Shown in pieces: positions 1 to 64,000 of a stretch of DNA of 64,000 nucleotides. The position numbers and the translations under genes are program-made. The notes below the pieces were generated by a model. That model was not told the origin of the DNA. It did not search any database and saw only the letters and a program-made list of their open reading frames with translations. This DNA comes from Saccharibacter sp. 17.LH.SD (lineage in GTDB: Bacteria > Pseudomonadota > Alphaproteobacteria > Acetobacterales > Acetobacteraceae), in the NCBI RefSeq assembly GCF_009834805.1, contig NZ_WVHO01000009.1, positions 560,501-624,500 of the forward strand. Reading direction: 5' to 3'. The first letter of the stretch is position 1. The number at the start of each line of letters is the position of its first letter.

Positions 1-258
1 GCGGGCTTTTTGCGCTAGCGTGGAATTTCTTGTTATCAGACTGTCAATGTCATAGCAAACAGAATGCATACTAAAATTAAAGTTTGTTCTTGCGGATAGA
101 AAGGTGAACTGTATTTGAGTTTATGGTTCTTATTTACATACAAGAGGTCAACATCTAAGGGGCGACGAAATCCGACTAAATACTACAGTCCTAGAGTGCC
201 GATAGATATTGGAAGAAGGTTGGTGTAGTAATTTGGTGCGAACCGAGAGGCGGTATGT
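1..258. other. Intergenic region with tail of an upstream terminator
   Basis: The first 15 bases (GCGGGC followed by five T) look like the 3' arm and T-run of a rho-independent terminator whose 5' arm lies outside the window. The rest, to base 258, is AT-rich and shows no convincing gene on either strand. A GAGAGG ribosome binding site lies about 10 bases before the ATG at 259. No promoter is clear enough to call. Confidence 0.4.
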
Positions 259-2886
259 ATGACGATGGAAGCGGAGGCCTTAGCCAATATTCTGAAGTGG
301 TCCGTTGATAGTCCTGGTTGGCAACGTGATGCGTTGCGTAGACTTGTGGAACAAGAAATTCTGGATCAAACGAAGATTGATGAATTGGTTTCCATTTGTA
401 AGGGTGATAGCCTAGCTGTTCCACTGAACGAGGGACATCTTCGTAACCCGAATCTCGACCCGCGAGCAGTTAACCTGCGACAGGTGAGTGGTGTTCGGCA
501 TGTTAATGCTCTGGCTCAGGATCAACGGTTGACGTTTTCCCGTGATGGTTTGACCGTCATATATGGTGATAATGGATCAGGGAAATCTGGCTACGCGCGT
601 ATTCTCAAGAAGGTGTGCCGCGCACGAATGGCTGGGAGGATCGAGGAAATTGTCCCTGATGTGTATGAGGTTGAACCAGGAGGTGTGCCAAGCGCTACAA
701 TCGAATATGTAATTGGTGGTCAGAAACGTAATTGTGTTTGGGAGCTTGGACACACTGCTGATACAGCGCTTTCAAGCATCAGTGTGTTTGATTCCCGTAC
801 CGCTAATGTCCATGTCGATGCTGAGAATGATGTGGCCTATACGCCGTTTCCACTCAAGTTGTTAGGTGAACTTTCGCAGTTGTGTGCGTCGGTCAAAAAC
901 AAATTGGCAGAGGAAATTGCGCATATAAAGAAGCAAACACCTGAAGCGATCAAGGTGCCGGCATTTAGTAGAGACACAGCGGTTAGTAGGCTTATGAATC
1001 AACTTGCTGCTGATACTGAACCGGAGACGGTTGAGGCATTGGCTGCGTTGACGCAATTAGAGCAAGACAGGCTGTTACAGCTTACAGAAGATTTAGCTGG
1101 TGATCCAGTCCGCAAGATGCGTCAACTTGATGGGGTAAAAGCCAAAGTTGAAAAATATATTATACGTCTCGATCAATTGTTTTCTTCGATCAGTGATGAG
1201 AACACTAAGAAGCTACATTGTTATGCTATTGATAGTGATGTTGCTCGTCGAGCTGCAGAAGCTGCTTCTAGTAAGCTTTTCCGTATCGAACCTTTACCGC
1301 ATATCGGGTCAGAGATTTGGAGGGCGTTGTGGGAAAGTGCCCGAGCATTCTCGGATACTGAGGCTTATCCCAAACGGTGCTTTCCCGTCACAGACTCCGG
1401 TAGCGTATGTGTGCTTTGCCAACAAGAATTAACGCCCGTTGCTGTTGATCGTCTGAATCGTTTTGAGGCTTTCATACGCAATGATAGTCAAGCGCGTGCT
1501 GAGGCTGCACGGCTTGCATATGATCGGGAGCTCGCAACGTTCAAGGAGAAGGCTATCTCGTTGGGTGAGCTGACGGATATAATAGAGACTATTCGTAATG
1601 AACTTGGTCTGGATGGCTTGGCACTAGAGTTTAGATCTGCGATTGTAAGTGCTTTGTGGCGTCATCGTCAAGTTCGACTACGCCATGTAAATCAAATCGT
1701 TTCTATTGATGTCACGGTTGCTAAATATCCTCGTCAGGCATTGGTCGAGCAAGTAAAGGATATTCAGAAGCGGATGGACGCTCTTGTGGTGGATGCTAGC
1801 TCTCCAGTTCGTAATGCCTTGATAGCTGAGAAGGCTGAGCTTGCGGACAGACAATTTCTTGGTGGTATTAAGGCGGATGTCCTTAAAGAAATTGAACGCC
1901 GGAAACAGATTGCGTTGCTAGAGGTCGCTCAACGGGACACAGCGACCAATCGTATTACTCTCAAGAGTACGGAGCTTGCTCGAACTTTAGTGACTGATAC
2001 GCTGCGTGCTCGGTTTGCCCATGAAGTAGCAAGTTTTGGAATTGCTGACCTTGCTGTAGAGCTTCGTCAGGGCAGAAGCTCGCATGGTAGTCCTCGCTTC
2101 AAGGTATCACTTATACGGAAGCCAGACGCTTCGGTTGGGCAGGTGTTGAGTGAGGGAGAGTATCGATGTGTTGCCTTAGCAGCATTTATGGCTGAACTGG
2201 CCACTGCAGAAAATAAGTCCGGCATCGTTTTTGATGATCCTGTTTCCTCACTTGATCACATGCATAGGGAGGCCGTAGCCAAGCGCTTGGTGGCAGAGGC
2301 TGCGCATCGCCAAGTTATAGTTTTCACTCATGATCTTGCGTTTTTGTTTGAGTTGAATCAAGCCGCGGGCAAGCAGTCGGTATTAATTGGCTCTATCAGC
2401 CGAGGGGCCGACAAGGTCGGTTTTTGTCGCAATGAGTCGCCATTCAAAGCGCGTCGAGTGAATGAAATCGTGGTTAAGTTAAAAAAACAAGTTGAAAATA
2501 AAAGGTATCATTTTGAGACGGGTAATTTGGATGAATGGCGTAAGTCCGTTAAATATATTGCTGCGACGTTACGTGATACTTGGGAAATTGCAGTTGAAGA
2601 AGTTGTCAGTTATGTCATCCAACGATTATCTAACAAAGTGAAGACGCCTGGCCTGGTCAAGTTGACTGTAATTACAGTTGCTGATTGCAAAGTTATGCGG
2701 AGCGGGTTCGATTGCTGTTCTGAGTTGCTGCATAGTGCAGCTCCTGAATTGAATCGTCCTCTGCCGAAGCCAGAAATACTGATCGCTGAGATTGATAAGT
2801 TAGGAAGGTGGGTGGCGATCTTCAACAGCGTCAGAATGCTGCGAAGTTATCATAAGTGTTCAATGTGTTATCTAAATACCCTGTAG
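259..2886 (+). CDS. Large SMC/ABC-type ATPase (AAA_13 family), RloC/PrrC-like
   Basis: An 875-residue ATPase of the AAA_13/RloC-PrrC kind. Visible: Walker A GDNGSGKS at residues 103-110; long helical stretches on both sides of a zinc-hook-like C384-V-L-C387; an ABC signature-like LSEGE near 630-634; Walker B IVFDDPVSSLD at 656-666; and an H-loop-like FTHDLAF soon after. After the ATPase head a roughly 150-residue C-terminal region carries LRDTWE (R772, E776) and a later His825. PrrC and RloC anticodon nucleases use an Arg-x3-Glu plus His triad, but the Glu-to-His spacing here (49) is longer than I recall for PrrC, so tRNA nuclease activity is only inferred. RloC is a DNA-damage-responsive defence nuclease with a zinc hook. 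No restriction-modification genes are visible in the window. The last 19 bases overlap the convergent gene at 2868-5012. The start is supported by GAGAGG. Confidence 0.75.
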   Translation: MTMEAEALANILKWSVDSPGWQRDALRRLVEQEILDQTKIDELVSICKGDSLAVPLNEGHLRNPNLDPRAVNLRQVSGVRHVNALAQDQRLTFSRDGLTVIYGDNGSGKSGYARILKKVCRARMAGRIEEIVPDVYEVEPGGVPSATIEYVIGGQKRNCVWELGHTADTALSSISVFDSRTANVHVDAENDVAYTPFPLKLLGELSQLCASVKNKLAEEIAHIKKQTPEAIKVPAFSRDTAVSRLMNQLAADTEPETVEALAALTQLEQDRLLQLTEDLAGDPVRKMRQLDGVKAKVEKYIIRLDQLFSSISDENTKKLHCYAIDSDVARRAAEAASSKLFRIEPLPHIGSEIWRALWESARAFSDTEAYPKRCFPVTDSGSVCVLCQQELTPVAVDRLNRFEAFIRNDSQARAEAARLAYDRELATFKEKAISLGELTDIIETIRNELGLDGLALEFRSAIVSALWRHRQVRLRHVNQIVSIDVTVAKYPRQALVEQVKDIQKRMDALVVDASSPVRNALIAEKAELADRQFLGGIKADVLKEIERRKQIALLEVAQRDTATNRITLKSTELARTLVTDTLRARFAHEVASFGIADLAVELRQGRSSHGSPRFKVSLIRKPDASVGQVLSEGEYRCVALAAFMAELATAENKSGIVFDDPVSSLDHMHREAVAKRLVAEAAHRQVIVFTHDLAFLFELNQAAGKQSVLIGSISRGADKVGFCRNESPFKARRVNEIVVKLKKQVENKRYHFETGNLDEWRKSVKYIAATLRDTWEIAVEEVVSYVIQRLSNKVKTPGLVKLTVITVADCKVMRSGFDCCSELLHSAAPELNRPLPKPEILIAEIDKLGRWVAIFNSVRMLRSYHKCSMCYLNTL

Positions 2887-5012
2887 TTTGGAGGGATAAC
2901 CGCACGGTGTTTACAGCTCAGCCATTCTATTACGTCATTCCGTGAAACAACACCTCCATGTAAGAGAAGCTCTCTTTTTCCGCCAACATGGTGCGGCATG
3001 ATCATGAGAGGGGTGTTTTCGTCCATGAAATGAACACGGAGTTGTTCCCAGCGGGGAGCGATGAATTTTTGAAAGGCTTGGACGAGAGCGCATTGGTCAA
3101 TGCACCAATTAGTTACGTTTTGGGGGCTATAGGCTCGTTGGATGTAGTTGTGTAAAAAGGTAGCGATGGACGGAAGAAGAGATTTTTCCCCAAAATAGGA
3201 AATTCCAGCGCCAAATCCCCAAGGTTCACCATGAGTCTGCTTGCCGGTTTTGTCATAGGCATAAAGCCGGAATCCATAATCGGACGATTCACGTAGATTT
3301 TCCCATAATTCTATAAAGTTGGTGGGGAAATATCCATCGCAGTCTGCAGTAATGATGGGGCACGAGTAAGTGTTTGCGATGCGTGGCAATATTAAATAGC
3401 GAATGGCGGTAAAGGCCGCGCCATCGGCGTGCGCTAAGGTGCCTGTAAGGAAAGTTATATCGATTCCAAAATCAGTTTCTGAAAGGGCTTTTTGAATGTG
3501 ATGAAGAAACGTGACGTGCTTTGGTGTGGGGTCATGAATGCCTAGGCATAAGCGAATTCGACCGCATTGCTTTCCTTGTTTTGCTTTAAGAAGATTTAAC
3601 AGTAATTTGGGAATGAAGTCGAAATACCCAGAATTACAACCAAAAACGATACCTAATTCGGGCTCTTTATGAGCTTGGCCGGAGGGGTAATGGCTTTCAT
3701 GCCAGGACCAAGAAGAGATGCCGAATATGTCGTCTATGTGTTGTGTATCGAGGTCATGTGATGTTTTTTCACTAAGCCAGGAGAAGATACCGCTATTATA
3801 GTGCACCGGAGAGATCGCGTCGCGTAGAGCAAAGTTTTTTGCGTTTTCATAATGTATGTCCGCAGCTGCCCTATGGCCTGATAGCCAGGCGTTATGTCCT
3901 TTGTTGATTTCAGTCCAATAAGAGGCACCGTTATAGAGCACGTCACGATTTACATAATCTTCCTTTTGAGAGGGAAGAAGATTTTTTATTACATATTCGA
4001 AATAATTACTATAAAGGGCACGGTCTTTCTGAGGGATCTCAGCAGGAAGTGGCATCGGGACTAAAAATTCATCAAAAAAATTGCCGAAATACGGTTTATG
4101 TGCAGCGTCGCAGAGGTGACGTAATTCAAAATAAGCAGGTTGGCCTTTTTGTATTTTTTCACACATATCAGAAATAGTTTCGGTAAGGAATTCATCTGAT
4201 CGATCAAAGGCTTTTTTGAGGAAGTGAGCAGCCTGGGAGAAGTGTTTTTGTTTAAAAGAACAAATCGATAGATAATAAAAGCAATCTAACCGTGGCTCTC
4301 TTGTCGTGCAATAGAGCAGGAGCTCTTGCGCGAGGTCCCACATCTCACAGAGCGCACAGGCATGCGCTAGTTCAATATGATGTGCTATGTCGTAGGGCTG
4401 AAGGCGAACGCGCAGAAGGGATAGATTGACCCTTCTTTCCCTATCAGGAAATTTCACACTAGCGGATGATAGTCGCTTTTGGGCGGTATTTATAAGATCA
4501 TAAATGATCGCCGGGGGCGATATTGATAATGTTGTAATGGCATGTTGATGAGGAGAGGAAAGAAACAGCGTGTCTCCAGTATGTTGTATCTGGAGGCCAT
4601 TAATTTTCCAGCGATGCGCGTGTAAGGAAATTTGATGCTCTGCGATGTTGAAGAATGCAGGGGCTTCATGGCCGATGCGTAACGCGTATGACCGAGCCTT
4701 ATGCACCATAAGGAGTTGATTGAAGCTTATAGGGAGAAAATATTCCCATTCTTTAGCATTGGGCACGAGCTGCAGTTCAGCTTCATTACGGCTTGAGAGA
4801 AAAAATCCATCAATGGAGAGGGTACAAACGGTGCCGCTTGAAGGAAATTCCAGAAAATTTTGTGTGATATGATACGCCACTGATGTGTGAAGTTCTTCAG
4901 ATAAGAGCGGCTGTGATGATCCAGATATAATATTTTCGATGGGGGCTTGGGTAAGAAAAGGGCCATCAATGGTAAGGATTGAACCATGCCATGAAAGAAA
5001 GAGTGTTTTCAT
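2868..5012 (-). CDS. Unassigned protein: TPR-like middle, possible GT-A glycosyltransferase C-terminus
   Basis: A 714-residue protein I do not recognise as a named family. Residues 1-190 are beta-rich with no clear motif. Residues about 205-275 look like TPR-type helical pairs (ELAHACALCEMWDLAQELL, then FYYLSICSFKQKHFSQAAHFL). Residues about 450-690 resemble a GT-A nucleotide-sugar transferase: hydrophobic strands, then IITADCDGYF with D557-C-D559 as a candidate DxD metal site, preceded by AIRYLILPRIA as in GT8-like folds, and a later MPHHVGGKR. There is no signal peptide and no convincing membrane segment, so it is probably cytoplasmic. It is convergent with, and overlaps by 19 bases, the ATPase gene, and it lies in the only accessory-looking part of the window. 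The ribosome binding site is weak. A surface-polysaccharide or protein glycosylation role would be inference only. Confidence 0.6.
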   Translation of the reverse strand: MKTLFLSWHGSILTIDGPFLTQAPIENIISGSSQPLLSEELHTSVAYHITQNFLEFPSSGTVCTLSIDGFFLSSRNEAELQLVPNAKEWEYFLPISFNQLLMVHKARSYALRIGHEAPAFFNIAEHQISLHAHRWKINGLQIQHTGDTLFLSSPHQHAITTLSISPPAIIYDLINTAQKRLSSASVKFPDRERRVNLSLLRVRLQPYDIAHHIELAHACALCEMWDLAQELLLYCTTREPRLDCFYYLSICSFKQKHFSQAAHFLKKAFDRSDEFLTETISDMCEKIQKGQPAYFELRHLCDAAHKPYFGNFFDEFLVPMPLPAEIPQKDRALYSNYFEYVIKNLLPSQKEDYVNRDVLYNGASYWTEINKGHNAWLSGHRAAADIHYENAKNFALRDAISPVHYNSGIFSWLSEKTSHDLDTQHIDDIFGISSWSWHESHYPSGQAHKEPELGIVFGCNSGYFDFIPKLLLNLLKAKQGKQCGRIRLCLGIHDPTPKHVTFLHHIQKALSETDFGIDITFLTGTLAHADGAAFTAIRYLILPRIANTYSCPIITADCDGYFPTNFIELWENLRESSDYGFRLYAYDKTGKQTHGEPWGFGAGISYFGEKSLLPSIATFLHNYIQRAYSPQNVTNWCIDQCALVQAFQKFIAPRWEQLRVHFMDENTPLMIMPHHVGGKRELLLHGGVVSRNDVIEWLSCKHRAVIPPNYRVFR

Positions 5013-5296
5013 GTCATCACGTTAAGAAGAGAAGGGTCGTATGGCAAGGTTGCTCATTTTTCGATGAGGTTCGTTAATCAATAACGATTGATAGAATAAT
5101 GTATTTTCTTATGCGTCTATTGGCGAGTTTATTTAAAAATTTCTTTATTAAAAGATGTTAGTTAATGAATAAAAATCATGTTTTTGAGGTAAGGTAACGA
5201 TGCTTATCGTTGTAAGAGGTCAGCGCTTGAGAAGATCAAGGGCATAGTGGGTTCTTTGTCAATGATGTGCATTTAAAGACAAGTGGGATAATTGCC
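5013..5296. other. AT-rich divergent intergenic region
   Basis: A 284-base gap between the divergent TPR/GT-like gene and the acetyl-CoA synthetase gene. It is very AT-rich around 5095-5180, as expected for promoters in both directions, but I cannot single out a -35/-10 pair. A 15-codon ORF (5200-5247) preceded by AAGGT sits upstream of the synthetase. A GTG at 5267 is an alternative in-frame start for that gene. Confidence 0.35.
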
Positions 5297-7303
5297 ATGA
5301 AAAAAGAACCTTCAACCGGACAAGATAGATCCTCCTCTTCATATACAAAAAAGTTATTTTCCCCTCATTTGAAGAAACGAGGCCATCAACGCAGCATGAC
5401 CATGGAGGAGTATAGAGCGCTCTGTGCCCATGCTCAGGATCATGCGGTAGAATTCTGGGGTGAATTAGCGCAGCGTAACCTTGAATGGGAACGTCCTTTC
5501 ACACGTGTTTTCAATGATCAGCGCCCCCCGTTTTACCGCTGGTTTGAGGATGGTGTGTTGAATGCCAGCGTCAATTGCTTGGACTGTCATATAGGGACGG
5601 ACATTGAGCATAAAGTGGCCTTTCATTTTGAAGCAGAGGATGGGGCGCCGGGCCAAGTAACCTATCGAGAGTTGTTGGATCGTGTCTGCCGTGTTGCTAA
5701 TGCGCTGAAGGCCTTGGGCGTTAAAAAGGGTGACAGGGTCGTTATTTATCTTCCCATGGGGGTAGAAGGTGTGGTGGCGATGCTGGCTTGTGCCCGTATT
5801 GGTGCCATTCATGTTGTTGTTTTCGCTGGTTTTTCTGCTAAGGCGTTGCATGAACGTATAAGGGATACAGAAGCTGTTATGGTCATAACAGCGAATGTAC
5901 AATGCCGAGCCGGGCGGCAGCTCCCGCTTAAGGCAATCGTTGATGGTGCGCTCGACATGGGCGGGTGTGATCATGTGGCGCATGTTTTAGTCCATGAACG
6001 GACATCAGAGCCTTGGAACTCTGTTGATGGGCGTGATGGCTCCTATAAGGAGTATGTTGATGGGCAGTCTTCATTCTGTGCACCAGAAATGGTGGAGGCA
6101 GAGCATCCACTTTTTATTCTGTATACTTCGGGCTCAACTGGGCAGCCGAAGGGTTTGGTACACGCGACAGCAGGGTACTTATTGTGGGCGAAACAGACCA
6201 TGCAATGGTCGTATGACATTCATCCTGATGATGTCTTTTGGTGTACGGCGGATATTGGTTGGGTCACAGGGCACACCTATGTGACCTATGGGCCCTTAGC
6301 GGCTGGCGCAACACAGGTCATCTTGGAGGGAACACCGCTCTATCCCAATGCTGGGCGTGTTTGGCAGGTAATACAAAAATATGCCGTAAGCATTTTCTAT
6401 ACGGCACCAACATTGATCAGAGCCCTGATTAAAGCAGCAGGGCAGGATAAAGATTATGCGCCCGAGGGATATGACCTGTCATCGCTTCGGATATTAAGCA
6501 GCGTTGGAGAGCCCATTGATCCGACGTCATGGATGTGGTTCTACCAAAAAGTCGGCCATGAGAACTGTCCCTATATTGATACGTTTTTTCAATCGGAGAC
6601 GGGGGGTCATATGATCGCGCCCATCCCTGGTGTAACGCCGTTACTTCCTGGTTCGTGCACCTTACCTCTTCCTGGGATTGCCGCGGCTATTGTAGATGAA
6701 AGCGCTGAAGAGCTCCCCAATGGGAAAGGCGGGATGTTGGTTATTAAACGACCCTGGCCCGCATTAGCTCGGACTATTTGGGGCGATGACCAAAGATATC
6801 GGGAAAGTTATTTTCCAGAAGAACTGGGTGGGACGCTCTATTTAGCGGGTGATGGGGCCATCCGTGATGAGGAAACCGGGTATTTTCATATCACAGGGCG
6901 TATTGATGATGTTCTGAATGTTTCGGGACATCGCTTGGGAACAGTGGAAATTGAAACAGCGTTGATAGGTTGGGAGGAGATGGTTGCTGAGGCCGCTGTT
7001 ATCGGCCGACCTGATGAAAACACGGGGGAGGCGGTGTGTGCGTTTGTCGTGTTAAAGCACCCTATCCCGACACGAGAAGAGGCTGAGAAAATCGCTCATG
7101 TTTTGAGACAGCGCGTTGCACGTGACATTAGCCCAATTGCGAAACCAAAAGATATTCGTTTTGGGCAAGGCCTTCCGAAGACGCGCAGTGGTAAGGTGAT
7201 GCGTCGCCTGTTACGTTCGATTGTGCGGGGGGAGGCTCTTACTCAAGATATGAGCACGTTGGAGGACCCTTCGATTCTTGAACAATTCATGACGACTCTT
7301 TAG
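5297..7303 (+). CDS. acs: Acetyl-CoA synthetase-like AMP-forming ligase
   Basis: AMP-forming acyl-CoA synthetase of the ANL superfamily, making acetyl-CoA (or a close acyl-CoA) from the acid, ATP and CoA. Visible: the P-loop-like [24 protein letters not shown] and [10 protein letters not shown], the motif SETGG, and the C-terminal catalytic-lysine region [12 protein letters not shown]. Length (668 residues from this ATG) fits Acs (about 650). The motif usually written DTWWQTETGG reads [10 protein letters not shown] here (Phe-Phe at 6584-6589), so the acyl pocket may differ from true acetate-specific Acs. The ATG at 5297 has GTGGGA about 8 bases upstream. A GTG at 5267 would add 10 residues, and MTMEEY at 5396 is a later option. 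It is monocistronic, with the SH3-protein gene following after a 240-base gap. Oxidising bacteria use Acs to assimilate acetate. PrpE is the main alternative. Confidence 0.85.
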
Positions 7304-7409
7304 CGGGTTATCGAGAAGAGGTTGGTAAAAATTGTCGAAACTGTCCTATCAAGGCATTATTTGGGGCTTCTGAAGTTTTTTTTATATTCACCGGAGTTGA
7401 GCTTTCTTA

Positions 7410-7541
7410 ATGCGAGTTAATCAACAAGACACGCTTTGTTACGCTTTTCCTGAAGGGCAGGGTTGCTCTCTTTTGGTGGAGTTTTCCACTGATAATGCAG
7501 AAGGGTGGCTTGCCCAAAACGTCATCCCTTGGCAGGGATAA
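7410..7541 (+). CDS. Possible small protein of 43 residues
   Basis: An ATG-started frame of 43 codons fills most of the gap before the SH3-protein gene. Its stop codon (7539-7541) overlaps the ribosome binding site of that gene, an arrangement that favours translational coupling. The composition is protein-like (balanced acidic, Gln, Gly, aromatic; ends WLAQNVIPWQG) and it has no membrane segment. A GGAG lies about 13 bases before the ATG, rather far. I know of no family for it. It may be a chance frame. Confidence 0.25.
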   Translation: MRVNQQDTLCYAFPEGQGCSLLVEFSTDNAEGWLAQNVIPWQG

Positions 7542-7545
7542 GGAC

Positions 7546-8442
7546 ATGAGACCGCCTGTTTCCTTTTGCCGTCTTGCATCAGTGGGTATTCCGCTGCTGC
7601 TCGCAGCTGATCTATTGATTGATGCTTCTCCTGCTAAGGGGGAAGAGCAGGTGGCGCCTCATAAATCTGCGCATCATAGTCATCATCACAAGAAAGCAAG
7701 TTCAGCGCATCACCATGAAGATGGGGGTGATACTGCGCTGGAGGAGCGGCATGCTCATCGGCATCATGGAGCACACAAAGGTGAGCATCATGGTGAGAGT
7801 GGGCATCACGCTGAGACACCACAGAAGGATGCGACTGCGGGATCAACAGCACCCGTGACAGCGCCGACGCCGGTACCGGCACAACAAGCAGCCGATAAAG
7901 GATCAGAGACGGGATTACCGTTGCCCCGTTTTGCCGCTTTGCGTGCTGACCGCGTTTATATGCGGCGTGGTCCTGGGGAACGTTACCCGATTGAATGGGT
8001 TTATCGTCGTCGCAATTATCCTGTGATGATTGAACGAGAGTTTGGTCTCTGGCGTCTTGTTGAAGACGTAGACGGCCAGAAAGGTTGGGTACATCAGGTG
8101 ACACTACGTGGTGGTCGATCCTTTGTTATACCTGGTCCTTCAGCATCAAATGGAGATGCTACAAAGCTTCCGACTACGCAACATGCGGATCCGCGTATTA
8201 TCGCTTATGTGCGCGCGCAGGATCCCTCGGTGCTTGGTCAGAATCGTGATGTACCGTTGATGAGTTCAGAGGGGGCAGATCGTAAGGTCATTGCTGTGCT
8301 GCAACCCGGCACAGTGGGCACGATCAAAGCCTGCCCTCAGGGGTCATCATGGTGTCATGTCACAGTCAGGGGCTACGATGGGTGGCTTGAGCGCCAACTA
8401 TTGTGGGGGGTACAACCCGGTGAAATCATTCAGCCTGACTGA
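7546..8442 (+). CDS. Exported His-rich protein with bacterial SH3 domains
   Basis: A 298-residue protein with a signal-peptide-like N-terminus (basic MRPPVSFCR, then a hydrophobic run ending near Ala-Lys-Gly), a strongly His-rich segment at about residues 35-95 (many HH and HxH pairs), a Thr/Pro/Ala linker, and two SH3b-like modules (about 125-185 with ALRADRVYMRRGPGERYPI and GWVHQ, and about 220-295 ending GWLERQLLWGV). Similar periplasmic SH3 proteins are widespread in alphaproteobacteria, where the domains are thought to bind peptidoglycan or peptides; the exact role is unknown. The His tract could bind Zn, Ni or Cu, which is inference. ATG 7546 follows AAGGA at 7540-7544. The ATG at 7495 would put 17 polar residues before the signal peptide and is less likely. 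pyk follows after 21 bases, so the two are probably co-transcribed. Confidence 0.8.
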   Translation: MRPPVSFCRLASVGIPLLLAADLLIDASPAKGEEQVAPHKSAHHSHHHKKASSAHHHEDGGDTALEERHAHRHHGAHKGEHHGESGHHAETPQKDATAGSTAPVTAPTPVPAQQAADKGSETGLPLPRFAALRADRVYMRRGPGERYPIEWVYRRRNYPVMIEREFGLWRLVEDVDGQKGWVHQVTLRGGRSFVIPGPSASNGDATKLPTTQHADPRIIAYVRAQDPSVLGQNRDVPLMSSEGADRKVIAVLQPGTVGTIKACPQGSSWCHVTVRGYDGWLERQLLWGVQPGEIIQPD

Positions 8443-8463
8443 AACAGAAAGTCGAGGAATGTT

Positions 8464-9831
8464 ATGACAGCCAACATCCATAATCGCCGCACACGGATTG
8501 TTGCGACCCTAGGGCCTGCTTCATCAACACCGGAGCAGGTTCTTAATCTAGCTGAGACGGGTGTAAACGTTTTTCGTTTGAATTTCTCTCATGGTTCACA
8601 CGAGGAGCATGCTGCGCGTCACAAAGCCGTTCGTGCGGCAGAGGCTAAGCTTGGTCGTCCACTTGCTGTTCTAGCTGATTTCCAGGGACCTAAATTGCGT
8701 GTTGGCGTGTTTAAAAACGGGCCAATTATGCTTAAAGTAGGGGCACATTTCCGCCTAGACCTTGATAAGGCTCCAGGTGATGAGAAACGTGTTAACCTTC
8801 CACATCCAGAAATCATTTCAGTCATTGACGTTGGTCATCGTCTGTTGCTTGATGATGGTAAGCTTGCTCTTAAAGTAATCTCTAAGACAAAAGATGCCCT
8901 TGAGACAGAAGTTTTGGTTGGCGGAAAATTGTCTGAGCGTAAAGGGGTGAACGTCCCTGATGTGGCTCTGCCAATCCCAGCTTTGACGGAAAAAGATCGT
9001 AAAGATTTTGATTTCGCTCTGTCTCTTGGTGTTGATATCGTTGCCCTTTCCTTCGTGCAGAAGCCAGAGGATGTTCAGGAAGCACGCGATATCGCTAAAG
9101 GTCGTGCTTGGATTGTTACGAAGCTTGAGAAGCCACAGGCTGTTGATAAGCTTGAGGAAATCATTCGTCTTTCTGATGCATTGATGGTTGCTCGTGGTGA
9201 CCTCGGTGTTGAATTGCCAGCGGAAGAAGTTCCTGTTGTGCAAAAGCGCGCAATTAAAGAGGCACGCCGTCAGGGACGTCCAGTTATTGTGGCAACACAG
9301 ATGCTGGAAAGCATGATCGAAAGTCCAGCACCAACACGTGCTGAAGTTTCCGATGTTGCGAACGCTGTTTATGACGGTGCAGATGCCGTCATGCTTTCTG
9401 CTGAAAGTGCCGCTGGTAGCTTCGGCCTAGAAGCGGTGAGTGTTATGGTTCGCACGGTGTCTCGTGTCGAACGTGATGCTGACTGGCGTGCTCGTATGGA
9501 CAATATGCGTCCAGCCGCTGAGTCTACCATTCAGGGAGCTCAGGCAAAATCAGCTGGTGATGTTGCCCGTGCAGCAAAGGCTGAGGCTCTCGCTGTCCAG
9601 ACAGAAGATGGCCGCACCGCTGTTCTTATCTCTCGTGAGCGCCCACATCAGCCGATCGTTGCGCTGACAAATGAGACAACAGCACGTCGTCTCTGTGTGG
9701 CATGGGGTGTTTTCCCGAAAGCTGTAAGCGATAAAAATGATATCGCAGGGGCTGCTGGATCCTTGGTGAAAAAGGGTGACCATGTTGTATTGCTCGATAG
9801 CTCTAAGGCATTGAGTGTTGTAAAGGTTTAA
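8464..9831 (+). CDS. pyk: Pyruvate kinase
   Basis: Pyruvate kinase converts phosphoenolpyruvate and ADP to pyruvate and ATP, the last step of glycolysis and of the Entner-Doudoroff pathway that acetic acid bacteria rely on. The 455-residue length suits a slightly short bacterial enzyme. Visible: the N-terminal RIVATLGPAS and FRLNFSHGSHEEH; catalytic-lysine region TKLEKPQAVD; metal-binding MVARGDLGVELP; and the family signature ATQMLESMI...PTRAEVSDVANAV. The C-terminal allosteric domain is shorter than in E. coli PykF. The ribosome binding site is GAGGAATGTT just before ATG. It sits 21 bases behind the SH3-protein gene and is followed by two tandem hairpins that should stop transcription. Codon use is that of a highly expressed gene. 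Confidence 0.97.
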   Translation: MTANIHNRRTRIVATLGPASSTPEQVLNLAETGVNVFRLNFSHGSHEEHAARHKAVRAAEAKLGRPLAVLADFQGPKLRVGVFKNGPIMLKVGAHFRLDLDKAPGDEKRVNLPHPEIISVIDVGHRLLLDDGKLALKVISKTKDALETEVLVGGKLSERKGVNVPDVALPIPALTEKDRKDFDFALSLGVDIVALSFVQKPEDVQEARDIAKGRAWIVTKLEKPQAVDKLEEIIRLSDALMVARGDLGVELPAEEVPVVQKRAIKEARRQGRPVIVATQMLESMIESPAPTRAEVSDVANAVYDGADAVMLSAESAAGSFGLEAVSVMVRTVSRVERDADWRARMDNMRPAAESTIQGAQAKSAGDVARAAKAEALAVQTEDGRTAVLISRERPHQPIVALTNETTARRLCVAWGVFPKAVSDKNDIAGAAGSLVKKGDHVVLLDSSKALSVVKV

Positions 9832-9847
9832 TAACTTTTACGGATTC

Positions 9848-9871
9848 CCCACCGTTTTTATAGACGGTGGG
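9848..9871 (+). terminator. First hairpin after pyk
   Basis: CCCACCGT (9848-9855) pairs perfectly with ACGGTGGG (9864-9871). It has no T-run of its own and is followed within 5 bases by a stronger terminator, so it probably adds to termination or protects the 3' end of the pyk mRNA. Confidence 0.5.
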
Positions 9872-9875
9872 TATA

Positions 9876-9912
9876 AAAACCGCCTGGAGCTTGTTCTCCA
9901 GGCGGTTTTTTG
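9876..9912. terminator. Rho-independent terminator, probably bidirectional
   Basis: CCGCCTGGAG (9880-9889) and CTCCAGGCGG (9896-9905) form a 10-base-pair GC-rich stem with a 6-base loop. AAAA precedes it and TTTTTT follows it. It ends pyk on the plus strand and, read the other way, can end the tyrA transcript, whose stop codon lies 22 bases away. Confidence 0.9.
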
Positions 9913-9933
9913 TATCTGATGTAGAAACGTCTA

Positions 9934-10851
9934 TTAGTTTTGCTGATTAGCGATAAGACCTTGCCGGATATGGCGGCCTCGCTTGATACGATCAATAATT
10001 TCCTCGGTATTATTCGTACGAATGGCTTCAGCCATTTTATTGGTTTCGTTTTGGAAACGTTCTAGTGTCTGTAAGAGAATATCTTGGTTAGCGAGGAAGA
10101 TATCACGCCACATGATGGGGTCGGATGCCGCTATACGGGTAAAGTCACGAAACCCAGAAGCGGCATATTCGAGGACATCAGAACGCAAGTCAGAAGATAA
10201 ACGGTCTGCCGTGTCACAAATAGTGAAGGCAAGAAGGTGGGGTAGGTGACTGACCATCGCGCAAATTTGGTCATGATACTGCTCATCAACTTGTCGTGTT
10301 TTGGCGCCGCATTGCTGCCAAAACTGTTCTACCCGTGTGATGGCTGCTGGTTGTGTCCCTTCTGGTGGAATAAGCAAGCACCAGCGATTTTCGAATAATG
10401 TACTGAAACCCGCGTCAGGACCAGAATATTCTGTGCCCGCCATAGGGTGAGCGGGCACGAAAGAAATATCTCGGGAAAGGTGCGGGACAATCTGTTGCGC
10501 GAGCGAATGGCGGACTGAAGCAACATCGCTTAGTATACTGCTAGCTTTCATATGGGGAATAATATGTTTGGCAACAGAAGCGACAGCCCCTGTGGGAATG
10601 CATAAAATAACGAAATCAGCTTCTTTAACCCCATTGATAAGAGATGAGGTTGCATGGTCTGCGATGCCTAAGTGACGTACGCGTTCGATGACATTGGGAG
10701 AGTGATCAATGGCGATGAGGCGGCGGGCTAATGTTTGTGTTTGCTGGGCTCTCCGTAGAATAGAGGAGCCAATGAGCCCAGGGCCTATGACCGCCAACGT
10801 ATTAAAAAGAGGGGCATCATGCATGATCAAACGCTCGCTCATAGGAGTCAT
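9934..10851 (-). CDS. tyrA: Prephenate/arogenate dehydrogenase family protein
   Basis: Oxidises prephenate to 4-hydroxyphenylpyruvate (or arogenate to tyrosine) with NAD(P), giving tyrosine. The 305 residues match the monofunctional TyrA/TyrC type. The Rossmann signature AVIGPGLIGSSILR is near residues 20-33. Further family motifs are VILCIPTGAV, DVASVRHSL, FVPAHPMAGTEYSGPDAG (with the His of the active site) and MVSHLPHLLAFTICD. No chorismate mutase or ACT domain is fused. The start overlaps the stop of the HpnL-like gene by ATGA, so translation is probably coupled. MSERLIM, three codons in, is an alternative start. The specific substrate cannot be told from sequence. Confidence 0.92.
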   Translation of the reverse strand: MTPMSERLIMHDAPLFNTLAVIGPGLIGSSILRRAQQTQTLARRLIAIDHSPNVIERVRHLGIADHATSSLINGVKEADFVILCIPTGAVASVAKHIIPHMKASSILSDVASVRHSLAQQIVPHLSRDISFVPAHPMAGTEYSGPDAGFSTLFENRWCLLIPPEGTQPAAITRVEQFWQQCGAKTRQVDEQYHDQICAMVSHLPHLLAFTICDTADRLSSDLRSDVLEYAASGFRDFTRIAASDPIMWRDIFLANQDILLQTLERFQNETNKMAEAIRTNNTEEIIDRIKRGRHIRQGLIANQQN

Positions 10852-11867
10852 GAAGAAGAGTGGGAGTTGCTATGACGTAGGCGGCGAAGCTCATAGAACT
10901 GCCACAGAAGAAGGACAGGCACGCCAATAATAATGTCACGTCCACGACGGAGTAAGGAAATACTGAGAGAAATATCTGCAGGCAGACCAAAAATAAGACC
11001 TAAGGTAACATAGGCCCCCTCTTGAATGCCAAGCGCCCCAGGAACAAGGAATCCTACAGACATAATGGCGCATACGACACCTTCAATCGCAACGGCATTG
11101 AGAAAAAAGAGCGTTGTGGCTCCTAATAGATGAGCAGAAAACCATGTTATGCCAGCGCTTGCGAGCCAGCAAATGAAATGAAGGAATGCACCACAGAGCA
11201 TACGGAGTGGGCGATTCCATGAAGCTTCCATATAAGCCTGGAAATCATCAGAGCCGCCCGTGAGGGAAGCATGTCGTTCCGCGCTGAGCTGTCCAGCCAT
11301 AAATTGGATGATTCGCTTGAGGATATTACCGCCACGTTGTTGGGTCCAAATGAAGCCAATAGCAGCGATAGTAAGCACGATGATCCCGATTATGACGGGC
11401 CAAATAAAACGATCAGCGTCCTGGTAGCCGATGAGGCACAGAAGGGACAGGAAAATAAAGGCGACTTGCCCGAGAAGCTCCGTCGTTACATCAATAACGT
11501 TCGCAGCAACGCCTTCTGGCCACCCCAGAGGAGAGCCATTTGTTGTGCGCCGTGGGTGACCAGCGACAAGAGACCGGATCCCAATAAAGATCCCTCCAAG
11601 TTGAGAGAAGGGTAAGCAGCTATTCGCAGCATCACGGACGGCGCGTGATGCTGTAAGGCGAGAGAGGCTGATATCGGCAATACTGGCTTTCCAAGCGAGG
11701 CCGAGTACTAAATTGACAATAAGTTGGCACAGGATCAGCGCGACAAAACCGCCAATTCCCACTTTGGCGAGGGAAAGGAGAATCGAATGAAGGCCCGTCC
11801 GTAATGTTAGAAAACAAAAAAGAACAATACCGATAAATGTTAAGATGAAGGGAATGGTTTTCTTCAA
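10848..11867 (-). CDS. hpnL: HpnL-like integral membrane protein (LPG synthase/flippase-like family)
   Basis: A 339-residue polytopic membrane protein of the lysylphosphatidylglycerol synthetase transmembrane/UPF0104 type, lacking any catalytic aminoacyl-transfer domain. Roughly seven to eight hydrophobic segments are visible, starting with IPFILTFIGIVLFCFL and ending near IIIGVPVLLLWQFYEL. LVPGALGIQEGAYVTLG is the family hallmark (GxxGxxEG). It is adjacent and divergent to hpnA. HpnL proteins of hopanoid loci have this fold and are proposed to move or place hopanoids in the membrane, so I assign it by fold and place together. The start is a TTG with no strong ribosome binding site. tyrA overlaps its stop. 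Confidence 0.75.
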   Translation of the reverse strand: MKKTIPFILTFIGIVLFCFLTLRTGLHSILLSLAKVGIGGFVALILCQLIVNLVLGLAWKASIADISLSRLTASRAVRDAANSCLPFSQLGGIFIGIRSLVAGHPRRTTNGSPLGWPEGVAANVIDVTTELLGQVAFIFLSLLCLIGYQDADRFIWPVIIGIIVLTIAAIGFIWTQQRGGNILKRIIQFMAGQLSAERHASLTGGSDDFQAYMEASWNRPLRMLCGAFLHFICWLASAGITWFSAHLLGATTLFFLNAVAIEGVVCAIMSVGFLVPGALGIQEGAYVTLGLIFGLPADISLSISLLRRGRDIIIGVPVLLLWQFYELRRLRHSNSHSSS

Positions 11868-11991
11868 GAGTGACCGCCATATGCAGCAAAAAAGAGAGTG
11901 GGTCCTTTTAGGCTACTCCCAGCGTGTCGTCCAATAGGGGTACTTTCCCATTCGAAAGAGGCTCATTATACCGTTAGCAGAGTTTGGATCT

Positions 11992-13008
11992 ATGGAAGGA
12001 AATAACGTTGTGGCAGCAGAGATAACCCTGATTACGGGTGCTACGGGTTTCGTTGGATCTTCTGTGGCCCGTGTACTGCTGGCACGTGGGCATCGTTTGC
12101 GCGTACTTGTGCGTCCAACATCTGATCGAAGTAATTTGGAGGGGCTTCCTGTCGAATTTGTCGAAGGAGATCTTTCAGACCCGCAGACACTCAAAAATAT
12201 TTTTGAAAATGTGAAGTATCTTTTTCATGTCGCGGCGGATTATCGTTTGTGGGTGCCAGACCCTGAGACCATGATGCAAGCCAATGTTGAAGGAACACGC
12301 CATCTGATGGTGTCAGCCCAACAGGCTGGGGTTGAGAAGATTGTTTATTGCTCATCCGTAGCCGCACTGGCCACGGCGCATCATGGTGTGCCTGCAACAG
12401 AAGATGATCCTATTACGGAAGATCAAATTGTTGGGGTGTATAAACGGTCGAAATATCGAGCTGAACAAGAGGTGCTGCGTCTTGTAAGGGAGAACCAACT
12501 TCCAGCCGTTATTGTGAATCCCTCAACGCCGATTGGGCCCCGTGATATTAAGCCAACGCCAACAGGGCAAGTTATTCTTGATTGCGTTAAGGGGCGTATG
12601 CCAGCCTATGTTGATACAGGGCTCAATCTTGTTCATGTTGATGATGTCGCAGAGGGGCATGCTTTAGCTCTCGAGAAAGGCGTGATTGGAGAGAAATATA
12701 TTCTTGGTGGTGAGAATATGATGCTTGAGGATATGTTTAGGCTTGTCGCGCATATTTCAGGCAGGAAGGCTCCGACAATCAAATTAAAGCAGTCATGGCT
12801 CTATCCTGTTGCGGTTATCTCTGAGCTTTTAGCTCAGAGATGGGGGATCGAACCGCGCGTTACGCGTGAAATGCTTGCTATGTCTAAAAAGCTTATGTTT
12901 TTCTCTTCGGCTAAGGCTGAGAGGGAGTTGGGATACACCCCGCGTCCAGCGGTGCAGGCTTTAGAAGACGCTGTGATGTGGTTCAAATACAATAAACGCT
13001 TTGCATGA
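11992..13008 (+). CDS. hpnA: Hopanoid-associated sugar epimerase/reductase HpnA
   Basis: An extended short-chain dehydrogenase (NAD-dependent epimerase, dihydroflavonol reductase-like) of 338 residues, typical for HpnA. Visible: ITGATGFVGSS nucleotide-binding loop at about 13-23, the YKRSK active-site Tyr-x3-Lys near 150, and NPSTPIGPRDIKPTPTG, characteristic of HpnA. It heads the hopanoid cluster and is thought to act on hopanoid side-chain modification, though its exact reaction is not settled. An in-frame GTG at 12010 has GGAAGGA 9 bases upstream, a better ribosome binding site than that of the ATG used here, so the true start may be six codons later. It is divergent from the HpnL-like gene. 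Confidence 0.92.
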   Translation: MEGNNVVAAEITLITGATGFVGSSVARVLLARGHRLRVLVRPTSDRSNLEGLPVEFVEGDLSDPQTLKNIFENVKYLFHVAADYRLWVPDPETMMQANVEGTRHLMVSAQQAGVEKIVYCSSVAALATAHHGVPATEDDPITEDQIVGVYKRSKYRAEQEVLRLVRENQLPAVIVNPSTPIGPRDIKPTPTGQVILDCVKGRMPAYVDTGLNLVHVDDVAEGHALALEKGVIGEKYILGGENMMLEDMFRLVAHISGRKAPTIKLKQSWLYPVAVISELLAQRWGIEPRVTREMLAMSKKLMFFSSAKAERELGYTPRPAVQALEDAVMWFKYNKRFA

Positions 13009-13148
13009 TGTGACGGGAGATCGGCATAAGGCATGCTTAGCGGGTTGGAGATAGTACTCTGACTTTTATGGATATGAATCTATGTCATGGCCAGCTGGGA
13101 TGATTCCTCGTGATGGTGGGCATGCAGACGTTATATTGAGGGCAAAGA

Positions 13149-14027
13149 ATGGCATCGGAGAAACAGGTCATACATGATGACAGCGTATGGGGCGTGACGG
13201 ACGTTACGTCTTCCAAAGGTAAAGACAATGAAAATTTTCCAGTTGGTTCTTTGCTAATCGCACAATCTCTGCGGCCTGTTGTCCATGCCTATTACCAGTT
13301 TGCGCGCACGGCAGATGATATGGTGGATAACCCATTTCTTTCATCTGAGCAGAAAATTGCACGATTACAGGCATTGCGCGAAGTACTACACGGAGAGCGG
13401 AAAGCCCCTAATCGTGAAGATGCTCAAACGGCGGTTCGTTTACGTGCGCTTTTGCTCGAGCGTGAGATCCCGCTGGAAACAGCGTCTGATTTGATTGTCG
13501 CTTTTTGTTGGGATGCAGAGAAAAATCGTTATCAAAGCTGGGAAGAGTTGCTTAAATACTGCCGTTATTCCGCTAATCCAGTAGGACGATTTTTGTTAGC
13601 ATTGCATCATGAGACAGAGGAAAGCTGGAAAGCGTCTGATGCATTATGTACTGCGTTGCAGGTTGTTAATCATCTGCAAGATGTCAGCGCTGATCTAAGA
13701 ACGTTAGACCGTTGCTACGTGCCGATGCCTTGGTTGGAAGAGGCGGGTGTTCGCATTGAGGATTTGGCACTTGGTCGGAGTAAGCCAGGCGTGAGGCGTG
13801 TCTTTGATCGTATATTAACCGAAGTGGAAAAACTGAACGATCAGGCAGCGCTTTTACCGTCTTTCATTCGTGATCGTCGGATGCGGTTGGAAGCGGTCGT
13901 CATTGTTCAGCTGTGCCACCGATTAACGGAACGGCTGCGCTATCAAGATCCTATCGCTGAGCGTGTTGCATTGAGCAAGGCTGATGGTATGAGAGCTCTT
14001 CTCCATGCATCACGTTTTGTTTTTTAA
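13149..14027 (+). CDS. hpnC: Squalene synthase HpnC (hydroxysqualene synthase)
   Basis: A 292-residue isoprenoid synthase of the squalene/phytoene synthase fold. In the three-enzyme HpnCDE route, HpnD makes presqualene diphosphate, HpnC converts it to hydroxysqualene and HpnE reduces that to squalene. Visible: NENFPVGSLL typical of HpnC, first Asp-rich motif ARTADDMVDNP, CRYSANPVGRFLL, and second motif HLQDVSADL with RCYVPMPWLEE. The ribosome binding site is GAGGG 6 bases before ATG. It is 140 bases after hpnA and 93 before hpnD. The gene order hpnA-hpnC-hpnD-hpnE-shc-hpnG supports the assignment over phytoene synthase. Confidence 0.95.
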   Translation: MASEKQVIHDDSVWGVTDVTSSKGKDNENFPVGSLLIAQSLRPVVHAYYQFARTADDMVDNPFLSSEQKIARLQALREVLHGERKAPNREDAQTAVRLRALLLEREIPLETASDLIVAFCWDAEKNRYQSWEELLKYCRYSANPVGRFLLALHHETEESWKASDALCTALQVVNHLQDVSADLRTLDRCYVPMPWLEEAGVRIEDLALGRSKPGVRRVFDRILTEVEKLNDQAALLPSFIRDRRMRLEAVVIVQLCHRLTERLRYQDPIAERVALSKADGMRALLHASRFVF

Positions 14028-14064
14028 GGGATTTTCCTGAGATCATTTTGTCATAAAACATGCA

Positions 14065-14098
14065 GCCCTAGCAGGGCAGGCTTTTAATCTATAGGGCT
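14065..14098 (+). promoter_or_regulatory. Two mutually exclusive hairpins before hpnD
   Basis: GCCCT at 14065-14069 can pair with AGGGC at 14073-14077 (loop AGC). The longer AGCCCTA (14064-14070) can instead pair with TAGGGCT (14092-14098), seven perfect pairs. The second fold ends about 5 bases before the AGAGAGG ribosome binding site of hpnD. The overlap of the 5' arms means only one can form at a time. A regulatory role is inference. Confidence 0.3.
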
Positions 14099-14120
14099 TA
14101 GCCGGTAAGAGAGGTATATT

Positions 14121-14999
14121 ATGGGATTGAATAACAAGTCGCTGGGGTTGGTATGTGCTCCGTCAGATCTTCGTTATGTTGAAGAGATTGTAGCACGTTC
14201 TGGGACATCATTTGGACGTGGAATGAAGATTTTGCCGCAGGCCCGTCGTGAAGGGATGTATGCGGTCTATGCTTTTTGCCGTGTCGTTGATGATATTGCT
14301 GACGGCGATACATCGCATGCTGATCCGTTGAAAGCCCTTAAGGAATGGCGGGAGCGTGTAGCGGGCCTTTATGAAGGAAAGACATCAGACGCATTAGACC
14401 GTGCCCTTTTGGCGACGATTGAGCGCTATCACCTTCGGCGTGATGACTTCTATGCTATTATTGATGGGATGGCTATGGATTGTGAAGCGCCGATTGTGGC
14501 TCCAGATGAAAATACGCTTGATATTTATTGTGATCGAGTAGCCTCGGCGGTTGGTCGTTTATCTGCCCGTATTTTTGGTATGCCCTTAGATAAGGGGGAT
14601 AGGCTCGCTTACCATTTAGGACGGGCTCTACAGTTGACGAATATTTTGCGTGATGTTGCTGAAGATGCCCATCGTGGGCGGATCTATTTGCCTAAAGAGT
14701 TACTTGAGCGCTTTTCGGTTCCTGAAGACCCTAAAGAGATCCTTTATGCGCGTGGACTAGATGGGCTTGGGCGTGTTTTGGCGGCGAGAGCACAAGACCA
14801 TTTTCGGCGTGCGGAAAAGATTATGAAGCAATGTCCGAAAGAAACCGTACGGCCTGCGCGTATTATGGCGGCGGCTTATAAGGTGACGTTAGCGGCTTTG
14901 CAAAAGCGTGGCTGGCAGCATCCAGAGACGCCTCTTCGTGTGTGTCAAGTTCGCAAAAAGGGGAAAATGCTTCTGGCTAGTCTTGGGGTATCTCTGTGA
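14121..14999 (+). CDS. hpnD: Presqualene diphosphate synthase HpnD
   Basis: Condenses two farnesyl diphosphates to presqualene diphosphate, the first committed step to squalene and hopanoids. It is a 292-residue member of the squalene/phytoene synthase fold. Visible: EEIVARSGTSFGRGMKILP typical of HpnD, first Asp-rich motif CRVVDDIADGD, second motif LTNILRDVAEDAHRGRIYLP, and conserved AVYAF. ATG is preceded by AGAGAGG. The last four bases overlap the GTG start of hpnE, so the two should be translationally coupled. The paralogue hpnC lies directly upstream. Confidence 0.95.
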   Translation: MGLNNKSLGLVCAPSDLRYVEEIVARSGTSFGRGMKILPQARREGMYAVYAFCRVVDDIADGDTSHADPLKALKEWRERVAGLYEGKTSDALDRALLATIERYHLRRDDFYAIIDGMAMDCEAPIVAPDENTLDIYCDRVASAVGRLSARIFGMPLDKGDRLAYHLGRALQLTNILRDVAEDAHRGRIYLPKELLERFSVPEDPKEILYARGLDGLGRVLAARAQDHFRRAEKIMKQCPKETVRPARIMAAAYKVTLAALQKRGWQHPETPLRVCQVRKKGKMLLASLGVSL

Positions 15000-16288
15000 G
15001 TCGTGTCCATGTAATTGGTGGTGGATTGGCGGGTCTGTCTGCGGCTGTTGAATTAGCTCCGCAGGCTTCTGTGACGCTTTATGAAGCAGGGCCAGTATGT
15101 GGCGGACGGGCACGCTCTTTCTACGACAAAGCATTGGATACAGAAATTGATAATGGCAACCATATGCTGTTATCCGCCAATCCTTATACGTTTCGCTATT
15201 TAGACCTTCTGGGGGCACGCTCTACGCTAAAAGGGCCGGGTGGGCCGCTTTTCCCTTGGTTTGACTTGGTCGACAATAAGGCATGGAGCTTACGGCTTTC
15301 TCCTGGCCGTATTCCTTTTTGGCTGTTGAACACGCAGCGACGCGTCCCAGGGATGACCTTAAAAGAGGTGTGGGCACTGCAACGCCTTATGAAAGCAGAT
15401 GATGATGCTACCGTGGCAGAGTGTTTGTCTGGTGGGGCATTCTCTCGGCGTCTTTTAGAGCCTCTGGCCGTGTCAGCGCTTAATACAGATGTCGCACATG
15501 GCAGTGCTCATCTTTTGGGTAATGTGGTACGGCGTACATTGGCTCAAGGTGGGCGTGCATGCTGCCCTTGGATGGCAGCCCACGGTCTTTCAGAAAGTTT
15601 TGTGGCACCGGCGCTGCGTTTTCTGGAGATGTATCATGCGTCTATTCGAACGGGGACACGTGTCTCAGCTTTGAAGCAAGAGGCAGGACGCGTGGTTGGA
15701 ATTGAGACATCCTCCGGCGCTGTTGAATTAGGGCGTGAGGATTTTGTTATTCTTGCCGTTCCCGCTCCGGTAGCGGCCTCTCTTTTGCCAGGCCTTGAGA
15801 CGCCAGACCAATTTGAGAGCATTGCTAATGCTCATTATCGTGTAACATCCGGCATCAAGCCTCGTGGTGTAGTGGCCGAAGCGGGATTTGTTGGTCTTGT
15901 TGGTGGTGTGGCGGAGTGGGTTTTTCTCCATGATACAGTGTTATCGGTTACCGTGAGTGCGGCTAATCGCTATAACGAGCGATCACAAGAGGAGATGCTG
16001 GCAACAATTTGGGGTGAGGTCCGCCGTGCTTTGGACCCTATTTTAGAGGTTCCATTGCCGAAAGAAATGCCCCCGGCACGTTTGATTAGAGAAAAAAGAG
16101 CCACATTTGCGGCAACACCTGAACAAAATCGTAAGCGCCCGGGGGCTGCGACATCGTGTATTAATCTTGCACTTTCAGGAGATTGGACAGATACAGGATT
16201 GCCTGCAACGATTGAGGGCGCCATTCAGTCCGGTTTGACGGCTGTGTCAGCGTTAGGGTTTCGTTCTGCTGTTGCAGAGAGCGTATAA
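14996..16288 (+). CDS. hpnE: FAD-dependent hydroxysqualene reductase HpnE
   Basis: An amine-oxidase/phytoene-desaturase-type flavoprotein of 430 residues that finishes squalene formation by reducing hydroxysqualene. Visible: the N-terminal FAD dinucleotide fold VHVIGGGLAGLSAAVEL at 4-20, the following YEAGPVCGGRARSF, DIDNGNHMLLSANPY, and a C-terminal FAD-contacting LSGDWTDTGLPATIEGAIQSG. It starts at GTG inside the end of hpnD. Its position between hpnD and shc is the standard one. Confidence 0.94.
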   Translation: MSRVHVIGGGLAGLSAAVELAPQASVTLYEAGPVCGGRARSFYDKALDTEIDNGNHMLLSANPYTFRYLDLLGARSTLKGPGGPLFPWFDLVDNKAWSLRLSPGRIPFWLLNTQRRVPGMTLKEVWALQRLMKADDDATVAECLSGGAFSRRLLEPLAVSALNTDVAHGSAHLLGNVVRRTLAQGGRACCPWMAAHGLSESFVAPALRFLEMYHASIRTGTRVSALKQEAGRVVGIETSSGAVELGREDFVILAVPAPVAASLLPGLETPDQFESIANAHYRVTSGIKPRGVVAEAGFVGLVGGVAEWVFLHDTVLSVTVSAANRYNERSQEEMLATIWGEVRRALDPILEVPLPKEMPPARLIREKRATFAATPEQNRKRPGAATSCINLALSGDWTDTGLPATIEGAIQSGLTAVSALGFRSAVAESV

Positions 16289-16290
16289 GC

Positions 16291-16329
16291 ACCAACAGTT
16301 ATTCCTCTTATGTAAAGAGGCTTATTGGT
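16291..16329 (+). promoter_or_regulatory. Nested hairpin between hpnE and shc
   Basis: ACCAA (16291-16295) pairs with TTGGT (16325-16329), enclosing a perfect CCTCTT/AAGAGG stem (16304-16309 with 16315-16320). There is no T-run, so it is not a classic terminator. It ends about 17 bases before the AAGGAG ribosome binding site of shc and could be an mRNA processing or stability element. Confidence 0.3.
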
Positions 16330-16357
16330 AAAGCATGACAGGGAAAAGGAGAGTCTA

Positions 16358-18319
16358 GTGAGTGAGACAACGTTTCATCAAAGAAAGATGATGGGGGCTG
16401 CCGTTGTCGAGCAGGCGATCACAGGGGCTCACGCTGCACTTGACAAGTTACAAAAGGACGATGGGCATTGGGTTTTCGAATTAGAAGCTGATGCAACCAT
16501 CCCGGCAGAATATATTATCCTCGAACATTTCCTTGACCGGATTAACCCAACCGTCCAGCAGAAAATGGCGGTATATCTAAGACGTATCCAAGGGGATCAT
16601 GGTGGGTGGCCGCTCTACCATGATGGTGGCTTTGATATGTCTGCAACCGTTAAGGCATATTTTGCTCTCAAAGCAGTGGGGGATGATCCAGAGGAACCTC
16701 ACATGCGCCGGGCGCGGGCTGCTGTTTTGCAGCATGGTGGGGCCGAGCGTAGCAACGTGTTTACACGTATTACACTTGCAACCTTTGGTGAAGTTCCTTG
16801 GAAAGCTGTCCCTGTTATGCCGGTGGAGCTTGTTTTGCTTCCACGTAAGGCGCTTTTCTCCATTTGGAACATGTCCTACTGGTCCCGTACCGTTGTTACG
16901 CCATTGCTCGTGCTAGGCGCGCGCAAAGCACTGGCGAAAAACCCTAAAAAGATTCATGTTCAAGAGCTTTTTGTAACGCCTCCTGCGAAGATTAAAGATT
17001 GGATCCGGGGGCCATATCGTTCCGTTTGGGGATGTTTGTTTAAATATCTCGATAGTTTCTTGCGGCCTATTGTCCCTCATTTTCCGAAGACGTTACATGA
17101 AAAGGCCATTCGTCAGGCTGTATCATTCACAGAAGAGCGTTTGAGTGCAGGGGGACTAGGGGCCATTTTCCCGGCGATGGCGGGTGTTATGATGATGTAT
17201 CGTACGCTCGGTGTGTCGGATGATAACCCTAAAGTAAAAGAAGCGTGGCAAGCTCTTCAGGATCTTATCGTTGAGAAGGGTGATGAGATGTATTGCCAAC
17301 CATGTGTTTCCCCCGTGTGGGATACAGGGTTGGCTGGTCTTGCGATGATAGAGGCGGCTTCTGGGCCACAGGCTACGAAACGAGAAGAGACGATGGCGGC
17401 GCTGAAGAAAACGGCGTCTTGGCTACGGGACCATCAAATTCTTGATGTTAAGGGCGATTGGGCAGTTAACGCTCCAAACCTAAGACCTGGTGGTTGGGCA
17501 TTCCAATATGAGAATGATTACTATCCAGATGTTGATGATACCGCAGTCGTTGGGATGTTGCTTCACCGCATTGATCCCGTAGAAAACCACAAAGCGATTG
17601 AGCGGGCGCGGGAATGGATTATTGGGATGCAAAGCTCCAACGGTGGTTGGGGAGCTTTTGACATTGATAATGATCTTGAAGCCTTGAATCATATCCCTTT
17701 TGCAGACCATGGGGCCTTGTTAGATCCGCCAACGGCAGATGTGTCCGCACGGTGTATTTCGTTCCTTGCACAGTTAGGTCATCCTGAAGATCGCCCTGTC
17801 ATTGAGCGAGGACTGGCTTATTTGCGGTCTGAGCAGGAAGCCGATGGAAGCTGGTTTGGCCGGTGGGGAACAAATTATATCTACGGGACATGGTCTGTTC
17901 TTTGCGCGCTTAATATTGCAGGCGTGCCGCATAATGACCCTATGATTAAGCGTGCCGCTGACTGGTTGGAGAGTGTGCAGAATGCGGATGGCGGCTGGGG
18001 TGAGGATTGTGCCAGCTACGAGGGGGCAACACCTGGACGGTATAAAGAGAGTCTACCGACACAAGCTGCTTGGGCAGTTCTGGGGCTAATGGCCGTGGGA
18101 CGGCGCGATAGTGAGGCGGTGAAGAAGGGGATAGAGTATCTCGTTAAAACGCAGGATGAAAATGGCGAGTGGCATGAGGAGCCTTTTAATGCTGTTGGTT
18201 TCCCGAAAGTATTTTACCTGCATTATCATGGCTATAGGCAGTTCTTCCCGCTAACGGCTTTGTCACGCTACCGTAACCTGGGGGCAAGTAACTCTGGACG
18301 CGTGGAATACGGGTTCTGA
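16358..18319 (+). CDS. shc: Squalene-hopene cyclase
   Basis: Cyclises squalene to hopene (and hopanol) at the membrane. Visible: catalytic D391-V-D-D-T motif in the correct place for the DxDD acid of the family, and repeated QW-type motifs (DGHWVFELEADATIPAEYIILEH at the start; GDWAV...GGWAFQYEN; GGWGAFDIDND; DGSWFGRWGTNYIYGTWS; GGWGEDC; GEWHEEPFNAVGFP). Length of 653 residues is normal. I chose the GTG at 16358 because AAGGAG lies 5-6 bases before it. The TTG at 16325 would add 11 residues without a good ribosome binding site. The gene overlaps hpnG by one base (TGATG). It is also called hpnF. Confidence 0.96.
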   Translation: MSETTFHQRKMMGAAVVEQAITGAHAALDKLQKDDGHWVFELEADATIPAEYIILEHFLDRINPTVQQKMAVYLRRIQGDHGGWPLYHDGGFDMSATVKAYFALKAVGDDPEEPHMRRARAAVLQHGGAERSNVFTRITLATFGEVPWKAVPVMPVELVLLPRKALFSIWNMSYWSRTVVTPLLVLGARKALAKNPKKIHVQELFVTPPAKIKDWIRGPYRSVWGCLFKYLDSFLRPIVPHFPKTLHEKAIRQAVSFTEERLSAGGLGAIFPAMAGVMMMYRTLGVSDDNPKVKEAWQALQDLIVEKGDEMYCQPCVSPVWDTGLAGLAMIEAASGPQATKREETMAALKKTASWLRDHQILDVKGDWAVNAPNLRPGGWAFQYENDYYPDVDDTAVVGMLLHRIDPVENHKAIERAREWIIGMQSSNGGWGAFDIDNDLEALNHIPFADHGALLDPPTADVSARCISFLAQLGHPEDRPVIERGLAYLRSEQEADGSWFGRWGTNYIYGTWSVLCALNIAGVPHNDPMIKRAADWLESVQNADGGWGEDCASYEGATPGRYKESLPTQAAWAVLGLMAVGRRDSEAVKKGIEYLVKTQDENGEWHEEPFNAVGFPKVFYLHYHGYRQFFPLTALSRYRNLGASNSGRVEYGF

Positions 18320-18945
18320 TGTTGGGTGTTGTTACAGGTTTGCAGCAAGAAGCACGTTTGATTACGCGCGTGATGCCAGGTGTGCCTCTTGTGCTGAGTC
18401 ATGCAGATGAGGAACGGGCCTATGCCGGTGTACAGCGTTTGCGTGAAGAAGGTGTTACGGAGCTCCTGTCTTTTGGCTATGCTGGAGGGCTAGCGCCGTC
18501 GCTACATCCGGGGATGGTGATCGTCGCGAACCGTGTATGCCAAGATGGGCATTTTTTCCCAACCGATGAGGCTTTAAGTAAAAAATTTGGAGCTTTGGGG
18601 GCGATAAGGGGGGACATTCTGCATAGTCCCTCTATCGTAGGAAAGGCGTGGGAAAAGCGACATCTCTATCAGGAAACCGGATGTATCGCGGTAGATATGG
18701 AGAGTGGTGTCGTGGCACAGTCAGGGCTGCCTTTCGCCGTGCTCCGTGTGGTGTGTGACGACGCTGGGCGTGATTTACCTCCTGCTGCTTCGGAATGTTT
18801 AAAAGATGGGCGTGTGCAAGCTGGTGCTTTATTACGGTCGCTTTTGAAACATCCAGGACAAATTTCTTCTCTTGTCGGCATGGGGCGTGATTCCGCCCTG
18901 GCACGCCAGGCGATGGAGACATTTCTAGATGATACCTTGATGTAA
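18319..18945 (+). CDS. hpnG: Hopanoid phosphorylase HpnG
   Basis: A 208-residue nucleoside-phosphorylase-type protein. HpnG removes adenine from adenosylhopane to give (phospho)ribosylhopane, a step toward bacteriohopanetetrol. Visible: N-terminal GVVTGLQQEARLI, SFGYAGGLAPSLHPG, and CIAVDMESGVVAQ, the nucleoside-binding Asp-Met-Glu-Ser motif of the MTAN/PNP fold, then VVCDDAGRDLPPAA. Its ATG overlaps the shc stop, indicating coupling. It is the last gene of the hopanoid run; hpnB and hpnH are not in the window. Confidence 0.92.
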   Translation: MLGVVTGLQQEARLITRVMPGVPLVLSHADEERAYAGVQRLREEGVTELLSFGYAGGLAPSLHPGMVIVANRVCQDGHFFPTDEALSKKFGALGAIRGDILHSPSIVGKAWEKRHLYQETGCIAVDMESGVVAQSGLPFAVLRVVCDDAGRDLPPAASECLKDGRVQAGALLRSLLKHPGQISSLVGMGRDSALARQAMETFLDDTLM

Positions 18946-18971
18946 GAGGGCTTGTTTTTTTGCTCCCTCTT
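18944..18971 (+). terminator. Weak hairpin at the end of hpnG
   Basis: AAGAGGG (18944-18950) pairs with CCCTCTT (18965-18971) around a 14-base T-rich loop; TCTTAG follows. It overlaps the hpnG stop and the -35 region of the presumed rpsB promoter. It is a plausible but weak terminator for the hopanoid operon. Confidence 0.35.
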
Positions 18972-18980
18972 TCTTAGATA
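18952..18980 (+). promoter_or_regulatory. Candidate rpsB promoter
   Basis: TTGTTT (18952-18957) and TAGATA (18975-18980) are separated by exactly 17 bases, a reasonable sigma-70 type pair. Transcription would begin near 18987, giving a leader of about 120 bases before rpsB. It was called by eye. Confidence 0.4.
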
Positions 18981-18986
18981 GAGCAG

Positions 18987-19105
18987 GTCCTCTCTGAATA
19001 GAGGGTATTTCGCACGCACGGTCCGGCTATCCTGGTGTCCTCGTCTGCTTGCAGAAGGGCGTTACCGTGCGGAGGATAGAACCAGAGAAAAAAGGTTGCT
19101 TTATT
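18987..19105 (+). ncRNA. Structured rpsB mRNA leader with pseudoknot pattern
   Basis: A leader RNA with a 5' hairpin (CCTCT 18989-18993 with AGAGG 19000-19004) followed by an interlocked pair of perfect 7-base stems. Stem 1 is GCACGGT (19016-19022) with ACCGTGC (19064-19070). Stem 2 is CTATCCT (19027-19033) with AGGATAG (19073-19079). The order S1-S2-S1'-S2' makes an H-type pseudoknot. The 30-base spacer inside holds a small hairpin (TCTG 19044-19047 with CAGA 19052-19055). The fold ends before the AAAAAAGG ribosome binding site. Leaders of rpsB in other bacteria bind ribosomal protein S2 for autoregulation; that this one does so is inference. Confidence 0.6.
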
Positions 19106-19906
19106 ATGGCAATGCCTCAATTTACAATGCGTCAGCTGCTCGAAGCTGGGGTACATTTCGGTCACCATACACGTCGTTGGAATCCAGCGATGGCGCCTTA
19201 CCTTTTTGGTGTCCGTAACCAGGTTCACATTATCGATCTTCAGCAGACCGTTCCTTTGTTGGATCGCGCTCTGAACCAGGTTCGTAACACGGTTGCTGCT
19301 GGCGGGCGTGTTCTTTTCGTCGGGACTAAGCGCGCTGCTGCTGAACATGTGGCTGAGGCTGCTCAGCGTTGTGGTCAGTACTATGTGAATCACCGTTGGC
19401 TCGGTGGTATGCTCACCAACTGGAAGACCATTACGGGGTCCATCAAGCGTCTGCGTGGCATTGATGAGATGCTGGCTGGTGATACGGCGGGTCTGACCAA
19501 GAAAGAGATTCTTGATATCACGAGAGATCGTGAAAAGCTTGAGCGTTCCCTGGGCGGAATCAAAGACATGGGTGGCTTGCCAGATCTTCTGTTTGTCATT
19601 GATACAAACAAAGAGAAGTTGGCCGTTGAAGAAGCAAACAAGCTTGGCATTCCAGTCATTGCTGTTCTGGATAGCAACTCTGATCCAAAGGGTGTGACGT
19701 TCCCAATCCCAGGGAATGATGACGCTATTCGCGCTATTACGACCTATTGTGATCTTGTTTCTGCAGCTGTTCTGGATGGTATTTCAGCAGAATTGGCAGC
19801 ATCTGGCCAAGATATCGGTGCTTCTGAAGAGATTCCTGCGGAGGGCATCCCTGCAGAAGGTGAAGCTGAGAAAGCTCAAGCAGAAGCTGCCCCTGCAGCG
19901 GGCTAA
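19106..19906 (+). CDS. rpsB: 30S ribosomal protein S2
   Basis: Ribosomal protein S2 (uS2), a late-assembling component of the small subunit needed for S1 binding. The N-terminus [27 protein letters not shown] is the standard one and fixes the start at 19106, although the frame is open from 19049. Other signatures: [40 protein letters not shown] and [10 protein letters not shown]. The 266 residues include a Glu/Ala-rich C-terminal tail common in alphaproteobacteria. AAAAAAGG lies about 8 bases before ATG. tsf follows across a hairpin. Confidence 0.98.
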
Positions 19907-19968
19907 CATATCGCCTTCTGAGCTCTTTGTCTGACAAGATTGAGAGCGTGGCTATATAGTAAAATACG

Positions 19969-20006
19969 CATGCGGTCAGGGGTAGTGCCTGGCCGCATGG
20001 ATTTTT
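19969..20006 (+). terminator. Hairpin/attenuator between rpsB and tsf
   Basis: CATGCGGTCAGG (19969-19980) pairs with CCTGGCCGCATG (19988-19999; one G-T pair) and GATTTTTAG follows. The strong stem and T-run look like a partial terminator that would lower tsf transcription relative to rpsB. Confidence 0.65.
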
Positions 20007-20020
20007 AGAGGGTTACGAAA

Positions 20021-20926
20021 ATGGCAGAGATCACAGCAGCACTTGTGCGCGAATTGCGTGAAGCAACGGGCGCGGGAATGATGGACTGCAAAAAGGCACT
20101 GACAGAAGCAAACGGCGATAAAGAAGCTGCGGTTGATTGGTTGCGTAAGAAAGGTCTTTCTCAGGCAGCGAAAAAATCTGGCCGTGTTGCTGCTGAAGGT
20201 CTCGTTGCTGTGGCTTCTGAGAAGAACAAGGCAGCCGTTGTTGAAGTCAATGCAGAGACGGACTTTGTTGCACGTAATGAGGCGTTCCAAACTGCCGTCG
20301 AGCAGATCGCTCAAGCTGCTTTGAAGGTAGGGGATGACCTGGAGACCTTAAAGGCTGCTAAGCTTCCTTCAGGCCGCACAGTTGCTGATGAGTTGACCCA
20401 TTTAGTGGCAACAATCGGTGAGAACATGTCACTGCGTCGTGCACGTGTACTGAGCGTTTCATCTGGTGTTGTTGCAAGCTATGTGCATGGTGCGTTGCGT
20501 CCAGGCGTTGGTCGTATTGGTGTGCTGGCTGCCATTGAAGCTCCTTCAGAGAATGAAGCATTGCTAGCTCTGGGTCGCCAGGTAGGTATGCATGTTGCGG
20601 CAACGCGTCCTGCAGCTCTTACTGTAGATGATGTGGATGCAAGCGCGTTAGAGCGTGAGCGTTCCGTATTGGTCGAGCAAGCACGTGCTTCCGGTAAGCC
20701 TGAGGCGATTATCGAGAAGATGGTCGATGGCCGTATCCGTAAGTTCTACGAAGAAGTGGTTCTTTTGGAGCAGGTTTGGGTTCATGACGGTGAAAGCCGC
20801 GTGAAGAAAGTTCTCGAAAAAGAGGGCGGTAAGCTCGTGGCATTCGAGCGCTTCCAACTTGGGGAAGGTATCGAGAAGGAAGAGAACGATTTTGCTGCTG
20901 AAGTTGCGAAGGTTGCAGGTAAGTAA
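20021..20926 (+). CDS. tsf: Translation elongation factor Ts
   Basis: EF-Ts, the guanine-nucleotide exchange factor that recharges EF-Tu in the cytoplasm. The 301-residue length is normal. Visible: N-terminal UBA-like [30 protein letters not shown], the core [16 protein letters not shown] motif, [10 protein letters not shown], and the C-terminal [16 protein letters not shown] precedes the start. It is in the conserved rpsB-tsf pair and is followed by a strong terminator. Confidence 0.98.
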
Positions 20927-20951
20927 GACCTTTAGCCTTTGAGTTGAGTGA

Positions 20952-20980
20952 AAAGCCCTCGTTGTGACGGGGGCTTTTTT
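20952..20980 (+). terminator. Rho-independent terminator of tsf
   Basis: AAAGCCCTCG (20952-20961) pairs with CGGGGGCTTT (20968-20977; one G-T pair) around TTGTGA, with a run of T after it. It lies inside a spurious upstream extension of the recO reading frame, which argues for the downstream recO start. Confidence 0.88.
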
Positions 20981-20995
20981 CGTTGGAGTCATAGT

Positions 20996-21757
20996 ATGGT
21001 GGAGTGGGAAGAACCAGCAATTGTCCTTCGTACAACAATGTATGGAGAAACCGGATTGTTGGTCTATCTGCTGACACAAGAACAAGGAGTGTGTCGAGGT
21101 TTGGTGAAAGGGGGAATGTCACGTCGGCAGAGGGCAACGTGGCAGGTTGGAACCCTTATTGTCGCACGATGGCGGGCGCGTCTTCCTGAGCAGCTTGGTG
21201 CTTTAAGTGGTGAAGTTGTACGGCATTGTGCCGCACCCTTATTGTATTCAGCATTAGGCTTGGGGCTGCTCAGCAGTGCGTGCACCCTTTGTGCCGAAGC
21301 TCTTCCCGAGAAGGAAGCCTATCCTGCTCTTTTTACGGAGATGGTTCGCTTTTTAAGCGTGCTCAGTGTTTCACCAGAGAACCCACCTATTGCAGATTAT
21401 GCACGATGGGAGTGCTTTCTTTTAAAAGAGCTTGGTTACGGACTGGATTTGAGCCGTTGTGCTGTAACAGGACATGAAAATGGTTTATGCTACGTCTCAC
21501 CGCGTACAGGACGGGCCGTCAGTGATGAAGGAGCAGGGGAGTGGCGAGATCGTCTTTTACCCTTACCTTCATTTCTGTTCGATGAAACGGATGGCACACC
21601 ATCAGGGTGGCAGGATGCCTTAACGTTAACAGGGTATTTTTTACGTCGGGCTGTTTTTGCTGCGCATCATCGGCCTCTTCCTGCAGCGCGTCAGCGTTTA
21701 GCGGATATGGTACGGGATTATAGTGGGGCGATAGAAAAGCTGGACAGTTCTTTCTAG
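20996..21757 (+). CDS. recO: DNA repair protein RecO
   Basis: RecO loads RecA on SSB-coated single-stranded DNA together with RecR in the RecFOR pathway. It is 253 residues long from this start. The N-terminal OB fold begins MVEWEEPAIVLRTTMYGETGLLVYLLT, and GLVKGGMSRR follows. The C-terminal part has the Cys/Leu-rich helical region LLKELGYGLDLSRCAVTG, where related proteins bind zinc. The frame is open from 20948, but that lies in the tsf terminator; GGAG at 20985-20988 selects the ATG at 20996. parC follows after about 47 bases, and recO-parC is a common alphaproteobacterial pair. Confidence 0.93.
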   Translation: MVEWEEPAIVLRTTMYGETGLLVYLLTQEQGVCRGLVKGGMSRRQRATWQVGTLIVARWRARLPEQLGALSGEVVRHCAAPLLYSALGLGLLSSACTLCAEALPEKEAYPALFTEMVRFLSVLSVSPENPPIADYARWECFLLKELGYGLDLSRCAVTGHENGLCYVSPRTGRAVSDEGAGEWRDRLLPLPSFLFDETDGTPSGWQDALTLTGYFLRRAVFAAHHRPLPAARQRLADMVRDYSGAIEKLDSSF

Positions 21758-21804
21758 GGCATGGATAAATTGCAGTACGTTATAAGAGGGGAATAGGAGA
21801 GGCT

Positions 21805-24012
21805 ATGGCGGGTGATCAGGCTGGGCATATTGAAGATACACGTTTAGTAGAGGCATTGAGTGAACGGTATGTTGCCTATGCTATGTCAACGATTACATCG
21901 CGTTCTTTGCCAGATGTGCGTGATGGCCTGAAACCCGTTCATCGTCGTTTACTCTATGCCATGCAGCAGTTGCGGTTGGATCCAACATCAGGATTTAAAA
22001 AATGCGCACGTGTTGTTGGTGATGTGATTGGTAAATTCCATCCTCATGGTGATGCCTCTGTTTATGATGCGCTTGTGCGCCTCGCCCAAGATTTTGCCGT
22101 GCGTTATCCCCTCGTTGAAGGGCAAGGTAATTTTGGTTCCGTCGATGGTGATGGTGCCGCGGCGATGCGGTATACGGAAAGCCGTTTAACAGAAACAGCT
22201 AAAATTATGTTGGAAGGGATCAACGATAATGCCGTTGATTTCCGTGCAACCTACGATAATGAAGATCATGAACCCGTTGTTCTTCCGGGGTTGTTCCCTA
22301 ATCTTTTGGCAAATGGTGCGGCTGGTATTGCGGTAGGGATGGCCACAAATATCCCTCCTCATAATGCTTCAGAAATTTATCGTGCGGCACGATTGCTGAT
22401 TGAGAAGCCAGAGAGTGATACAAAAGCGCTTGTTGCGCTCATGCCAGGTCCTGATTTTCCTACGGGAGGGATTTTGGTTGAGGATCGTCAGGCAGTTCTC
22501 AATGCTTATGAGACAGGACGTGGTTCTTTTAGGGTTCGTGCGCGGTGGACGGTTGAGAAAGGTCGTGCAGGCACGTGGGCTATTGTCGTGCATGAAATCC
22601 CTTATCAAGTTCAAAAAGGTAAATTGATTGAGCAGATTGCCAATGCGATGGAGCAGCGCAAGCTACCGTTGCTTGCGGATGTACGTGATGAAAGTACGAC
22701 CGATATCCGTCTTATTTTAGAACCAAGAAGTAAGACGACAGATCCAGAAGTGTTGATGGAGACACTGTTTCGGAACACACTGCTAGAAAATCGTTTCAGC
22801 CTTAATATGAATGTTCTGGATCAGGGGCGTGTTCCAGGTGTCATGTCGCTCAAAAGGGTGATCCAGGCATGGCTCAATCATATTCATGATGTTCTTGTTA
22901 GACGAACGCAACATCGACTTGAGGCTGTTCAACGGCGTTTGGAAATTTTAGATGGCTTTCTGAAGGTTTATCTCAATCTTGATGAAGTCATACGGATCAT
23001 TCGTGAAGAAGATGAGGCCAAGGCAGCGCTGATGAAAGCTTTTGAACTCAGCGATCTTCAGGCTGAATATGTATTGAATATGCGGTTGCGGTCTTTGCGT
23101 CGCTTAGAGGAAATGGAACTGCGTCGAGAGCACGATACTTTAGGGAAAGAGCAGGCTTCTTTGGAGCGTTTACTTGGATCAGAAAAGCGTCGTTGGACGC
23201 GGATCAGTGACGACCTGCAAAAAATGGAAACCCTTTTTGCCAAAGGAACGCTAGGCGCACGGCGAACGCTGATTGCAGAAGCGCCTGCGGAGATTGATAC
23301 ATCAGAGGCTTTGGAAGTAGAACGCGAGCCACTGACCGTTTTATTGTCACAAGAGGGATGGATCCGCGCCGTCAAAGGACATGGTTTAGACCCAGAAGCA
23401 CATCGTTTTAAGGAAGGTGATGGAGCAGGGTTAACGGTTGAATGTCAAAGCACAGATCGCCTTTGCCTCATGGCCAGTGGTGGCCGTGCTTTCACATTGA
23501 AGGTCTCTGATCTGCCACGAGGGCGTGGTTTGGGACAGCCTGTGCGGACAATGGCTGATGTTCCGCAAGAGGATCAACCAATTGCATTATTCGTGGTTGG
23601 TGATGAGCAAGAAAGACGTTTGATTGTCAGTTCTGATGGGCGTGGCATGCAAATGGTCATGAAAAGCCTTATGGCGGAGCGTCGGACAGGGCGGCAGGTG
23701 TTTAACCTTAAAGCGGGGGCGCAGATTCAATTTTGTCTTCCCGTAGAGGGGACGCATGTCTTGTGTCTCAGTGAGCAGAAACGCGCTCTTATTTTCCCTT
23801 TAGAAGAAATTCCAGAGATGAGTCGTGGCGGTGGCGTTGCTTTGCAAAGACTGAATAATAGTGCGTTGCGTGACATACGTCTGTTCAATTTGGAAGCGGG
23901 GCTTATGTGGCGTGATGGGCAACGTATCAGACCGAAGAGTGATCTGGAGGTCTTTATGGCTCGGCGTGGTGCTGTGGGACGTGCTGCACCGCAATGGATG
24001 TTGCGGAAGTAG
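21805..24012 (+). CDS. parC: DNA topoisomerase IV subunit A
   Basis: The breakage-reunion subunit of topoisomerase IV, which decatenates daughter chromosomes with ParE (not in the window). The 735 residues fit ParC. Visible: RSLPDVRDGLKPVHRRLLYAM, the FHPHGDASVYDALVRLAQ quinolone-pocket region, and the active-site tyrosine Y123 in AMRYTESRL. A coiled-coil arm at about 370-470 and a reduced C-terminal beta-pinwheel follow. The absence of a GyrA-type box and the recO neighbour favour ParC over GyrA. TAGGAGAGG precedes ATG. Confidence 0.95.
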   Translation: MAGDQAGHIEDTRLVEALSERYVAYAMSTITSRSLPDVRDGLKPVHRRLLYAMQQLRLDPTSGFKKCARVVGDVIGKFHPHGDASVYDALVRLAQDFAVRYPLVEGQGNFGSVDGDGAAAMRYTESRLTETAKIMLEGINDNAVDFRATYDNEDHEPVVLPGLFPNLLANGAAGIAVGMATNIPPHNASEIYRAARLLIEKPESDTKALVALMPGPDFPTGGILVEDRQAVLNAYETGRGSFRVRARWTVEKGRAGTWAIVVHEIPYQVQKGKLIEQIANAMEQRKLPLLADVRDESTTDIRLILEPRSKTTDPEVLMETLFRNTLLENRFSLNMNVLDQGRVPGVMSLKRVIQAWLNHIHDVLVRRTQHRLEAVQRRLEILDGFLKVYLNLDEVIRIIREEDEAKAALMKAFELSDLQAEYVLNMRLRSLRRLEEMELRREHDTLGKEQASLERLLGSEKRRWTRISDDLQKMETLFAKGTLGARRTLIAEAPAEIDTSEALEVEREPLTVLLSQEGWIRAVKGHGLDPEAHRFKEGDGAGLTVECQSTDRLCLMASGGRAFTLKVSDLPRGRGLGQPVRTMADVPQEDQPIALFVVGDEQERRLIVSSDGRGMQMVMKSLMAERRTGRQVFNLKAGAQIQFCLPVEGTHVLCLSEQKRALIFPLEEIPEMSRGGGVALQRLNNSALRDIRLFNLEAGLMWRDGQRIRPKSDLEVFMARRGAVGRAAPQWMLRK

Positions 24013-24048
24013 TTTTTGATCATTCAAGAATTGAGTGGAAGGGGGGAT

Positions 24049-25473
24049 ATGCAGCATTTATCTTCCATCGCATTTTTATTTGCCGCTTTACATATTCTCC
24101 TCTCCATTACGGTAACGGTTCATGTTCTTTTAACTAAACGTGAAACAACGGCTGCGACGGGATGGATCGGCATTTGCTGGTTTATGCCTTATGTAGGTTC
24201 TCTGCTTTATCTTTTTTTTGGGATTAATCGGGTCAGACGGCGTGCTCAAAAATTAATGGATGATGAGCCGCCAGAATTTTCTAATCATCATCTGATTAAT
24301 TTGGAAAGCAAGGGATTAGAAAATCTTCGACCTCTCGGGTTGATGTTGGACCAATTGTCTGAGCAGCCCCTTTTGGGGGGGAATAGTGTTACCTGCTTAC
24401 ATGATGGAGATAATGTTTATCCACTTATGTTAGAGGCTATTGCTCAGGCGCAGCGTTCTATCCTTTTATGTTCATATATTTTCCGAAATGATACGGTTGG
24501 TGAAAAATTTGTTCAGGCGCTTGTTGCGGCACAACAGCGCGGCGTAGAAATACGTGTTCTCGTTGATGGTGTTGGCAATGGTTATTTCTATAGTGGGATT
24601 CAAAGCCGCCTTCGAAGAGAAGGAATTATGTGTGCACGTTTTATGCACTCATTTTTGCCGTGGCGAATGCCTTTTGTAAATTTACGCAATCACCGAAAAA
24701 TTTTGGTTGTTGATGGGCTCATTGGGTTTATGGGAGGGCTCAATATCGGGGCGGAAAATATTCTAGCGCAGCATGATGACGCGCGGAGAATGCCCGTTTC
24801 AGATACCCATTTTTGTTTAAAAGGGCCTATTGTTCGGCAGTTAGCAGAAACATTCGTGCATGACTGGTTTTTCACGACGGATGAGAGTTTGGAAGGAGAA
24901 CGTTACTTTCCTGTTCCAAAATTATGTGGGAATGTTCCCGCACGTGTCGTAACCTCTGGACCAGATGCAGATGTAGAAAAAATTGAATATACCATTCTAC
25001 AGGCAATTATTTTAGCGCGGCGTCATGTCTGCTTCATGACGCCGTATTTTTTACCCGATAATCGTTTGGCGACAGAACTAGGCTTGGCGGCATTGCGGGG
25101 GATACGCATCGATGTCGTCGTGCCGCGCCGGAGTAATCATGCGCCTATTGATCATGCACGAGATGCTGGGCTTTACCGTCTTGTTGAAGTTGGATGTCAT
25201 GTATGGATGGGGAATCCACCTTTTAATCACTCGAAACTTATGACGGTTGATGGAGAATGGAGTTTCGTTGGCAGTGCTAATCTTGATCGGCGGTCTTTAC
25301 GTCTTAATTTTGAGGTTAACGTTGAGCTGCATGATAAGGAAACAGCGACGCACTTAGAAGAATTTATGAAACAGCACTGGCACCATGAGGTGACGTTGGT
25401 GGAGTTAGTGTCGTTACCTTTATGGAAGAAGCTACGAAACGCAGCCCTTCGTTTGTTCTTACCGTATCTCTAA
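24049..25473 (+). CDS. cls: Cardiolipin synthase
   Basis: A phospholipase-D-type cardiolipin synthase that joins two phosphatidylglycerols at the inner membrane. The 474 residues carry two N-terminal membrane segments (SSIAFLFAALHILLSITVTV and TGWIGICWFMPYVGSLLYLFF) and two HKD motifs: H215-R-K-I-L-V-V-D-G and H394-S-K-L-M-T-V-D-G, each followed by the GG/GSAN element (GFMGGLNIG; SFVGSANLDRRS). The frame opens at a TTG at 24016, but GGAAGGGGGG lies right before ATG 24049. It starts 36 bases after parC and overlaps the convergent EEP-family gene by four bases. Confidence 0.95.
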   Translation: MQHLSSIAFLFAALHILLSITVTVHVLLTKRETTAATGWIGICWFMPYVGSLLYLFFGINRVRRRAQKLMDDEPPEFSNHHLINLESKGLENLRPLGLMLDQLSEQPLLGGNSVTCLHDGDNVYPLMLEAIAQAQRSILLCSYIFRNDTVGEKFVQALVAAQQRGVEIRVLVDGVGNGYFYSGIQSRLRREGIMCARFMHSFLPWRMPFVNLRNHRKILVVDGLIGFMGGLNIGAENILAQHDDARRMPVSDTHFCLKGPIVRQLAETFVHDWFFTTDESLEGERYFPVPKLCGNVPARVVTSGPDADVEKIEYTILQAIILARRHVCFMTPYFLPDNRLATELGLAALRGIRIDVVVPRRSNHAPIDHARDAGLYRLVEVGCHVWMGNPPFNHSKLMTVDGEWSFVGSANLDRRSLRLNFEVNVELHDKETATHLEEFMKQHWHHEVTLVELVSLPLWKKLRNAALRLFLPYL

Positions 25474-26132
25474 TAGTCTAAGGCGCTCGGAATAAGTGTG
25501 ACAGCGATGGGGTAATGATCCGATCCGAAGCGTGGGTAGACGCGTGCGCCGAGCGAAGAAAAGCCATGGACGAGGCACCGGTCAAGACGGAAAGGGACGT
25601 GGTTTAACATGCGATGTGTTGTCTCTCGTGGTCCGACATCGTGAAAATTAGGCAAGAGGGCGGGGCCGACGATGTTAAAATCTCCCATAATGATGGCACG
25701 TTTATCAAGTGAATTACGAATAAGGCGAAGTTGGCGGCGGTTGAGGACCTGCCCGTGAGAAAGATGAACATTCGCAACAGAGAATGGTCCACTTTCTATT
25801 TCAAACTTCAAGAGTTGTGCGAAGCGGCGGACAATAAGACCTGGAGGTAAGGGATAAAGTTGAGGTTCAGCGGCAAAGGGGAGACGACTCCAGCACGCTG
25901 TCCCATGGACCCGGCCGGGAAGCGTGACGCGATTATAATATCCTCCAATAAGGTCAGGAAGGCGATTAATCATAGTACGCGCTTCCTGCATGAGCAGAAT
26001 ATCCGGTCGTGTCATTTGCATGAGAAGACGGATATCCTCTAACGTGGCTCCATCTTCGTGAAAGAGGTTCCAACTGACGATACGCAGTGCCGATGCCGGG
26101 GTAGGGGCGATACTAGGTAAAAGCTGCTGCAT
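25470..26132 (-). CDS. Endonuclease/exonuclease/phosphatase (EEP) family protein
   Basis: A 220-residue metal-dependent phosphodiesterase of the EEP superfamily (fold shared by exonuclease III, DNase I and inositol phosphatases). Visible: IVSWNLFHED (Asn), ILLMQEARTM (metal Glu), LSHGQVLNRRQ, IMGDFNIVG (Asp/Asn) and the final FGSDHYPI (Asp-His). It lacks the AP-endonuclease signatures of Xth, and the substrate is unknown. The frame runs open to 26279, overlapping the start of the divergent metC-like gene; MQQLLP at 26132 is a plausible start but has no good ribosome binding site, so the N-terminus is uncertain. In some alphaproteobacteria a similar gene accompanies cardiolipin synthase. Confidence 0.8.
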   Translation of the reverse strand: MQQLLPSIAPTPASALRIVSWNLFHEDGATLEDIRLLMQMTRPDILLMQEARTMINRLPDLIGGYYNRVTLPGRVHGTACWSRLPFAAEPQLYPLPPGLIVRRFAQLLKFEIESGPFSVANVHLSHGQVLNRRQLRLIRNSLDKRAIIMGDFNIVGPALLPNFHDVGPRETTHRMLNHVPFRLDRCLVHGFSSLGARVYPRFGSDHYPIAVTLIPSALDY

Positions 26133-26248
26133 AGGAAGTGAGTTGGCCTGTTGCGAGAGTAAAAACGGCACGTTATCGAAACATATAGTGTTTCTTCGCA
26201 AGATAAAATTATCGGATAGATAAATCACCACATGAGAGGCCCGTGTCA

Positions 26249-27487
26249 ATGGCAAAAGAGCATAGTCCTTGGGACGCAAAGCAAAAGGATGTCCTTCAAG
26301 ATGTGGGGCGTGGATGGCATCGCTTATCGACGTTTCTAACGCATGTAGGGCGTCCTACGCCTCATTCTGACGGTGTGTTTGTTAATCACTCTGTTGCGCG
26401 TGGATCGACGGTACTGTTCCCGAGCATTTCTGAGATGAATGCCGATGGAGAAAAAGCCTATCAGCATCAATTAGTTTATGGTGCGATGGGTAACCCAGTG
26501 CAGCATGAACTTGAAAAGGTACTCACGGCTCTAGAAGAAGGTTTGCATACACAGGTTGTCAGCTCGGGCTTAGCGGCCTGTACAGTGGCGTTGCTTGCTT
26601 TTCTGGGGAGTGGGGATCATCTCCTATTGCCAGACTCAGTCTACGGCCCAACACGACGTTTTGCGATGCGGTTTCTAACGCGGTTTGGCGTGGAAACCAG
26701 TTTCTATCCTCCTATGGCAGAGGAGGATCAGATCCGCGCGTTGATCCAGCCTAATACACGCGTCATTTTTGCTGAAAGCCCAGGAAGCCATACATTTGAG
26801 GTGCAGGATATTCCTATGCTTGCGCGTGTGGCGCAGACTCATGGTGCACGACTTTTGTTGGATAACACATGGGGGATTGGCGCCTTTAAGCCTTTTGATC
26901 ATGGTGTTGATGTGTCTATCCAAGCATTGACGAAATATCCCTCTGGTCATGCAGACGTTGTTATTGGGGCGATTATCGTTTCACGTGAAGATGATTGGAA
27001 ACGTCTGCGCAGTGCGGCGATTGAAATGGGAGAATGTGCGGGGGCAGATGATTGTTGGCTGACGTTACGCGGGTTGCGGACTATGGCCGTACGTTTGGAG
27101 CAGCAGTCACGTTCGGCATTATCTTTAGCACGATGGTTGAAAGAGCGTCCTGAAGTAGCGCGTGTGCGTCATCCAGCTCTCCCAGATTGCCCAGGTCATC
27201 ATTTTTGGAAACGTGATTTTATTGGAGCAAGCGGGTTATTCGGTGTTGAGCTGAAGCCAGAATTCTCTGCTTCTATGATGGAACGTATGTTGGATAGTTT
27301 TCATTTATTCGGCATTGGTGCCAGCTGGGGGAGTTTTGAAAGTTTGGTGCTCCCAACAACAGGCGGTGTGACGCGGACACATCCAGACGGTTTTGAAGGC
27401 CCAGCCTTTCGAGTCAGCGTTGGGTTGGAGGATGTGCAGGATCTGAAGGAAGATTTTGTGCACGCTTTTCGAAAACTTATGGAGTAA
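26249..27487 (+). CDS. metC: Cystathionine beta-lyase
   Basis: A PLP-dependent Cys/Met metabolism enzyme (gamma family), most likely cleaving cystathionine to homocysteine for methionine synthesis. 412 residues. Visible: GNPVQHELEKVLTALEEG, VVSSGLAACTVALLAFLG, LLDNTWGIG (cofactor Asp), and the Schiff-base lysine near K229 in ALTKYPSGHADVVIGAI. RTHPDGFEGPAFRVSVGLED near the end is typical of MetC-type enzymes. A GTG at 26243 is two codons upstream; GAGAGG suits either. Other gamma-family lyases cannot be excluded by motif alone. Confidence 0.88.
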   Translation: MAKEHSPWDAKQKDVLQDVGRGWHRLSTFLTHVGRPTPHSDGVFVNHSVARGSTVLFPSISEMNADGEKAYQHQLVYGAMGNPVQHELEKVLTALEEGLHTQVVSSGLAACTVALLAFLGSGDHLLLPDSVYGPTRRFAMRFLTRFGVETSFYPPMAEEDQIRALIQPNTRVIFAESPGSHTFEVQDIPMLARVAQTHGARLLLDNTWGIGAFKPFDHGVDVSIQALTKYPSGHADVVIGAIIVSREDDWKRLRSAAIEMGECAGADDCWLTLRGLRTMAVRLEQQSRSALSLARWLKERPEVARVRHPALPDCPGHHFWKRDFIGASGLFGVELKPEFSASMMERMLDSFHLFGIGASWGSFESLVLPTTGGVTRTHPDGFEGPAFRVSVGLEDVQDLKEDFVHAFRKLME

Positions 27488-27491
27488 CGCG

Positions 27492-27968
27492 CTACTCATC
27501 TTGTTCATTATGTGCTGATGGTGCTGGGGGAAGGTGATTATTGATCCACTTGACAGCCAGCCGTAAAACCGTATTGGCGGTTAGAATAAAGAAAGTGAGC
27601 AGACCGGCCTCGGCAATCATGTCAGACCCAGCACAAGCCCCGATGGCGGCGGAACACCATAATGTCGCGGCTGTGTTAAGGCCGCGTACGTTAGGGCCAT
27701 CCTTCATGATAACGCCTGCACCAAGGAAGCCGACGCCAGACACAACATAAGCGATGACTCTAACCGATGAAGCGCTGCCATCAATACGTTGGGCGAGATC
27801 AACAAAAGCGGAGGCACCCAAAGCGACGAGCGCGTTGGTGCGTAGCCCTGCGGTGCGTTGTCTGAATTGGCGTTCAGCTCCGATAAGGGCCCCGAAAATA
27901 AACGCCGAGAGATAGCTTCCAAAGGTATCTAAAAAGGATTGGAAGTCGAATGTATGCAGGAAATGCAT
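27492..27968 (-). CDS. MgtC/SapB family membrane protein
   Basis: A small inner-membrane protein (158 residues) with about four to five hydrophobic segments. The conserved core GALIGAERQFRQRTAGLRTNALVALGAS and GFLGAGVIMKDG...RGLNTAATLWCSAAIG are the MgtC hallmarks. MgtC in pathogens inhibits the F1Fo ATP synthase and supports growth at low Mg; in free-living species the role is less clear. It lacks the extra C-terminal soluble domain of Salmonella MgtC. It is convergent with metC, ending 4 bases beyond it. Confidence 0.92.
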   Translation of the reverse strand: MHFLHTFDFQSFLDTFGSYLSAFIFGALIGAERQFRQRTAGLRTNALVALGASAFVDLAQRIDGSASSVRVIAYVVSGVGFLGAGVIMKDGPNVRGLNTAATLWCSAAIGACAGSDMIAEAGLLTFFILTANTVLRLAVKWINNHLPPAPSAHNEQDE

Positions 27969-28011
27969 AGGGAGATTCCTCGTGCAAAGGTCTCAGTATT
28001 TAGCGTGGGTT

Positions 28012-29520
28012 TTATACGCGATAACTCAGTGCCTCGGCTATGTGATGGCGTTGGACGGTGTTGCTTTCAGCAAGATCAGCAATGGTGCGGGACACACGAA
28101 GCAGGCGTGTCATCCCCCGGTTGGATAGTCTCAGGCGTGTCGCCGCTTGTTCCGCAAAAGAAAGCGCAGCTTCCTCAATATTAAAATGTTCTGGAGAGGC
28201 CTGCGCATTGCAACACTCTTGACGCATAAGCTGGCGTTGCCGTGCCGTTTCGACACGCGTTCGAACATTCTCGCTGTTTTCTCCCCGTGGAGCGCGGCTT
28301 AATTCAATGGGAGAGAGTGGGGTGATCTCGACTTTTAGGTCAATACGATCGAGCATCGGGCCTGAAATACGCGATGTATAATCTTCTGCGCAGCGAGGAG
28401 CTTTACGGCAGCTTCGTTCACTATCGCCCAGATAGCCGCAGCGGCAAGGATTCATTGCCGCAATGAATTGGAAGCGTGCAGGATATTGCGTGTGACGTGC
28501 AGCGCGAGAGATTGTGATGGTTCCGGTTTCAAGTGGCTGGCGTAAGGCTTCAAGACACGAACGTGAAAATTCAGGAAGTTCATCAAGAAACAACACACCA
28601 TGATGAGCGAGACTCACTTCGCCGGGCTTCGCTTTACTGCCGCCTCCAACCATGGCGGGAAGGCTCGCGCTGTGATGAGGGGCACGATAGGGAGGGCGTG
28701 AGATAAGACGTCCTGATGTGAGAAGGCCACTGATGCTGTGGATTTGACTCGCCTCAAGTATTTCTTCGCGTGTGAGGTTAGGAAGAATACTTGGGAGACG
28801 GCTGGCTAACATGGATTTACCAGAGCCAGGAGGGCCGCTCATGAGGAGGGAGTGCCCTCCAGCTGCGATAATTTCGAGCACGCGTCGTCCTATGACCATG
28901 CCTTTAACATCGGCGAGGTCAGGCCCGTAGTCAGGGGATTGGACTGTCGGTTCGGGTACGGAAGGAAGAACCTGATCACCACGGAAATGGGCAATAAGGG
29001 CGTTAAGAGAGGGTGGTGCGAGGATATTAAGGTCAGGGTGGCCCCATCGGGCTTCCGCCCCTTGTGACAGGGGGCAGATAAGACCGAGCTCCAAAGAAGC
29101 CGCTCCGATGGCCGCACATAGAACGCCACTCACAGGATTGATATTCCCATCCAGTGAGATTTCACCCAAAGCGGCATAAGAAAGAATGCTATCGGAGGGA
29201 ATGATTCCCATAGCAACAAGAAGACCTATGGCAATGGGGAGATCAAAATGTGCGCCTTCTTTGGGTAAGTCAGCGGGTGTTAAATTGATAAGAATGCGTT
29301 TGGGTGGAAGAGACAGTCCCATGGCAGCCAGTGCGGCTCTCACGCGTTCACGGGCTTCTCCGACCGCTTTATCAGCCATGCCGACAATAAGAAAAGAAGG
29401 AAGGCCACTCGAGAGCTGCACTTCCACCATGACGGGGATGGCCTCAATGCCCGAAAAAGCGAAGCTTTGAATACGGGCAAGGCTCGGTGCATAGACGGTG
29501 GGTGCAGGAGAGGCAGACAT
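28012..29520 (-). CDS. comM: YifB/ComM family Mg chelatase-like AAA+ ATPase
   Basis: A 502-residue AAA+ protein of the YifB family; in Vibrio and others ComM is a hexameric helicase that extends branch migration during natural transformation. Visible: N-terminal Lon-like domain (IEAIPVMVEVQLSSGLPSFLIVGMADKAV), Walker A MSGPPGSGKSMLASRLP, Walker B GVLFLDELPEFS, Mg-chelatase motif GTITISRAARHTQYPARFQFIAAMNPCRCG with Cys residues, and C-terminal helicase-like MTRLLRVSRTIADL. No competence genes are adjacent. Length and motifs are complete. Confidence 0.94.
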   Translation of the reverse strand: MSASPAPTVYAPSLARIQSFAFSGIEAIPVMVEVQLSSGLPSFLIVGMADKAVGEARERVRAALAAMGLSLPPKRILINLTPADLPKEGAHFDLPIAIGLLVAMGIIPSDSILSYAALGEISLDGNINPVSGVLCAAIGAASLELGLICPLSQGAEARWGHPDLNILAPPSLNALIAHFRGDQVLPSVPEPTVQSPDYGPDLADVKGMVIGRRVLEIIAAGGHSLLMSGPPGSGKSMLASRLPSILPNLTREEILEASQIHSISGLLTSGRLISRPPYRAPHHSASLPAMVGGGSKAKPGEVSLAHHGVLFLDELPEFSRSCLEALRQPLETGTITISRAARHTQYPARFQFIAAMNPCRCGYLGDSERSCRKAPRCAEDYTSRISGPMLDRIDLKVEITPLSPIELSRAPRGENSENVRTRVETARQRQLMRQECCNAQASPEHFNIEEAALSFAEQAATRLRLSNRGMTRLLRVSRTIADLAESNTVQRHHIAEALSYRV

Positions 29521-29557
29521 TCTTCTGTAACATCCTTTTGAGGCGGACGAAGAGAAG

Positions 29558-29594
29558 CATCATCCGACGATAACAATTTTCTCGTCGGATGATG
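29558..29594. terminator. Hairpin between serA and comM
   Basis: CATCATCCGACGA (29558-29570) pairs perfectly over 13 bases with TCGTCGGATGATG (29582-29594). It lies 8 bases after the serA stop on the minus strand. No strong T-run follows (CTTCTC on the minus strand), so it may end serA transcription weakly or protect the mRNA end. Confidence 0.5.
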
Positions 29595-29602
29595 AGCTGC
29601 TC

Positions 29603-30877
29603 TTAACCCTGTGAAACAGGGTGTATCAGACGGGCACGCAGTGTGCCATCAAGAGCACGAAGCTTCCTTAAAAGGTCTTGCTCAAGCTCAGTCGCATTGC
29701 TTCCCTGATTCGGGGTGGCTTCGACGACGACGTAACCAAGTTCACCATCTGTCTGTAAAAACTGAGAGGTGAGGTTACACTCAGCAGCGGCAAAGATATC
29801 GTTAATTTGTTTGATAATGCCGGGCTGATTGGAGTGAACATGCATAAACCGCATGCCACGAGGGCCTTCAGAGAGCTGAACTTGTGGGAAGTTAACAGCA
29901 CCGATGGTCGAGCCCACGTCAGAATATTCGACGAGCTTGCTAGCTACTTCGACACCGATACGCTCTTGCGCCTCCATGGTCGACCCTCCGATATGAGGGG
30001 TGAGGAGAACATTTTCGATCCCTTGAAGAGGCGAAACGAAACGTTCTTGTGCACTTTTGGGCTCTACGGGGAAGACGTCAATCGCGGCTCCCATAAGGTG
30101 ACCGTCCCGAAGGGCACGTGCAAGAGCTTCAAGATCCACCACTGTTCCGCGTGCGTTATTGAGGAGAATGGAATTCGGCTTCATGGCACGAATTTCTGCT
30201 TCCCCAATCAAATTACGGGTGTCGGGTGTTTCAGGAACGTGCAGTGTCACAATGTCAGATTGAGAGAGAAGGTCGTTGAGCGTCTCTGTTGCAATCGCGT
30301 TCCCGTGTGGAAGGCGAGGGGCTATATCATAATAGAGGACACGCAGTCCGAAGCTTTCTGCCAGAACAGAGAGCTGAGAACCAATTGATCCATATCCGAC
30401 GATACCGATCGTTTTACCACGTACTTCCCAGGCGTTGGAGGCTGATTTCTCCCAGTCACCACGATGGCAGGCTTCCGAGCGGGAAGGAATGCGGCGAAGC
30501 AGCATCACAATCTCACCCATAACCAATTCGGCTACGGAACGTGTATTGCTAAAGGGAGCATTAAAAACAGGGATACCTGCCATCCGAGCGGCTGGGAGAT
30601 CCACTTGGTTTGTGCCAATGCAGAAACAGCCAATAGCCATAAGGCGATTAGCGGACTGAATAATATCGGCAGTAAGTTGGGTTCGGCTACGAATTCCGAC
30701 GATATGCACACCCTGTAGCGCCTCTTTGAGGGCATCGCCTTCCAGAGCGCCTTTCAGGCGTTTTACTTCAAGATAGCCTTGATTCTTGAGGTAATTTACA
30801 GCGCTATCATGGATGCCTTCTAAGAGCAGAATACGAATTTTGTGTTTGGGAAGAGAAAGCCGTTGGGAAGAGCTCAT
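29603..30877 (-). CDS. serA: D-3-phosphoglycerate dehydrogenase
   Basis: Oxidises 3-phosphoglycerate to 3-phosphohydroxypyruvate with NAD, opening serine synthesis. At 424 residues it is the short type with one C-terminal ACT domain, as in E. coli. Visible: nucleotide-binding GYGSIGSQLSVLAESFG, substrate loop GIRSRTQLT, NARGTVVDLEALARAL, catalytic His in LTPHIGGSTMEAQERIG, and an ACT segment from MRFMHVHSNQPGIIKQIND, the likely serine feedback site. It is not fused to or next to serB or serC. Confidence 0.96.
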   Translation of the reverse strand: MSSSQRLSLPKHKIRILLLEGIHDSAVNYLKNQGYLEVKRLKGALEGDALKEALQGVHIVGIRSRTQLTADIIQSANRLMAIGCFCIGTNQVDLPAARMAGIPVFNAPFSNTRSVAELVMGEIVMLLRRIPSRSEACHRGDWEKSASNAWEVRGKTIGIVGYGSIGSQLSVLAESFGLRVLYYDIAPRLPHGNAIATETLNDLLSQSDIVTLHVPETPDTRNLIGEAEIRAMKPNSILLNNARGTVVDLEALARALRDGHLMGAAIDVFPVEPKSAQERFVSPLQGIENVLLTPHIGGSTMEAQERIGVEVASKLVEYSDVGSTIGAVNFPQVQLSEGPRGMRFMHVHSNQPGIIKQINDIFAAAECNLTSQFLQTDGELGYVVVEATPNQGSNATELEQDLLRKLRALDGTLRARLIHPVSQG

Positions 30878-30957
30878 ACTACAATATCCTCGTCAGGGCC
30901 CGGGTAGCCCATCTGGTCTCGTGGAGGTTTCATCGATCTGTAACGAATGCAGCGGGA

Positions 30958-31749
30958 TCAGGAAAGGGTCTCGATGATATGAGGTAAGAGGGTAGGGTTT
31001 CCGCAAGCGAGTACAGTTCCGTCACTTTCTAAGTGTAAGGGCTGACCTTTCCAATCGGTAATGGTGCCACCAGCCCCTTCAATGACGGGAACGAGAGCCG
31101 CCCAATCCCATGGCTTCATCGTATCTTCGGCGATGATATCGATCTGTCCTAATGAGAGAAGACCAAAAGCATAAGCGTCTCCTCCCCAAGAGGTGCGCCG
31201 TGTTGCTTTCTGCAGAGCATGAAAGCCCGCTTTTTTTTCTGGGCGAAGGATATCGGGAGAGGTACAGGAAAGCTCTGCGTCACGTAGAGCGGTATGTTTT
31301 CGTGTTCCGATTTTCCCTGCAAGACGTGGTGAATGATAGCGGCTTGGTTGCCCTTTTATGCCTGTCCAGCGTTCTTCTGTGACAGGTTGATCAATAAGGC
31401 CAAGCACCGGGCGCCCGTAATGGAACAAAGAAATTAAGGTGCAAAAACTTGGGCGACCTGTGACGAAAGAGCGGGTCCCATCAATAGGATCAATGACCCA
31501 TAACCACTCAGCATCCATTGTGCCTTCTTGGCCACCTTCCTCGCCCCACATGCTGTGATGGGGATAATGTTTTTTAATGAGGGTGCGCATAACGTCTTCA
31601 GCCTGACGATCAGCCAGGGTTACAGGACTATCATCGCTTTTCGAAAGTGTTTCTAGCCCCATACGGAAATGGGGAAGGACAGCCTGACGAGCCGCGTCTG
31701 CACATTGATGGGCAACGGTAAGGAAGTGATCAAAAGAGGCTTCAGTCAT
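30958..31749 (-). CDS. hisN: Inositol monophosphatase family protein, possibly histidinol-phosphatase
   Basis: A Mg-dependent, Li-sensitive-type phosphomonoesterase of the IMPase family, 263 residues. Visible: metal site WGEEGGQEG, the signature LWVIDPIDGTRSFVTG and the second site MKPWDWAALVPVIEGAGG. The N-terminal spacing and RSFVTGRPSFCTLI resemble HisN-type histidinol phosphatases of actinobacteria and alphaproteobacteria; inositol or nucleotide phosphatases remain possible. The frame is open to 31827 and overlaps the divergent kdsB start, so I chose the ATG at 31749. Its ribosome binding site is weak (AAAGGA about 14 bases away). The symbol is tentative. Confidence 0.8.
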   Translation of the reverse strand: MTEASFDHFLTVAHQCADAARQAVLPHFRMGLETLSKSDDSPVTLADRQAEDVMRTLIKKHYPHHSMWGEEGGQEGTMDAEWLWVIDPIDGTRSFVTGRPSFCTLISLFHYGRPVLGLIDQPVTEERWTGIKGQPSRYHSPRLAGKIGTRKHTALRDAELSCTSPDILRPEKKAGFHALQKATRRTSWGGDAYAFGLLSLGQIDIIAEDTMKPWDWAALVPVIEGAGGTITDWKGQPLHLESDGTVLACGNPTLLPHIIETLS

Positions 31750-31818
31750 GGAGAGTATTTCGATCCTTTTGTAAGGCTTCTGATTGACGCTTAGAAGGAG
31801 GAGCGGCATCAAGGGGGG

Positions 31819-32556
31819 ATGATGCATCCTGTTATTGTCATTCCTGCTAGACTTGCCTCCACGCGCTTACCACGCAAGGCCTTAGCTGATATTGGTGGTG
31901 TGCCAATGATTGTACGCGTGGCCCAACAAGCGTTAAAGGCTGATATCGGGCCTGTCTACGTTGCTGCGGGTGATCAAGAAATTTATGATTGTGTGTCAGA
32001 TGTTTCTGGCGTGAAGACTGTGTTAACGGACCCGACTCTTCCCAGTGGGTCTGATCGTGTCAATGCCGCGTTAGGGGTTATTGACCCGCAAGGTGTGTAT
32101 GATTGTGTCATTAATGTTCAGGGGGATTTGCCTCTTATAGAGCCGCAGCAGATAAGAGCAGTTCTACAGCCATTGCATGAACATCAATGGGATATTGGTA
32201 CGTTGGTGACGCAAATTCAAAGTGATGAGGAAAGAGCAGCGGAATCGGTCGTAAAGGCTGTATGTGCCTTTGGGGATGGGCGTTCTGTCACGCGTGCTTT
32301 GTATTTTTCGCGTCAAGCCGTTCCTTGGGGAGAGGGGCCTTTGTGGCATCATGTGGGGCTTTATGCTTGGCGCCGTGAAGCCTTGCAGCATTTTGTCTCT
32401 TTACCGCCGTCATTGTTAGAGCAGCGTGAGAAATTGGAACAATTGAGGGCTTTGGAAGCCGGTATGAGCATTGGATGTAGTCGAATCGATAAAGCACCTC
32501 TTGGCGTTGATACGCCGGCAGATCTAGAAGAGGTGAGGAGAATGCTATGCCGGTGA
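31819..32556 (+). CDS. kdsB: 3-deoxy-manno-octulosonate cytidylyltransferase
   Basis: Activates KDO with CTP to CMP-KDO for lipid A/LPS inner-core assembly. The 245-residue length is standard. Visible: nucleotide-binding PVIVIPARLASTRLPRKALADIGGVPMI, DPTLPSGSDRVNAAL, INVQGDLPLIEP (metal Asp) and the terminal GVDTPADLEEVRR. ATGATG gives two possible starts; AAGGGGGG immediately before favours the second (31822). The end overlaps pheA by 10 bases. kdsA lies 27 kb away on the other strand, so the KDO genes are dispersed. Confidence 0.95.
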   Translation: MMHPVIVIPARLASTRLPRKALADIGGVPMIVRVAQQALKADIGPVYVAAGDQEIYDCVSDVSGVKTVLTDPTLPSGSDRVNAALGVIDPQGVYDCVINVQGDLPLIEPQQIRAVLQPLHEHQWDIGTLVTQIQSDEERAAESVVKAVCAFGDGRSVTRALYFSRQAVPWGEGPLWHHVGLYAWRREALQHFVSLPPSLLEQREKLEQLRALEAGMSIGCSRIDKAPLGVDTPADLEEVRRMLCR

Positions 32557-33404
32557 TTGCCTTTCAGGGACGTCCAGGCGCTTATTCAGACCTTGCTTGT
32601 CGGGCGGTCCGACCAGGGTGGGAGACGCTGCCATGTCGTTCTTTTGCAGAGACAATTGATGCTGTTCGCGATGGTCAGGCGGATGAGGGGCTCTTGCCTT
32701 GTGAGAATTCTCTTGCCGGACGTGTCGCCGAGATTCATGCGCTTTTACCGCATGCCGGACTTAAAATCGTAGGGGAACATTTCCAGCGTGTTGAACATTG
32801 CTTGTTGGGCGTGAAGGGGGCGACCATAGGCGATATTCGACGGGTTCATACGCATCCTGTTGCAATGGCACAGGTAAGGAATCTTCTTCGGGAGTATGGA
32901 TTTGAGGGAATTACGGAGTTTGATACGGCCGGTGCGGCTGAAATGGTTGCACGATGGGGAAATCCTGAGGACGCTGCGGTTGCGTCGTCTTTAGCAGGGG
33001 AGCTCAATGGTCTTGAGGTTCTTAAATCTAATGTAGAAGATGCCACTCATAACACGACCCGTTTTTATCGTGTGACACGGCAGGAAAAGCCAGAGGAAAA
33101 TCTCAGGGCCGTCCCAACGATGACGACCATGTTGGTGCATGTTCAGAATATCCCTGGATCTCTTTACGAAGTCTTGGGGTGTTTTTCCCGTTATGGGGTC
33201 AACATGACGCGTATTGAGAGCTATATGCTTGGGGGCTCTTTTGCAGCAACGCAGTTTTTGGTGGATGTTGAAGGACATCCTGAAGAAGAAAGGTTGCGAA
33301 AAGCTCTTGAGGCATTAGCTCAAGAGAAACATAATTATCGCATTCTAGGTGTTTACCAACGTAGTGAATTTCGTGAGGCTTTATCGAAAGATCATCTCCC
33401 ATAA
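32547..33404 (+). CDS. pheA: Prephenate dehydratase
   Basis: Converts prephenate to phenylpyruvate, the phenylalanine branch from chorismate. 285 residues: a periplasmic-binding-like catalytic domain starting IAFQGRPGAYSDLA, with DEGLLPCENSLAG and EDATHNTTRFYRV (the Thr-Arg-Phe motif), and a C-terminal ACT domain with PGSLYEVLGCFSRYGVNMTRIESYM, the phenylalanine-sensing ESRP-like region. No chorismate mutase domain. It overlaps kdsB by 10 bases, so translation is coupled. The tyrosine-branch dehydrogenase is at 9.9 kb. Confidence 0.96.
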   Translation: MPVIAFQGRPGAYSDLACRAVRPGWETLPCRSFAETIDAVRDGQADEGLLPCENSLAGRVAEIHALLPHAGLKIVGEHFQRVEHCLLGVKGATIGDIRRVHTHPVAMAQVRNLLREYGFEGITEFDTAGAAEMVARWGNPEDAAVASSLAGELNGLEVLKSNVEDATHNTTRFYRVTRQEKPEENLRAVPTMTTMLVHVQNIPGSLYEVLGCFSRYGVNMTRIESYMLGGSFAATQFLVDVEGHPEEERLRKALEALAQEKHNYRILGVYQRSEFREALSKDHLP

Positions 33405-33470
33405 TTAAAGGAGGTGATGAGGTTGATATGGTACAGGCTAGAGCGAAGAGAGATAGGGCGAGGATGACGA

Positions 33471-34370
33471 ATGGCGCACACAATTAATAATGTTTATCGC
33501 GGCTCACTAACTGCCCTGGTAACGCCTATGAATAGGGATGGTAGTGTTGATGAGCGTGCTGCCACAGATTTGATTGAACGGCAGATTCAGGGTGGGACAA
33601 CAGGTCTTATTCCTTCTGGGACGACGGGTGAAAGTCCAACATTGACCCATCATGAACATGGTCAGGTTGTTGAACATTGCGTGAAGGCTGCCAATGGTCG
33701 GGTGAAGGTCATGGCGGGGGCTGGTTCCAACAGCACGCGTGAAGCTGTCGAAATGGCGCGTCATGCTCATGATGTTGGTGCGGATTCTGTTCTCGTTGTT
33801 GTGCCTTACTATAACAAACCAACCCAAGAAGGGTTATACCGCCACTTTATGAGTGTTGCAGATGCGACGCCTTTGCCGGTTTGGCTTTATTGTATTCCAG
33901 GTCGTTCTGTTGTGGATTTAACGCCCGAGACATTGGGAAAACTTGCGAAGCATCCCAATATTGTCGGAACGAAGGATGCAACAGCTAATTTGAGCCGTCC
34001 GATTGAGGTGCGGCGTGTTGCTGGGGCGGAGTTTAATCAGCTTTCTGGTGAAGATGGTACGGTTCTTCCTTTCCTCGCAGCCGGTGGGCATGGTTGCATC
34101 AGTGTGACGTCTAACGTTGCTCCTGAGCTCTGCGCTAAGATGCATCGTCTTTGGCAGGAGGGAAAAGTAGCTGAGGCTATAGCTTTGCAGGACCGTCTCA
34201 TGCCTTTGCATGATGCTTTGTTCTCGGAGACGAGCCCTGGTCCTGTAAAATACGCGCTTTCCCGTTTGGGGCTGTGCACGTCGACATTGCGCTTGCCGCT
34301 TGTAGAGCCGCGTGAGGAAACAAAGAAAAAGGTCGATGCTGCGCTTCGGTCCGTAGGGCTTTTGGGCTAA
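33471..34370 (+). CDS. dapA: 4-hydroxy-tetrahydrodipicolinate synthase
   Basis: Condenses pyruvate with aspartate semialdehyde at the entry to the lysine/diaminopimelate pathway. 299 residues, a TIM-barrel class I aldolase. Visible: GSLTALVTPMNRDGSVDE, substrate motif PSGTTGESPTL, the catalytic Tyr in VVPYYNKPTQEGLYRHF, and the Schiff-base lysine in IVGTKDAT. GCISVTSNVAPEL is also typical. It follows pheA by about 66 bases and precedes smpB by 10. Confidence 0.96.
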   Translation: MAHTINNVYRGSLTALVTPMNRDGSVDERAATDLIERQIQGGTTGLIPSGTTGESPTLTHHEHGQVVEHCVKAANGRVKVMAGAGSNSTREAVEMARHAHDVGADSVLVVVPYYNKPTQEGLYRHFMSVADATPLPVWLYCIPGRSVVDLTPETLGKLAKHPNIVGTKDATANLSRPIEVRRVAGAEFNQLSGEDGTVLPFLAAGGHGCISVTSNVAPELCAKMHRLWQEGKVAEAIALQDRLMPLHDALFSETSPGPVKYALSRLGLCTSTLRLPLVEPREETKKKVDAALRSVGLLG

Positions 34371-34380
34371 ATAACGCATT

Positions 34381-34875
34381 ATGGCAGCTAAAAAAGCAAA
34401 AACCGGTATGATCTCGCATGGGATCGCCGCTCAAAACCGTAAGGGGCGCTTTGACTACACCATTAAGGAAACTGTTGAGGCTGGGATCGTTCTGAAGGGC
34501 GCAGAGGTAAAAAGTCTGCGCTTGGGACGGGCTGCTTTGACAGAGGCCTATGCGATTGAGCGCGATGGTGAGTTGTGGCTTCTTAATTCCTATATTCCGG
34601 AATATCAGGGCGGTGTTCTGTCGCGGTTTGATACACGTGCGCCGCGTAAACTTCTTCTGCATCGCAAGCAAATTCGTCATTTTATCGGGGCGATTACACG
34701 TTCTGGTGCGACTTTGGTCCCGTTAGACATCCATTTTAATGCCCGCGGTGTCGCGAAAGTTACGCTTGGTTTGGGGCAGGGCCGTAAGAAGGTGGACAAG
34801 CGTCATGCCATTGCTGACCGGGATTGGCAGCGAGATAAGGCACGTTTGATACGCAATAAAGGCGCTGATTACTGA
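34381..34875 (+). CDS. smpB: SsrA-binding protein SmpB
   Basis: The tmRNA partner in ribosome rescue by trans-translation. 164 residues. Visible: GIAAQNRKGRFDYTIKETVEAGIVLKGAEVKSLRLGRAAL, the OB-fold core; IPEYQGG; and the basic C-terminal tail ADRDWQRDKARLIRNK that enters the empty A-site. The ssrA gene itself is not in the window. It is co-directional and 10 bases after dapA, and ends at a bidirectional terminator. In many alphaproteobacteria smpB also follows dapA. Confidence 0.97.
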   Translation: MAAKKAKTGMISHGIAAQNRKGRFDYTIKETVEAGIVLKGAEVKSLRLGRAALTEAYAIERDGELWLLNSYIPEYQGGVLSRFDTRAPRKLLLHRKQIRHFIGAITRSGATLVPLDIHFNARGVAKVTLGLGQGRKKVDKRHAIADRDWQRDKARLIRNKGADY

Positions 34876-34937
34876 TTGTTAGGAAAGGGAGCGTCTTTCT
34901 GGAGAGATAACGTTCTTAAGGGGAAGGCCCCATCAAC

Positions 34938-34970
34938 AAAAAAGCCCCGCAGATTTCTGCGGGGCTTTTC
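34938..34970. terminator. Bidirectional rho-independent terminator
   Basis: AAAAGCCCCGCAG (ending 34952 or so) and CTGCGGGGCTTTT (34957-34969) form a perfect GC-rich stem with loop ATTT. The A-run before and T-run after it let it stop both smpB (plus) and the cold-shock gene (minus), whose stop is at 34987. Confidence 0.92.
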
Positions 34971-34986
34971 GTGTTACCAACTGAAA

Positions 34987-35703
34987 TTAATCTGTTGTAA
35001 CTTCTACGGCTTCAGGACCTTTGCGTCCCTGAATAACCTTCATGCCAATAGCTTGCCCATCAGCAAGGGTCTCAATACCAGAGCGCCCCAGAGCGGAAGC
35101 ATGAACAAAGATATCCTTCCCGCCATCGTCAGGCGTAATGAAGCCAAACCCTTTGGTGCCGTTGTACCATTTTACGATACCACGAACGTCCTCAGCGGAA
35201 GACATATCAGGCGCTGCTGAAAAGCGTGGCTGCTGCGCTGGGCGCGGAGCACGTGGCGCAGGCATTGTCTCGGCTGTGCTGGCATCAAGCGAAACGATTT
35301 CAGCTACTTGGCGGCCTTTAGGGCCCTGACCAATGCGGACAACCAAGGTCGTGCCAGGAGCGGGGTCAGCGTAACCAGCGTCATTCAGCGTGTTGGCATG
35401 GAGGAAGATATCACCACTGCCATCACTCAAACCGACAAAGCCGAAACCACGTTCCGTGTTGAACCACTTAACTGTGGCACCAACTTCGGGTCCGGTTGGG
35501 GTAACTTGTGGGCCACCACGTCCGCCACTTGAGCGACGTGGCGCACCGCCACCAAATCCACCACCACCGCTACTGCGTGGCGCGTTATAGCCACCACTGT
35601 TACGGTCGTCATAATAAGAGGGCTGGCTCATAAAGTCGCGGTCAAATCCGCCTCCGCCGCGGCGTGAAGAGAAGGAGCTGCGGTCGGTTCTGTTATTTCT
35701 CAA
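34987..35703 (-). CDS. Protein with two cold-shock domains
   Basis: A 238-residue RNA/ssDNA-binding protein. An N-terminal Gly/Arg/Ser-rich, disordered segment (about residues 1-70) is followed by two CSD folds: GATVKWFNTERGFGFVGLSDGSGDIFLHANTL and, near 165-230, GIVKWYNGTKGFGFITPDDGGKDIFVHASAL, each with both RNP motifs. Double-CSD proteins of this sort (about 200 residues) are typical of alphaproteobacteria and act as RNA chaperones in cold or stationary phase. The frame opens at a TTG; MSQPSY at 35631 is the first ATG, so the N-terminal 24 residues are uncertain. A hairpin lies in its leader. Confidence 0.9.
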   Translation of the reverse strand: MRNNRTDRSSFSSRRGGGGFDRDFMSQPSYYDDRNSGGYNAPRSSGGGGFGGGAPRRSSGGRGGPQVTPTGPEVGATVKWFNTERGFGFVGLSDGSGDIFLHANTLNDAGYADPAPGTTLVVRIGQGPKGRQVAEIVSLDASTAETMPAPRAPRPAQQPRFSAAPDMSSAEDVRGIVKWYNGTKGFGFITPDDGGKDIFVHASALGRSGIETLADGQAIGMKVIQGRKGPEAVEVTTD

Positions 35704-35774
35704 CGGTCTAGGTCCCGGAAAACTGGGTCAAATAGAAGGGCGCGGCACATAGTCCACGGCCTCCGGGTCATCAC

Positions 35775-35800
35775 TAGGCGGGATGCAAGGCAACCGCCTA
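35775..35800 (-). promoter_or_regulatory. Hairpin in the cold-shock gene leader
   Basis: TAGGCGG (35775-35781) pairs perfectly with CCGCCTA (35794-35800). It lies about 70 bases upstream of the cold-shock gene in a 247-base gap whose distal part (35820-35945) is very AT-rich, as for a promoter. Cold-shock mRNAs often have long structured leaders; a thermoswitch role here is inference. Confidence 0.35.
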
Positions 35801-35950
35801 TAAGGACCGTAACACGGATTCTTTTAAAATAGCCAGAAGAAAAATAACGAAAGTGATATATTCTCAAAGTGATTATTTTTATTGTCGAAACCCTATAGAC
35901 ATTATCTATGGTGAAATAAACAGGAAATGTCATTATTTGTTCATATTTCT

Positions 35951-38062
35951 TTAACCGGATATGAGGAGCCGCTCAGGGCTTGCACGATCAAAGAGGTACA
36001 AAAGCGCTTGTAATGCAGCCCCTCTTGGCCCGGTGAGTTGTGGGTTTTGTATGAGCTCACGTTGCGTGTCATGGGACATTGTATGTGCGAGGAGGGCAAG
36101 ACGTGTTTCTCCCGTAAGGCGGAAACCAGGCAGGCCCGATTGGCGATTGCCAGCCAAGTCGCCACCGCCACGAATACGAAAATCCTCATCTGCGATGAGA
36201 AAGCCATCTTCCGTTTCGCGGAGAAGGCTGAGGCGTCGCTTCCCTGTTAGAGTGGTTTCTTCGCTATGGAGCAGTAAGCAGTAGGAACGCTCACTGCCGC
36301 GGCCAACACGTCCACGGAGCTGATGGAGTTGTGCGAGCCCAAAACGTTCTGCTTGCTCGATGAGCATAATCGTCGCGTTAGGAATATCGACTCCAACTTC
36401 AATGACGGTTGTCGCAACAAGGAGGCGTGTTTTCCCGTCACGAAAATCATCTAACGCCTTTTGACGCGTTGTTATATCCTGCTTTCCATGGGCGAGTCCG
36501 ATAATAGGGCCGAAGCGTTTTGTGAGAGTTGCCCAGCGTTCTTCTGCTGCCGCTGCACTTTGTGTCTCGCTATTTTCGATAAGAGGGCAAACCCAGAAAA
36601 TTTGCTTCCCATTTTTTAAGGCGCGTTCAATCCCTGCGAGAATATCCTCGAACATAGCCATGTCATGGACAGTGGTGTGGATTGGTTGCCGTCCCTTGGG
36701 TTTGCTATCGAGCCGGCTAACGCCCATTTCTCCCCATTCCATCAGTTGAAGGGTTCGGGGGATGGGGGTTGCGGTCATAATTAACAGGTCGGTTGCTGCT
36801 CCTTTATTACTGAGTTTCATCCGTTGTTCGACACCGAAACGATGTTGTTCATCAATGACGGCTAGTCCGAGATTGGCAAAGGTAACGCCTTCTTGAAAAA
36901 GAGCGTGCGTGCCGATGATGATTTTGGCGGATCCTTCTGCAATGCGCATGAGGGCATATTGTCGGGCTTTGCCTTTGATGCTTCCACTCAGAAACACACT
37001 GGAGACAGGGGCCAAGCGTGCAAATGTTTCGGCATGTTGTTGGGCAAGAATTTCTGTTGGCGCCATCAGAGCGGCTTGGGCACCCGCTTCGACCGCTTGT
37101 AGCATTGCCATCAGCGCAACAAAGGTTTTTCCTGATCCGACATCGCCTTGCAATAAACGAACCATAGGCGATGGTTTTTCCATGTCCGCGGAAATTTCAG
37201 CAATGGCGCGCTCTTGCGCTTGCGTCGGTGGGAAGCCGAAGCGTTCTCGTGCTTGTATTTGAAGGGTTCCATCCCCGCGAAGCGACCGGCCCGGGCGTTG
37301 TTGGGCTTGATTGCGGGCGAGACCGAGACACAGTTGGTCAGCGAGCACTTCATCCGCCGCAAGGCGCGCGCGGGCACGTTCTAAAAAGGGGGCAGGGTCT
37401 TTTCCTTCCGAAAGCTCAGAAAGGAGAGAGGCGGGTTGATGCATCCATGTGAGTGCTTCTTTAAAACTCGGCCATGTGTTCTTCGTGACGAAAGCTGGAT
37501 CATGCCATTCTGGTAAGTCAGGAAGGGCGTCAAGCGCACTGCTCATGGCGCGTCTTACCGTGGAGGGGAAAAGCCCTGCCGTAAGGGGCCAAACAGGTTC
37601 CAGCCATGGGAATGTTTGGCGTTTTCCCCAGGGGTGGAGATGGTCAGGGCGGGAGAGGGTGAGGCGGTCCTGAAAAAATGTGACTTTGCCTGACACAAGG
37701 AGTTCGGTCCCTTGAGTAGGGAGCGGAAATTTCCCCTTTTGGAAAAAGGCAATATCCAGAGAGCCTGTTTCATCCTCCGTGACGAGAACCGTTGGTTGGG
37801 AAGGACGGCTAGGGCGTCGGATAGCGGTGACGCGAACACGGGATGTCAGAATATCGCCGTGAGCAAGGTTCCGTCCTTCAGCAATGCTTATGAGATGTCG
37901 GCGATCAATGAGTTTTTCTGGTAATGTAAAAAGTAGGTCAATAACGCGTCGGCCTTCGCTGATTTTTTCAAGCAAAGAGGCATGGCGTGGTCCAACGCCT
38001 GGAAGCGTTTTAAGAGGCGCTAAAAGTGGGGTGAGCACGCTAGACGGCGGAAGAATGGACAT
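35951..38062 (-). CDS. recG: ATP-dependent DNA helicase RecG
   Basis: Branch-migration helicase that remodels stalled forks and Holliday junctions. 703 residues. Domain order: N-terminal wedge/OB fold (LKTLPGVGPRHASLL, then DETGSLDIAFFQKG), superfamily 2 helicase core with Walker A LLQGDVGSGKTFVALMAML, DEQHRFGVEQR box, ATPIPRTLQLMEWG, and the C-terminal helicase half with TTVIEVGVDIPNATIM and QLHQLRGRVGRGSERSYC. I chose ATG 38062; TTG 38077 would add five residues. It is divergent from mfd, a related translocase. The cold-shock gene follows it after 247 bases. Confidence 0.95.
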   Translation of the reverse strand: MSILPPSSVLTPLLAPLKTLPGVGPRHASLLEKISEGRRVIDLLFTLPEKLIDRRHLISIAEGRNLAHGDILTSRVRVTAIRRPSRPSQPTVLVTEDETGSLDIAFFQKGKFPLPTQGTELLVSGKVTFFQDRLTLSRPDHLHPWGKRQTFPWLEPVWPLTAGLFPSTVRRAMSSALDALPDLPEWHDPAFVTKNTWPSFKEALTWMHQPASLLSELSEGKDPAPFLERARARLAADEVLADQLCLGLARNQAQQRPGRSLRGDGTLQIQARERFGFPPTQAQERAIAEISADMEKPSPMVRLLQGDVGSGKTFVALMAMLQAVEAGAQAALMAPTEILAQQHAETFARLAPVSSVFLSGSIKGKARQYALMRIAEGSAKIIIGTHALFQEGVTFANLGLAVIDEQHRFGVEQRMKLSNKGAATDLLIMTATPIPRTLQLMEWGEMGVSRLDSKPKGRQPIHTTVHDMAMFEDILAGIERALKNGKQIFWVCPLIENSETQSAAAAEERWATLTKRFGPIIGLAHGKQDITTRQKALDDFRDGKTRLLVATTVIEVGVDIPNATIMLIEQAERFGLAQLHQLRGRVGRGSERSYCLLLHSEETTLTGKRRLSLLRETEDGFLIADEDFRIRGGGDLAGNRQSGLPGFRLTGETRLALLAHTMSHDTQRELIQNPQLTGPRGAALQALLYLFDRASPERLLISG

Positions 38063-38167
38063 AAACGTTCTGACCAAGGCCTTTGGGCTGACAGAGTGAG
38101 ACGAGATGGCTATAGAGTAACTTCATTATAACTCAACACGGAACTCTTGCCTAAGAGGGGCTTGCCC

Positions 38168-41100
38168 ATGCCAGCTGATACATCCCTTATCGCGTCTTTT
38201 GGTCCGACGGTGTGGGGGGTGCCAGAAGGGTCTGTCGCTTTTTTGTTACGACAGCGTTTGGCGGAACATCAAGGGCCATTACTGCATGTTGCGCGTGATG
38301 ATGCGTCTATGGCTTCTTTGGCAGATATGCTGGCGTGGCTTGTGCCTGAGGTTGAGGTGTTGCGTTTTCCCGCGTGGGATTGCTTGCCTTATGACCGTGT
38401 TTCGCCGAACCCAGCATTGGTCGCTGAACGCGCAGCAACATTGAGCCGGTTGTTAGAGCCTGCACCTAAAGCAGGGCGTATTGTGCTCACAACCGTTCAT
38501 TCCTTGCTGCAACGGGTACCGCCGAGAGCTGTTTTCGAAGGGCAGTCCATTCATATCCGCGTTGGGGAGATATTGGATGCCTCTATGTTAGCTGAGCTGC
38601 TTATAGGGCACGGTTATACGCGGGTCGATACGGTGATGGATCGCGGTGAGTTTGCAACGCGTGGGGGGATATTTGATCTGTTCCCAGCAGATGCAGGAGA
38701 GCCCGTTCGATTAGATTTATTTGGCGATGAAGTCGAAAATATCCGGGCCTTTGATGCCGCGTCACAACGGTCAACGTCTGAGCTAAAAGAGTTTCGTCTC
38801 TCGCCTGTCTCTGAATATGCGTTAGATGCTGCCAGCATCAGCCGGTTTCAGACAGGGTGGCGTGATGCTTTTGGGGCGGGTGCCTTGCAAGATGTTCTGT
38901 ATCGGCAGCTTTCAGAGGGGCGCCGTGCTGCAGGGGCGGAGCATTATCTTCCACTTTTTCATGATGGTGATGGCCATCATATGGAAACGCTGCTGGATTA
39001 TTTGCCTCAAGTCGCGCTGAGTTTTGAGCGTGATACGCCAGAGATTCTCGCCAATCGTTTAGAAATGATTGCGGACCATTATCAGGCACGATGTGCGGCA
39101 AAGCTGGAAGGAGAAATGCCTTATCGTCCCTTGCCGCCACATCGCTTATATTTGAATCAACATGGTTGGGGTAGCATGTTGAAAGACCGTCCTGCGGTGA
39201 TTTTAGCCCCATTTGCTCAGCCTGATGAGGGGCAAGGCCTTGATGCAGGATATCGACCAGGTCCTGTTTTTGCGAGTCTTGGTGGCGCGGCACGAGAAGG
39301 TGTTTTTGAGGCCTTTGGCCGTCAGGTAGAAGAGTGGGCTAAAGCGGGGCGACGCACATATGTAACGGCTTGGAGCCGTGGCTCACAGGAGCGCATTGCG
39401 CATTTGTTGCAAGAGCATGGTGTTAAGGCGGTTCAATTTCACAATTGGGCAAAAGCCGCGGGAATGCCCAAAGGCGAGGTTGGGCTTGTTGTTCTAGGAT
39501 TAGAACGTGGTTTTGTTGCGGATCGACAGGTTTTTGTTTCTGAACAAGATCTTTTAGGGGAGCGTATTTCCCGCCCGCCACGTCGCCGGCGCAAAACAAG
39601 TGATTTTATTACACAGATTGGCGAAATCTCCGATGGCGACCTGGTGGTGCATGAGGAATATGGCATTGGGCGCTACGTGGGGTTAGAGACGGTTACGGAA
39701 GGCCGTGTTGCGCATGACTATCTCTCTATTCTCTATGATGGAGAGCAGCGCCTTCTTCTCCCGGTAGAAAATATTGATCTCTTAAGTCGTTTTGGGTCAG
39801 ATCACGAGACAGCGCAGCTTGACCGCCTAGGGGGGACGGCATGGCAAGCGCGTAAAGCGAAGATGAAAACGCGTTTGCGCGAGATGGCGAGTGAGCTGAT
39901 TCGCACAGCTGCCGCGCGCGCCATGAAGCAAGCGCCGCTCATGGTCCCGGAAGAGGGATTATGGGACGAATTTTGCGCACGTTTCCCCTATGTCGAGACG
40001 GATGATCAATCGCGCGCTATTGCTGATGTTCTCGAGGATATGAATAGCGGCCGCCCGATGGATCGCCTCGTCTGTGGTGACGTTGGGTTTGGAAAAACAG
40101 AAGTGGCGCTAAGGGCGGCTTTCGTGGCGGCTCTATCGGGTATGCAGGTTGCGTTGGTTGTCCCGACGACATTGTTGGCTCGCCAGCATTATCAAGGTTT
40201 CAAACAGCGTTTTGAAGGGATGCCGGTCAAGATAGCCCAGCTCTCACGTATGGTAACGGCTAAAGAAGCGACAAAAGTAAAGGAAGGGCTGGCCGACGGG
40301 TCAGTTGATATTGTGATCGGAACGCATGCTCTTTTGGCAAAGAGCGTTTCTTTTAACCGCCTTGGGATGCTGATCATTGATGAAGAGCAGCATTTTGGCG
40401 TGTCGCATAAAGAAAAGCTTAAGGCATTACGAGAGGATGTGCATGTTCTAACGCTTTCAGCGACACCTCTGCCGCGCACCTTACAGCTCTCACTCACGGG
40501 TGTGCGTGAGATGAGCTTGATTGCTACCCCGCCGACGGACCGCTTATCGGTTAGAACATTTATAACCCCCTTTGATCGTGTGATGATCCGTGAGGCCATT
40601 CAGCGTGAACGTTTTCGAGGAGGGCAGATTTTCTGCGTGGTGCCGCGTCTGACAGATATGCGGCATATGGCAGAGCGCCTGAAGGAGATTGTGCCGGATG
40701 CTAAAATTACAGAAGCACATGGGCGCCTAACGCCGACAGAACTTGAAAATGTCATGACGGAATTTTCTGAAGGAAAATACGATATCCTTCTTTCCACCAA
40801 TATTGTGGAAAGTGGGTTGGATATGCCGGCGGTGAATACCATTATCATTCACCGTGCGGATATGTTTGGGCTTGGGCAGCTTTATCAGTTACGTGGGCGT
40901 GTAGGGCGTGGCAAACAACGTGGTTATGCGTACCTCACATGGCCACAGGCGCATGTCTTGTCGGCGTCATCCATCAAGCGGCTTGAAATTATGCAGACGC
41001 TTGATTCATTGGGGGCTGGGTTTACGCTCGCGTCTCATGATTTGGATCTTCGTGGTGCTGGGAATCTACTAGGGGAAGAGCAGTCAGGGCATATTCGTGA

Positions 41101-41668
41101 GGTCGGCATTGAGCTGTACCAGCAAATGTTGCAGGAGGCTGTGACAGATCTTCGCAATAGTCGCGGGAAGGAACTGTTAGAGGATGAAAGTTGGACGCCA
41201 ACGATCATTCTTGGTTTGCCTGTGCTGTTGCCAGAAAGCTATGTGAAGGATCTTTCAGTACGTCTGGGGTTATATCGCCGTATTGCGAACCTGAAAGATG
41301 AAGCTGATGTTGATGCAATGCGCGTTGAGCTGGTGGATCGCTTTGGGTCCTTGCCTGAAGAAGTTCAGAACCTGCTTGATGTTGTGATGATTAAGAAAAT
41401 GTGTCGCGAAGTAGGGGTGGAACGCGTAGAGGCTGGACCGAAGGGAATGGTGCTTCAGTTTCGAGGGAATCACTTTGCGAATGCGGATGGGCTTATCCGC
41501 TGGGCCGCCAGAAATCAGCGTGCTGGTGTGAAGATCCGTCCTGATCAAAAATTGGCTATTGTAAGGGAAATGACGAATGCCGTGCGGATCAGTATGGCTC
41601 GTAAAATACTGACGTCATTACAGAAGCTTCTTCAAAAAGGGGCGGAGAAAAAGCGTGAAGCAGCATAG
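38168..41668 (+). CDS. mfd: Transcription-repair coupling factor Mfd
   Basis: Displaces RNA polymerase stalled at DNA lesions and recruits UvrAB. 1166 residues, full length. Domain order: N-terminal UvrB-like domain (FPAWDCLPYDRVSPNP), RNA-polymerase-interacting domain beginning ISDGDLVVHEEYGIGRYVGLE, translocase with Walker A CGDVGFGKTEVALRAAF and DEEQHFG box, ATPLPRTLQLSLTG, second lobe TNIVESGLDMPAVNTI and QLYQLRGRVGRG, and a C-terminal UvrA-binding module. AGAGGGG lies about 8 bases before ATG 38168; the TTG at 38147 is an unlikely alternative. It pairs with uvrC further along. A perfect hairpin spans its stop codon (41658-41684). Confidence 0.96.
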   Translation: MPADTSLIASFGPTVWGVPEGSVAFLLRQRLAEHQGPLLHVARDDASMASLADMLAWLVPEVEVLRFPAWDCLPYDRVSPNPALVAERAATLSRLLEPAPKAGRIVLTTVHSLLQRVPPRAVFEGQSIHIRVGEILDASMLAELLIGHGYTRVDTVMDRGEFATRGGIFDLFPADAGEPVRLDLFGDEVENIRAFDAASQRSTSELKEFRLSPVSEYALDAASISRFQTGWRDAFGAGALQDVLYRQLSEGRRAAGAEHYLPLFHDGDGHHMETLLDYLPQVALSFERDTPEILANRLEMIADHYQARCAAKLEGEMPYRPLPPHRLYLNQHGWGSMLKDRPAVILAPFAQPDEGQGLDAGYRPGPVFASLGGAAREGVFEAFGRQVEEWAKAGRRTYVTAWSRGSQERIAHLLQEHGVKAVQFHNWAKAAGMPKGEVGLVVLGLERGFVADRQVFVSEQDLLGERISRPPRRRRKTSDFITQIGEISDGDLVVHEEYGIGRYVGLETVTEGRVAHDYLSILYDGEQRLLLPVENIDLLSRFGSDHETAQLDRLGGTAWQARKAKMKTRLREMASELIRTAAARAMKQAPLMVPEEGLWDEFCARFPYVETDDQSRAIADVLEDMNSGRPMDRLVCGDVGFGKTEVALRAAFVAALSGMQVALVVPTTLLARQHYQGFKQRFEGMPVKIAQLSRMVTAKEATKVKEGLADGSVDIVIGTHALLAKSVSFNRLGMLIIDEEQHFGVSHKEKLKALREDVHVLTLSATPLPRTLQLSLTGVREMSLIATPPTDRLSVRTFITPFDRVMIREAIQRERFRGGQIFCVVPRLTDMRHMAERLKEIVPDAKITEAHGRLTPTELENVMTEFSEGKYDILLSTNIVESGLDMPAVNTIIIHRADMFGLGQLYQLRGRVGRGKQRGYAYLTWPQAHVLSASSIKRLEIMQTLDSLGAGFTLASHDLDLRGAGNLLGEEQSGHIREVGIELYQQMLQEAVTDLRNSRGKELLEDESWTPTIILGLPVLLPESYVKDLSVRLGLYRRIANLKDEADVDAMRVELVDRFGSLPEEVQNLLDVVMIKKMCREVGVERVEAGPKGMVLQFRGNHFANADGLIRWAARNQRAGVKIRPDQKLAIVREMTNAVRISMARKILTSLQKLLQKGAEKKREAA

Positions 41669-41753
41669 AACTTCTATGCTGCTTTGGAGGCTCCTCGGCT
41701 CCTGAATATGGAGAGAAAATTTGTGACAGAATGACGCACAAAGACGCGCAAAA

Positions 41754-41769
41754 TGTATAATTATGTACA
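41754..41769 (+). promoter_or_regulatory. Dyad with -10-like sequence before the Rrf2 gene
   Basis: TGTA-N8-TACA (41754-41769) includes TATAAT at 41756-41761, so it could be both a -10 box and an operator. It lies 120 bases before the NsrR-like gene in a 220-base gap. Rrf2 regulators often control their own promoters through AT-rich dyads. No convincing -35 is seen. Confidence 0.25.
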
Positions 41770-41888
41770 ATGCGTTAATGTGATTTCGTCAATGCACCCA
41801 AGAGAAAAAATCTATAGGCGAAGGGGGCGGCATGTGATGAGGTGCCTAGGTGCAGCGATTTTGTCCGTTACAGGGGGAGGGGCGCACA

Positions 41889-42368
41889 GTGCGACTGACA
41901 CTTCATACCGACTATGCCTTTAGGACATTGATCTATCTTGAGACACAGAAAGATCGTCTTGTTTCGATTAGCGAAATCGCCCGTCTTTATCAGATTTCAG
42001 AGAGCCATTTGATAAAGGTCGTTCATCGCTTGAGCAAGCGGGGGGTTGTGCAGGCCTTTCGGGGACGCAAGGGTGGAGTCCGTCTCGCTCGACCGGCCCA
42101 TGAGATCTATTTGGGTGATGTGATCCGTTGTATAGAGGATGATCTCCCGCCTGCAGCGTGTTTGCAAGCGCAAGAACTACCTAAAGGGTGTTTGCTCGTA
42201 GGTGGATGTCGCCTCAAACAAACCCTTATCAAGGCGCAACATGCCTTTATGGATGTGTTAGACGAGGTAACATTGGCAGATGTTACTGCCCGGCATGAAC
42301 GGACTGTGTTAATGCAGACCGTTCATGCCATGCAGGAAGATTTGATGATGCCGTCTTTAATGGATTAA
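41889..42368 (+). CDS. nsrR: Rrf2-family transcriptional regulator, NsrR-like
   Basis: A 159-residue winged-helix Fe-S regulator. The N-terminus RLTLHTDYAFRTLIYL with Asp8 closely matches NsrR, where Asp8 is a cluster ligand. Helix-turn-helix: ISEIARLYQISESHLIKVVHRLSKRGVVQAFRGRKGG. The cluster-loop cysteines are C91, C101 and C107 (plus C81). The C101/C107 spacing fits the family; the first interval (10) is longer than the 5-6 I recall for characterised NsrR and IscR. NsrR senses nitric oxide through its cluster and represses NO-detoxification genes; no such target is next to it. The GTG start has GGGGAGG just upstream. It is convergent with rlmE, overlapping by four bases. The symbol is by similarity. 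Confidence 0.82.
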   Translation: MRLTLHTDYAFRTLIYLETQKDRLVSISEIARLYQISESHLIKVVHRLSKRGVVQAFRGRKGGVRLARPAHEIYLGDVIRCIEDDLPPAACLQAQELPKGCLLVGGCRLKQTLIKAQHAFMDVLDEVTLADVTARHERTVLMQTVHAMQEDLMMPSLMD

Positions 42369-43159
42369 TCGATATTTTCGCCGTGGAATCCTTGCGCGAC
42401 CACGTAAAGTTCACTTGACTCTTTACGAGAGGCAGGGGGTTTTACGTGGTGAACGGTTTTAAAATTTCGCTTCATAATCGTGAGCATGTCTTTTTCTGAC
42501 CCACCCTGAAACACTTTGGCAATAAACGTACCATTGGGGGCGAGAATTTTCAGCGCAAAATCAAGAGCATTCTCTGCTAGGCTGACAATCCGAATATGAT
42601 CTGTTGCTGCGTGGCCTGTTGTATTAGGGGCCATGTCAGACATGACAATATCCGCTGCGCCACCAAGCATCTCTTGTAGTCGCTGTGGCATAGCATCATC
42701 CATAAAATCCCCTTCGATGATTTCTGCACCATCAACAGGATCTACAGGTAAGAGATCAACACCAACAACAATACCTGCTTGTCGTTTAACGGCAATTTGC
42801 GCCCATCCGCCGGGGGCAGCCCCTAAATCAATAACACGACAACCGGGGGAAAAAATGTGGAAGCGATCATCTATTTCAATCAGCTTAAAGGCGGCACGTG
42901 AGCGCCAGCCATGCTGGCGCGCGGCAACAACATAGGGATCATTCAGTTGCCGGTTGAGCCAACGTTGTTGGGCCGGTGTACGACCGCGTGCTTTTTTGAG
43001 CCTGACGCTGGGGTTGCGTAGTTGCTTGGATGAGGCTGAATCATCTTTCGGGTCGCGCGTGCCCGGCGTGCGTGACTGGCGGAGCGGCTTCCCTGGAATG
43101 CGCGGTGGGGAAGAAGAGGGGCCACGTGATGATGGAGGGGTCTTTTTTGACGAACTCAT
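42365..43159 (-). CDS. rlmE: 23S rRNA 2'-O-methyltransferase RlmE (FtsJ/RrmJ)
   Basis: Methylates the 2'-O of U2552 in 23S rRNA during large-subunit assembly. 264 residues, with a basic, Pro/Ser-rich N-terminal extension of about 60 residues absent from E. coli RlmE. Visible: RSRAAFKLIEID, SAM motif I VIDLGAAPGGWAQIAVK, IEGDFMDD, MSDMAPNTTGH and catalytic lysine in GTFIAKVFQGGSEKDM. Its start overlaps the upstream ppx/gppA stop by ATGA, so the two are coupled, a pairing common in alphaproteobacteria. Confidence 0.95.
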   Translation of the reverse strand: MSSSKKTPPSSRGPSSSPPRIPGKPLRQSRTPGTRDPKDDSASSKQLRNPSVRLKKARGRTPAQQRWLNRQLNDPYVVAARQHGWRSRAAFKLIEIDDRFHIFSPGCRVIDLGAAPGGWAQIAVKRQAGIVVGVDLLPVDPVDGAEIIEGDFMDDAMPQRLQEMLGGAADIVMSDMAPNTTGHAATDHIRIVSLAENALDFALKILAPNGTFIAKVFQGGSEKDMLTIMKRNFKTVHHVKPPASRKESSELYVVAQGFHGENID

Positions 43160-44304
43160 GATGGAACAGCAAAAGCTCCTGGGGGTAAATAGGAAGAAGA
43201 AGGGCGACGATGACGTCGCGATGTTTTCCGGCGTTGTTCACGGGCCATACGCACCACCATACCATCACGCAACCCACGGTCAGCAATCATGATACGATCG
43301 GTTGGCCATAGAGATTGAATAGCATCGAAAATGGCACATCCGAAGAGTACCATGCTCGACCGACGTCGGCCTATGCAGGGATGGCGTGCAATGAGGTCGA
43401 GGGGCATATCATATAATTTTTTGAGGGCATGCACTAATGTTTGTCGGCCAAGGGAAAGACCGTCAATAAGGGAGCGGTCATAATGACCCAACTCCAGGGC
43501 GACGCTGGCTAAAGTTGTCACCGTGCCAGACGTGCCGATCATGCGGACGTTTCCTTTTTCAATATCCCGGCGAATACAGTGTACATCTTCGAAAGCGCGT
43601 AATGTTTGCGTTGCTTGTTGGAAAGCAGCTTTATAAGCGTCCTGTATAGGGAGATGTGCAAAACGCTCCGCAAAAGAGGCTGCACCAAGTTTAATGCTGG
43701 TTGTGCCAATGAGGTAATGGCGAGAGGATGCGTGATCAAGGCGTATCCATGAGAGCTCTGTGGAGCCACCACCAATATCGAAAAGCAAGGCGCGGTTTGG
43801 TAAAAATCCTTCTCCATTGACCACAGCCATAGGAAGCCATGGGTCTATAAAACGAGGGTGGACACCTAGGAGCGGAGAGCAGCTTTCAAGGGCGAGTTCT
43901 GCTTCTTCACGACTGCTGATGATCCGGAGGGCAAGACCTGTCTCACGTCGTGCTCGTTCAATAAAATCATGCGCATTGGCTGCGCGACGGCATGCTTCTG
44001 TTGTAACGGCGCGTATTCCGGCAATGGGCCAGCGTTTCAAACGTTGTACATAACGCTTCAGTGTTGCTAGAGTACGGGACATGGCTTCCTCGGTAAGGAA
44101 GCCATTGTGGTTAAGACCTTCCCCTAGCTGGACGGGCCGACTACAGCGTTCTAAAACGTGAACTTTATTATGAGAGTAGCGCGCTACCAGCAGACGACAG
44201 CTGGTCGTTCCAAGGTCAATAGCGGCATAAATGGCTGAAGAGGAAGCGCGTGTAAAAGAGGGCAACGCTTTCTGAGAATGAACATTTCGTATGTGAGGGG
44301 GCAT
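43156..44304 (-). CDS. Ppx/GppA family exopolyphosphatase
   Basis: An actin-like-fold phosphatase of 382 residues that removes phosphate from polyphosphate or from pppGpp. Visible: N-terminal phosphate-1 loop YAAIDLGTTSCRLLVARY, GIRAVTTEACRRAANA, ISSREEAELALES, phosphate-2 loop LLFDIGGGSTELSW and RMIGTSGTVTTLA. It lacks the C-terminal HD-type extension of E. coli Ppx, so it is the short alphaproteobacterial form. It starts a two-gene unit with rlmE. Whether polyP or pppGpp is the main substrate cannot be decided from sequence. Confidence 0.92.
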   Translation of the reverse strand: MPPHIRNVHSQKALPSFTRASSSAIYAAIDLGTTSCRLLVARYSHNKVHVLERCSRPVQLGEGLNHNGFLTEEAMSRTLATLKRYVQRLKRWPIAGIRAVTTEACRRAANAHDFIERARRETGLALRIISSREEAELALESCSPLLGVHPRFIDPWLPMAVVNGEGFLPNRALLFDIGGGSTELSWIRLDHASSRHYLIGTTSIKLGAASFAERFAHLPIQDAYKAAFQQATQTLRAFEDVHCIRRDIEKGNVRMIGTSGTVTTLASVALELGHYDRSLIDGLSLGRQTLVHALKKLYDMPLDLIARHPCIGRRRSSMVLFGCAIFDAIQSLWPTDRIMIADRGLRDGMVVRMAREQRRKTSRRHRRPSSSYLPPGAFAVPS

Positions 44305-44409
44305 GTGGGAAGTTACCTTTCGCCCATTAGTGAGCAGGCAGAATGGAATGGTATGGTGCTGTATGTAAAGAAAAATCCAAAACTATGAAAAAACATTTCA
44401 TGCTCCCTC

Positions 44410-44438
44410 TTGCATTATAGGCATCCTCTCGATAGAAA
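44410..44438 (+). promoter_or_regulatory. Candidate promoter of the tRNA-Gln genes
   Basis: TTGCAT (44410-44415), a 17-base spacer and TAGAAA (44433-44438) precede the first tRNA by about 18 bases, the expected place for a tRNA promoter. It is a modest match. Confidence 0.35.
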
Positions 44439-44456
44439 TCCCGAGCATACCGACTT

Positions 44457-44530
44457 TGGGAGATAGTTTAGCGGTAGAACTACCGGCTCTGACCCGGTCA
44501 GCCCTGGTTCGAATCCAGGTCTCCCAGCCA
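44457..44530 (+). tRNA. tRNA-Gln (anticodon CTG)
   Basis: It folds as a full cloverleaf: acceptor TGGGAGA with TCTCCCA, D arm with AGCGGTAG, anticodon stem ACCGG/CCGGT with loop CTCTGAC giving anticodon CTG (reads CAG), and a T arm with GGTTCGAATCC. The U1-A72 pair and discriminator G are glutamine identity features. CCA is encoded. It is identical to the copy 130 bases downstream. Confidence 0.93.
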
Positions 44531-44586
44531 TTTTGACATGGTCGAGATTACGATCTCGGATTGTAGGCTGTAGGAAGTCGCTATGA

Positions 44587-44660
44587 TGGGAGATAGTTTA
44601 GCGGTAGAACTACCGGCTCTGACCCGGTCAGCCCTGGTTCGAATCCAGGTCTCCCAGCCA
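44587..44660 (+). tRNA. tRNA-Gln (anticodon CTG), second copy
   Basis: It is base-for-base the same as the first copy, including encoded CCA. The 56-base spacer contains a small hairpin (CGAGAT-TACG-ATCTCG) that could serve RNase processing. Both are probably transcribed together. Confidence 0.93.
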
Positions 44661-44736
44661 TTTCTTTAATCTTCAGAAAATTAATAATCTTCCTCTTCCC
44701 ATGAGGGGGTGTGCTGCGTTATAAAGCCCCGCCAAC

Positions 44737-44766
44737 GGCCAGAGCGCCTTGGCCTCTGGTTTATTT
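44737..44766 (+). terminator. Possible terminator between tRNA genes and guaB
   Basis: CCAGAG (44739-44744) pairs with CTCTGG (44754-44759) and TTTATTTAT follows. It may end the tRNA transcript or attenuate transcription into guaB, 38 bases further on. Confidence 0.4.
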
Positions 44767-44788
44767 ATCGTCATCGCGAGATGTGTGA

Positions 44789-46294
<1,506 letters not shown>

Positions 46295-46395
46295 GGGAGC
46301 TTAAGGCTTCCGAGCCGTTTGTAGAGAGAAGAAGTTTTTTGTCCCTTCGGGCTTTCCCTCTTTTCTCTGCTGACGAAACCGGGTAGGCGGGGGAC

Positions 46396-47706
46396 ATGAC
46401 CCCCGCTGCTCGTCTTTCTGGTGCGATTGATCTGCTTTGTGCGATTCAAAATGCGCCCCATCGTCCCGCTGATGCGGTTGCTAACAGTTTTTTTCGTGAA
46501 CGCCGCTACATTGGCGGTGGTGACCGTCGCGCAATTTCTAATATAACGTGGGATGTATTGCGCTCTTGGCGCCGTCTGCATTGGCATTTACGTGCAGATG
46601 TGAAGGAGCGCCATAGTGACGTGTCACCGCGTCTTCTGTGCGGTGGTATGGTTCTTTTTTCGGGGAAAAGCCTGCGAGATGTGCAGGAGCTCTTTAGTGG
46701 CGAGCGTTATGCCCCTTCGGTTCTCACGCAACGTGAAATAGTCATGTTGCAAGGGCTTGAGGGAGAGGCGTTGACCGTAGAGAGGCAGCCTCTTGCGGTT
46801 CGTTTGGAAATTCCTGATTGGATTATGCCTTATCTGCAAGCTGACTTTGGTGATCGGCTTGAGGAAGAAATGGCTGCGTTGCTTGAATCTCCTTCGCTGG
46901 ATTTACGCGTGAATCTTCTCAAGTCTTCCCGTGCGGGGGCTATGAAAGCATTGCAGCGTGAAGGCTTCGATGTTGAGGAGACACGTTATTCTCCTTGGGG
47001 TATGCGCCTAGAAGGACGCCAGCCTGTGACATCGTCACAGACATTTCGTGATGGTGTGGTCGAAATTCAGGATGAAGGAAGTCAGCTTATTGCTGCGGCG
47101 ATAGGTGCACAGCCAGGACAGCGCATTCTGGATTACTGTGCTGGTGCTGGGGGGAAAACACTTGCACTGGCGATGACAATGGAAAATCGTGGGCAAATCG
47201 TTGCCTGTGACGTGTCACGTGTGCGTCTTGATGGTGCCGTAAAAAGATTACGGCGTGCAGGGGTGCATAATGTGATGCGTCACTTGCTCGTGTCAGGTGA
47301 TAAGTGGGCGAAGCGTCGTGAAAAGAGCTTCGATACGGTTCTAGTGGATGCACCATGTTCTGGTACGGGGACATGGCGGCGTAACCCGGACGCGCGTTTA
47401 CGCCTGACAGAGCAAGATATTCAGGAATTATGTGTCAAACAGGCGCATATTATAGAGATTGCTGCGCGACTTGTGCGCCCAGGTGGGCGGTTGATTTACG
47501 CAACATGCTCCTTATTGAGTGTTGAAAATTATAAGCAAGTTTCAGCTTTTCTAGAGAAGCATCCAGACTATCAATGGCTGTCTCCTGAACAAGGGTCTGC
47601 TTTGTTACCAGAAGCGTTACGTCAAAAAGCACATTTTGCTTTAACGCCCTATCAGCATGGTACGGATGGATTTTTTGTCTCTATTCTCCAGAAGCAATCG
47701 CCATAA
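46396..47706 (+). CDS. rsmB: RsmB/NOP-family rRNA (cytosine-5-)-methyltransferase
   Basis: A SAM-dependent m5C RNA methyltransferase of 436 residues. The N-terminal helical (NusB-like) region is short; the catalytic half has QDEGSQLIAAAI, SAM motif LDYCAGAGGKTLALA, and the two family cysteines in VDAPCSGTGTWRRNP and LIYATCSLLSVEN. RsmB methylates C967 of 16S rRNA; the exact target in this organism cannot be read from sequence, so the symbol is by family. It follows guaB in the same direction, an arrangement shared by many acetic acid bacteria. Confidence 0.85.
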   Translation: MTPAARLSGAIDLLCAIQNAPHRPADAVANSFFRERRYIGGGDRRAISNITWDVLRSWRRLHWHLRADVKERHSDVSPRLLCGGMVLFSGKSLRDVQELFSGERYAPSVLTQREIVMLQGLEGEALTVERQPLAVRLEIPDWIMPYLQADFGDRLEEEMAALLESPSLDLRVNLLKSSRAGAMKALQREGFDVEETRYSPWGMRLEGRQPVTSSQTFRDGVVEIQDEGSQLIAAAIGAQPGQRILDYCAGAGGKTLALAMTMENRGQIVACDVSRVRLDGAVKRLRRAGVHNVMRHLLVSGDKWAKRREKSFDTVLVDAPCSGTGTWRRNPDARLRLTEQDIQELCVKQAHIIEIAARLVRPGGRLIYATCSLLSVENYKQVSAFLEKHPDYQWLSPEQGSALLPEALRQKAHFALTPYQHGTDGFFVSILQKQSP

Positions 47707-47754
47707 TTCTGATGAAATAGGGTGATCTAACTCGGTACTACTCTTTGGGTATTC

Positions 47755-47797
47755 GATAGCAGCAGAGGAGCTATCGGAGACAATAGTCTCCTGCTAT
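47755..47797 (+). promoter_or_regulatory. Alternative hairpins upstream of the antiporter gene
   Basis: GATAGC/GCTATC (47755-47760 with 47770-47775) and GGAGAC/GTCTCC (47776-47781 with 47786-47791) form two adjacent hairpins. ATAGCAG (47756-47762) can instead pair with CTGCTAT (47791-47797), which excludes the first. A TATAAT at 47818-47823 lies downstream, so the hairpins may belong to the 3' end of the rsmB transcript rather than to the antiporter leader. Confidence 0.3.
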
Positions 47798-47945
47798 GTT
47801 ATAAGCGCATATCAGGATATAATTCGATGTACAATGTCGATCGTGATGGTTAAGGTCTCCTGGTCGACAGGATGGCGAGACGATGTGTGCCGCGGAATAA
47901 GCACCTAAAGAGTGATTCTGGCCGAAAGGGGGACAGCGCACCTAT

Positions 47946-49802
47946 ATGCAATACGATATTCTTCTCGGTGTAGTGACAACATTTGGTGCGGGGATGCTCG
48001 CGCAATGGGTGGCATGGCGCTTTAAGCTGCCAGCGATTGTTCTTTTATTCGCTTTAGGTCTGCTTTTTGGTCCCGTCATGGGATGGCTCCATCCTTCAGA
48101 AGCTCTGGGGGGAGCATTCCGCCCGATGGTATCAATGCTGGTGGCATTGATCGTGTTTGAAGGTGGGATGGCCCTTGATATCCGTCAGCTTCGTGAGGCA
48201 GGCGAAGGTGTTGCGCGCCTCACGATGCTTGCTTTGCCGATCAATTGGATTCTTGGGGCTCTCGCGGCACATTATATTGCCCACCTTGAATGGGGAATTT
48301 CGTTTTTATTTGGTGCGATTGTTGTCGTAACTGGCCCTACAGTTGTGTTGCCTTTGTTGCGAAGTGCAAAATTGAAGCCACGGGTGGCGGCATTCTTGCG
48401 GTGGGAAGCAATTGTTAATGACCCGTTGGGAGCCATTCTTGCCGCAGTTGTGATGCAGGTCTTGATTCTGCATGTTGATTTTCAAAATGGGCTCTTTTTT
48501 ACAAAAACACTGCCAAACATCTTGATTGCGGGAGCCATTTCGATCGCAGCAGGTATTTTACCAGCTTATTTGATGCGGTTTCTCTTCACCCGGGATCTGA
48601 TGCCGGAGCTTTTGAAAGCGCCCGTATTGCTGTCGATGGCATTGGTGATTTTTGAGCTTTGCACGCTTGAGATAGAAGGAGCAGGCCTCATTGCCGTAAC
48701 GGTGTTTGGGATGGCATTAACCAACCTGCACATTCCGGGTATGAACGAGTTGCGGCGTATCAAAGAGTCTCTTGTTGTTCTTATGGTCTCTGTGCTGTTT
48801 ATTCTATTAACAGCTGATCTGCATCGTGATGTTTTAGCACGGTTGTCTGTGCCGATCGTTTTATTGACGCTTGCCGTTATGTTTGTTGTGCGTCCATTGG
48901 GTATTTTCCTCTCCACACTCGGTGGGACGGCCACGACGTGGCAGGAGCGTCTTTTTGTTGGGTGGATTGCCCCACGTGGGATTGTGGCTGCGGCCGTGGC
49001 CGGGGCTGCGGGTATTCGCCTGAGTGAGGCGGGCTATGCATCAGCAGACCTTGTCATGCCTGCTGTGTTTGCTGTCATTGCGGCGACGATGCTGTGCCAT
49101 GGTTTTTCCTTAGTGCCGCTTGCACGTGCTTTAAAACTGACCTTGGTCAATGAATCAGCCATAGCTATTTTGGGAAGTAGTACGTGGTCGGCGAATTTGG
49201 CGCTGTGTTTGCGTAAAGCAAAGGTGCCGGTGCTGCTTATTGATAATAATGCACGTGACCTTATGAAGGCCGCCCGTGATGGTGTTCCCGTGCTCAAAGC
49301 GGAGTTGCTTTCTGACCATGGGCAGGAATCTTTGGAAGAACGTCCTGTTGACTATCTTATCGCAACCACGGGTGATGGGATTTATAATGGGATGGTGTGC
49401 GGGCATTTAGCCCCACATATGGGCCGTCAGCGTGTGTTTCAAATTAGCCCTGGCGTGGCACGTCTTGATTTGTATCGTGGGCTTTCAAGGGATGCCCGCG
49501 GAAGAGTTTTGGGCGAGCCATCGTGGAGCTATTCATTTTTTGACACACTCTTTAGTCGGGGATGGCGCTTTGTTAGCCGTTCTATGACAGAGGAAGATGT
49601 TCAGAATTTTAAGCAGGATGAAAACCGTCTTGATATTCTTTTAGTCAGGCGAGGAACCGGCATTCTCATTCGTTCTGCTGAAGATTCGATCCATATTACG
49701 CCAATGGCAGGAGATATCATGGTGTCTATGGTGCAAGAAGTGGAAGCGCCTGTGGAGAAAAAGGAGACGGTAAGCCTCCCTTCCGAAGCATTGTCGGGCT
49801 AG
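47946..49802 (+). CDS. NhaP-type cation:proton antiporter with C-terminal TrkA-N domain
   Basis: A 618-residue CPA1-type monovalent cation/H+ antiporter. About twelve membrane segments fill residues 1-400, with GAIVVVTGPTVVLPLLR and the ion-binding Asn-Asp in EAIVNDPLGAILA. The C-terminal cytosolic part (about 405-520) looks like a TrkA-N/RCK nucleotide-binding fold (AIAILGSSTWSANLALCLRKAKVPVLLIDNN), which gates K+ systems by nucleotide; the GxGxxG is degenerate. It would export Na+ or K+ in exchange for protons, useful for pH and ion homeostasis in acid environments. GGGGGA is about 13 bases from ATG, rather far. Confidence 0.9.
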   Translation: MQYDILLGVVTTFGAGMLAQWVAWRFKLPAIVLLFALGLLFGPVMGWLHPSEALGGAFRPMVSMLVALIVFEGGMALDIRQLREAGEGVARLTMLALPINWILGALAAHYIAHLEWGISFLFGAIVVVTGPTVVLPLLRSAKLKPRVAAFLRWEAIVNDPLGAILAAVVMQVLILHVDFQNGLFFTKTLPNILIAGAISIAAGILPAYLMRFLFTRDLMPELLKAPVLLSMALVIFELCTLEIEGAGLIAVTVFGMALTNLHIPGMNELRRIKESLVVLMVSVLFILLTADLHRDVLARLSVPIVLLTLAVMFVVRPLGIFLSTLGGTATTWQERLFVGWIAPRGIVAAAVAGAAGIRLSEAGYASADLVMPAVFAVIAATMLCHGFSLVPLARALKLTLVNESAIAILGSSTWSANLALCLRKAKVPVLLIDNNARDLMKAARDGVPVLKAELLSDHGQESLEERPVDYLIATTGDGIYNGMVCGHLAPHMGRQRVFQISPGVARLDLYRGLSRDARGRVLGEPSWSYSFFDTLFSRGWRFVSRSMTEEDVQNFKQDENRLDILLVRRGTGILIRSAEDSIHITPMAGDIMVSMVQEVEAPVEKKETVSLPSEALSG

Positions 49803-49890
49803 GTTCAAAAAAGTTCCACATCGTGTATGACTTGTAGGCTTTTGATAAAGAGATAAAGTCATACTGCGATGTGTGAGGCCAGGGGGAGAT

Positions 49891-50589
49891 ATGAGTAGTC
49901 GTCATTTTGTATTTATTGTGAATAGTGACGATACATTAAGGCTCCAACTGAAGGAGTATATCTGTCAGGAAGAGAGCCTAGAAGTCTTTAGTGTTGCGAC
50001 CTGTGAAGAAGTGAGACAAATTTTTGCAGATGGTGAGCAGCGCGTTGATCTCCTTTTGATGGCGGATACGCTTTCCGATGGAGATGGTATTGAATTCTGT
50101 CAGGAGTTACGCCTGATTGGTGTAAAAATTCCCATCGTTATGATGACGGATTCATATGACGAAGAACATATCGTCAAAGGGTTGGATTCCGGTGCGAATG
50201 ACTATGTTATTAAACCCTTTCATTTCAAAGAATTACTGGCACGTTTGAGAGCTCAATTGCGTGCTTTTGATACAAGTGAAAATGTTGTTTTTGATATAGG
50301 TCCCTACATCTTTAGGCCATCATTCAAGCAATTAATTGACCCAAACAAAGGGTACCGTATTCATTTGACAGAGAAAGAAACGGCGATCCTGAAATATTTA
50401 TCCCGAGCGGGGCATCAGCCTGTTAGCCGTCAAATATTATTGGATAAAGTGTGGGGCTATAATGCGACTGTGACAACCCACACATTAGAGACCCATATTT
50501 ATCGGCTGCGCCAGAAAATAGAGCCGGATGCGACACGGACGTCGTTACTCATGACAGAAGGCGGAGGTTATCGCCTAAAAATGGATTAA
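49891..50589 (+). CDS. Orphan OmpR-family response regulator with degenerate receiver
   Basis: A 232-residue two-domain regulator. Receiver (1-118): the beta-1 acidic pair is N11-S12 instead of Asp/Glu-Asp, and the phospho-acceptor position holds A58 (LLLMADTLSDGDG; Asp is shifted to 59). The downstream T86 and K108 (DYVIKPF) are kept. The C-terminal winged helix (about 130-230) is intact, with VSRQILLDKVWGY and THTLETHIYRLRQKI. It probably binds DNA without Asp phosphorylation, like other atypical regulators; this is inference. No histidine kinase is adjacent. The frame opens at 49873, but GGGGGAGAT selects ATG 49891. It follows the antiporter by about 90 bases and ends at a terminator. Confidence 0.88.
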   Translation: MSSRHFVFIVNSDDTLRLQLKEYICQEESLEVFSVATCEEVRQIFADGEQRVDLLLMADTLSDGDGIEFCQELRLIGVKIPIVMMTDSYDEEHIVKGLDSGANDYVIKPFHFKELLARLRAQLRAFDTSENVVFDIGPYIFRPSFKQLIDPNKGYRIHLTEKETAILKYLSRAGHQPVSRQILLDKVWGYNATVTTHTLETHIYRLRQKIEPDATRTSLLMTEGGGYRLKMD

Positions 50590-50620
50590 CGCTGAGAGCG
50601 GGCGATATATTCTGTAGGTC

Positions 50621-50649
50621 AAGGGGCGCAGTAATGGCGCCCCCTTTTG
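50621..50649 (+). terminator. Rho-independent terminator of the response regulator gene
   Basis: GGGGCGC (50623-50629) pairs with GCGCCCC (50637-50643) and CTTTTGT follows. It lies 32 bases after the regulator stop and next to the convergent xth stop at 50652. Confidence 0.8.
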
Positions 50650-50651
50650 TA

Positions 50652-51446
50652 TTAAAGTTCAAGATCGAGAAGCACAGGAACATGGTCGGAAGGACTGTTC
50701 CAATCGCGTATATCCTTCAGCACATCAATGGATTTGAGGGCAGGTAAAAGGTCAGGCGTGAGCCAGACATGGTCCAGTCTACGTCCTCTATTAGATTTTT
50801 TCCAATCCCGATTGCGGTAAGACCACCATGTATAGAGCTTTTCAGTCGCTGGGATGACATGACGCATCGCATCTTCAAAACCGGTTTCGAGCCATTTTTG
50901 TAAGCGTTCGGTCTCTGGTGGTGTGTGGCTGACAATTTTGAGAAGCTGGCGGTGACTCCAAACGTCATTTTCAAGGGGAGCGATATTGAGGTCACCAACA
51001 AGAATACTGCGCGTTGGAGGGTTTTTCTGAAACCAGTGTGTGACTTCTTCAATAAAAGAAAGCTTATGCGCGAATTTGTCATTCACATGAGGGTCAGGGA
51101 TATCGCCTCCAGCGGGAACATAGAAATTGTGAAGCTGAAGCGGTTTTTGATGTGTTTCAACAAACGCAGCAATATGGCGGCAATCTTCTTTATGACACCA
51201 AGTTGGCGTTGTTTCGACGAGCTCTAGTGGCAAGCGTGAGAGGATGGTTACCCCATTATAGCTTTTCATGCCGCGATAAAGCTGATGGGTATAGCCAAGC
51301 TCTTTGAGGGCTTCGAAGGGAAAGAGAGGGTCGGGAACCTTCGTTTCCTGCAAACAGAGTATGTCAGGGCTGTATTCATCCACAAGACGCTGGACAAGAG
51401 GAAGCCGCAAGCGAAGAGAATTAATATTCCATGTAAGAAGACGCAT
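50652..51446 (-). CDS. xth: Exodeoxyribonuclease III
   Basis: AP endonuclease/3' exonuclease of base-excision repair, 264 residues. Visible: MRLLTWNINSLRLRL, ILCLQETKVPD (metal Glu), YRGMKSYNGVTILSR, NFYVPAGGD (catalytic Tyr), LVGDLNIAPLENDVW (Asp/Asn), TWWSYR...NRGRRLDHVWLTP and the final SDHVPVLLDL (His). The frame runs to 51512, but MRLLTW is the canonical N-terminus. It is divergent from the dipeptidase gene. Confidence 0.95.
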   Translation of the reverse strand: MRLLTWNINSLRLRLPLVQRLVDEYSPDILCLQETKVPDPLFPFEALKELGYTHQLYRGMKSYNGVTILSRLPLELVETTPTWCHKEDCRHIAAFVETHQKPLQLHNFYVPAGGDIPDPHVNDKFAHKLSFIEEVTHWFQKNPPTRSILVGDLNIAPLENDVWSHRQLLKIVSHTPPETERLQKWLETGFEDAMRHVIPATEKLYTWWSYRNRDWKKSNRGRRLDHVWLTPDLLPALKSIDVLKDIRDWNSPSDHVPVLLDLEL

Positions 51447-51541
51447 GGGCTTCTGATGCCCTGAATCTCTTTTTTGATGCAAGGGGGTTGTGAGATTGTA
51501 TGAGGGGCGCAATGTAGAAAAGACACAGTGTGAGGAATTTT

Positions 51542-52603
51542 ATGACACAGCCGCCTCTTACCGCCTTTGATACGCATATTGATATTCCATGGCCAGAACG
51601 GACAGCTGACGGATTGCCAGCATGGGAAGGTGGAGCACGAGAGGATGTGTGGTCTGTGGAAACAGCGCGTCGTTTCACGGTTCCTAAAGCGCGACAAGGA
51701 CAGGTGGGGGCGGTGTGCCTGGCGGCTTATATTCCTCAAGCTACTTTAAATACGGCAGGCATAGAGGCAGCCTGGCGACGGACACAGGCTATGTTGGATG
51801 TTATTCATCAGATTTCGTCTGGAGGGCAGGCTGAAGACGTTCGTCTTTGTCGTACAGCAACAGAGATTCGATCCGCCATTGAGGGCGGTGCGTTGGCCAT
51901 TGTACCTGTTGTTGAGAATGGCTATGGTATTGGGGATCATCCAGAGCGTGTTGCCTATTTGGCGCAGCATTACGGTATTCGGTACATTACGTTGACGCAT
52001 AATGGTCATAACCAGTTGGCCGATGCTGCCGTTGCGCGTGGTGAGGATGCACGGAAGTATGGTGGCTTATCGGATTGTGGTCGCGCTGTTATTGTTGAAA
52101 TGAATCGCCATGGTGTTCTTGTGGATGTGTCTCATGCGTCCAAAGAAACCATGATGCAGGCGAGTGAGCTCTCTTCGACACCGGTTTTTGCGAGCCATTC
52201 ATGTGCTAGAGCGTTATGTGACCATCCGCGTAATCTTGATGATGAGCAGTTGGATCGTTTGCGTGAAACGGGAGGGGTTATTCAGGTGACGGCTATGGCT
52301 CCTTTCCTCCGTCGGGGGGGGGGTGGAACGTTAGAGGATCTTGTGCGCCACATAACTTATATTGCGGGGCGTATTGGTGTGGAGCATGTTGGCTTTTCAT
52401 CAGACTTTGATGGTGGCGGTGGGATTGAAGGATGGCAGGATGCGAGCCAAACCCATCACGTGATGCGAGCCTTACAGGAGGCTGGTTTTAGTCGAAATGA
52501 GTGTTACGCCTTATCAGGAGGTAACATGCTACGTCTTCTAGAAAAGTCCGAGGAAGTGGCAGATGGTATTGTGTCAAGGGGGAGTAACGGCCTTTTCACG
52601 TAA
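51542..52603 (+). CDS. Membrane-dipeptidase-like peptidase M19
   Basis: A zinc dipeptidase of the renal-dipeptidase family, 353 residues, TIM-barrel fold. Visible zinc ligands: FDTHIDIPW (His-x-Asp), VPVVENGYGI (bridging Glu), LVDVSHASKETM (His), VFASHSCAR (His) and GFSSDFDGGGG (Asp). No clear signal peptide or membrane segment is seen, so it is likely cytoplasmic. Members cleave dipeptides, often with a D-residue. GAGGAA lies 6-7 bases before ATG 51542; a GTG at 51530 would add four residues. Confidence 0.92.
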   Translation: MTQPPLTAFDTHIDIPWPERTADGLPAWEGGAREDVWSVETARRFTVPKARQGQVGAVCLAAYIPQATLNTAGIEAAWRRTQAMLDVIHQISSGGQAEDVRLCRTATEIRSAIEGGALAIVPVVENGYGIGDHPERVAYLAQHYGIRYITLTHNGHNQLADAAVARGEDARKYGGLSDCGRAVIVEMNRHGVLVDVSHASKETMMQASELSSTPVFASHSCARALCDHPRNLDDEQLDRLRETGGVIQVTAMAPFLRRGGGGTLEDLVRHITYIAGRIGVEHVGFSSDFDGGGGIEGWQDASQTHHVMRALQEAGFSRNECYALSGGNMLRLLEKSEEVADGIVSRGSNGLFT

Positions 52604-52803
52604 GATCCTTAAAAATTGTCCACTATTTTTTTCGTGAATGGGATTGACATGAATAGGAAGAGGAGAAGGAATCAGAAAAGAGTGATGGAAAGAGAATTGG
52701 AGTAAGAATTGTTTATTTTCATAGAGTTAAGTCTTTTGATTAAAAATTAGGCAATCTGAAGCCGAGAAAGAAAAAGCCTGCCTTGTGTGAATCTGCCCTG
52801 AGA

Positions 52804-52838
52804 GTATTCACAGGGTTGTCCACAGGAATAGTGGATGA
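52804..52838. promoter_or_regulatory. Cluster of DnaA-box-like sequences before uvrC
   Basis: GTATTCACA (52804-52812) and TTGTCCACA (52816-52824) each match eight of nine positions of TTATNCACA, and AGTGGATGA (52830-52838) is a weaker inverted match. They lie in an AT-rich 271-base gap. It could be DnaA-dependent control of uvrC, or chance. Confidence 0.25.
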
Positions 52839-52874
52839 GTGGCGTAGGGCGCCCTGTGTTAGGTTCGTGATGAT

Positions 52875-54803
52875 ATGGAAGAGAGAGGCACAACCATAGA
52901 GGAGCAAGAGAGAAAGCATGGGGTGGCGGTTATTAAAGAGCAGCTCCGCCATATTCCAGAAAGCCCAGGGGTTTACCGTATGCTTGGGGCTAAAGGAGAG
53001 GTGCTCTATGTTGGAAAGGCTCTAAGTCTTAAAAAGAGAGTAGCATCCTATACACGCATAGGACGTTTAGAAGAGCGTATTCGTCTTATGGTCTCCCTTA
53101 CGGCCGATATGGAAATCGTCGTTACCAGGACCGAGGCTGAGGCTCTTCTTTTAGAAGCGAACTACATTAAAAGGATGAAGCCTCGTTTTAATATTCTGCT
53201 GCGTGACGATAAAAGTTACCCGTGGCTTGTGTTGACGGGGGGGCATCCTTTTCCCCGTCTCATGAGGCAGCGTGGTAAACCGCTTAAGGGGGCAACCTAT
53301 TGGGGGCCTTTTGCATCCTCTTGGGCTGTTGATCAGACGATACAGGTGATCCAGCGTTCTTTCTTATTAAGGACATGCACGGATACTGTGTTTTCATCAC
53401 GGAGTCGTCCGTGTCTTTTATATCAAATCAAGCGTTGTTCAGCGCCATGTGTAGAGCGTGTTTCAGCTTCTGAGTATGAGGCGTTGGTGAAGCAAACACG
53501 AGCGTTTTTGGGGGGCGGGGGACGAGAGCTTCAGCAGCAATTAACGCGTGAAATGGAAAAGGCCTCTGAGGCCATGGCGTATGAGCAAGCTGCATTGATT
53601 CGCGATAGAATCCGTGCCTTTGCGAGTTTGCGTGCGTCTAATGCGATTAACCCAACGACGATTGATGAAGCGGATGTTGTGGCCTTATGGCAGGCGGCTG
53701 GTCAGACTGGGATACAGGTATTTTTCATCCGAGGAGGACGAAATAACGGGAACCGTGCCTTTTATCCTCTTCATGATACGAACGAATCAGCGACATCGGT
53801 GTTAAGTGCTTTTTTGTTGCAATTTTATGATGATAAGCAGCCGCCAGCTCAGATTGTCACAAATATTAAACTTGCTGAGCATGAGCTTCTTGAAGAGGCG
53901 CTGTCTCTCAGAAAGGGGCGGAAAGTAGAGATCATTTATCCTCAGCGTGGGGATAAAAAAGAAGTTCTAGATCATGCTGTTTTAAATGCGCGCGAGGCAT
54001 TAGAGCGTAAATTGGCCGAAAATGCTGGTCAGAAACAACTTCTGGAGGGTGTTGCGCAGCTCTTTCATCTTCATAAGATTCCTTCTCGGATAGAGGTGTA
54101 TGATAACTCCCATTTAATGGGGCAAGCGCCTTATGGTGTGATGATTGTGGCGGGGGCTGAAGGCTTCATAAAGCGCGCCTATCGTAAATATTCCATTCGT
54201 GGCCCTGTGGCGCCAGGGGACGACTTTGGAATGATGAAAGAAGTGATGATGCGCCGTTTTGCCGTGACAGCAAAAGTAGAAGATAATGTTTCGACCCCAG
54301 AAAATAGGCCTGATCTTTTGTTGATTGACGGAGGGAAGGGACAAGTCAGCGCTGTAACGCAGATGCTTGCAGAAATGGGAGTAGAAGGAATCCCAATTGT
54401 TGGGATAGCAAAAGGGGTTGATCGTAATGCTGGGCGTGAATGGTTCTTTGCTCCTGGGCAGGAGCCCTTTCAGCTGCCGCAACGAGATCCCGTATTATAC
54501 TATCTTCAGCGATTACGTGATGAAGCGCATCGTTTCGCCATTACAACCCACCGGACGGGGCGTTCTAAGCTGCTTACGCGTTCTGGCTTAGATGATGTGC
54601 CTGGGATTGGACCGATCAGAAAGAAGGCGCTTTTGACGCGGTTTGGGTCTGTTAAAAATGTGATTCAAGCCACAATAGAGGAGTTGAGTCACGTACCAGG
54701 TATTAATCGAGAGCTTGCAGAGAGTCTTTATGGCCATTTTCATCCAGAATGGGTAAGAAAGGGGGGTGCCCTTGTTGATCAACATAAAAGAGATGAGGCA
54801 TGA
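52875..54803 (+). CDS. uvrC: Excinuclease ABC subunit C
   Basis: The incision nuclease of nucleotide-excision repair, acting after UvrA and UvrB. 642 residues. Domain order: N-terminal GIY-YIG nuclease ([27 protein letters not shown]), Cys region [18 protein letters not shown], UvrB-binding UVR motif ([23 protein letters not shown]), RNase H-like second nuclease ([23 protein letters not shown]) and C-terminal helix-hairpin-helix ([21 protein letters not shown]). Full length. pgsA follows after 55 bases, an order seen in many proteobacteria. Confidence 0.97.
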
Positions 54804-54858
54804 TACTTCTTGGAAAAAATTAGATAATTTTCATACATAGCCCCCTGGATAAAAGTGG

Positions 54859-55428
54859 ATGCTGACAGACCTTCCGAATATTTTGACGCTTTTACGTATT
54901 GCGGCCATCCCTGTTCTTATTGGGTTGGTTGCAAACCAGTCGGGTGGGATGGATGTCCTGGCTTGGGGGGTCTACATTGTTGCTTGTGTAACGGACTATC
55001 TTGATGGAGCCTTGGCGCGTAGCCGTGGCCAAATGTCGGATTTAGGGCGTATGATGGACCCGATTGCTGACAAGATGTTGGTTGGGGCTCTATTGCTTAT
55101 GCTGGCCGGGATAGGGCAGCTTCGCCTTTTTTCTCTCTATGCGGCGATCATAATTATGCTACGAGAGATTGCGATTAGCGGGCTGCGGGAATACATGGCG
55201 ACATGTAATGAGAAGGTGCCTTCCACACAGTTAGCCAAATGGAAAACGGCGATACAAATGTTTGCCATTGGCTTCTTAGTGCTTGGAGATAAAGGCGCAG
55301 CAATACTCAATCTTTCCTTTATTCCATGCGTTTATATTGGAAGTGTTTTGCTGTGGCTGTCTGTTATTCCAACAGTTCTAAGTGGATGGGGATATTTACG
55401 GGCTGGTTTTACGCGTATGAATGTGTAA
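54859..55428 (+). CDS. pgsA: CDP-diacylglycerol-glycerol-3-phosphate 3-phosphatidyltransferase
   Basis: Makes phosphatidylglycerol phosphate, the precursor of phosphatidylglycerol and of the cardiolipin made by the cls product at 24 kb. 189 residues with about five hydrophobic segments. The CDP-alcohol phosphotransferase motif is complete: TDYLDGALARSRGQMSDLGRMMDPIADK (D-x2-DG-x2-AR-x8-G-x3-D-x3-D). The N-terminus LTDLPNILTLLRIAAIPVLI is standard. Confidence 0.96.
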   Translation: MLTDLPNILTLLRIAAIPVLIGLVANQSGGMDVLAWGVYIVACVTDYLDGALARSRGQMSDLGRMMDPIADKMLVGALLLMLAGIGQLRLFSLYAAIIIMLREIAISGLREYMATCNEKVPSTQLAKWKTAIQMFAIGFLVLGDKGAAILNLSFIPCVYIGSVLLWLSVIPTVLSGWGYLRAGFTRMNV

Positions 55429-55501
55429 AATCACATTGATTACGTTTTATATTGATATAAAAACAATGGCTTCCAGATAATGGTGGAGTTGTTGTTTTTT
55501 T

Positions 55502-55519
55502 GATACCAGTAGTGGTATC
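55502..55519 (+). terminator. Small hairpin between pgsA and the lipoprotein gene
   Basis: GATACCA and TGGTATC (loop GTAG) pair perfectly and CTTTC follows. Just upstream, TTTTATAT-TG-ATATAAAA (55445-55462) forms an AT-only hairpin. They may end pgsA or lie in the leader of the lipoprotein mRNA. Confidence 0.3.
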
Positions 55520-55554
55520 TTTCGCGAAACGACTTGGGGCAAAAGAGAGGTGGA

Positions 55555-56400
55555 ATGAAGAAGGTCGCCGTCCTGATGCTGTGTCTTGCGGCGAGCGGGT
55601 GTTCGGGCCTCGGAAAGCATATTGGGGATACCTCCTGGATATTTGGTGGTGATCCTAATATGCCCCATGGCGACAGTGAGACGTTTCGCCGCGTACGGGG
55701 TGAGGCGGTCACGGAAACACCGCTCATGGCGCAGAAGGACGATATATGGCCTGGTCAGCCTGACGCTGTGCCAACGATTCAGGATGTTAACAATCCGAAC
55801 AGTCACTTCAGTCATTTGTTTCGTAACTCTCTTGGTGATCTTAATGAGGACCTCGATGAGCAGTTATTGGCGAATGGTGAAGCACTTTCTATGGGAGAAA
55901 GTGTAGAGACGCGCCATGGTGTTCAGAGGCGGAGTACGGCAATCGGCCCGGCTCTTCCTTCTCATGTGACGGATCATGCCCCCAATTATCTAGAGGGGCC
56001 TAATCGCGATACGGTGGCTATTCCTAACGGGGATGGTACGACGACACTTGTCGCGCCTAATGGTTCTGTTCGTGTTGTAAGAGGCGATCCATCACTTATT
56101 GCCAAACACAATAAATTGGCCACGGCTTCTAGAAAAAGACGGGCGAAACGGGCATATCGCCAGGTGACGCCAGAAGAGAACATGCCAGAGGAGGCAACTA
56201 AGACAGAGATAGCACGTCCTCATAAGCATAGGCATCATCACCATCGGGTAAAGCAAGAGAGCCCATTGGAGGAGAAGCCTGTCACAGAGACAGAGGGAGT
56301 GTCTCCGCATCATAAACATCATCATCACCGTCATCATCGGATTAAACATCGGGACCATAGTTCTGATGGGGATCTGTATTATCGTGAAACAACGCTGTGA
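55555..56400 (+). CDS. His-rich putative lipoprotein
   Basis: A 281-residue protein with a lipoprotein signal: MKKVAVLMLCLAASGC, the lipobox ending at C16. The mature part begins SGLGKHIGDTSWIFGGDPNMP, is low in hydrophobics, and contains PNGDGTTTLVAPNGSVRVVRGD near 160-185. A basic patch (SRKRRAKRAYRQ) and a tail with two His-rich clusters (about 220-235 and 250-275) follow. I do not recognise a named family. It should be anchored in the outer or inner membrane facing the periplasm. The His clusters may bind divalent metals (inference). GAGAGG precedes ATG 55555; the ATG at 55534 would spoil the signal peptide. Confidence 0.75.
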   Translation: MKKVAVLMLCLAASGCSGLGKHIGDTSWIFGGDPNMPHGDSETFRRVRGEAVTETPLMAQKDDIWPGQPDAVPTIQDVNNPNSHFSHLFRNSLGDLNEDLDEQLLANGEALSMGESVETRHGVQRRSTAIGPALPSHVTDHAPNYLEGPNRDTVAIPNGDGTTTLVAPNGSVRVVRGDPSLIAKHNKLATASRKRRAKRAYRQVTPEENMPEEATKTEIARPHKHRHHHHRVKQESPLEEKPVTETEGVSPHHKHHHHRHHRIKHRDHSSDGDLYYRETTL

Positions 56401-56573
56401 TAGTGGGGTTTTTAGTCTCTTGAGGTAAGATATAGGGCAGGGAGGACGTTTCTTAGGCGAGAAAGACTTGACCTTGAGAGCACAACGCATCATTCTCCCC
56501 TCCCAAACAGTGGATGTCCTGCTTGAGCGAGAATGAAGCGGCATCCTTAATGCGGCAGTAGTTCGAGGGTATT

Positions 56574-56741
56574 ATGGCCAAGACAAATGTTATCCAGATC
56601 CGTCTCGTTTCATCAGCGGAGACAGGTTACTTCTACGTGACGAAGAAGAATGCACGTTCTGCTACAGGTAAGATGGAAGTACGTAAGTATGACCCTGTTG
56701 TGCGGAAGCACGTTGTTTTCCGTGAGGCGAAAATTAAGTAA
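56574..56741 (+). CDS. rpmG: 50S ribosomal protein L33
   Basis: A 55-residue ribosomal protein bL33. The translation begins [20 protein letters not shown] and continues with [21 protein letters not shown] and [14 protein letters not shown], the standard alphaproteobacterial form, which lacks the four zinc-binding cysteines (a C-minus type). A GAGGG lies 5-6 bases before ATG. It has its own terminator directly behind. Confidence 0.97.
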
Positions 56742-56760
56742 TTTCGCCTTGTTTCGTTAG

Positions 56761-56789
56761 AAAAAGCGGCCATATAGGCCGCTTTTTTT
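56761..56789 (+). terminator. Rho-independent terminator of rpmG
   Basis: AAAAAGCGGCC and GGCCGCTTTTTTT form a stem with loop ATATA, followed by a T-run. It lies 20 bases after the rpmG stop. Its A-run can also serve the minus-strand ftsB-like gene ending at 56819. Confidence 0.9.
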
Positions 56790-56818
56790 GTATTAAATTC
56801 AAATTGTTTTACTCGTTT

Positions 56819-57148
56819 TTAATAGAGACGGTCATGCTCGCCGTAGGGAACGATAATATCGCCTTCTTGAGCACTGTTAAGCATGGCTCGGCTGCGTTCA
56901 TCAAGCATGTCCGAATCAAGGGCGTTCTCCCCTAAAGCCGCGACACGCCGGTGCCAAATATCTTGTTCTTGATGCGCGTCGTGGAGGGCTAATTCTGCTT
57001 GGTCGCGGAGTTTTAGCTGACTCTGATAGGCTTTAACACCATGGGCACCATTAAGCGTATTCCAGATAAAATAACCTGTTAGGAATAGGAAAATGGCAGG
57101 GGGGAGGATATTCCGTATTCCCTGCCTAAGAACCATGAAAGCATTCAT
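56819..57148 (-). CDS. ftsB: FtsB/DivIC-family septum formation initiator
   Basis: A 109-residue bitopic protein: short cytoplasmic N-terminus, one membrane helix (ILPPAIFLFLTGYFIWNTL, about 14-32), a coiled coil (AYQSQLKLRDQAELALHDAHQEQDIWHRRVAAL) and a short tail. This is the FtsB/DivIC layout; FtsB links FtsL and FtsQ in the divisome. Its place just downstream of eno on the same strand is the usual one for ftsB. AGAGGA lies 9 bases before ATG. An eno terminator lies between the two. Confidence 0.85.
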   Translation of the reverse strand: MNAFMVLRQGIRNILPPAIFLFLTGYFIWNTLNGAHGVKAYQSQLKLRDQAELALHDAHQEQDIWHRRVAALGENALDSDMLDERSRAMLNSAQEGDIIVPYGEHDRLY

Positions 57149-57211
57149 TTATCAGAATCCTCTGAGTGCAGCGCCTTGAACCCTTTTATAAGCTCTACAG
57201 AGGATAATGGT

Positions 57212-57245
57212 AAAAAAAAAGCCCCTGCATTAAGCAGGGGCTCCA
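57212..57245 (-). terminator. Rho-independent terminator of eno
   Basis: On the minus strand, GCCCCTGC and GCAGGGGC (57221-57228, 57234-57241) pair and nine T follow. It lies 30-60 bases beyond the eno stop. Confidence 0.92.
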
Positions 57246-57275
57246 CTCACCGTATTGATAGAGTGATGACTCTAC

Positions 57276-58598
<1,323 letters not shown>

Positions 58599-58669
58599 CT
58601 ATGATCAGCCCGGGTCACCCCGCTAACGTCTTATTTCAGTCTCAAAATCGGCGCCCGAGGTCAATTGAC

Positions 58670-59155
58670 ATGAAGCCTTTTCCTGTCACAGCAGCCATGT
58701 TTCTTTTGCTTGGCGGTCTTTTTGGTTTATCTATGGGAGGATGGCTCTTCTTGGCCGGTGTCCTCACATCGTTGCCACATCTGAGCTTGATATTGCTGGC
58801 TTATGGGGGCTGTTTCTTGGCTTTTCAGGGGGCAATCCATTGGGGGTTAACCGCCGAAAATCCAGATATTATTCCTCCGCAAGGAATGGGGCCTATTGAG
58901 CGGAAAAGGATTCTTTTAGGCAGCATATTTTTCCTATGGGGATGGGTCTCGTTGTGCGTTGGTTTGCTCTATACCCCGCAAAGTGGCTACTGCATGGAAA
59001 TTGTTGGGTTTGTTGGTGGTTATGCATTGGAACGAGTCGCTGCGCGGCGTGGGCAATTATTGTCACAGGGGCTTCTGCTCATAAAAGCCGTATTTTCTTT
59101 TCTGATGGTGCTTGGGCTCATATTCGCTCTTATATCGCCGCAGGGGCGCTTTTAA
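58670..59155 (+). CDS. DUF3429-like integral membrane protein
   Basis: A 161-residue protein with five hydrophobic segments (FPVTAAMFLLLGGLFGL, LSLILLAYGGCFLAFQGAIHWGL, ILLGSIFFLWGWVSLCVGLL, EIVGFVGGYALERVA and FSFLMVLGLIFALI). The segment GCFLAFQGAIHWGLT resembles the YAAVILSFLGGIHWG region of DUF3429 proteins. Function unknown. The frame is open from 58601 but that stretch overlaps the eno leader; ATG 58670 has GAGGT about 10 bases before it. It is divergent from eno and convergent to kdsA. Confidence 0.75.
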   Translation: MKPFPVTAAMFLLLGGLFGLSMGGWLFLAGVLTSLPHLSLILLAYGGCFLAFQGAIHWGLTAENPDIIPPQGMGPIERKRILLGSIFFLWGWVSLCVGLLYTPQSGYCMEIVGFVGGYALERVAARRGQLLSQGLLLIKAVFSFLMVLGLIFALISPQGRF

Positions 59156-59266
59156 CGCTTACGTCACATCATCCAGGCTATGAACGGGTAAAGCGCGCCC
59201 TAGCCCTCTTGCGGGTCTTAGCAAGAAGGTCAAAGAGTTTGTGGGCATGACGATTCTTTTTAAATC

Positions 59267-61758
<2,492 letters not shown>

Positions 61759-61831
61759 TTATATACTGAAGACAGGGGCAGGGGGAAGCAGCAAGTCATG
61801 CTGATTCCCACAAATTCCTACAAATGATGAA

Positions 61832-62194
61832 TTAATGTTTTTGCTCAGGTGCAGGTGCAGGTGCAGGTGCTGCTGGAGCTGTTGGCGTGTTGTTACTTGC
61901 TTGTGGTGCTGTCTGTGAGGACGCCGCTACTGGTGGGTGTGCCAGAATATCGCGTGCACCAGAGGAAGCCCCACGGTTGAGGATAGCCAGAATAAGGCAA
62001 AGAACCATGAATAACCCGGCCAAAATCCCCGTGCTGCGGGTGAGTAATGTGGCCGTGCCGCGTCCGGTCATGAAGGCCCCTACACCTTGGCCGCTGCCAA
62101 TTCCCAGCCCCCCTCCTTCGCTACGCTGAATCAGGATAACGCCGATCAGGGCCAAGGCAACGATAACCGTGACGATGAGCAGAAAAGTGGTCAT
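61832..62194 (-). CDS. secG: Preprotein translocase subunit SecG
   Basis: A small SecYEG subunit, 120 residues from this start. Two membrane helices (TFLLIVTVIVALALIGVILIQ and LLTRSTGILAGLFMVLCLILAIL) flank the conserved cytosolic loop EGGGLGIGSGQGVGAFMTGRGTA. The C-terminal tail is long and Ala/Pro/Gln-rich (about 45 residues) and ends in an Ala-Pro repeat encoded by tandem hexamers. The frame opens at 62254, but MTTFLL is the natural start. It lies between tpiA and pyrG, the usual alphaproteobacterial order. Confidence 0.95.
   Translation of the reverse strand: MTTFLLIVTVIVALALIGVILIQRSEGGGLGIGSGQGVGAFMTGRGTATLLTRSTGILAGLFMVLCLILAILNRGASSGARDILAHPPVAASSQTAPQASNNTPTAPAAPAPAPAPEQKH
61843..61870 (-). 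repeat. Hexanucleotide tandem repeat inside secG
   Basis: About four consecutive copies of GCAGGT (plus strand) encode Ala-Pro pairs in the SecG tail. As a multiple of three it can expand or contract without frameshift. Confidence 0.7.
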
Positions 62195-62216
62195 GGGTGT
62201 TAAAAGATCCAAATAG

Positions 62217-63008
62217 TTATGAAGGCGATGACGATAGGCTCTCTGTAGCAGCACGAATAATGTCTAGAAAGCTTTTTGCTTCCAGACTGGCGCTCCCCAC
62301 AAGAACACCATCCAGGCCTTTTATGGAGAAAAGAGATGAGGTTTGGGCCGCCGTAACGGAGCCACCATAGAGGACTGGAACACGAAAGTCATCTACCATA
62401 AGGCGCATGGGGAGTAAGGCATGGATAACGTTCAGCTTACGCTGCAATTCTTCGCGGGAAGGTGTAATACCGCTACCAATGGCCCATACGGGTTCATAGG
62501 CGACGATTCCTCTGAAGCCACGAGTGAGAGACCCTTCTATTTGGCGCGCTAGAACGCTTGCCGCACGTCCTTCATTTCGTTCAGCCAAATGTTCACCAAT
62601 ACAGACAATAGGGATAAGGCCAGCGGCTGTTGCGGCTTTGACTTTTTGACGAATGGCTGCGTCCGTCTCTCCATGGTTTTGCCGACGCTCTGAATGCCCA
62701 AGAATGACGTAGGTGACCCCGAGATCAACGAGCATTTTCGCAGAAATATCGCCCGTGAAAGGACCAGAAGGCGCAGGGTAACAGTCTTGTGCCCCTAAAG
62801 CCGGACATGAGGGGGATTCATGATGCGCAAGGTTTTTATGGATTTCCGAGAGCTGAGTATAAGGCGGGCAGATAACGGTCTTGATAAAGGGTGGGGGAGG
62901 AGCTTGCTCTAAATTTTCCGTCACTTCACGAGCAAGTTTTAAGCCGTGGTCGTGGCGGGCTTGCATCTTCCAATTCCCAATGACGTACTTATTGGATGCA
63001 ATGCTCAT
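62217..63008 (-). CDS. tpiA: Triosephosphate isomerase
   Basis: Interconverts dihydroxyacetone phosphate and glyceraldehyde-3-phosphate. 263 residues. Visible: YVIGNWKMQARHD (catalytic Lys), YVILGHSERRQNHGETD (catalytic His), IVAYEPVWAIGSGITPS (catalytic Glu) and VLYGGSVTAAQ, GVLVGSASLEAKSF. I chose ATG 63008; 63035 would add nine unconserved residues. It is divergent from the ppiD-like gene, and secG follows after about 22 bases. Confidence 0.97.
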   Translation of the reverse strand: MSIASNKYVIGNWKMQARHDHGLKLAREVTENLEQAPPPPFIKTVICPPYTQLSEIHKNLAHHESPSCPALGAQDCYPAPSGPFTGDISAKMLVDLGVTYVILGHSERRQNHGETDAAIRQKVKAATAAGLIPIVCIGEHLAERNEGRAASVLARQIEGSLTRGFRGIVAYEPVWAIGSGITPSREELQRKLNVIHALLPMRLMVDDFRVPVLYGGSVTAAQTSSLFSIKGLDGVLVGSASLEAKSFLDIIRAATESLSSSPS

Positions 63009-63168
63009 TCTGCTCTCTCCGTCGACATACCGCATTACGTGATAGAAAATGATTCTGAAGATGTGCGGTGCTAGTCAATTTGTCTCGGCATCAGTATGCT
63101 GCTTTCCACTCTAACCGGGTTTACCCGTTAATGCCATCCTCTCCTCTGGATAAGTGACATTCGTTTCT

Positions 63169-64000
63169 ATGATTACTGCTCTGCGTCATTTCGTTGTTGA
63201 CACCTGGATTGGCCGGGTTATCGCTCTTGTATTATTTCTAGCGTTTGTCGGTTTAGGGGGTAGCTTTGTCGGGCTGTCAGGTGGCTTTGGTGGGCTAACG
63301 CCTCAAGATGTGACGCAGGTTGGGCCTTATAAAGTCACAGTGGATGATGTCGAGCGAGAAATTCAAAAGCGCTTAAATTATCTGCAGCAGAGTGGGGTCT
63401 CTCCAGAAGCGCTGCGTGGACCAGGGGTTGCAGAAGACTTAACGCAAGAGAGTTTGCGGGACGTCGTTGTTGCTAAAGCGGCTCAGGCTGTCGGGGAAAA
63501 GAGTGGGATTAACCCAAGTGATGCTCTTGTTCGGCAGACTGTTTTTTCGATGCCTGAATTTGCTGATGCCCAAGGGCAATTCAGTGCACAAAAAATGGAC
63601 CAATTGCTTACCCAGAGCGGGATGTCCCATCAGGATCTTGTTAACCAGGTTCAGCAAACCTTGATGATGCGGACGATGATGTTCGGGTTTGGGCAGGCCC
63701 CACAGGTTCCGTCTGCTGAAATTGAGCAGATCGTGCAATTCTATACACGTGCTCGAAAGGTCGATATTGCGCGTTTTCCTTTCTCAGAGGGGCAGGTTAG
63801 TGGGAATCCTACAGAACAACAGTTGCATCGTTTTTACGACAACCATCCGTGGATGTTTCGAACAGCCGAGTTTCGGCATGTGAAAATTGTTACACTTTTG
63901 CCAGACTCTGTTGCGGCGTCCATTGAGGTTCCTGACGATGTCTTGCAGAAACTCTATAAGGAGCGTGGACGGGACTATAATTTACCGGAGTTACGTACAG
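63169..64000 (+). CDS. ppiD: SurA/PpiD-like periplasmic peptidyl-prolyl isomerase, partial
   Basis: The first 277 codons of a gene that runs off the window. It starts MITALRHFVVDTWIGRVIALV with one N-terminal membrane anchor (to about residue 35), then a SurA-N-type chaperone domain (VGPYKVTVDDVEREIQKRLNYLQQSG). Helices with FAEAQGQ-like FADAQGQFS and MSHQDLVNQVQQTLMM follow, as does the PpiD-type RKVDIARFPFSEGQV. The rotamase domain would lie beyond 64000. PpiD-like proteins fold outer-membrane and exported proteins. A position beside tpiA-secG is standard in alphaproteobacteria, where trpE often follows. Confidence 0.88.
   Translation, partial: MITALRHFVVDTWIGRVIALVLFLAFVGLGGSFVGLSGGFGGLTPQDVTQVGPYKVTVDDVEREIQKRLNYLQQSGVSPEALRGPGVAEDLTQESLRDVVVAKAAQAVGEKSGINPSDALVRQTVFSMPEFADAQGQFSAQKMDQLLTQSGMSHQDLVNQVQQTLMMRTMMFGFGQAPQVPSAEIEQIVQFYTRARKVDIARFPFSEGQVSGNPTEQQLHRFYDNHPWMFRTAEFRHVKIVTLLPDSVAASIEVPDDVLQKLYKERGRDYNLPELRT

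Follow-up and report, generated by a model that had tools for sequence, protein, structure and literature searches.

A CenR orthologue of Saccharibacter sp. 17.LH.SD with a lost phosphorylation site and a probable phosphate-independent mode of action

Several alphaproteobacteria cannot do without CenR, and workers in the field have asked how this essential function survives without its kinase. The locus of Saccharibacter sp. 17.LH.SD described here lies in the window, by which we mean the whole stretch of 64,000 nucleotides analysed (contig NZ_WVHO01000009.1, positions 560,501 to 624,500 of the forward strand), and all coordinates below without a locus prefix are positions in that stretch. The gene (49,891–50,589, forward strand) encodes an OmpR/PhoB-type response regulator of 232 amino acids with an apparent pseudo-receiver. 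Its ATG start codon is immediately 3' of the sequence GGGGGAG; an alternative GTG start of the same frame, 18 bases upstream, figures in the mechanical list of open reading frames. The receiver and winged-helix domains of the protein both score above their Pfam cut-offs.

Three of the five key residues of the receiver site are lost in this protein. Within the receiver domain (residues 7–124; 49,909–50,262, forward strand, as are the codons that follow), N11 and S12 (AAT and AGT, 49,921–49,926) replace the Mg-binding acidic pair and A58 (GCG, 50,062–50,064) replaces the phospho-acceptor aspartate; T86 (ACG) and K108 (AAA, 50,212–50,214), the latter a lysine in 162 of 162 sequences, are retained. 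The adjacent D13 and D59 are encoded by GAC and GAT. To turn an Asp codon into that of S12 or of A58 takes two base changes or more, so a single sequencing slip is no explanation. Two further substitutions accompany these losses. At D+4, S62 (50,074–50,076) occupies a position that is Pro in 159 of the 161 other orthologues, and at T+1, D87 (50,146–50,151 together with the T86 codon) stands where the others have Gly (150 of 161) or Ala (8 of 161). Both P62S and G87D fit the pseudo-receiver trends described in PMC12632262, and they are additional to the marks listed in the original prediction. That prediction was of an OmpR-type regulator carrying N11, S12 and A58 with T86, K108 and the DNA-binding domain intact, and its register is borne out both by the alignment with 161 orthologues, in which the window protein has no register-shifting insertion, and by an AlphaFold model (mean pLDDT 79.3, pTM 0.58, from a shallow alignment of 5 rows). 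The model has five strands as in a receiver (β1, 6–10; β3, 54–58; β4, 82–86; β5, 104–107), and residue 58 ends β3. With all three acidic residues of the site lost, and with P62S and G87D in addition, the protein would not be phosphorylatable by the usual chemistry.

Phosphorylation might persist on a shifted residue, for example D59, which adjoins A58, or D63, which is retained in 161 of the 162 sequences. The unshifted register, the placing of residue 58 at the end of β3, the loss of both Mg-binding residues and the presence of Asp at T+1, where nearly all other orthologues have Gly or Ala, make this very improbable. Even less credence is given to redox or ligand control in place of phosphorylation: the receiver does contain three cysteines (C25, C38 and C70), but C70 is common in many orthologues that are phosphorylatable.

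Alignment identifies the window gene as an orthologue of cenR, whose product regulates the cell envelope in alphaproteobacteria. This identity had been overlooked when the gene was assigned, correctly, to the OmpR family. When the canonical relative L018 was compared with the plasmid collection, a Cereibacter azotoformans protein was matched at 60.4% identity and S. meliloti CenR at 56.6%. The S. meliloti anchor (P0002) has 228 codons (684 bp), D55, L95 (CTC), K105 (AAG), E159 (GAA) and, in its GGAA ribosome site, a G at position -10; these features match those printed for SMc03820, that is CenR, in PMC9561847. The Cereibacter anchor (P0003) carries D11–13, D51 and D56, the residues given for Rb. 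sphaeroides CenR in PMC9275681. Both anchors align over their full length with the window protein when each genome is represented by a single orthologue. No CenR model was present among the best 25 of the 72 NCBIfam 20.0 matches of the window protein, the best of these being MtrA, far below its cut-off, and a single-sequence search of the genome contigs with the window protein returned distant matches only.

The gene neighbourhood has one element in common with the well-studied loci. The xth gene (50,652–51,461, reverse strand), encoding exodeoxyribonuclease III, lies directly beside cenR in the window, as it does in Cereibacter, and in S. meliloti one gene separates the two. On the other side of cenR lies an antiporter gene of the Na+/H+ exchanger type, weakly matched by TrkA_N (47,946–49,802, forward strand). 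The order guaB, rsmB, antiporter, cenR, xth, M19 peptidase, uvrC is retained in close relatives, in some with gaps, whereas the Sinorhizobium and Cereibacter loci are flanked by an L,D-transpeptidase gene and xth and lack the antiporter. The antiporter had been taken as a hint of ion or pH control. As a functional clue it was abandoned, the gene pair being a trait of close relatives that the Sinorhizobium and Cereibacter loci lack, and CenR in relatives being tied to the cell envelope.

The likeness to CenR of Rhodobacter/Cereibacter, Sinorhizobium and Caulobacter extends to full-length orthology and a near-identical recognition region, and the kinase gene is not adjacent in Rb. sphaeroides either. 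The difference lies in the phosphotransfer chemistry, since those organisms have the acidic residues, the phospho-Asp and CenK, and the window species has neither the site nor a recognisable CenK. The protein is thus a CenR orthologue that nevertheless stands outside the CenK-CenR phosphotransfer systems. The absence of CenK bears on the CenK-CenR system and not on orthology to CenR, since Brucella CenR keeps its name although that organism has no evident CenK.

How general is the loss of the phosphosite? Of the 249 family genomes sampled, 160 contributed one CenR orthologue each, and with the two named anchors this gave 162 sequences, 161 besides that of the window; the second orthologue search covered 80 of 103 lower-ranked genomes, and the genus is represented by the window species and two genus-mates. 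Asp58 is retained in 158 of the 161 other orthologues, the exceptions being Asn in G126 and Glu in G155 and G198, and Ala is found in none of them. These counts indicate a loss specific to this lineage. The original prediction had left to an orthologue alignment whether the alanine is fixed, and regarded Asp58 in orthologues as evidence against itself; the aspartate is indeed present in nearly all of them, which does not rescue phosphorylation of the window protein and makes the loss lineage-specific instead of fixed in the family. Both genus-mates keep Asp58 and have Asp-Asn as the acidic pair (Asn12). Other altered pairs are Gly-Asp in G031 and Asp-His in both G155 and G198, and Ala replaces T86 in G202.

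Some of these relatives deserve separate mention. In G198 and G155 (L210 and L211), which belong to another genus, CenR combines the Glu phosphosite with the His in the acidic pair, apparently an independent change of phosphomimetic type. G126 (L230, L318), where CenR Asp58 has become Asn, has a broken antiporter gene, a broken rsmB and broken hybrid kinases, and looks like a genome in active decay.

The distribution of changes along the window protein is uneven. When only columns with a conservation of at least 95% among the other orthologues are counted, 11 of 41 are changed in the receiver against 1 of 40 in the winged-helix DNA-binding domain (residues 156–229, 50,356–50,577, forward strand; residues 154–230 counted; Fisher p 0.003). 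Within the receiver, changes affect 9 of 22 such columns in residues 1–89 and 2 of 19 in the α4-β5-α5 region (90–124; p 0.04). At a conservation of at least 98% the values are 5 of 13, 1 of 14 and, for the DNA-binding domain, 0 of 32, and at this cut-off the contrast within the receiver loses significance (p 0.08). By these columns, decay is concentrated in the phosphorylation half. Identity to the family consensus is 54 of 118 residues in the receiver and 57 of 77 in the DNA-binding domain, reaching 26 of 29 in residues 183–211. The positions K96, D99, D104, E114, R118 and R120, which we take to be the OmpR-family dimer contacts, are kept or conservatively replaced. The receiver fold, the α4-β5-α5 dimer face and the DNA-binding domain have all been preserved. 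A point against the pseudo-receiver reading comes from one orthologue (L206), whose receiver is slightly more altered (12 of 41 columns) and carries T86A, and which has kept Asp58.

Rates of change were compared on a tree of 13 genomes with branches derived from five neighbour proteins. Relative to the neighbour-protein branch, the receiver branch is 4.2-fold longer in this species, 11.9-fold on the genus stem and 3.3-fold on the stem of the genus-mates, against 1.5 for the whole tree. The value on the genus stem places the start of the receiver speed-up in the ancestor of the genus. The DNA-binding domain branch is at 1.04-fold against 0.56 for the whole tree, about twice its usual relative rate, which is a point on the opposite side.

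A rival explanation is plain gene decay, in which a genome undergoing reduction has let the receiver lose its function and is in the course of losing the regulator altogether. The genome is small (2.10 Mb), fewer than half of the receiver residues accord with the consensus, and a search at E <= 1e-45 recovered no CenR from four small-genome relatives (G029, G116, G066 and G209), from which it follows that CenR can be lost in this family. Against decay, the open reading frame is full-length, the columns at the stricter cut-off are untouched in the DNA-binding domain and changed only once in the α4-β5-α5 region, and the genus-mates, on a branch of their own, retain a full-length cenR too. On balance decay of the whole gene is an unlikely explanation.

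The prediction that no kinase lies near cenR holds and extends genome-wide. The genome yields 11 HATPase_c matches, namely six kinases, GyrB, ParE, MutL, HtpG and one weak match (L053) that is below the Pfam cut-off and has no NCBIfam model at E <= 1e-20; all six kinases adjoin their own response regulators, none of which is CenR. The search for CenK used the S. meliloti protein as query, identified by its length and the four codons printed for SMc01716. Across 249 family genomes, 49 gave a match at E <= 2e-37, the next best being 2.3e-28. CenK was not found in the window's genome (best match E 2.7e-10) nor in 200 of the 249 sampled relatives. In the subset examined, 111 of 119 CenK-negative genomes have a complete CenR site and the other 8 an altered one, against altered sites in 0 of the 41 genomes with CenK (p 0.11, relatedness ignored). 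Loss of CenK as the sole trigger is not supported, because CenK is missing from most of the sampled relatives that keep Asp58; it permits the site change and does not explain it.

A tandem pair of hybrid histidine kinases (L313:4995–8957, and parts of L314–L332) was also observed in the family. It is kept in 17 of 20 loci, in 14 of these 17 beside hslU; it is broken in G126, whose CenR has Asn58, reduced to one weak match in G122, where CenR is intact, and absent from the stretch of G217 examined. No such pair was found among the kinases of G000, G101, G158 and G066, nor among those of the window's genus. As a hidden CenR kinase the pair was set aside as suggestive but weak, the loci having been picked by kinase-profile match, the events being few and G126 having other broken genes.

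The reading that we favour is that CenR of this species has probably been turned into a phosphorylation-independent regulator, an unphosphorylated dimer on DNA that gives a constant basal output, the level of which depends on the amount of the protein. The protein would dimerise via α4-β5-α5 without phosphorylation and would still bind CenR sites. Basal output would be permanently on, and would be tuned through the quantity of CenR produced or retained (transcription, the leader hairpin or turnover) and not by a kinase. Control by protein level or dimer state, one of the options named in the original prediction, is the best remaining reading, since the receiver seems unphosphorylatable, no kinase is adjacent and CenK was not found. 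The proposal of a phosphate-independent dimer set by amount draws on results for CenR in Rb. sphaeroides, S. meliloti, B. ovis and Caulobacter. Rb. sphaeroides cannot live without cenR, survives deletion of cenK and remains viable with cenR(D56A), although activity is then reduced. In S. meliloti a cenK deletion was obtained and a cenR deletion was not (PMC9561847). For B. ovis, in which no CenK is evident, the D55A and D55E alleles each restore growth on SDS and carbenicillin; D55A complements only partially in infected cells (PMC10746171). Loss of the site would be survivable, given that CenK is dispensable in some relatives and that Asp-to-Ala CenR retains part or all of its function. Finally, overexpression of cenR in Caulobacter mimics overactivation of the pathway, so that the amount of CenR alone can drive output.

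Some observations argue in the other direction. In Rb. sphaeroides, D56A resembles the cenK deletion in that expression of CenR targets is lowered, so that a plain Ala form is a weak activator. Moreover, the K+2 residue of the window protein is Phe, which reportedly favours the inactive form. By analogy with these alleles, either the other receiver changes would compensate for Ala58 or the species would live with a low CenR output.

B. ovis CenR also offers a different model, in which the receiver acts as a partner domain. There the regulator is an orphan that works with EssR-EssS, and it resembles the window protein in lacking an evident CenK and in an Asp that is dispensable on stress plates (PMC10746171). 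CenR and EssR of B. ovis bind via their receivers, D55A does not weaken the binding, and CenR speeds transfer from EssS to EssR. By heterodimerising with another OmpR-type regulator, the window CenR could likewise receive its signal from the kinase of its partner, and its retained α4-β5-α5 face is compatible with this. However, D55 and EssR are kept in B. ovis, whereas in the window species the Asp is lost and no clear EssR-like partner was recognised: the unassigned OmpR-type pairs L004 and L005, judged by family models, match best with copper/heavy-metal regulator models and not with OmpR. Such a partnership is doubtful, at a likelihood hardly above that of gene decay.

If the amount of a phosphate-independent CenR dimer sets its output, a handle on that amount is possibly present in the leader. 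Between the stop codon of the antiporter gene and the start codon of cenR a strong hairpin is predicted (49,815–49,876, forward strand; 62 bases, -27.3 kcal/mol, z -4.8), and its z is the second-lowest among 159 cenR leaders, with start codons picked by a simple rule. It was not found in the cenR leaders of the two genus-mates. It is a feature and no proven switch. Neither TGA-N8-TGA nor TCAC-N5-7-GTGA occurs within the 160 bases before the window cenR or the cenR of seven close relatives, and autoregulation of cenR, with no CenR-type site in the eight leaders scanned, is unsupported.

Events of this kind have precedents in other families. CosR of thermotolerant Campylobacter and HP1043 of Helicobacter pylori are OmpR-type regulators for which one lineage lacks CosS and the phospho-Asp and its sister lineage has both (PMC3938529); the DNA-binding domain is conserved and the receiver variable, as in the present case. 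The differences are that they belong to another family, that the Asp is replaced there by Asn or Ser, and that C. jejuni CosR has been shown to be essential whereas the window cenR is known from sequence. CosR is the closest precedent, and what happened to CenR in the window species is, by this comparison, an event of that kind in a second family. Receiver site residues are likewise missing from ChxR of Chlamydia and from other atypical regulators or pseudo-receivers, and phosphate-free dimerisation and DNA binding would be expected of them (PMC12632262 for pseudo-receivers). Their changes are fixed in their families, whereas CenR is canonical at position 58 in nearly all of its other orthologues. 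No report of a natural Asp-less CenR was found by title and abstract in the open-licence literature on CenR and the cell envelope or on CenR and Acetobacter.

The other unpaired regulator of the genome is CtrA (L006:1108–1839, reverse strand; best NCBIfam match 285 bits, next 163). Inspected by eye, the regulators of this genome have the phospho-Asp in 6 of 6 paired cases and in 0 of 2 unpaired ones, CenR and CtrA (p 0.036, calculated by hand). Among 54 relatives including this genome (among L249–L312), the CtrA phosphosite is Glu in 31, Asp in 22 and Ala in 1; the count excludes G032 (L254), in which ctrA occupies two frames, through either a genuine frameshift or a fault of assembly. With a profile built from five sequences, matches of CckA grade (E <= 1e-116, a threshold set after viewing the list) were obtained in 14 of the 22 genomes with Asp-CtrA against 0 of the 32 others; the remaining 8 genomes with Asp-CtrA have no match of this grade, and some of them are incomplete assemblies. 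By title or abstract, nothing was found in the open-licence literature on a CtrA Glu phosphosite or CckA loss in acetic acid bacteria. The change in CtrA being older and clade-wide, the losses in CenR and CtrA are two separate events. We tentatively raise the possibility that in these alphaproteobacteria of small genome size both conserved master regulators have been freed from their kinases, CtrA early and across the clade, by Asp-to-Glu replacement and CckA loss, and CenR later and in this genus only. If so, envelope and cell-cycle control would run on the amount of regulator and not on phosphorelays, and a clade-wide phosphomimetic CtrA without a phosphorelay would be notable.

The window CenR is the natural counterpart of the Asp-to-Ala laboratory allele made in relatives. 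With the whole site lost and the dimer face and DNA-binding domain kept, it provides a natural test of which CenR functions require phosphate. Together, the window species, its genus-mates, which have lost one acidic residue, and the relatives with a complete site form a graded series from receiver to pseudo-receiver.
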